DNA of 22,059 nucleotides from positions 1-22,059 of the IMG/VR virus record IMGVR_UViG_3300044858_003329; one strand, given 5' to 3'. A model generated the notes under the pieces. It saw nothing but the letters and a program-made list of their open reading frames with translations. It was not told where the DNA came from and made no database searches. Positions 1-22,059 of the stretch are shown here, piece by piece (the stretch's first letter is position 1; every line of letters begins with the position of its first letter). This DNA is from a virus. The translations under genes and the position numbers were made by a program.

Positions 1-125
1 GCAACTGGCGGGTCAATTAGCGTTGGAGTGTTCGTAGAAGCATTCCATGTCCCCTTATAATTGACCGTGCCGCTAACAATCAGCGGGGGAGAATAGTTGA
101 TAATTTGGTCAAAAATGCCGGACAT
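1..125 (-). CDS. Tail fibre/appendage-like structural protein, N-terminal fragment
   Basis: The reading frame starts at the ATG complementary to 123-125 and runs off the left edge, so only about 41 residues are visible (MSGIFDQIINYSPPL...). The segment YKGTWNASTNTPTL is a motif I associate with phage tail fibre and other virion surface proteins, where it recurs in beta-rich segments and is usually followed by a Gly-rich turn; that part would lie beyond the edge. It begins two bases after the stop of the preceding minus-strand gene, so it is probably the next cistron of the structural operon. Fibre-like is inferred from this motif and the late-operon position; the full protein is needed to be sure. 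Confidence 0.6.
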   Translation of the reverse strand, partial: MSGIFDQIINYSPPLIVSGTVNYKGTWNASTNTPTLIDPPV

Positions 126-127
126 GG

Positions 128-448
128 TTAAATGTAGTTGAGTTCGCTAATCGTAAACACGCCCGTTCCGCTTACAGAAATTACCTTGGCGTTTTTTGCC
201 CAGCCCGCGCTCCAAATACCGCTATTACCATCTTTGAAGATGTGTCCAGCCAGAGCTGTTGGGGTTGAGCCATCAATGGTAAGGCGAATGTCTGCGCCTT
301 CTAGCGTCCAATAGACATGGCTCGTATTAACATTAAGAGCTGCAACAATGAAGTTGGTAGCTGTTCCTCCAACCGAAAGCGTTCGCATGGATGTTCCGCT
401 AACCGGAAGCACCTGCATTGGACCGTTAACTATGCGTGAGTTTGACAT
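128..448 (-). CDS. Small beta-rich structural protein (paralogue of the next upstream gene)
   Basis: This 106-residue protein has no signal peptide or membrane segment and is rich in Thr, Ser, Val and Gly, as expected of a small beta-sandwich. Its central segment, with a GADIRLTIDGSTPTA core followed by GHIFK, closely matches the GDDVMVTFDGSTPTA core followed by GHLFK in the neighbouring 104-residue protein, so the two are paralogues. Both lie at the tail end of the head-gene operon, directly before a fibre-like gene. A minor virion, head-tail joining or fibre-accessory role is likely from position but is not shown by any recognised domain. The start follows the previous stop by two bases. 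Confidence 0.7.
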   Translation of the reverse strand: MSNSRIVNGPMQVLPVSGTSMRTLSVGGTATNFIVAALNVNTSHVYWTLEGADIRLTIDGSTPTALAGHIFKDGNSGIWSAGWAKNAKVISVSGTGVFTISELNYI

Positions 449-450
449 GG

Positions 451-765
451 TTAGACAGTAAATGGGGTTGCGTGAACCGAAGCATCCGTAGAAGCAGCGC
501 GGATAAACTTAGCCGCAAGAGCCGTGCTCTTGTTCCAGAAAAACGGAGGCGTCAGTTTCTTAAACAAATGACCATTCGTAGCGGTAGGTGTGCTACCATC
601 AAAAGTCACCATAACATCGTCACCCTGAATATCAATTAGGATGTATTTCGTCTTGGACGAAGACCAGACATTCGTAAGAGCAACTGCCGCTGTGCTTACA
701 GCAAGGCGTTCGTCGGCCTCCCCGGTTGGAGACGGATAGAGATTAACAACAAGGGAGTTATTCAT
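451..765 (-). CDS. Small beta-rich structural protein (paralogue of 128-448)
   Basis: A 104-residue protein of unknown function. Residues around 45-70 (ILIDIQGDDVMVTFDGSTPT, then GHLFKK) match the corresponding part of its downstream neighbour, and both continue with an aromatic segment and an AKxI strand. The start codon overlaps the stop of the upstream adaptor gene as TAATG, so translation is likely coupled. The pair probably arose by tandem duplication. A small virion or neck accessory protein is the best guess from location. Alternatives such as a fibre-binding or decoration protein cannot be excluded. Confidence 0.7.
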   Translation of the reverse strand: MNNSLVVNLYPSPTGEADERLAVSTAAVALTNVWSSSKTKYILIDIQGDDVMVTFDGSTPTATNGHLFKKLTPPFFWNKSTALAAKFIRAASTDASVHATPFTV

Positions 766-1628
766 TAGCGTGATTGTGTTGAAACGTAGGTAGAAATGCG
801 GCGAAACAAGAAGTTGTTATTGCGCTGATTCTGGGCCTTGCTCAACTCTAGCATAAGGTAGCTCATGGCAATTTGTTCTTCGGCAATAGCCTTGTCAACC
901 TGACCGTCCATACGAAGGAAATCGGCATAGGTAGCGTGGGCTGCATAGTGGAAAAACTCTAGTGGAATATCAACCGCAGCGGTGGTGTATGGACCGGGCC
1001 ATTCCTTCTTGTAGCCAACCCAAAACCCAAGGTTGCCTGTCGCGTTGTTAATGACTGTCGCGCCATTGCTATCAACAAAGAAGTCGTATTCATAGGATGG
1101 GTTTGTGCCAAATGGATTGGCGTTCCAGATACGGTTGTAGTCCGAAATGTCGTCAATGGCAACAGGGGACACGGTGGCGGTGCCGCTATACGTCTCAACC
1201 CCTGTTCCGGATGCAAGGCTGTAAGTAAATGTGTCGTTACTTAGGTTGGTTGTTTCAATGCTTACAACTGTTTGAGTTCCATTGGGGCTAACCGTTCCAG
1301 TGAGCCCTGACACAACAACAGTCATTCCAGCAACAAAGCTGATAGAGGCCGTGCAAACGATTGTAACCGTTGTCCCGTTACGCGAAGCAGACGACGATGT
1401 TCTAATTCCAGCAACATGATCGTATTCACGGGCAATTAGATTATTTGTAGCTGGCCTCACCTGTGCGCCCACGATGTAACGCGGCCACGTTGGGCTGAAG
1501 TCATACGCCTCATACAAGCGACGATTGGCCATTGCCAACACTTTCGATTGTTCAAGCACAGTGAACGCATCCACGCCCGAAAGAGCTTGGACAAGTGCTA
1601 GCAACTCGGAATATGACTTGTTTTTCAT
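765..1628 (-). CDS. Putative head-tail adaptor/neck protein with inserted beta domain
   Basis: The 287-residue product has an N-terminal helical part (about 5-45, with FTVLEQSKVLAMANRRLYEA) and a C-terminal helical part (about 221-268, with FFHYAAHATYADFLRMDGQ). This arrangement is common in head-completion/adaptor proteins that dock under the portal. Between them, residues about 80-155 form a Thr/Val/Gly-rich stretch (SGLTGT, TFTYSLASGTG) that looks like an independent Ig-like or beta-sandwich insertion. The gene lies downstream of the capsid gene and upstream of fibre-like genes, the usual position of neck proteins, and shares TAATG overlaps with both neighbours. Adaptor is an inference from architecture and position. 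I recognise no decisive signature. Confidence 0.5.
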   Translation of the reverse strand: MKNKSYSELLALVQALSGVDAFTVLEQSKVLAMANRRLYEAYDFSPTWPRYIVGAQVRPATNNLIAREYDHVAGIRTSSSASRNGTTVTIVCTASISFVAGMTVVVSGLTGTVSPNGTQTVVSIETTNLSNDTFTYSLASGTGVETYSGTATVSPVAIDDISDYNRIWNANPFGTNPSYEYDFFVDSNGATVINNATGNLGFWVGYKKEWPGPYTTAAVDIPLEFFHYAAHATYADFLRMDGQVDKAIAEEQIAMSYLMLELSKAQNQRNNNFLFRRISTYVSTQSR

Positions 1629-1936
1629 TAAACTCTATTGGGGGAAAGTTCAGGCATCTTCTTGTTGAAGAATCGCATGAAATCTTTGCTGTGAACCGTC
1701 TCGTATCCGTATTTCTTTACAAGCCGGAAATACTCACGTCCCGGCATAACACCTATGCACTTCCCTAGGCCGGGAACGCTCTTGTGGTTTTTCATCACAG
1801 AGGCTTGTGCGCGAGCTACGTTGGTGCGCTCAAACTCCGTTGCCTTTTCTTCCGCAAGACTCTCTTTCACGATGTTGATAAGCTCGTTATCAATTTCTTC
1901 TTTGGAATAGGTTTTTGGTTTATTGATGATATTCAT
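1628..1936 (-). CDS. Conserved-looking small phage protein, unknown function
   Basis: A 102-residue soluble, basic protein. The first half is predicted helical and charged (SKEEIDNELINIVKESLAEE). The second half contains GKCIGVMPGREYFRLVKKYG followed by a helix ending in FFNKKMPEL. I do not recognise a family, though the compact MPGREYFRL segment looks conserved rather than random. It sits between the capsid/decoration genes and the adaptor, overlapping the adaptor start as TAATG. The only ATG that gives a full protein lies eleven bases after a strong hairpin and has no visible Shine-Dalgarno sequence (TTTCGTTTTGC precedes ATG), so its translation may be weak or regulated. Confidence 0.65.
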   Translation of the reverse strand: MNIINKPKTYSKEEIDNELINIVKESLAEEKATEFERTNVARAQASVMKNHKSVPGLGKCIGVMPGREYFRLVKKYGYETVHSKDFMRFFNKKMPELSPNRV

Positions 1937-1947
1937 GCAAAACGAAA

Positions 1948-1975
1948 TTGGCCACCCCAGTTAAGAGGTGGCCAA
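1948..1975 (-). terminator. Perfect 9-bp hairpin after the decoration gene
   Basis: TTGGCCACC pairs perfectly with GGTGGCCAA around a 10-base loop. Read on the minus strand it is followed by TTTCGTTTTG, a broken T tract, so it fits an intrinsic terminator or a processing and stability hairpin at the end of the capsid transcript. It lies 24 bases beyond the stop of the 2000-2464 gene and only 11 bases before the next start codon, so it could also limit ribosome access there. Confidence 0.6.
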
Positions 1976-1999
1976 GTTTAACACAACTAAAAAGTTGGC

Positions 2000-2464
2000 T
2001 TAGGCGAGACTAACCAAGCGGAACTTAAACTTCACTTGACCAGCGGTGAGCTCGTTGAGCGAGTAATCCGTACCAGTCGAGACGTTGGGCGTGAACTTCA
2101 GATCAATGGTGTCGGCTGCGGTATAAACCTTGCCGTTTTCATTGTCGATGTAAGCACCCGTGTCAGCAACAAAAGTGATTTCTGTCTGGTCAACGTGCAG
2201 AGCCGCAGTTGTCAGAAAGCCATCATCGTCCGTGCCGTCGCCAACAATGACGTTCAGCTCATCGCCGCCGCCGCTGTCGTCGAACGCAGTCATCAGGTAG
2301 GCCGAGACATCCGTAACCATCGTCCCAGCAGGGATGACGTATGTGAATGTCTTGGTCGCGTTGTCAGCCAAAACGCCAGCATTAGCAACCGAGAAGGCGG
2401 AGAAGTCGATAACAAGCTCGTCGGTCATCCCGAACGCGCTTTCATTTACCGTGAGTTTAGGCAT
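2000..2464 (-). CDS. Probable head decoration/minor capsid protein
   Basis: A 154-residue acidic protein made almost entirely of beta-prone, Thr/Asp/Ala-rich sequence (FTYVIPAGTMVTDVSAYLMTAFDD). It contains Gly/Asp-rich turns (VIVGDGTDDD) and no signal or membrane segment. It is immediately downstream of the major capsid gene, the common site for a decoration or cement protein, and has a good ribosome site: AAAGGAATAATAATATG. A hairpin terminator follows it, so scaffold, capsid and this protein could form the strongest expressed unit. Function is inferred from position and composition; no specific decoration family is recognised. Confidence 0.6.
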   Translation of the reverse strand: MPKLTVNESAFGMTDELVIDFSAFSVANAGVLADNATKTFTYVIPAGTMVTDVSAYLMTAFDDSGGGDELNVIVGDGTDDDGFLTTAALHVDQTEITFVADTGAYIDNENGKVYTAADTIDLKFTPNVSTGTDYSLNELTAGQVKFKFRLVSLA

Positions 2465-2485
2465 ATTATTATTCCTTTCGTTGGA

Positions 2486-3472
2486 TTATGTGAGGGCAGT
2501 GATCTTGCCGTGAGCACCGGGGTGTTTCACGATGAGAGTCAAGGCGCAATCAACGTAGCCGCGTTCGCCACCACCAAGGTTGGGGAGACGGGTCGAGCCA
2601 GTTGGGATGAGCTCAGCAATGCCGTAATACTCGGGGTTAACCAAGTAGCCGGTGTCTTTGTTGGTCGTATCCGGAGCGCAGTCAGGATTCATGTTGACGA
2701 TGGACACGATGCCGTGGTCGGACTCGTAGAGTTCAACCGACAGCTTAATAGACGCCTCGCCGCCATCATAGCTAACTTTGCGAACCGAGTAGTCCGAGCT
2801 ACCCGAAGTGCGAGCAAAGTCGCTGATAACGCGACGGAGCGATGTGTCAGCAACAAGCGTCAAACCATTGCTCATGCCGGTAACGCGGAAGATGCTGGTG
2901 ATGAGGTTATTGAAAACGGTTTCCGTGAAGGTCGTGCCGGAGCCCTGAATCGAACCCGCTGGGGTGCGATAGGCTGCTGGAACGTCTGCTGGACCTGCGC
3001 TATCAATCCAGTCGCCAAGACCACGAAGGCCGTATGGCGTGCCCGCGCCGTCCTCAATCGAACGGTCGTTGTTGGAGCAGAGGGTAGCCTCGATGTCGCG
3101 CTTGATTTCGCGCACCGATTTTGCCTCAGCTTGGGCAATCTTTGCTGGACCAACGCTGTCAACAGCGTTTTGCAAGTCGCTAACCATGTAGTCGCGGCGG
3201 AACTTTTGGATATAGTTACCGAGGCGAGCGCGGTTGGAGAATTTGTCCGTGAATGATGTAACGTCTGCACCTTCTGCAACGCCCGTTGTGGTGGGGGCAG
3301 CAAGGCTATCGACAGTCCACTCAACGTAGGTAGCGGTAGCTTTGGATTTAGAGGCGGACGAAAGAACTGGTGTCTCCTCGGGGGCGAGGATCGTCAGAAC
3401 GTCTGTGAGGTCTTCGCGGTTAGAAACAGCGGAGCCGGGATTAGTTGTATCGTAGGTATTAGAAAAGGCCAT
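2486..3472 (-). CDS. Major capsid protein, SU10/DUF5309 type (HK97 fold)
   Basis: The 328-residue protein forms the icosahedral shell. Its N-terminus, with REDLTDVLTILAPEETPVLS at about 19-38 followed by a short helix and EWTVDSLAAP, is the hallmark of the SU10 major head protein family (DUF5309), which adopts the HK97 fold. The following charged helical region (about 85-135, with REIKRDIEATL) and later Gly-rich and beta segments also fit. Length matches the family. It follows the scaffold gene by 12 bases and precedes the probable decoration gene. The start has the AATAATATG context seen at other structural genes. The long open frame on the opposite strand is a by-product of its codon usage. 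Confidence 0.9.
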   Translation of the reverse strand: MAFSNTYDTTNPGSAVSNREDLTDVLTILAPEETPVLSSASKSKATATYVEWTVDSLAAPTTTGVAEGADVTSFTDKFSNRARLGNYIQKFRRDYMVSDLQNAVDSVGPAKIAQAEAKSVREIKRDIEATLCSNNDRSIEDGAGTPYGLRGLGDWIDSAGPADVPAAYRTPAGSIQGSGTTFTETVFNNLITSIFRVTGMSNGLTLVADTSLRRVISDFARTSGSSDYSVRKVSYDGGEASIKLSVELYESDHGIVSIVNMNPDCAPDTTNKDTGYLVNPEYYGIAELIPTGSTRLPNLGGGERGYVDCALTLIVKHPGAHGKITALT

Positions 3473-3484
3473 ATTATTAAAAGT

Positions 3485-4588
3485 TTACTTGCGTTTAGTT
3501 TTTTGAAGGGTGCGGAAGGCAATATAGTCGCCTATGCTTCCTGAGTCCATAAGGCGCGTTCGAGCGTCTTTCACGGCCTTTTCGCCCTTCACCACTGGCC
3601 GCTCATTAGGTGCGGCATATAGATCGGGACTACCGGGCGGATTGACCTTGTGACCGGGCTTATCAAGACTGATGAGTTTGCGGCCATACAACGAGTTAGC
3701 GGCGTGCGCCAACAGGTATGGGAGTTGAGGAGCAATTTCCGGCATCACATCCTCAATATTTTTGAGGCGTGGGTCGGACATCATTGCTTGGTATTGGCGA
3801 CGAACATCGTTGTCCTCTTGCGAAGACAGCCAATCCAACTCTTTTGTAGCTTGGTTTTGAAAGGCGGAACGTAGCGACTTGCGCTGTTCCTTGGCGTTCA
3901 ACTCTTTTTGCTGGGCGGGAAGATATTTGTCCCGTGCTTTTCTGGCACGACGCAAATGATCTTTTACCTCAGCTTTGGTAAGGTCTTTGCCATCCACACT
4001 GGCGGCAATATCCTCATATCCAAGAGTCTCAGCTTTATCAAGAACATCCTCAGCCCACTCAATAACTTCGTTAACTTGCTCAGATTGTTTACTGAGTTCG
4101 TCCGCAGTTTTGATGTGTTCGTAGGGGTTGTTCTCAACCTTTGGCTCAAGGGCGGTTTTATTGCTCTGCTGTTGGAGATAGGACTCCATTTGCGCCATGC
4201 GTTCCTCAGCCATTTTTCGTTTGGCCGTAAGTTCCGCAATGCGTTTAAGCAGACCAGATTTACCCTTTTGAGCAAGCTCGGCAATGTCATCATCTGACAA
4301 TTCCGTTAGGTCAAGTTGTGAAAGAACATCCTTGCCTTTGGTGTTGGTTGAATCCTGAGCTTCGCCACCTTCCTGTGGGTCTGGCGATTCAGTATCTCCC
4401 TCTTCCGCTGGCGCGGCCTTAATAGTGGGCTCTTCGTCAATCTCTTGCTTCTGTGTTACAGGAGCCGGAGGCTTGGCTTTAAGCTCACCCAAACGACGAA
4501 CAGCATATTCGTTCATCGTGATGTTAGACTTATCATTACTCACTGTTGATTTATCGTCCCCAGCGGCGGACGGTGCGACATTAGACAT
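3485..4588 (-). CDS. Head scaffolding protein
   Basis: I place the start at the ATG complementary to 4586-4588 (MSNVAPSAAG...), giving 367 residues. It has GGAAAACAATAATATG upstream, the same AATAATATG context as the capsid and decoration genes; a start 29 codons further upstream lacks such a site. The protein is charged and low in aromatic residues. It has an acidic disordered N-terminal third (EEGDTESPDPQEGGEAQ), predicted coiled coil at about 105-140 (AELTAKRKMAEERMAQMES) and helices to the end, finishing with a basic tail (TLQKTKRK). That composition, and the place between portal and capsid genes, are typical of scaffolds that direct shell assembly and then leave. No protease motif is visible. 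Confidence 0.8.
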   Translation of the reverse strand: MSNVAPSAAGDDKSTVSNDKSNITMNEYAVRRLGELKAKPPAPVTQKQEIDEEPTIKAAPAEEGDTESPDPQEGGEAQDSTNTKGKDVLSQLDLTELSDDDIAELAQKGKSGLLKRIAELTAKRKMAEERMAQMESYLQQQSNKTALEPKVENNPYEHIKTADELSKQSEQVNEVIEWAEDVLDKAETLGYEDIAASVDGKDLTKAEVKDHLRRARKARDKYLPAQQKELNAKEQRKSLRSAFQNQATKELDWLSSQEDNDVRRQYQAMMSDPRLKNIEDVMPEIAPQLPYLLAHAANSLYGRKLISLDKPGHKVNPPGSPDLYAAPNERPVVKGEKAVKDARTRLMDSGSIGDYIAFRTLQKTKRK

Positions 4589-4690
4589 ATTATTGTTTTC
4601 CGCTGACTTTACGCCACAGCGATTGCGTGGGGCCATCATAGCAAAGATTTTGTTTGCTATTTTGCGACTAGGCATGGAGAAACATTAAAC

Positions 4691-4765
4691 GCCCTTGTAG
4701 CTCAGTGGTAGAGCACCAGTTTTGTAAACTGGCTGTCGTAGGTTCAATCCCTATCGGGGGCTCCA
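4691..4765 (+). tRNA. tRNA-Thr (anticodon UGU)
   Basis: A full cloverleaf can be drawn. The acceptor stem is GCCCTTG with CGGGGGC (two G-U pairs), the D arm GCTC/GAGC, and the anticodon stem CCAGT/ACTGG with loop TTTGTAA. Anticodon TGT at 4723-4725 reads ACA, and the T arm is GTAGG/CCTAT around TTCAATC. G1-C72, C2-G71 and G35-U36 agree with known threonine identity elements. The discriminator is U and CCA is encoded (4763-4765). It is on the strand opposite to all surrounding genes, and its CCA abuts the stop codon of the 4766-4978 gene. No convincing promoter is visible just upstream. Confidence 0.95.
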
Positions 4766-4978
4766 CTATCTCCCCATCCGTCGCAGCTGGATGGTGTTGA
4801 AGCCACCAGCTACGAGGATTTCGTCGCATTGGAGAATACGTCCGCTAATCTGCTGAATCCTATCAGCACTTACGTCATGAAGCTGTTGAATGAGGGCTTC
4901 GCGTGTGCTGTGAATTTCTTCAAGGAAATCAACAAAGGTTTCGTTGTGCGAAAGCTGTTCTAGTTTTTTAATGTCCAT
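4766..4978 (-). CDS. Small protein between portal and scaffold, unknown function
   Basis: A 70-residue, mostly helical, charged protein (FVDFLEEIHSTREALIQQLH, then ISGRILQCDEIL). It starts three bases after the portal stop and its TAG stop abuts the encoded CCA of the opposite-strand tRNA. Small helical proteins are often found here between portal and scaffold in phages with this gene order, but I know of no assigned role. Assembly accessory or regulator of the scaffold are possibilities only. Confidence 0.65.
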   Translation of the reverse strand: MDIKKLEQLSHNETFVDFLEEIHSTREALIQQLHDVSADRIQQISGRILQCDEILVAGGFNTIQLRRMGR

Positions 4979-4981
4979 GAA

Positions 4982-7093
4982 TTAGTATTGTTGTGGGCCG
5001 GGGGCCATACCCGAAGGAGCTTGCTGCATACCCTGTGTTTGCATTCCGCCCATTTCGGCGGGAGCTGTGCCAATGCGACCAATCTCAGCGTTCTGAGTTT
5101 GCTGCATTTGGAACTGGTATTGCTGGGCATACTTCTGGAAGCGTGCCGCAAATGCCTTATCCTGCTGCAAACGCTGCATAACGTCAGGCTGCTGGCTGTA
5201 TTGCTGAAGAACCTGCATAGCGATTTGAGCACCATTAGGCCGTGCGCCCACCTCAATGCCAGCGTAAATCTTAGACAAGTCATCTGTGACCTGTTTGACC
5301 ACTTGCTCTTGGGCTTGCTCGCGTGGACGCAGGATAGCGTCCGCAATGACTGGATTGATGGCTGAGCCGCTAATTTCAAGCAAGGCATCAACGTCAATGC
5401 GGCCATTTCTATCAAGCTGCATCAATTGAACAAACTGACCAAGTTGTGTTTCCACGTTGTCTGGGTCGTTGTGCAGAACGTCGTAGTTGATGATTATGTC
5501 AAAGTTTTCGTTAGGGTCGCCCTTGCTAAACTTTTGAGGGTCGGAAACGCCTGTTACGCGGAAGAACACTTGATCTGGGCCAAAACGTTGATAGCACTTG
5601 TATGACAAGCGCAGAACGTCCCTAACGTGAGTCAGGAACTTATCCACGAAATACTGCTGCTGAATTGTGGACAAGGGATTGCCAACATCCAAACCAATTA
5701 GCTTGTCGGCTTGCGTAAGCAGAGTGTTTTCCATCTCCACCGAGCCGGGATTGTATTGTGGCGTTGGGCCGTAACGAATCTCCCCTTGGCGACGATAGGG
5801 AAGGAGGCCACCGGGACGAATATCGCTAGGCGGGAAGCCCATTGGATGTTCAATCCACGGAAGGGTAGCAAGCGAGTTGCGGTCTGTGCGGCTATCGCGC
5901 TCCACCTTTGTTTGCCACTGGATTCCCTTGAGCAAATCAGCAAAACTTTGAAGATCGTAGAGACGTTTGTTGTCCTCGCTAATCTTTGTTACGACAAATG
6001 GGTAGTCTTCGTAGCCGTTTAAAAGCTCATGCTTTGCATAATCTTCTACGTTTTGCTTACCAATTACGTTTCTATGGAAAACGGTGCAATAGATACCCTC
6101 CGCGTTGTCCTCATCGACTAAGCGTTGGTAGCAATAAATCACTTCAAACAACTCACTGGCGTCATACGTCGTGGATTTGTAGGTGAAATTGGTGTTGTTG
6201 TTATTGTTGTTGATTGGGTCGCCTTCTTCGCCGCAATTCTCAATGACATAATCAACCCAACTCTCATCCCAACCCTCTGTTGCAATTTTGTTCTTGAGCT
6301 GCTGGGCGCTCATCAACACACGCCAGAAGCAATAGGGAACTTTCTGTGGGTCGGTGGTGTAAGACGGAAACAAAACATCTCCGTCGGGAGCAATGGCCTG
6401 AACCATTGGGCAATCTACGCTGCGCCGAATGATGGGGAACTCAGCATTACCAGTCTTTCGTAAATCATTCAAAGCACGCTTGGCTTTCTTGTCAGTCATT
6501 CCGTTGAATTGACCTTTCAAAAGCTCAACCAGTTGGTCGTCGGACTTTTTCTCCAAGATGGCTTTAACCAAATCGGGACTAACCTGTTGGAGCTGATCTA
6601 GTGTTAGCTTCTGCTTGAAGATGCGATCTTCCTTCTGCCAGCCCACATAGGTAATCATGATGCCACGCTCAAGGAGGTAGTTGGCCCCAAGTTCCATCTG
6701 CCGTTTGAACTGAGGAATATAATTAGCCACCATCCACTTTAAGAAAGCACTAGTAACGCGGGCGCGGCCAATGTCGCCAGACTCAACCGGATAGGCGCGA
6801 ATGTTGGCGCGGTTAAGCGAAGACATGAACATCGCCACATAGCGATTGATGCGCTCGTTAATGACATGGGCCTCCTGATCGGATGCACCCTTCCACGGGA
6901 AGGCATCGCTTCCACCCTTGCGTAAGTCCTCGGACTTCCCTGCCCACAAGTTGCGCCGATTATCATAGGCGTCAGCACACTGGTCAAAATAGAAATTGAG
7001 GTCAGTGGTAGTGCGTTCATACGCATTACGGATAGCCATAACATTTGGCTTATCCTGAACGTAAATAAGTGCTTCTTGATTATCGTTTTCCAT
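4982..7093 (-). CDS. Portal protein (P22-size)
   Basis: At 703 residues this is close to the roughly 725-residue P22 portal and longer than typical 400-550-residue portals. Portals form the dodecameric ring at one capsid vertex through which DNA is packed. The N-terminal part (WAGKSEDLRKGGSDAFPWKGASD, about 50-72) and the following helical/beta core with a long wing suit this family. The C-terminal quarter is helical and Gln-rich (ISGSAINPVIADAILRPREQ onwards, QQYQFQMQQTQ), ending in a Gly/Met/Gln tail, as expected of an extended barrel that reaches into the head. It is placed between the terminase cluster and scaffold, as usual. The start overlaps the upstream gene by 14 bases. No single motif is diagnostic, but length, order and sequence character agree. 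Confidence 0.85.
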   Translation of the reverse strand: MENDNQEALIYVQDKPNVMAIRNAYERTTTDLNFYFDQCADAYDNRRNLWAGKSEDLRKGGSDAFPWKGASDQEAHVINERINRYVAMFMSSLNRANIRAYPVESGDIGRARVTSAFLKWMVANYIPQFKRQMELGANYLLERGIMITYVGWQKEDRIFKQKLTLDQLQQVSPDLVKAILEKKSDDQLVELLKGQFNGMTDKKAKRALNDLRKTGNAEFPIIRRSVDCPMVQAIAPDGDVLFPSYTTDPQKVPYCFWRVLMSAQQLKNKIATEGWDESWVDYVIENCGEEGDPINNNNNNTNFTYKSTTYDASELFEVIYCYQRLVDEDNAEGIYCTVFHRNVIGKQNVEDYAKHELLNGYEDYPFVVTKISEDNKRLYDLQSFADLLKGIQWQTKVERDSRTDRNSLATLPWIEHPMGFPPSDIRPGGLLPYRRQGEIRYGPTPQYNPGSVEMENTLLTQADKLIGLDVGNPLSTIQQQYFVDKFLTHVRDVLRLSYKCYQRFGPDQVFFRVTGVSDPQKFSKGDPNENFDIIINYDVLHNDPDNVETQLGQFVQLMQLDRNGRIDVDALLEISGSAINPVIADAILRPREQAQEQVVKQVTDDLSKIYAGIEVGARPNGAQIAMQVLQQYSQQPDVMQRLQQDKAFAARFQKYAQQYQFQMQQTQNAEIGRIGTAPAEMGGMQTQGMQQAPSGMAPGPQQY

Positions 7094-7292
7094 TTAGGTT
7101 TTGTCCAATAGCGCGAATGATGCGGTAGGCTGCACCCTTATCAATTGCTACCTTGTCCGCTAGGACAGCAGCTTCAATTGGTTGGTATTCAGCGTGAAGT
7201 GTTCGTTGCAAAATTTCAAAACCCAACAGACGATCAATCTGTTCGTCCTGCCACTTACGGTCCAATGTAATATCAATCTCCAAGCATTTCAT
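7080..7292 (-). CDS. Small protein upstream of portal, unknown function
   Basis: I choose the ATG complementary to 7290-7292 (MKCLEIDITLDRKWQ...), giving 70 residues and a 20-base overlap with the upstream gene. An in-frame ATG at 7337 would add 15 residues but overlap that gene by 65 bases. Neither start has a strong Shine-Dalgarno sequence. The product is charged and helical (AEYQPIEAAVLADKVAIDKG, then AYRIIRAIGQNL). The second half could be a small helix-turn-helix, but the match is weak. It lies between the 128-residue DNA-binding-like protein and the portal, within the packaging operon. Confidence 0.6.
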   Translation of the reverse strand: MKCLEIDITLDRKWQDEQIDRLLGFEILQRTLHAEYQPIEAAVLADKVAIDKGAAYRIIRAIGQNLNGKR

Positions 7293-7659
7293 GGCGATAG
7301 GTAGTTCCACCGGATGAGTCTGTAATTGCGTCAACATTTATTCGTTTGCCCAACAGCTTACCACGGAGTTTGCGAGGGATTGCAACAGGCACCTTGCCTT
7401 CATGTCCCTCCAGCTTTGCGTAAACCCATCGTGGGTTGCGTGCTTCCATCAACACTGTTGCCCTAATTCTGTTTGGAACAGCAAGCGGAGCCTCAAGCGA
7501 TAGCTCAATTAACTCTACAGCTTCTTCGGTGAGGTAGGTGTTCTTTCCATAGCCGGAGTAGTGCAGCCCCTCCTTTAGCTTTGCCGCTTTAATTTTAAGC
7601 AGCTCGTTAACTGTCTTGCCCAGCCTGTCGGCCAGCGTGATGATTTTTACTTTAGCCAT
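7273..7659 (-). CDS. Putative small DNA-binding protein downstream of terminase
   Basis: A 128-residue basic protein. Residues 6-55 (ITLADRLGKTVNELLKIKAA, then KNTYLTEEAVELIEL) resemble a small winged-helix/excisionase-like unit in which a short helix-turn-helix is followed by a beta hairpin. Residues 65-120 (RATVLMEARNPRWVYAKLEG) are beta-rich and basic and could be a small OB- or SH3-like barrel. The start overlaps the terminase stop as TAATG, so expression is probably coupled to packaging. DNA recognition or a packaging accessory role is an inference; no named family is recognised. Confidence 0.6.
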   Translation of the reverse strand: MAKVKIITLADRLGKTVNELLKIKAAKLKEGLHYSGYGKNTYLTEEAVELIELSLEAPLAVPNRIRATVLMEARNPRWVYAKLEGHEGKVPVAIPRKLRGKLLGKRINVDAITDSSGGTTYRHEMLGD

Positions 7660-9260
7660 TAGTATCCGCTCCTTCGTTTTGGTTGTTGTATTGTCTTATC
7701 CATCCAGCGTATGCCGTCAATGCACGCATAGCGGATAACGTCTATCGGGTCTTTCCATGCTTCATCCGTTCCGCCGTCTCCCGTGTATTCCTGAAGGGCA
7801 GTGATGATGTTCTGGCAATTCTCTGAGACATAGAATCGTGGGCGGTTGAGGCTATCCATCTTCGCTTTACGATTGTAGGCCATCTTGCTTTGGATGGCTT
7901 GGATGCCGTCTTCAATGTCCAAACCGGGAGCAGGATTAAATGTCAGCCCGTTGTCAGCCAAGTCTTCGATGATCGAACTCGCCCCGTTCTGCGATTGATA
8001 CTTGGCTGCGCCAAGGCGCGGGTCAATGAGCCTGTCCAGTATTTCCTCCTTGTCATCCGACTCCGACCGGATGATTAGGTCAACGTAGTTCTTAATGCCG
8101 TAGCCAAGCCCCTTGCTTCCGTCTCCACCTATCCATCGTCCTCCATGCCACTTGGCCCAGTCTCCCACATTAACATCCGGCCACTCACGATAGACGTAGT
8201 AGGTTTCGCTTTCATCTACGGCTATCCAGCACATGAACCAGTTCTTGCGCCCAGCCGGGTCTAAGATCATGTAGCGTGTTACGTTATCACGCGGTATCTT
8301 GTCATGTGGTATGACATTAACCTCCCTAGAGAACATAGGGAACCTAGTGGACGCACTCTTGGTCGGAACCCCGTAGGCTCGCGTTAGAATTTCCTCTTCA
8401 CCACGGCCCTGTAAGTCCTGAGCAATACGATCATAACCGCCAAACGGATTGTCTTTTGAATGGAAATAAATGATTGCGCTGTTTCCATTCGCAGCGTGCT
8501 GAATAAACGGAACTGGTCTATCATTGAGGAGTTCCGCCGTTTTGGTTTCAACAGTTCTTGCTTTCTCAAGGTAGTCTCTAACCACCTCCGTGTAACCGTC
8601 AATCGGAGTGAACGTAACAATGACCTTGGCGTTACGGGTAGCCAATCGAAAACGCAGAGTGCGTAGTAGCTCAGGGCCAATAAGGTATTCATCACACCAA
8701 GCCCCAATATTGAGCCATACCGGTTCACGACTGCCCAACTCCGCACCTTCCAGAATAGTATCGTTGTTAAGAAATTGAGCATAGGTTTTGAAGATGATGT
8801 GGCTCCTAGTCCCCGGCAGGATTAGACTACTCTTGGAGAACCCGTTCTTCCGTGTGTAGCTAATGTTCTCCTCCGCACTAAGGGTTTTCTTTCTAAGCTC
8901 TTCAGGGAGAGCATCGTATATGGCGCATTGTTGCTGGCGAATAGACACGTCTGCGTTCTGCGCGAAGCACATAATGACACTACCGGGATTGTCCATTGCA
9001 GCCTTCACCACCGCTGTTGCTGCCCACGTTGTCTTAGACGATCTATTGCCGCCGCTCACAAGTATCTCATTGAAAGACTCTAACAACTCCTCTGCCTTCT
9101 TCCAGTGGGGAAGTTTAAATCCATACCTGTAAGGGTCTCGGATGCTGTTCTCTATCGCCTGATGGTAGATGTCGTAGAGACTAGCTAGAACTTCCGGCTG
9201 CATTTGCGCCATCTCCTCATTGGTTGGTGGCGCGAGAATGGCGTGTTTCCTCCAAATCAT
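7659..9260 (-). CDS. terL: Terminase large subunit (packaging ATPase and nuclease)
   Basis: The 533-residue motor protein pumps DNA through the portal and cuts the concatemer. The ATPase domain has Walker A GGNRSSKT (about 70-77), Walker B ending in CDE (D190, E191, within VWLNIGAWCDEY) and the coupling motif VTFTP (about 215-219). The C-terminal RNase H-like nuclease is shown by MILDPAG (D334), LIDPRLG (D413) and a late Asp in KDPIDVIRY (about 503-511). Order and total length are normal for phage large terminases. It overlaps the small-subunit gene by ATGA. Walker A carries Ser (RSSKT) where many have RSGKT; this should not abolish function. Confidence 0.93.
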   Translation of the reverse strand: MIWRKHAILAPPTNEEMAQMQPEVLASLYDIYHQAIENSIRDPYRYGFKLPHWKKAEELLESFNEILVSGGNRSSKTTWAATAVVKAAMDNPGSVIMCFAQNADVSIRQQQCAIYDALPEELRKKTLSAEENISYTRKNGFSKSSLILPGTRSHIIFKTYAQFLNNDTILEGAELGSREPVWLNIGAWCDEYLIGPELLRTLRFRLATRNAKVIVTFTPIDGYTEVVRDYLEKARTVETKTAELLNDRPVPFIQHAANGNSAIIYFHSKDNPFGGYDRIAQDLQGRGEEEILTRAYGVPTKSASTRFPMFSREVNVIPHDKIPRDNVTRYMILDPAGRKNWFMCWIAVDESETYYVYREWPDVNVGDWAKWHGGRWIGGDGSKGLGYGIKNYVDLIIRSESDDKEEILDRLIDPRLGAAKYQSQNGASSIIEDLADNGLTFNPAPGLDIEDGIQAIQSKMAYNRKAKMDSLNRPRFYVSENCQNIITALQEYTGDGGTDEAWKDPIDVIRYACIDGIRWMDKTIQQPKRRSGY

Positions 9261-9751
9261 ATCTCAACAGCCTCCTTCTGAAGCGCGGCCCTAGCATCAG
9301 CTATAGCCTTCATAGCATCCTCCAAGCTAGGCTTCCCGGCCTTATGCTCTACCACCACCTTGTTCTCCCCTATAGCCTGCATACCCTTATCCACGGCTAT
9401 CCCGTAGGAAAGAACCAAGTCTCGAATGTTCACCTTAGCCAAAGCATCTGGGTTGTTCGCCAGCATCTCTAGCTTCTGTTTAGCCAACAACCTCAGCCCC
9501 TCTGCCATCTCAAACCCATCAGCCGCCAACTGCTTTCGTCTCACCTCAATCGCCACCTCATGCCGCGCCTTCACCTTACTAATCTGATTGAACGAGAAGC
9601 CTGTAGCCTCAGCTATCTCCTCCCACGTATTCCCTTCCGCTAGTTGCTCCAAGCACAGCATAGCCTTCGTCGGCTCTCGCGCCTCTAGGGTGCGACAATC
9701 ACTGTCCACTAGGGAGGACAATAGAACGGGGCTGATGTTCTCTAGGCTCAT
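9257..9751 (-). CDS. terS: Terminase small subunit-like protein
   Basis: A 164-residue protein with a helix-turn-helix at about 41-64 (TWEEIAEATGFSFNQISKVK), followed by long helices rich in Ala, Glu and Lys that suit oligomer formation, and a C-terminal helical tail. Small terminase subunits recognise the packaging site and hand DNA to the large subunit; this combination and direct ATGA overlap with terL support that. It is the first gene of the minus-strand arm and starts at one copy of a 16-base direct repeat, so its start may be under local control. Small subunits diverge quickly, so the name rests mainly on context and the HTH. Confidence 0.75.
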   Translation of the reverse strand: MSLENISPVLLSSLVDSDCRTLEAREPTKAMLCLEQLAEGNTWEEIAEATGFSFNQISKVKARHEVAIEVRRKQLAADGFEMAEGLRLLAKQKLEMLANNPDALAKVNIRDLVLSYGIAVDKGMQAIGENKVVVEHKAGKPSLEDAMKAIADARAALQKEAVEI

Positions 9752-9793
9752 ACTTTAGACAAATAGATCATAATCGACTTATACTTTAAACAA
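9747..9793 (-). promoter_or_regulatory. Paired 16-base repeats at the terS start
   Basis: On the minus strand TTGTYTAAAGTATRAG occurs twice (14 of 16 identical), at 9778-9793 and 9747-9762, 31 bases apart or about three helical turns. The proximal copy contains the terS start codon. A TATGAT -10-like element lies between them (complement of 9767-9772), with the distal TTGTTT 15 bases upstream, a short spacing for a -35. This could be a promoter with operator sites. Confidence 0.4.
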
Positions 9794-9944
9794 TCCAGAC
9801 ATAGAATGCCAAACAAAAACAATGAAAAAAAGTCTTTCATCGTTATCCTTCGCTTGCGTATGGATTGTAACCAGCCCCCAAAATTTCTGTCAAGCCATTT
9901 GTTCAACTATGTTTCCCCGTCTTCTTCAACTATGTTCTACGTTC

Positions 9945-10005
9945 TCCTTTTAGGAAGGACCATTTACAATATTCCCTCCTTTTATGAGGGACCATTTGAA
10001 TTATT
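9945..10005. repeat. Two 29-base direct repeats, each with its own small inverted repeat
   Basis: Copies at 9945-9973 and 9977-10005 match at 24 of 29 positions, with a 32-base period. The first contains TCCTT...AAGGA (9945-9949/9955-9959). The second contains CCCTC...GAGGG (9974-9978/9986-9990). Both stems pair perfectly although the bases differ, and each is followed by GACCATTT. Confidence 0.6.
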
Positions 10006-10074
10006 TTTTTATGGGGGCGTTCTGACCAATTACAATAACCCCACCCCCCCCAAGCCCGACCTATCGGCGGCAGG

Positions 10075-10145
10075 CCATAGGGTGAGACAGTCGATGTCCT
10101 ACCCATCACGGCAAAACGATAGGTGGGACAGCCTATGTCTCAGCC
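10075..10145. repeat. Operator-like repeats RGACA-N5-TGTCY
   Basis: Two related segments, 10075-10104 and 10117-10145, share the layout ATAGG-TGRGACAG-NNNATGTC with a period of about 42 bases (four helical turns). Each has a quasi-palindrome: AGACAgtcgaTGTCC and GGACAgcctaTGTCT. A related inverted pair (GCGAC/GTCGC overlapping GTCTC/GAGAC) follows at about 10159-10182. Such symmetry fits binding sites for a dimeric regulator. Confidence 0.5.
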
Positions 10146-10207
10146 TCAAGGGCTTAATGCGACAGAGTCTCAGTCGCGAGACGGTTATTCGCGTAAGGGA
10201 GGTGAAT

Positions 10208-10246
10208 GGATTCAGGCGGGGGATTGACGGCGAGGATTCAGGCGGG
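10208..10246. repeat. 13-base direct repeat in the control region
   Basis: GGATTCAGGCGGG occurs exactly at 10208-10220 and 10234-10246, with a 26-base period. Function unknown. Confidence 0.55.
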
Positions 10247-10380
10247 CGGGCAGTCCATACCTAGCGTTGGCCGTTGGCTCTCTTCCTTTGTGCTTACGCT
10301 ATCCCTAGCCTTTTGCTCTGCTCTTACAGTGTGAGGTATTAGGGGCCGCGCGTTGGATGCCCGAAATGAATTTTAACCCT

Positions 10381-10414
10381 TTGACATTGCTTCACTTGCG
10401 TCTCTCGCTATTCT
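10381..10414 (+). promoter_or_regulatory. Possible early promoter
   Basis: A perfect TTGACA (10381-10386) overlaps a TTGCTT (10387-10392); the latter is 16 bases before TATTCT (10409-10414). The first is too far from that -10-like box for a standard spacing. It lies about 100 bases before the first plus-strand gene. This is a weak call. Confidence 0.25.
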
Positions 10415-10517
10415 TTTTTCACAAAAAGACTTGCAATCGCTCACACGCTCGCACACTCTCACCGCATAGCCAACGCACAACGCAGAGGCAACCAAAAACA
10501 GAAAAGGAAAACACATC

Positions 10518-10703
10518 ATGGAAACGAAACACGACAAGATTGCCAAAGCCGCCGCAAAACTCGCCTCCGCCTTTCTTCACCGAAACGCAAATATTCGCAC
10601 CGCATATCGGGACGCGCACCGCACGCTTCGCTATCACTTGAACAGAACAGCGGAAGACTTAGCAATTGCGGCCAATCGTTCTGAGTCTTGGATGAACTCA
10701 TAA
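10518..10703 (+). CDS. First rightward gene, small helical protein, unknown
   Basis: A 61-residue basic, helical protein (KIAKAAAKLASAFLHRNANI, ending RSESWMNS). The start is supported by AGAAAAGGAAAACACATC before ATG, a version of a leader that recurs before the next two genes. An overlapping 94-codon frame from 10357 has Pro/Thr-rich shadow composition and no ribosome site. The gene is followed directly by a terminator-like hairpin. First genes of early arms often encode host takeover proteins, but nothing in this sequence shows a function. Confidence 0.65.
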   Translation: METKHDKIAKAAAKLASAFLHRNANIRTAYRDAHRTLRYHLNRTAEDLAIAANRSESWMNS

Positions 10704-10750
10704 CACCCCGCAAACCCAACCCCAACCCTGCCGACACTCGGCGGGGCTTT
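10701..10750 (+). terminator. Hairpin terminator, copy 1 of a repeated module
   Basis: From the stop codon the sequence reads TAACACCCCGCAA, then a C/A-rich spacer, then the stem CCCTGCCGA/TCGGCGGGG (10726-10734/10738-10746, one G-U pair, CAC loop) followed by CTTT. The T tract is short, so termination may be partial. A near-identical module occurs at 11361-11412. Confidence 0.6.
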
Positions 10751-10786
10751 GGGCTGAACAGAAACCCAAAACAGAAAGGAAAACAA

Positions 10787-11080
10787 ATGAATCCATTAGA
10801 AACACTCCGCTATCACGTCACGGGCGCAATTGAACGCGGAGAAAAGCAAGCAATCGCTGGCATTACTTCGCGCAAACACTTTGAGAAAATGACGTGCGGA
10901 AACGTCCTTGCGGAAGTGTTGAAAGAAGTAGCGCGGGCAAATGAGGCCCTTTCAAAGGGTGATTCGATTGGTTGCAAGATTCACTTGGAATACGTTGAAA
11001 CGATTATTGACGACGCTTGTTATCAATATGGCTCTTCAGCGGTGTTTGGAGTTATGGAAATTTCTGCCCTCACCAAGTAA
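10787..11080 (+). CDS. Small helical protein, unknown function
   Basis: The start at 10787 is chosen because ACAGAAAGGAAAACAA lies directly before it; the open frame extends 33 codons further upstream through the terminator-like hairpin, which is not plausible coding. The 97-residue product is helical (EVLKEVARANEALSKGDSIG, then HLEYVETIIDDACYQYGSS) and acidic towards the end, without signal or membrane segments. No family is recognised. It sits in the early arm between two small genes that share the same leader sequence and was probably duplicated as an expression module with them. Confidence 0.65.
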   Translation: MNPLETLRYHVTGAIERGEKQAIAGITSRKHFEKMTCGNVLAEVLKEVARANEALSKGDSIGCKIHLEYVETIIDDACYQYGSSAVFGVMEISALTK

Positions 11081-11108
11081 ACACCCCATAAAACAGAAAA
11101 GGAAACAA

Positions 11109-11363
11109 ATGAACACCCGGGAAATCTATCACTTATTGCGCCGCCAATATCGCACGGCGAAACGCGATTTGCTAGCTAACAACGCAATTGCCATTTGCCA
11201 ACAGGCCAACAGCGCGTTGAGAAAGCTCACCAAAAGTTGGGACGTCGGCTTAATGCCGCCGTGCAACCCTAATTACTACAATATCTCGACAGAATGGGAG
11301 ACAAAGGGAAATCGCCGCACGCTTTTCGTCTCTCGCTCGCTCACTAATTGGCTGAAAGCTTAA
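11109..11363 (+). CDS. Small basic protein, unknown function
   Basis: The start at 11109 follows AACAGAAAAGGAAACAA, matching the leaders of the two preceding genes; the longer in-frame start at 10941 lies inside the previous gene. The product has 84 residues, basic, with a helical N-terminal half (EIYHLLRRQYRTAKRDLLAN, then ANSALRKLTKSW) and a more beta-prone C-terminal half (YYNISTEWETKG, RRTLFVSRS). It could bind nucleic acid given its charge, but that is a guess. A repeated terminator module begins at its stop codon. Confidence 0.65.
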   Translation: MNTREIYHLLRRQYRTAKRDLLANNAIAICQQANSALRKLTKSWDVGLMPPCNPNYYNISTEWETKGNRRTLFVSRSLTNWLKA

Positions 11364-11412
11364 CACCCCGCAACTCCCAACCCCCAACCCTGCCGACACT
11401 CGGCGGGGTTTT
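11361..11412 (+). terminator. Hairpin terminator, copy 2 of a repeated module
   Basis: This has the same TAACACCCCGCAA start and the same stem CCCTGCCGA/TCGGCGGGG (11388-11396/11400-11408, CAC loop) as at 10701-10750, here followed by TTTT. The spacer differs by a few bases. The T tract makes this the better terminator of the two. Confidence 0.65.
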
Positions 11413-11473
11413 GGAGTGCCCGGGCATGACGTCCGGGGAAGGCAACGCTAGAAAAAGACTAGGGAAAAACACA

Positions 11474-12346
11474 ATGACAACGGAAGAAAAAAAAGACGTT
11501 TATAGCATCATCACGGAACGCATCGTTTCCCAATTAGAAGCGGGGACGGTTCCTTGGCGCAAACCTTGGAAAGCGCAAAACGGCGGCAACCCTGCAAACT
11601 TTGGAAGCCGCAAATCCTACCGGGGCATAAATTGGTTTCTGCTATCCTTTTCCCCTTATTCGTGCCCGTTTTGGCTCACTTACAAACAAGCCGCCGAATT
11701 GAAGGGAAGCGTGCGGAAAGGGGAAAAGGGGACGCCGGTAGTCTTTTGGAATTGGGTTGATAGCAAAACAGAAAAGGACGCTACCGGCAAGCCGAAGAAA
11801 ATCCCCTTCCTGAAGTATTACACGGTTTTCAACGTTGAACAGTGCGACGGCATAGCATGGGCGGCAGAAAAGATTGAAGGGGCAACCTTTAACCCCGTAG
11901 CAGAGGCGGAAAAGATTGTTTCCAATATGCCAAGGGCTCCCAAATTGGCACACGGCGGCGACAGAGCATATTATCGCCCGTCAACAGATAGCGTGCAAAT
12001 GCCAAAAGCCGAAACGTTTGACACGTCCGGAAACTACTATTCCACACTTTTCCACGAATTAGCGCACGCAACGGGGCACGAAAGTCGGTTAAACCGTAAA
12101 GGGGTTGCAGAGGTTGCGGCGTTTGGCGGGGAAACCTACGCGAAAGAGGAACTAGTCGCGGAGATGGGCGCGGCGTTCCTTTGCGCTGTTTCGGGGATTG
12201 ACAACACCTTGCCCGCTTCCGCCTCTTATATTCAGGGATGGCTAAAGCAATTGAAAGAGGATGCCAAGCTAGTAATTCACGCCGCCGCGCAGGGACAACG
12301 GGCCGCCGATTTCATTTTGGGAAAGATGGAAACGCACGCCGATTGA
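11474..12346 (+). CDS. ArdC-like antirestriction protein (ssDNA-binding + metallopeptidase domains)
   Basis: I start at 11474 (AGGGAAAAACACA before ATG), giving 290 residues; an upstream in-frame ATG lies within the terminator module. Residues 8-125 match the ArdC N-terminal ssDNA-binding domain (ITERIVSQLEAGTVPWRKPW, YRGINWFLL, WLTYKQA). Residues 160-285 are the zincin-like domain with HELAH at 194-198 (two zinc His and the catalytic Glu) and the downstream acidic segment YAKEELVAEMGAAF that usually supplies the third ligand. ArdC proteins from plasmids and phages protect incoming DNA, and the early position fits that job. Family assignment is strong. Whether this copy inhibits restriction or serves DNA metabolism is not shown. 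Confidence 0.9.
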   Translation: MTTEEKKDVYSIITERIVSQLEAGTVPWRKPWKAQNGGNPANFGSRKSYRGINWFLLSFSPYSCPFWLTYKQAAELKGSVRKGEKGTPVVFWNWVDSKTEKDATGKPKKIPFLKYYTVFNVEQCDGIAWAAEKIEGATFNPVAEAEKIVSNMPRAPKLAHGGDRAYYRPSTDSVQMPKAETFDTSGNYYSTLFHELAHATGHESRLNRKGVAEVAAFGGETYAKEELVAEMGAAFLCAVSGIDNTLPASASYIQGWLKQLKEDAKLVIHAAAQGQRAADFILGKMETHAD

Positions 12347-12369
12347 TTAACCCTCAAACACAATCAAAA

Positions 12370-12398
12370 GCCTGCTCCCGTTAATGGGGCGGGCCTTT
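12370..12398 (+). terminator. Intrinsic terminator-like hairpin after the ArdC gene
   Basis: GCCTGCTCC (12370-12378) pairs with GGGGCGGGC (12386-12394), including two G-U pairs, around a 7-base loop. AAAA precedes it and CTTT follows. It is 23 bases after the ArdC stop. The T run is short. The GGGGTGA just after may serve as the ribosome site of the next gene. Confidence 0.6.
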
Positions 12399-12411
12399 GG
12401 GGTGAACACTT

Positions 12412-12732
12412 ATGAACACACACACACACACACACACGCCGGGCAACTGGTTTGCCGACATTTGCAAAAATAACTCCTCCCTTTCGAGCGTTCATTCTTT
12501 TGGAGAAATCCCGGAGTTGATGCGCCCTTGGAATGTTGCAATATGCACGGGACCGCAAGCCAACGCAAACGCCCGTTTGATTGCAGCCGCGCCGGCGTTG
12601 CTTGAAGCTTTAGAGGATGCCGCGTTTTTGATGCGTATGGCGGCAAAAATTGCCGGGCCTATGCAAGACAGTTTTAAGCGTAGCGCGGAAGATGCGGCTA
12701 AAGCCATAGCCAAAGCGGAGGGCGTGAAATGA
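12412..12732 (+). CDS. Phage hypothetical protein with NARLIAAAPALLEAL motif
   Basis: The 106-residue product begins MNTHTHTHTPG because codons 2-9 lie in an AC dinucleotide run. The middle NARLIAAAPALLEALEDA is a motif I have often seen in small phage and prophage proteins of unknown function, usually as a helix near the C-terminus; here further Ala/Lys-rich helices follow (SAEDAAKAIAKAEG). GGGGTGA eight bases upstream of ATG is an acceptable ribosome site. The gene starts an ATGA-coupled run of small genes leading to the lysozyme. Function unknown. A change in the AC repeat number would shift the frame. Confidence 0.7.
   Translation: MNTHTHTHTPGNWFADICKNNSSLSSVHSFGEIPELMRPWNVAICTGPQANANARLIAAAPALLEALEDAAFLMRMAAKIAGPMQDSFKRSAEDAAKAIAKAEGVK
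12416..12437 (+). repeat. (AC)11 dinucleotide microsatellite inside a start region
   Basis: Eleven uninterrupted AC units start two bases after the ATG of the 12412 gene. Gain or loss of one or two units would frameshift the gene. Confidence 0.95.
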
Positions 12733-13016
12733 GCACGACGATCAACACATTAAAAAATCTCTGCGAATTGATAAACATCGCCACGGGTTCGCCTGCGACG
12801 CCTTACACGCGCACGGAAACCGGACTAACTGCAAACATCGGAAACTTTCATCTCTCACAAGGTTACGGCGGGGTATGCGTGCATAGAATTGCAAATGAGG
12901 ATGGCGGAATCACAACACCGATTTGGGCAACATACATTTCTAAAAAGGCGGCGGAGGGTAATATGCGCGCATATTTGGCGGGATGTGAAACGCGAAAAGC
13001 GAAGGGCAACGCATGA
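12729..13016 (+). CDS. Small phage protein, unknown function
   Basis: A 95-residue protein coupled by ATGA overlap to both neighbours. It has a helical start (INTLKNLCELINIATG), a central beta-prone, Gly-rich part (FHLSQGYGGVCVHRIANEDG) and a helical end (SKKAAEGNMRAYLAGCETRK). No domain is recognised and there is no signal peptide or membrane segment. Co-translation in a run that ends with a secreted lysozyme does not by itself imply a lysis role. Confidence 0.7.
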   Translation: MSTTINTLKNLCELINIATGSPATPYTRTETGLTANIGNFHLSQGYGGVCVHRIANEDGGITTPIWATYISKKAAEGNMRAYLAGCETRKAKGNA

Positions 13017-13267
13017 GCGCACCCTTTCAACCCGGCCAACGGGTAACGCCTAGCGAATATAGCTTGCGGCCTGCCCGCGATAGTTGGTTGCGTGCCGGTA
13101 GCCCTCAACTTAAGACAGCCTATTTGGATGAATATGAGAAGCGAAAGGCAACCATAGGAACGGTGGTTTCATGCGAGAAGGGGAAATATGGTTACGGCGT
13201 GCAGGTAAAGACCGATGCCGGGGCCGTGCATCAATCCATGCCCAATCTTTGGGAGGAGGTCGCATGA
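13013..13267 (+). CDS. Small basic beta-barrel-like protein, unknown function
   Basis: An 84-residue protein. The ending segment (IGTVVSCEKGKYGYGVQVKT, then HQSMPNLWEEV) looks like a small SH3/KOW-like barrel with alternating hydrophobic residues. PGQRVTPSEY near the start also fits a beta strand. It overlaps the preceding and following genes by ATGA. The lysozyme start lies in its last codons, so the two are probably translationally coupled. The specific role is unknown. Confidence 0.65.
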   Translation: MSAPFQPGQRVTPSEYSLRPARDSWLRAGSPQLKTAYLDEYEKRKATIGTVVSCEKGKYGYGVQVKTDAGAVHQSMPNLWEEVA

Positions 13268-13635
13268 AACGCGCCCTTTTCATCCTATGCCTTGCCGTGT
13301 CTGCCTTGCCCGCAAGGGCGGGGCTATGGGAGGCTGTTTGCCGTGTCGAAAGCAACGGAAACCCGCTTGCCGTAGGTGATGGCGGACGTGCGGCGGGAAT
13401 AGCTCAGATATGGGCGATAACCGTAAAGGACGTTAACCGAATAGCGGGGACAAAATACACCCCAAATGATAGGTTCGACCCCGAAAAATCACGGCAAATG
13501 TTTCGGCTTTACACTGAACACTATGGCAAGGGCCAATCTGACGAGGTAAAAGCCCGAATTTGGAACGGCGGGCCTACGGGAAACAAAAAACGGGCAACAA
13601 TTGCTTATTGGAACAAAATCAAAAAACACCTATAA
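13264..13635 (+). CDS. Secreted lysozyme-like/lytic transglycosylase (candidate endolysin)
   Basis: The start at 13264 (ATGA overlap, preceded by GGGAGG) gives 123 residues. The N-terminus MKRALFILCLAVSALPARA is a clear Sec signal peptide ending in an AxA-type cleavage site, so the enzyme acts on peptidoglycan outside the cytoplasm. The mature part has the lysozyme-like fold pattern: catalytic Glu candidate E29 in CRVESNGNP, then AGIAQIW, a DVNR helix and a closing ARIWNGGP with an aromatic YW. This matches small transglycosylase-type enzymes in phages. With the two tiny membrane proteins just downstream it could form a lysis cluster. A virion-associated role in cell entry is an alternative. 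Confidence 0.85.
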   Translation: MKRALFILCLAVSALPARAGLWEAVCRVESNGNPLAVGDGGRAAGIAQIWAITVKDVNRIAGTKYTPNDRFDPEKSRQMFRLYTEHYGKGQSDEVKARIWNGGPTGNKKRATIAYWNKIKKHL

Positions 13636-13638
13636 AAA

Positions 13639-13800
13639 ATGAAAACACATGACGAGATAAATGATGAAATGCGCGAACAAATAAACATGAAATTCCCTCG
13701 GCCTAAGGGCGGATTTTCATCTATGGATGAGGAAGACGCATGGCGCGAATCGCATGAGAAGCGGTTTATTGAATTGGTCTTTAGCTATAAACACCCATGA
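13639..13800 (+). CDS. Short acidic protein downstream of the lysozyme
   Basis: A 53-codon frame (MKTHDEINDEMREQINMKF...) beginning three bases after the lysozyme stop with an A-rich start (TATAAAAA-ATG) and ending in an ATGA overlap with a tiny membrane protein. Continuous ATGA coupling on its right side and even codon character support it as a real gene, though it is short. It is charged and probably helical, with no membrane segment. I do not recognise it. Confidence 0.55.
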   Translation: MKTHDEINDEMREQINMKFPRPKGGFSSMDEEDAWRESHEKRFIELVFSYKHP

Positions 13801-13883
13801 CAAGACTTATTCTCAACGCCGCGCTTTGCCTGCTTTCCATCGGCGCGCTAGTCCTATGCCTAGCCGTAAGGCTTCTCAGATGA
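13797..13883 (+). CDS. 28-residue single-pass membrane peptide
   Basis: MTRLILNAALCLLSIGALVL and the rest of its 28 residues form one hydrophobic helix flanked by Arg at both ends (MTR and RLLR). It is joined by ATGA overlaps to both neighbours, which supports translation despite its size. Its position 160 bases after the secreted lysozyme makes it a candidate holin-like or pinholin-like peptide or lysis regulator. Sequence alone cannot distinguish these from a membrane peptide of other function. Confidence 0.5.
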   Translation: MTRLILNAALCLLSIGALVLCLAVRLLR

Positions 13884-14101
13884 CGCCTAAGCCCTACAGA
13901 CTGCCCAAGGTGAGGCTTGTCGGCCTAGTTAACCCTCGCACCCTCGCAAGCCTGCAAGCGTGGCGTAAAGCCTACGGAATACCCATTGGGGAGAGCCTAG
14001 ATGCACTCTTCGATCATGCCATGCGGGGTGAAGGGGCGTTTATTTTCCGTCTTCCGGTAAACGGCAATCCTTTGCCTGATAACTCAGATAAACCTCAATA
14101 A
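13880..14101 (+). CDS. Ribbon-helix-helix-like small protein
   Basis: The start at 13880 is fixed by ATGA overlap with the 28-residue membrane peptide, giving 73 residues; the open frame extends upstream only through other genes. The order basic beta strand (KVRLVGLV), helix (TLASLQAWRKAYG) and second helix (IGESLDALFDHAM) fits a ribbon-helix-helix DNA-binding fold, as found in small phage repressors. The tail is polar and probably disordered. DNA binding is an inference from pattern. Its target might be any of the repeated operator-like sites in this genome. Confidence 0.55.
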   Translation: MTPKPYRLPKVRLVGLVNPRTLASLQAWRKAYGIPIGESLDALFDHAMRGEGAFIFRLPVNGNPLPDNSDKPQ

Positions 14102-14109
14102 ATGACACT

Positions 14110-14229
14110 ATGACACTTATCAACCTCATCGGCCTAGGTTTGGCCGTTCTAATTATCCTCCAATTGCTCGGTCTAATCGTCCTCTGGCAAATTTGGCGCA
14201 AAGACGATGACGACAGTTGGGAATTGTAA
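14110..14229 (+). CDS. 39-residue single-pass membrane protein
   Basis: The frame encodes a hydrophobic helix of about 24 residues (LINLIGLGLAVLIILQLLGL onwards), then a basic residue pair and an acidic tail (RKDDDDSWEL). One predicted membrane segment with a charged C-terminus resembles small holin or holin-like proteins and some membrane regulators. An upstream ATGACACT is repeated exactly at the start (14102 and 14110); translation from the first would stop after three codons. It sits eight bases after the RHH-like gene. Together with the 28-residue peptide and the lysozyme it makes a plausible but unproven lysis cluster. Confidence 0.55.
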   Translation: MTLINLIGLGLAVLIILQLLGLIVLWQIWRKDDDDSWEL

Positions 14230-14285
14230 CAAAAACTGCAGAAACTTAGTCAAATATAACAAAAATCGCTTAGATATAACAAAAA
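14227..14285. repeat. Three phased TAACAAAAA repeats
   Basis: TAACAAAAA occurs at 14227-14235, 14257-14265 and 14277-14285, spaced 30 and 20 bases apart. The A tracts are thus in helical phase and could bend the DNA. They fill the gap between the membrane protein and the Ala-rich repeat protein. Confidence 0.6.
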
Positions 14286-14290
14286 AACAC

Positions 14291-14779
14291 ATGAAACTAA
14301 CTGAAATGACACCGAAACAATTCTGCGACGCAAAAAACGCTTGCAACGAGGGGCGCAAATTCGCCCTTAAATATCAATCCATGAGCGAGGTTTGGGACAA
14401 TTGCCCAAAAGTTGATTGGCTCTTATGGATCACCGACAAAACCGGACGACCGGACGACCGAACACTTAGGTTGTTCGCGGTCTGGTGTGCTCGAAACACG
14501 CCGTTGCCCGATGGCCGAAAAACAGGGGACTTAATAACTGACCCGCGATCACTTTTCGCGCTTGACGTGGCTGAACGATTTGCAAATGGCAAAGCAAGCG
14601 CGGCTGAATTGGCTGCTGCGGGGGATGCTGCGTGGTATGCTGCGCGGGATGCGGGGGCTGCTGCGGGGGCTGCTGCGTGGTATGCTGCGCGGGATGCGGG
14701 GGCTGCTGCGGGGTATGCTGCGGATAAGGCTCAGGCTACCCAATTTCGCGCCATGGTTAAAAACCCTTTCACCCAATAA
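14291..14779 (+). CDS. Ala-rich helical repeat protein (Imm5-like)
   Basis: I start at 14291 (ACAAAAAAACAC before ATG), giving 162 residues; a longer frame begins in the preceding membrane gene. Residues about 30-75 (VWDNCPKVDWLLWI, then RLFAVWCARN) and DVAERFANGKASAAELAAA match a widespread phage/bacterial family I know as Imm5-like: a Cys/Trp-rich N-terminal part followed by Ala-rich helices. The C-terminal part contains two near-exact 15-residue repeats, AAWYAARDAGAAAG plus one residue. The family name suggests toxin immunity, but no toxin gene is visible nearby. Function in phages is unknown. Repeat number may vary between relatives. Confidence 0.7.
   Translation: MKLTEMTPKQFCDAKNACNEGRKFALKYQSMSEVWDNCPKVDWLLWITDKTGRPDDRTLRLFAVWCARNTPLPDGRKTGDLITDPRSLFALDVAERFANGKASAAELAAAGDAAWYAARDAGAAAGAAAWYAARDAGAAAGYAADKAQATQFRAMVKNPFTQ
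14611..14723 (+). repeat. 45-base tandem repeat within the Ala-rich gene
   Basis: Copies at 14626-14670 and 14671-14715 are identical at 43 of 45 positions, with a partial third unit before them (14611-14625) and a partial one after. The 15-codon period keeps the frame. Confidence 0.9.
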
Positions 14780-14784
14780 AACAC

Positions 14785-15117
14785 ATGAAAACAGAAAACG
14801 AAACACCATTAAGAGCAGAAATTGGCACCCGCAAAATCTGCTTCCCCTACCACGTTGGCCAACTGCAGGCCCTTTTACGCTATTGCCTGCCCTACGGGGT
14901 GATACCGGGGGTGACGATCACGGATAAGGCCGCGCTTAACGAATGGGTAGAAACGGAAATTGAACGCTGCATTCAAGAGGCAGAACAATTTGAGAAGGAG
15001 GCATTCAGTCCCTTAACCCCAACAGAGATTGCAGACGTAGAATCGTCGATGGACGCCATTTACAAACAAAGCGCGAAAGTGCCCTACAAACCACTTGACA
15101 CTGAACCTATGGTATAA
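14785..15117 (+). CDS. Small phage protein, unknown function
   Basis: A 110-residue protein starting after AATAAAACAC. It has a beta-prone N-terminal part (IGTRKICFPYHVGQLQALLR), a helix that includes LNEWVETEIERCIQEAEQFE and an acidic, Pro-containing C-terminus. No motif is recognised and there is no membrane segment. Its stop codon TAA lies within a perfect TATAAT, so a promoter for the downstream structured region is embedded in the end of this gene. It closes the first block of the early arm. Confidence 0.7.
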   Translation: MKTENETPLRAEIGTRKICFPYHVGQLQALLRYCLPYGVIPGVTITDKAALNEWVETEIERCIQEAEQFEKEAFSPLTPTEIADVESSMDAIYKQSAKVPYKPLDTEPMV

Positions 15118-15118
15118 T
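15110..15118 (+). promoter_or_regulatory. Perfect extended -10 promoter element
   Basis: TGGTATAAT at 15110-15118 is a consensus extended -10 (TGnTATAAT). A TTGACA at 15095-15100 is only 12 bases away, too close to serve as a normal -35, but extended -10 promoters can do without one. A start at about G15125 is expected. Confidence 0.7.
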
Positions 15119-15124
15119 CCCCTC

Positions 15125-15230
15125 GTTAGGTAGCTGTACAAGAGCCTACGGACATTTCATTTTTCCCGCCTGCCGACGGAGGGAATCTTCAGAAAAGCCC
15201 CTTGGTACTTGTACTGCCAAGGGGTTTTTT
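15125..15230 (+). ncRNA. Probable small RNA or attenuated leader (about 105 nt)
   Basis: The stretch between the extended -10 promoter and a strong intrinsic terminator has no convincing ORF. It contains a hairpin TTCCC-G-CC/GG-A-GGGAA (about 15164-15184) around TGCCGAC, and weaker pairing near the 5' end (TAGG with CCTA). The RNA could act in trans as an sRNA, or be a leader whose terminator is conditionally read through into the downstream helix-turn-helix genes. No known RNA family is recognised. Confidence 0.55.
15198..15230 (+). terminator. Strong Rho-independent terminator
   Basis: CCCCTTGG (15198-15205) pairs perfectly with CCAAGGGG (15217-15224), followed by TTTTTT. AAAA upstream would also allow function on the other strand. 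Confidence 0.92.
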
Positions 15231-15369
15231 ACTGCCCTGAAAGTAAGACGTACCGTTAAGGGGACGTATAAGCCATGTTGCACCTTACGCCTTAAACGGC
15301 GACACACTCAGCTTTGCTAGGACAGCGCGAAAATCCGTTCCCCAACTTTGAAGATTCGAGGGAGGGCGG

Positions 15370-15506
15370 TATGGAACTCCCTCTGGAGGATCATTTGGCA
15401 GCTAAGCGCATACCGAAGCCCTGATTCTTTTGGGGTGGTGCAAACGGGACTCTCAGACATTGGCCTAACGGCCTATGGAATCTTCTCTGTCGGATATTTG
15501 GCAGCT
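15370..15506 (+). repeat. Imperfect duplicated element in the structured region
   Basis: TATGGAA...CTCTG...GGAT...TTTGGCAGCT occurs at 15370-15403 and 15474-15506 (104-base period). The second copy has one base less in the GAT(C)ATTTGG part, so the two short reading frames differ after that point. Confidence 0.6.
15371..15424 (+). CDS. Possible 17-residue leader peptide
   Basis: An ATG five bases after a strong GGAGG Shine-Dalgarno encodes MELPLEDHLAAKRIPKP and a stop. The Shine-Dalgarno lies in one arm of the GAGGGAG/CTCCCTC hairpin and the ATG in its loop, so ribosome access could be controlled by folding. The duplicated element at 15475 encodes MESSLSDIWQLIT without a good ribosome site. 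Too short to call with confidence. Confidence 0.3.
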   Translation: MELPLEDHLAAKRIPKP

Positions 15507-15562
15507 TATTACCTAGCCGCGAATTGCGTAGCGGCGTCACAAACAAGAAACAAAAATGCGGG

Positions 15563-15584
15563 AAACCCCTTAAAGGGGGTTTTT
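15563..15584 (+). terminator. Intrinsic terminator just before the HTH genes
   Basis: AAACCCC (15563-15569) pairs with GGGGTTT (15576-15582) around TTAAAG, with T's continuing. It lies 14 bases before the next start codon. Confidence 0.85.
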
Positions 15585-15598
15585 CGCCTCATTTAAAC

Positions 15599-15832
15599 AT
15601 GAATCAAGAAATAACACCTCAAGAAACAAGCATTAGTCCTGAACATTCAGTCTTAATGCCTAAAGAGATAGTCATTAAGAATCGAATTAGATTGCCAACG
15701 AAACGTGGCTGGGCGGCCATGAAGGTCGCAGACCTGTTCAAAGCACAAAAAACGTTACGAGAGCTCTGCCGGGATCATGGGGCTCCGCTCCACCTAGCAA
15801 GACACTATCTCTACCAAAATAAAACAAAATGA
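15599..15832 (+). CDS. Small putative helix-turn-helix protein 1
   Basis: The start at 15599 (ATTTAAAC before ATG) gives 77 residues; the open frame extends upstream through the terminator, which is not coding. After a polar N-terminal stretch, residues about 40-75 (AAMKVADLFKAQKTLRELCR, then DHGAPLHLARHYLYQ) have the spacing of a helix-turn-helix, and resemble those of the next two products. ATGA overlap with the following gene suggests co-translation. It could be a transcriptional regulator of the structured control region directly upstream, but no target is shown. Confidence 0.55.
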   Translation: MNQEITPQETSISPEHSVLMPKEIVIKNRIRLPTKRGWAAMKVADLFKAQKTLRELCRDHGAPLHLARHYLYQNKTK

Positions 15833-16068
15833 GCACAGCCAGCACTTGCCTAGACCTAATCTTTCGTCATGCTCCGCGCCTTATGCGCGAAGGTGGGGGA
15901 CCAATCGAGGAGGACAGGAAAACTAACAAGCTCTCAGCCAAAACGATTTTCGCTATTCTCGAAATGCGAAAAAGTGGTATGCCCATCAAACAAATAGGTA
16001 AGGAGCTGGGCGTAAGTAGGGCCGCAATTCAGGTCCATTGCCGAAAGAACAACGTAAAGCCTTTATGA
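15829..16068 (+). CDS. Small helix-turn-helix protein 2
   Basis: A 79-residue protein with a clear resolvase/recombinase-type helix-turn-helix at about 40-75: IFAILEMRKSGMPIKQIGKE followed by LGVSRAAIQVHCRKN. There is no catalytic domain, so it is a stand-alone DNA-binding unit, probably a regulator. ATGA overlaps join it to both neighbours, which also carry HTH-like segments. Of the three it has the strongest motif. Confidence 0.7.
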   Translation: MSTASTCLDLIFRHAPRLMREGGGPIEEDRKTNKLSAKTIFAILEMRKSGMPIKQIGKELGVSRAAIQVHCRKNNVKPL

Positions 16069-16355
16069 ACATATCAGAAACGATGGCTTCCGTCAGATTT
16101 TTGATGGGAAAATACTACAAACGATTTGCGGACAACCCTATTGCACAGGGGAAAAGCCGGGAGTTTGCTTCACGGCCTAGAATTGACGCCGAAAAAGCGT
16201 TAGCCGTTGTGCAAGACTGGCGAAAGGGGCTTAGCCGAAAGGATTTATGTAAGATACACAGCCTTTCCTTGCCCTCGGTTGATCGATTGGTGAAGGCAAA
16301 CAAGGACAACCACTCACCCACGTTAGATAACATAAGCTACAAAATAAAAAAATGA
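16065..16355 (+). CDS. Small helix-turn-helix protein 3
   Basis: The start at 16065 is fixed by ATGA overlap, giving 96 residues. Residues about 45-80 (AEKALAVVQDWRKGLSRKDL, then CKIHSLSLPSVDRLVKA) form an HTH pattern of the same kind as in the preceding product (helix, glycine-containing link, second helix pair, recognition helix). The N-terminal part is basic and probably helical. It overlaps the ABA-sandwich-like gene by ATGA. A transcriptional regulator is likely; the three adjacent HTH proteins could recognise different sites or form mixed oligomers. Confidence 0.65.
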   Translation: MNISETMASVRFLMGKYYKRFADNPIAQGKSREFASRPRIDAEKALAVVQDWRKGLSRKDLCKIHSLSLPSVDRLVKANKDNHSPTLDNISYKIKK

Positions 16356-16717
16356 ACACTGAAAAACAAAGAATTGCCATCGCGGAAGCGTGTGGATGGA
16401 AGAACGCTGACCATCCCGACGCAATGAAGCTCAAGCAGGGTTGGATAATGCCAGAGAAGTGGTGCATGGACCCAAAGGGCGTTTTGCGCTTTAACCATCA
16501 CAGGCCCGACTACCTCTCCGACCTTAACGCTATGCACCAAGCGGAGAGGGTGCTGACGCAACAGCAGCGGATTGAATATGTCCGCGAGCTTGGTTACATT
16601 TGGACAGGTCGTAACGACAGGGCGATTCCGAACTGGTGGTTTGTCCACGACGCCACTGCCATCCAACGCGCAGAGGCTTTTCTCCGCACGATTGGCAAAT
16701 GGGAGGATGACAAATGA
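16352..16717 (+). CDS. Phage ABA-sandwich-like protein
   Basis: A 121-residue protein resembling the small phage ABA sandwich family: an N-terminal helix (KQRIAIAEACGWK), the core DYLSDLNAMHQAERVL at about 53-68, a second helix-strand unit and a final ATAIQRAEAFLRTIGKW helix. The function of this family is unknown. It overlaps the HTH gene before it and the helicase gene after it by ATGA, so it is translated with the replication module. Assignment rests on the recognisable LNAMHQAE and ATAIQRAEAFL segments. Confidence 0.7.
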   Translation: MNTEKQRIAIAEACGWKNADHPDAMKLKQGWIMPEKWCMDPKGVLRFNHHRPDYLSDLNAMHQAERVLTQQQRIEYVRELGYIWTGRNDRAIPNWWFVHDATAIQRAEAFLRTIGKWEDDK

Positions 16718-17973
16718 ACAAAGAATCCATCTTCATAGGGGCTTGCTTGGCTTGCCCCGAACTCATAGACGACGGCATAGCGCAGGGACTCAGCAACGCG
16801 GCGTTCGGCACCGCCCACCGCACCCTCTGGCAGACCCTTGTGGGGCTGAGAAGCAAGGCGCAACTCACCGACTGTAACAGTGTCTATCTAGCTTTGGGCG
16901 ATAAGTGCCCAGCCGATGAGCTATTTGCGGCTGAGAAAGCCTGCCAAAGCTCAGTGACCGGCAAGAAGGCATTGAAGAGCCTGATATGGGAAGGACAGTT
17001 GGCCACCCTCAAGCCTGCCCTTCAGGACACGATTGCTTGCGTTTTACGGGGCGGGAAGGCTGAAGAGGTGTCAACACTCGTGGAAGGGCTACAAACTCAC
17101 TTAAAACCCACAGAAAGCGAGGCTCCGAGCCTAATCCAGCTCATAACGGAGGTTAAACTCTGGGCTGAACAGGAAATTGCGGGGACTAGGGACAATAGGG
17201 ACCTCGTAACTACCGGCCTACCTAGCTTCGATAAGCTCGCTTCGCCTATGGAAGCACATGAATATGTGGTGGTGGGGGCGCGGACCAGCATAGGCAAGTC
17301 CTCGTTTATGAGCCAAATCGCTTCGCACAACCTCAACCGGGGGCTTAGAGTGGCCTACTTCACCCTTGAAACCTCAGCCGGGGCGGTGGTCAAACAAATC
17401 GCGGGACAGCGCAGCAAGGTGAATTTGCGTCAGATAAACCAAGAATTGTCAGATAAACAGCAGGAATATTTCAAAGCCCTTAAAAGACTAGGCGAGCAAC
17501 ACCTGAGAGTATTCGACAAGGATATGACTGTTGGCCAAATCGAATCTCGCTGTCGTCTATTGGCCGCAAGCTGGAAGCCTCAGCTAGTAATCATTGACTA
17601 CCTCGGGCTAATCAGGGGCACCGATGGCTCAGCCTACGAACGCATGGGGCAGTTGTCTAAAGCCATGATACCGCTACGCAAAACCCTTGGATGTGTTCTT
17701 ATGGTGGCGGCTCAACTCAACCGCTCCAACGAACGGGAAGATCGTGCGCCAACTCGTAGCGACTTTCGGGACGCTGGCTCCATTGAGGAAGACGCGCACA
17801 GAGTCATTGCCCTCCACCGGCCTAGCAAGAGCCACACTGGAAACGTGCAAGAACTAGGGCAATCCACCTACGACTACGAACTCCTTCAACTGAAGCTCAG
17901 GGATGGACCGCTGGCATACAGCCGCATCAAATACTTCGCGCCCCATACATGGTTTTACGAGGAACAGGCATGA
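16714..17973 (+). CDS. DnaB-family replicative DNA helicase
   Basis: The 419-residue product has an N-terminal helical domain (1-130) and a RecA-like DnaB ATPase domain. Walker A is GARTSIGKSS (188-197), the catalytic Glu is in YFTLETS (about E219), Walker B is LVIIDYL (D295), the sensor glutamine is in VAAQLNRSNE (Q334), and RSDFRDAGSIEEDAHRVI is the typical H4/arginine-finger region. It unwinds the fork ahead of the phage or host polymerase. The N-terminal domain is short and shows no primase motifs, so this is a helicase only. ATGA overlaps on both sides place it in the replication operon. Confidence 0.92.
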   Translation: MNKESIFIGACLACPELIDDGIAQGLSNAAFGTAHRTLWQTLVGLRSKAQLTDCNSVYLALGDKCPADELFAAEKACQSSVTGKKALKSLIWEGQLATLKPALQDTIACVLRGGKAEEVSTLVEGLQTHLKPTESEAPSLIQLITEVKLWAEQEIAGTRDNRDLVTTGLPSFDKLASPMEAHEYVVVGARTSIGKSSFMSQIASHNLNRGLRVAYFTLETSAGAVVKQIAGQRSKVNLRQINQELSDKQQEYFKALKRLGEQHLRVFDKDMTVGQIESRCRLLAASWKPQLVIIDYLGLIRGTDGSAYERMGQLSKAMIPLRKTLGCVLMVAAQLNRSNEREDRAPTRSDFRDAGSIEEDAHRVIALHRPSKSHTGNVQELGQSTYDYELLQLKLRDGPLAYSRIKYFAPHTWFYEEQA

Positions 17974-18143
17974 AGCAATACGATCTTTTCGGCAACGAAA
18001 TTAGCATAGAAAAGGCGACGGAGAAACCAGTTGCAAAAGTTGAAGAAAAAAAAGAAGAAATAACTCGACACGAATCAATCAATCGTCCTTTCTCCGTTCT
18101 TCGGATAGATAAAGAAACAACGTGGATATTCCACGAAACCTAA
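17970..18143 (+). CDS. Small protein with sliding-clamp-binding-like motif
   Basis: The start at 17970 is fixed by ATGA overlap with the helicase, giving 57 residues (a longer frame begins inside the helicase gene). The N-terminus MKQYDLFGNEI contains QYDLF, which agrees with the bacterial beta-clamp-binding pentapeptide consensus QL[SD]LF except for Tyr at position 2. A Lys/Glu-rich disordered stretch follows (KVEEKKEEITRHE). It could tether the phage helicase or another factor to the host clamp, or titrate the clamp; this is an inference from a five-residue motif and its position. Confidence 0.65.
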   Translation: MKQYDLFGNEISIEKATEKPVAKVEEKKEEITRHESINRPFSVLRIDKETTWIFHET

Positions 18144-18149
18144 AAACAG

Positions 18150-18422
18150 ATGCATATAAATATAGAAAACACACGCTTGCTAGGAATCGGAGAGACTGTT
18201 CTCCCCACGGACTTCTGCTTTATTGACGGCGACTTCATGTTGGTGGACCACCCAGAAGTGGGCCACATCGTTGACGGTGACGAGATGTATGAATACAGGC
18301 GCGGCCTCCAAGGTTGCCCCTACGAAGCAATGTGCGCCGAACTCGGCCTCAACACTCAGCAAGCCAAGAACTCTTTTCGTAGAATCTGCGAAGAACTCAA
18401 GAACCTAAAAAACAATGAATAA
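18150..18422 (+). CDS. Small protein with possible HTH, unknown
   Basis: A 90-residue acidic protein. The N-terminal 55 residues are beta-prone (LLGIGETVLPTDFCFIDGDF, then GHIVDGDEMYEYRRG). The rest, CPYEAMCAELGLNTQQAKNS followed by FRRICEELKNL, has a sigma-factor region 4-like helix-turn-helix rhythm. I would call this only a possible DNA-binding domain. It overlaps the SSB-like gene by eight bases, inside the replication module. Confidence 0.6.
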   Translation: MHINIENTRLLGIGETVLPTDFCFIDGDFMLVDHPEVGHIVDGDEMYEYRRGLQGCPYEAMCAELGLNTQQAKNSFRRICEELKNLKNNE

Positions 18423-18969
18423 GACACTCCAAGAACTAGCGAACACGGCACCGGGAACTTTCTTTTCCGGCACCTTCCAAGCAAATGTGAGCGGCTGTAA
18501 AGCCGTGAGCACTAAGGCAGGCAAAACCTTTTACAAAGCCAACCTGTCAGGTGATGGCGTAGAAGTCTCCGCCACCTCGTTTAGCCGCGATCTTTCTCCG
18601 CTTGAGGGTAAGCTCGTTAAGTTCGGCGGCATGGGCATCAAGCGCGGCGACGACTATCAGGGGAAGGGTCAAGTGGTTTTGGGCGATAAGTCCATCATCA
18701 GTCCAGTAGGAGAGGCAACCCAATCCGCGCCAGCCACAACGGTTACAGGCACCCCAACGCAATACACCCAAAGCCCGCGCATTGAGGGTGTAACGGTAGG
18801 CATGGCTATCAACAAAGCCGTGGACATCCTCATTCCGAGCGGTGTCCATATTGACGAGACCTCAGTTTGGCAACATGCCTCCATGCTTATCCGCGTGGCC
18901 CAGAAGCTCCAATCTGGCAACCTTGCACCAGAACCCAGCAACGAACCCTCCGAAGAACAGCCCTACTAA
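18415..18969 (+). CDS. Putative single-stranded DNA-binding protein (SSB-like)
   Basis: The 184-residue product has an N-terminal segment of about 90 residues that looks like an OB fold (GTFFSGTFQANVSGCKAVST, KTFYKANLSGDGVEVSATSF, KLVKFGGMGIKRG). A Thr/Pro/Gln-rich linker, a helical segment and an acidic tail (PEPSNEPSEEQPY) follow. OB fold plus acidic C-terminal tail is the pattern of SSBs, whose tails recruit partners. It lies between helicase and exonuclease genes, as expected of a phage SSB. Sequence identity to characterised SSBs is not obvious, so the name remains provisional. Confidence 0.55.
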   Translation: MNKTLQELANTAPGTFFSGTFQANVSGCKAVSTKAGKTFYKANLSGDGVEVSATSFSRDLSPLEGKLVKFGGMGIKRGDDYQGKGQVVLGDKSIISPVGEATQSAPATTVTGTPTQYTQSPRIEGVTVGMAINKAVDILIPSGVHIDETSVWQHASMLIRVAQKLQSGNLAPEPSNEPSEEQPY

Positions 18970-19049
18970 TTTGTCGCCGGTATCGACTTAAACCAGAACC
19001 CTCCGAGCCCGACCGTGGGCGTGCGAAAATACGCGGTCAATAAATAAAC

Positions 19050-19226
19050 ATGAACAAAAACGACTATCTAATGGCCCACTCTCTAGGCAGACTCTTAGGA
19101 GCCTGTGAGTTTGTAGGGCTTTACGGCAAGGAACAGGGAGTCGATGTGCTCCATGAGCAGTTGCAAAAACTTGCGGCTCTCAGCAAAGAAATCTCAGCAG
19201 ACCTAGAAAAAAACAAACAACCATGA
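19050..19226 (+). CDS. Small helical protein upstream of exonuclease
   Basis: A 58-codon frame (MNKNDYLMAHSLGRLLG...) starting after AATAAATAAAC and ending in ATGA overlap with the PD-(D/E)XK gene. It is helical with a Cys and several Leu in the first half (ACEFVGLYG) and a charged helix at the end (LQKLAALSKEISADLEK). Even spacing and coupling support it as a gene. No family is recognised. The 80 bases before it hold only a weak GCCC/GGGC hairpin. Confidence 0.6.
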   Translation: MNKNDYLMAHSLGRLLGACEFVGLYGKEQGVDVLHEQLQKLAALSKEISADLEKNKQP

Positions 19227-20032
19227 GCGAACACTATTACACCTTAGACGGTAAGCCTTGCCACACGCAGGCCACAAAGAAGGGGGCCAAGAACCCCACC
19301 CGTCCCACCAACTTAAAGGACGCGAGGGAGCAGAAGCTCCTGCCTAGCGTTACAGCCTACACGAAGATGCTCGCCTCTCCCGGCCTAGAACGCTGGAAGA
19401 TGAGCAAGGTGGCGGAAACTTGCTTCCAGATGCCTCCGCACCCCGGTGAGGAGATGGGGGACTACGTTAGGAATATGCTGGAGAAGTCCAAGCAGGACGG
19501 CATGGGCGCAGCCGATCTTGGGACAACGATTCACGCGGCCATTGAGGGCAAGACGAGGGGACAAGACTACTTCGACCATGAGGTAGCTCTGACTGAGGAG
19601 CGTAGTTGTATGCTGTCTGAGCTAGTGGAACCAGCCTTCTCTAAGCTGGAAAGCCTGAGCATTAAGGTAGTCAAGGCTGAGACCGTTCTCGTAAACGCTA
19701 CGCAAGGCTACGCGGGGACTACGGACGTAGTGTTTGAGAGTCCCTACGGCAAAGGAATCCTCGACTGGAAGAGCAAGCGGACAAAGCCGGAAGAACCCAT
19801 CTTTCCCGGTGAAACCCATCCCATGCAACTTGCGGCCTACTGGATGGCACATTTTTGTGACAGCTTCTTCACCGATGCTATCTGCATCAATGTCTATATC
19901 TCGACCACAGAACCGGGCCGCATTGACGTAGTGAAGTATGACCGAGAAGCGTTAATGGAGTCCTACAAAGACTTCCTGTGTCTCACACGTTTATGGAGAC
20001 GCCAGAACAATTACGACCCGCGAGTAGCGTAA
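19223..20032 (+). CDS. PD-(D/E)XK exonuclease (RecB/Cas4-like)
   Basis: The 269-residue protein has the RecB-type nuclease motifs in order: DLGTTIHAAIEG with H104, KAETVL (E153), GYAGTTDVV with the metal-binding D168, GILDWKSK with D181 and K183 (the D-x-K catalytic pair), and HPMQLAAYWMA with the Gln/Tyr motif (Q202, Y206). Such phage enzymes resect double-stranded ends for recombination or help degrade host DNA. Its position after an SSB-like protein and before HNH and SWIM proteins supports recombination/replication. No helicase domain is fused to it and no annealing partner is recognisable here. Confidence 0.85.
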   Translation: MSEHYYTLDGKPCHTQATKKGAKNPTRPTNLKDAREQKLLPSVTAYTKMLASPGLERWKMSKVAETCFQMPPHPGEEMGDYVRNMLEKSKQDGMGAADLGTTIHAAIEGKTRGQDYFDHEVALTEERSCMLSELVEPAFSKLESLSIKVVKAETVLVNATQGYAGTTDVVFESPYGKGILDWKSKRTKPEEPIFPGETHPMQLAAYWMAHFCDSFFTDAICINVYISTTEPGRIDVVKYDREALMESYKDFLCLTRLWRRQNNYDPRVA

Positions 20033-20310
20033 ACTACTTCTTGCCGAAGAAGAAGAAGAGCAAGGGGCTTAAACGAGTAAGCTCCAAGCAATCGGCAAGG
20101 AACAAGCAATACACCAATCTGAGGCGCATATTTCTGAAGGAGTCGCCCTTCTGCGCCATATGCAACCAACCAGCCACGGACATCCACCACAAGGAAGGCC
20201 GAGGCTCTAAGACCAACGAAACAACGACATGGCTGCAAACCTGTCGTTCCTGCCACACCAACATACACAACCACCCTAGCTGGGCTAGGGAACAAGGCTA
20301 CCTATTATGA
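19993..20310 (+). CDS. HNH endonuclease
   Basis: The start at the ATG at 19993 gives 105 residues and overlaps the exonuclease gene by 40 bases. The HNH fold is shown by the zinc pairs C54-x2-C57 (CAIC) and C84-x2-C87 (CRSC), the ATDIHHKEGRG segment with H65/H66 as core histidines, and the closing HTNIHNHP. A basic N-terminus (PKKKKSKGLKR) would bind DNA. Phage HNH proteins may assist packaging, resolve junctions or be mobile homing enzymes. No intron flanks it here, so a recombination or DNA-processing role seems more likely. Confidence 0.8.
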   Translation: METPEQLRPASSVNYFLPKKKKSKGLKRVSSKQSARNKQYTNLRRIFLKESPFCAICNQPATDIHHKEGRGSKTNETTTWLQTCRSCHTNIHNHPSWAREQGYLL

Positions 20311-20486
20311 AACCAAAAATTAACCAGTTAATCAACCACATGCTCGGGGACTGCATCCATTCGGAGAACCCCACCGATCTTTACAACGCCCTAGTGCGCT
20401 TGGAGAAGGGCTCTATCGCCCTCCTCAACATTGCCCGCATTCACGAACTGGAACACTACATTCCGGACACCGGCCATGAAGTGTGA
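20307..20486 (+). CDS. Small helical protein, unknown function
   Basis: A 59-codon frame with an ATGA overlap to the HNH gene (MKPKINQLINHMLGDCIHSE...) and an 11-base overlap with the SWIM gene. It is mostly helical (TDLYNALVRLEKGSIALLNI, then ARIHELEHYI). The overlaps on both sides support it. No homology is recognised. Confidence 0.6.
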   Translation: MKPKINQLINHMLGDCIHSENPTDLYNALVRLEKGSIALLNIARIHELEHYIPDTGHEV

Positions 20487-20733
20487 ACTGATTGGACGCT
20501 CGCAGATAGAATGCGAATCCGCCGACCGGGACGTAAAATACACCATTGACCTAGACGAGAATTGTCCAAACGGAGCTTGTAATTGCGCCGACTTCATGAC
20601 TCGCTGTCAGAAGGAATGGGACAAAACAAAGAAAGTGGTGGAATACGGCAACCCTCAACGAACCCGATGCAAACACATAAACGCAGCAGTAATGTTCTTA
20701 GGTAACACAGTGATAGCTAGTTTTAACAAATAA
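20476..20733 (+). CDS. SWIM zinc-finger-like protein
   Basis: The start at 20476 gives 85 residues. C35-x-C37 (ACNCADF) and C65-x-H67 (TRCKHINA) form the CxC...CxH pattern of SWIM zinc fingers, which bind DNA or protein. The spacing of 27 residues is a little long for typical members. The rest is a short beta-prone N-terminus. In this context, beside exonuclease and HNH genes, a role as a recombination accessory is reasonable but not shown. The longer in-frame start upstream lies inside the preceding gene. Confidence 0.7.
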   Translation: MKCELIGRSQIECESADRDVKYTIDLDENCPNGACNCADFMTRCQKEWDKTKKVVEYGNPQRTRCKHINAAVMFLGNTVIASFNK

Positions 20734-20737
20734 AAAC

Positions 20738-21106
20738 ATGAACCCACCCGACCAACCCACCCTCGCGCCGACGCCGCGCACGGATGCTGAGCAATGGGAA
20801 ACCGTTGACGAGGTCCGCTGTTTTGCCCGCACTCTCGAACGCGAACTCACCGAAACCGAACGCCTGCGCTTTGGTGCAGATGCAGATCGCCGCCGCCTCC
20901 GCGCCGAGGTGGAGCGGTGGAAAACCGTTGCCGCGCAGATGACCGCCGAGCGCGAGCACAACGCCAACGAAGCGAGCCGCCTCCGCACCGAGGTAGATCG
21001 GTTGAACGACATAATCAACCGTGCCAGCGTGCAATTCTTTCACGATGGAACAGACGGGGAAACAGCCGCAAAAATGCTTACAGTTCTCAACGAGGCAAAA
21101 CCATGA
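20738..21106 (+). CDS. Coiled-coil protein, first of a related pair
   Basis: A 122-residue protein. It starts MNPPDQPT followed by a Pro/Thr stretch, then a long coiled coil (FARTLERELTETERLR, RRRLRAEVERWKTVAAQMTA) and a polar C-terminal part. The same N-terminal words, plus ARxLERELT and RLRAEVERL, recur in the next protein, and 24 bases around the two start codons are identical, so one is a partial duplicate of the other. GC content is higher than in the earlier genes. Function unknown; structural or regulatory coiled coils are both possible. Confidence 0.75.
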   Translation: MNPPDQPTLAPTPRTDAEQWETVDEVRCFARTLERELTETERLRFGADADRRRLRAEVERWKTVAAQMTAEREHNANEASRLRTEVDRLNDIINRASVQFFHDGTDGETAAKMLTVLNEAKP

Positions 21107-21963
21107 ACCCACCCGACCAACCCACGCCGCGAACCAACGCCATCGCGCATAGAGGCTACCCAGAGCCTGCATACATTGTGGAAATGACCGACTTGGCTCG
21201 CATCCTCGAACGCGAACTCACCTCCGCCCGGTCGGAACGCGACCTCGCCATCACTCGTGTCGCTTGCATCCTTTGGTCTGGCGCAATCGATAAGCACACC
21301 TGCGGCGACGTGCAGAAGTGGGCCGACTATTACACCGCCGAACTCACCCGCCTCCGCGCCGAGGTGGAGCGGTTGACGGCCAAAATCGGAAACCAAGCGG
21401 ATAGGATACGCTATCTTGAAGGCGCGACCAACCACGCTACAGGCACGCCGCTCTCTAAGGCCATCGCCCGCGCCGAGAAAGCGGAGGCTGCGTTTGCAGA
21501 CCCGCACACCCTGCACGCTCACTGCCTCCGCACGCTTACCGAGGGCCAGATCGCGCACTTGTTCGGCGAGCGTATGACCGCAATCGTCAACCGCGCCGAG
21601 AAAGCCGAGGCTGACAACGCCAAGTGGCAAAAGCTACTCCTCATGTCCCGCGACGACCGCGAGATTGACTTGATTAGCGAAATTGAGGAGCAAGCCCGCC
21701 TGCTCGGTATGTCAGGGGAACGAGAAGCCGACCTATCGGGAAAACTTGGACGTCTTGAAAGCGAACTCGCGGCCATTAAACATGGGCATGGAGAGCTTGG
21801 GAAATATGAACAGCTAAGGCTAAAAAACGCGGAGCTTCAGAGGGATAAAGCGCGGCTGGATTGGCTGGAAAGTCCAGCAGGCTTCGACTGGCAGTGGAAC
21901 TCCGCACATAGCGTGCTCGTGCGTCGCGCCGCAATCGACGCGGCCATGAAAGGCACGCCATGA
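21103..21963 (+). CDS. Long coiled-coil protein, second of a related pair
   Basis: The start at 21103 is fixed by ATGA overlap with the preceding gene and by the repeated MNPPDQPT start; the longer frame beginning at 20917 is not used. The 286-residue product has repeated coiled-coil units (ARILERELTSARSERDLA, LRAEVERLTAKIGNQADRI, RAEKAEA twice) and ends with a segment of a type common at the end of phage hypothetical proteins: KARLDWLESPAGFDWQWN, then RRAAIDAAM. Function is unknown. The two RAEKAEA units suggest growth by internal duplication. Confidence 0.75.
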   Translation: MNPPDQPTPRTNAIAHRGYPEPAYIVEMTDLARILERELTSARSERDLAITRVACILWSGAIDKHTCGDVQKWADYYTAELTRLRAEVERLTAKIGNQADRIRYLEGATNHATGTPLSKAIARAEKAEAAFADPHTLHAHCLRTLTEGQIAHLFGERMTAIVNRAEKAEADNAKWQKLLLMSRDDREIDLISEIEEQARLLGMSGEREADLSGKLGRLESELAAIKHGHGELGKYEQLRLKNAELQRDKARLDWLESPAGFDWQWNSAHSVLVRRAAIDAAMKGTP

Positions 21964-22059
21964 ACCAACCCCGCACCTACGCCATCCTTCAAGCTAAAGC
22001 CTCCCTGCTCTCCAGCATGGGGTTTAGACTAAAGCTGTGGCAAGATGGCGAACTCTGGA
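21960..22059 (+). CDS. Protein cut by the right edge, N-terminal fragment
   Basis: An ATG overlapping the preceding stop as ATGA opens a frame (MNQPRTYAILQAKASLLSSM...) to the window end, 33 residues. Too little is visible for identification. Confidence 0.6.
   Translation, partial: MNQPRTYAILQAKASLLSSMGFRLKLWQDGELW

Follow-up and report, generated by a model that had tools for sequence, protein, structure and literature searches.

The window analysed here is a 22,059-nucleotide stretch of a virus record (IMG/VR IMGVR_UViG_3300044858_003329, positions 1 to 22,059). Between two small open reading frames that lie upstream of a DnaB_C helicase gene (16714–17973) there is a conserved element, and the features that delimit it are as follows:

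14785–15117, + strand: upstream ORF of 110 amino acids with no Pfam or PHROG match, lying outside the RNA and ending in a TAA stop codon at 15115–15117.
15088–15100, + strand: conserved box AAACCACTTGACA, the left limit of the conserved unit and a candidate activator site.
15110–15118, + strand: extended −10 TGGTATAAT, overlapping the stop of the upstream ORF; the form TGnTAnnAT is present in 24 aligned relatives.
15125–15536, + strand: putative structured RNA of about 410 nt, with a likely start 7 nt after the −10 and a likely end near hairpin P14.
15558–15587, + strand: terminator-like hairpin after the RNA, of a motif shared by 10 of 27 distinct sequences.
15599–15832, + strand: downstream ORF of 77 amino acids with no Pfam or PHROG match.

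Elsewhere in the window there are an ArdC-type anti-restriction protein (ArdcN plus MPTase-PolyVal; 11348–12346), a lone tRNA-Thr (4691–4765, + strand) within the minus-strand structural module, and, seen by eye, GC-rich repeats at 14570–14730 that fall in the Ala/Tyr/Arg-rich C-terminus of an ORF ending at 14779.

Related loci were collected from IMG/VR, 32 by way of the helicase and 19 by way of the upstream gene (many of the 19 on contigs already found), and positions 14700–16760 of the window were compared with 52 loci, the window's own included. Matches begin at 15086–15088 where the upstream gene differs and end near 15535–15554 where the downstream gene differs (L018, L020–L023 and L025), and the conserved unit in these relatives extends from approximately 15088 to 15536. 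A profile finds the element in 46 of the 52 loci, four of them partial, and further copies were added by pattern scans; in a set of 38 stretches, those without a profile match were treated as chance, and L089–L092 are, by eye, chance matches in a coding-like stretch. Nine of ten parent contigs searched have one copy each, on contigs that may be incomplete. The 14.8-kb contig L059 has two different copies (2841–3315 on the − strand and 10246–10724 on the + strand), which could reflect either a chimera or a duplication.

In the helicase loci the element is situated upstream of the helicase gene and in the same direction. It is present in 31 of the 32, whether in full, cut by a contig edge, in part or diverged (the other, L032, begins inside the helicase gene), although the diverged L029, L030 and L031 have the element without the exact promoter pattern. 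The sequence-only reading had named decay of the promoter and stems beside retained flanking genes as the finding that would speak against it, and with 31 of 32 helicase loci carrying the element this is not what is seen. In other collections, two core patterns have no match among genomes of 84,980 species, and neither the window stretch nor the distant L063 copy has a blastn match among the INPHARED phages.

The promoter is where the sequence-only reading placed it, with the extended −10 lying over the stop codon of the preceding gene. The distance between the TTGACA of the conserved box and the −10 is 12 bp, and it is the same in all 24 of 24 aligned sequences. This is the wrong distance for a sigma-70 −35, and a consensus promoter scan did not list the 15110 promoter, there being no −35 at 16–18 nt. 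There is a single copy of TGNTATAAT in the 22-kb window, and because its chance mean is 0.35 the −10 is not significant by itself. The TTGAC box and the −10 at their fixed spacing have one match in the window when up to one mismatch is permitted (chance mean 0.27), and a match is present in 25 of 100 shuffles, so that the pattern is weak from the window alone. The promoter is convincing because the pattern recurs at the element across loci: 75 of 85 loci contain TTGAC-N10-TGnTAnnAT, a count in which many loci share contigs and the spacing is built into the searched pattern, and the pattern occurs once per locus apart from L059, which has it twice. The exact pattern is absent from ten of the 85 (L019, L029–L032, L046, L051, L054, L063 and L075), of which L063 and L075 have by eye a TTGATG 16 nt from a TGGTA site instead. 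Excerpts of one source describe T4 middle promoters as having a MotA box 12 ± 1 bp upstream of the −10, with about half also containing TGn (PMC2988021). The element promoter shares this activator-box spacing, but its box is TTGACA where that of MotA is TGCTT, and there is one site per contig stretch examined. The TTGACA box may likewise be bound by an activator.

The RNA predicted to start from this promoter has the following parts, all on the + strand:

15133–15145, + strand: hairpin P1 (GCU/AGC) with loop GUACAAG at 15136–15142; 90.5% of cells paired.
15136–15142, + strand: first strand of a kissing loop, pairing with 15208–15214.
15163–15185, + strand: hairpin P1b (UUCCC/GGGAA), of variable sequence and recognised by eye only.
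15197–15225, + strand: hairpin P2, the terminator of the sequence-only reading, with loop CUUGUAC at 15208–15214; 83.4% of cells paired.
15225–15230, + strand: U-tract after P2, the 3′ part of which pairs in P3.
15229–15246, + strand: helix P3 (UUACU/AGUAA); 94.1% of cells paired, with double changes in 2 of 5 pairs.
15248–15267, + strand: helix P4 (ACGU/ACGU).
15257–15287, + strand: H-type pseudoknot helix, UAAGG (15257–15261) with CCUUA (15283–15287); 100% paired, with 29 double-change cells.
15288–15301, + strand: hairpin P6 (CGCC/GGCG).
15320–15414, + strand: long-range helix P7, 15320–15328 with 15406–15414; seven distinct strand pairs, and 0 of 36 swaps reach the stability of the own partner.
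15336–15369, + strand: helix P10, 15336–15343 with 15360–15369; 10 of 50 swaps are as stable as the own partner.
15393–15403, + strand: first copy of motif M, ATTTGGCAGCT.
15496–15506, + strand: second copy of motif M, identical to the first.
15516–15535, + strand: 3′ hairpin P14 (GCCGC/GCGGC); two strand types, in 23 of 27 and 4 of 27 sequences.

The 8-bp hairpin with six T's reported earlier is found at the place claimed, the arms of P2 being CCCCTTGG (15198–15205) and CCAAGGGG (15217–15224), followed by TTTTTT and ending at 15230; in the window P2 is a GC-rich hairpin directly followed by a U-tract, the form of an intrinsic terminator, though the tract is altered in part of the relatives. 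The stretch has no widely conserved ORF, and the small internal hairpin described there exists in the form of P1, the loop of which kisses that of P2. These loops, of 7 or 8 nt, are mutually complementary and covary. Across 28 distinct sequences all 196 of the 196 cells in the seven pairs are Watson-Crick, with 47 double changes and six of the seven pairs changed on both sides, while slid controls pair at 17–42%; on two of five measures the kissing loop is not above shuffles (36 of 500 and 343 of 500). Rows with 8-nt loops that break the P1/P2 register (L007, L016, L026 and L027) are retained in this count. The P1 stem has no double change. A descriptor was built from a pair of hairpins, their loops of 7 or 8 nt complementary to one another, and a T-rich tract; scanned over 0.8 Mb of partly redundant loci, it gave 27 distinct matches, 24 at elements and three elsewhere, versus two in one shuffled copy.

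Most relatives have an imperfect P2 stem, in which two positions are unpaired in 16 of 28 and 20 of 28 sequences, including the four shifted rows. When RNAalifold was run on the alignment as a whole, it did not keep the kissing loop and P2 apart. Terminator-like sites in the window number 14 versus 17.8 expected, which is no excess, and P2 is not listed by that scan. In the majority of aligned relatives the U-tract is long, which together with a promoter and a terminator-like hairpin that are both real is what could be expected if the locus encoded a trans-acting sRNA of about 105 nt (15125–15230) terminated at P2. This is improbable, however, in that AC displaces the U-tract in 7 of 28 relatives and the 300 nt downstream are conserved and pair both with the U-tract side (P3) and internally. 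The proposal of an sRNA ending at 15230 as the whole unit is accordingly not upheld, since 15235–15536 is also conserved and structured. A 115-nt fold has a z-score of −3.3, and the fold of the 483-nt stretch 15118–15600 likewise has z = −3.3.

Before counting, exact duplicates and incomplete copies were removed from the 24 aligned relatives and the 27 distinct sequences, L028 and L049 (both without the core) from the 28-sequence alignment, and L042, L063, L067, L075, L077, L082, L084, L086, L087 and L088 from a further 24-sequence set; the distant L054, L063, L075, L030 and kin contribute to none of the pair counts. In a structure of 41 pairs 94.1% of cells are paired, against an average of 81.8% in shuffles and 37–49% in slid versions. 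Sixteen pairs have double changes, a number reached by 73 of 500 shuffles, and the count of further pair types is reached by 500 of 500; these two of the five measures are non-discriminating because shuffles reach them. Among 106,570 column pairs in an unfiltered ranking, the six that covary best (15259:15285, 15140:15210, 15139:15211, 15258:15286, 15137:15213 and 15273:15280) are each 100% pairable, and every one is a pairing position of the structure, whether in the kissing loop, in the pseudoknot or in a small adjoining helix. Further down the ranking covariation loses specificity: a pairability of at least 85% is reached by 25 of the top 140 column pairs, with a background of 12%. P7 joins segments about 80 nt apart, and its support is stronger than that of P10. 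Helix P9, an RNAalifold proposal, was discarded as unsupported, 40 of 70 swaps being as good as the own partner. Compensatory changes are thus found over a long non-coding unit, as in large structured phage non-coding RNAs.

Two explanations that would dispense with an RNA can be weighed against these data. The longest ORF inside each of the 27 elements encodes 46–91 amino acids, as might be expected of a coding region or a decayed gene; outside groups of near-identical sequences, these frames do not recur but differ in strand and place, the alignment contains 1–2-nt indels, and a coding region was rejected for want of any widely conserved frame in the element, leaving this account hardly credible. 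A DNA-level element, such as an origin of replication or a site of recombination, with inverted repeats that fold into hairpins as DNA, would be consistent with the position upstream of replication genes, with the module-like limits, and with kissing-loop pairs that, being all Watson-Crick, also suit single-stranded DNA. We consider it highly improbable: the promoter points from the same end in all aligned relatives, G-U pairs are kept in P2, P3 and P4, and both kissing loops and pseudoknots are features usually associated with RNA.

The two copies of motif M, 11 nt in length and 103 nt apart, change together among relatives, and in all 27 of 27 sequences both places share an identical string of 8–13 nt. 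There are five types (ATTTGGCAGCT, ATTTGGAAGC(T), ATTTGGAAACTTA, ATTAAGCCACT and CGGGGAGC), and since there are only five, few independent events are represented. Columns 15399 and 15502 covary (rank 17) though they are not pairable. No convincing partner for the motif was found inside the RNA, nor any convincing phage target among exact complements of at least 8 nt in 15 sequences; five GGCAGC-type sequences (window 16941, L006, L009, L011 and L018) share one 8-nt complement at a common position in the helicase. The concerted change may also reflect conversion between the copies.

The region after the 3′ hairpin bears on whether the RNA stands apart from the downstream mRNA. A CCCC-GGGG terminator about 30 nt past this hairpin, the sole kind sought, is present in 10 of 27 distinct sequences (nine by script and L059 by eye) and missing after the element in the other 17, where a start codon follows 23–111 nt later; over all 27 the next start codon is 19–111 nt downstream. 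In L030 the 3′ hairpin is in turn followed by TCGTTTTT. Because 17 of 27 sequences are without the terminator motif and have a start codon nearby, there is room for a leader role, in which the element would be the cis leader of a replication-operon mRNA controlling read-through or translation, with P2 and its U-tract as an attenuator set by the kissing loop, or, in a variant, would modify RNA polymerase like the HK022 put RNA. Such a role is in keeping with the shared direction of element and helicase and with the U-rich or pyrimidine-rich tract that follows P2 in the subclasses inspected by eye (in distant relatives the U-tract is pyrimidine-mixed). Against it, conserved structure continues for about 300 nt past P2; the next gene, a member of the window's family in 19 of 27 sequences, belongs to five other kinds (by eye) in 8 of 27; a second terminator follows the element in some relatives; and no conserved alternative pairing able to undo P2 was recognised by eye in nine sequences. 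We therefore regard the leader and its variant, taken jointly, as possible but doubtful. Although part of the relatives have exchanged neighbouring genes, the promoter motif, the loops and the stems persist, and they do so with compensatory change. This comparison lends good support to the earlier suggestion of an RNA that matters in itself and is served by its own promoter.

Comparison with Rfam 15 reveals no family at threshold at the element, in the window or in the relatives scanned, and over the whole window the gathering threshold returns only tRNA. Between 14700 and 15900, permitting E-values up to 10, there are only weak matches to DGCR5, anti-hemB (15163–15232, E 4.2) and sroH, each short of its gathering score, and no intron; a group I or group II intron was rejected as an identity of the element, no conserved catalytic core being found by Rfam models. 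With relaxed E-values L086, L087, L072, L054 and L001 give weak matches below gathering scores, one of which, to NsiR1 in L086, coincides with a terminator that precedes the element, and seven further loci have no element match. The GOLLD and ROOL covariance models have no match in the window and the relatives scanned. A literature search by title and the start of the abstract found no paper on the element RNA, which is not proof that none exists.

The element nevertheless has points in common with known RNAs. Complementary loops of about 7 nt are present in ColE1 RNAI/RNAII, but those of the element are both within one RNA, about 70 nt apart. The HK022 put RNA is about six times shorter than the element, and the element has a kissing loop. 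The put RNA is described as a structured phage RNA acting on early transcription (PMC9378689), and for phage ICP1 and its satellites the transcripts of highest abundance are predicted to be non-coding (PMC7567579). With ROOL and GOLLD the best reading is a likeness in kind and not in sequence. ROOL is about 580 nt long. The element is approximately 410 nt whereas GOLLD exceeds 800 in many members, they share no sequence by Rfam, and the tRNA-island location that is frequent for GOLLD, though not defining, does not apply, the nearest tRNA in the window being 10 kb away. As far as excerpts of one report go, ROOL and GOLLD form homo-oligomers through intermolecular kissing loops, for some of which there is covariation support, and no function is described for either (PMC12286853); the element is likewise large and phage-encoded, with a pseudoknot and a covarying kissing loop.

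Diverged relatives extend these comparisons. L054, L063 and L075 are distant, and L029, L030, L031 and L102 are more distant still. Complementary loops persist, with 7 nt in L054, L063, L075 and L102, 9 in L030 and 10 in L028 (hairpins by eye), and a loop match of only 5 nt in L098. L028 (1478–2320) is an apparent natural domain swap, in which a foreign central domain lies between window-type ends: its 5′ domain is 84% identical to L026 over 153 nt, its 3′ end is 81–82% identical to L022 and L027 over 48–49 nt, and its center of 261 nt is 79% identical to L101, a contig outside the helicase relatives. An 86-amino-acid ORF lies between P2 and the central domain, which is linked to further loci by a shared 21-nt block. 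A profile built on eight seeds, of which L028 is one, matches 22 loci besides L028 and L104, in a unit of up to about 470 nt, and has weaker matches, of about 30 nt only, to L029, L030, L031 and kin.

A second conserved non-coding unit of about 470 nt is present at L097 (1987–2475, − strand), and also in L094, L096, L099, L100, L103, L105, L107, L108, L110, L119, L121 and L122. Many members have, by eye, a TTGAC promoter-like start, a hairpin with a U-rich tract, and a duplicated motif of the CAGCGTTTGGATG type, and no kissing loop is obvious by eye in this set. Rfam has no match at E up to 0.5 in five of the 22 loci (L097, L099, L100, L101 and L103), and two members of the second set have no INPHARED match. 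A superfamily of modular phage RNAs can be imagined, with a common 5′ module (promoter and P1–P2 kissing loop) and 3′ hairpin, exchangeable centers, and the two copies of motif M as paired contacts to a fast-evolving host target, but we think this speculative and rather unlikely.

Several lines of evidence, namely the conservation of the unit, the kissing loop and the compensatory helices, favor a dedicated RNA gene; the ORF in L028, the failure of P9 and the absence of the promoter from distant loci count against it. In our judgment 15088–15536 is very probably a large structured phage RNA gene. That it is a dedicated gene of about 410 nt in an uncultured phage with a large terminase, acting in trans, is the explanation toward which we lean with reservation, and a trans-acting role resembling that of GOLLD and ROOL appears somewhat probable for its RNA. 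That the element is transcribed, where its RNA ends, when it is made and what it does are matters that we infer. The RNA would be transcribed from its own promoter, with an extended −10 and a TTGACA box at T4-middle spacing; P1 and P2 would kiss through fully complementary 7-nt loops in a 5′ domain, and a pseudoknotted core would be followed by a 3′ domain with the long-range helix, the duplicated 11-nt motif and the closing hairpin. The sequence called a terminator would then be hairpin P2, at which partial termination could occur, and the whole, as a large RNA or as an RNP, may have a trans-acting role during infection, as is supposed for GOLLD or ROOL.

For GOLLD and ROOL, both known large structured phage RNAs, no function has been described (PMC12286853). 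Unrelated to them by Rfam search, and with its strong covariation, its own promoter, its compact length and a natural domain swap, the element would be a tractable test case for the function of large RNAs. It also suggests that complex RNA genes which Rfam scans miss are still to be found in the intergenic regions of uncultured phages.
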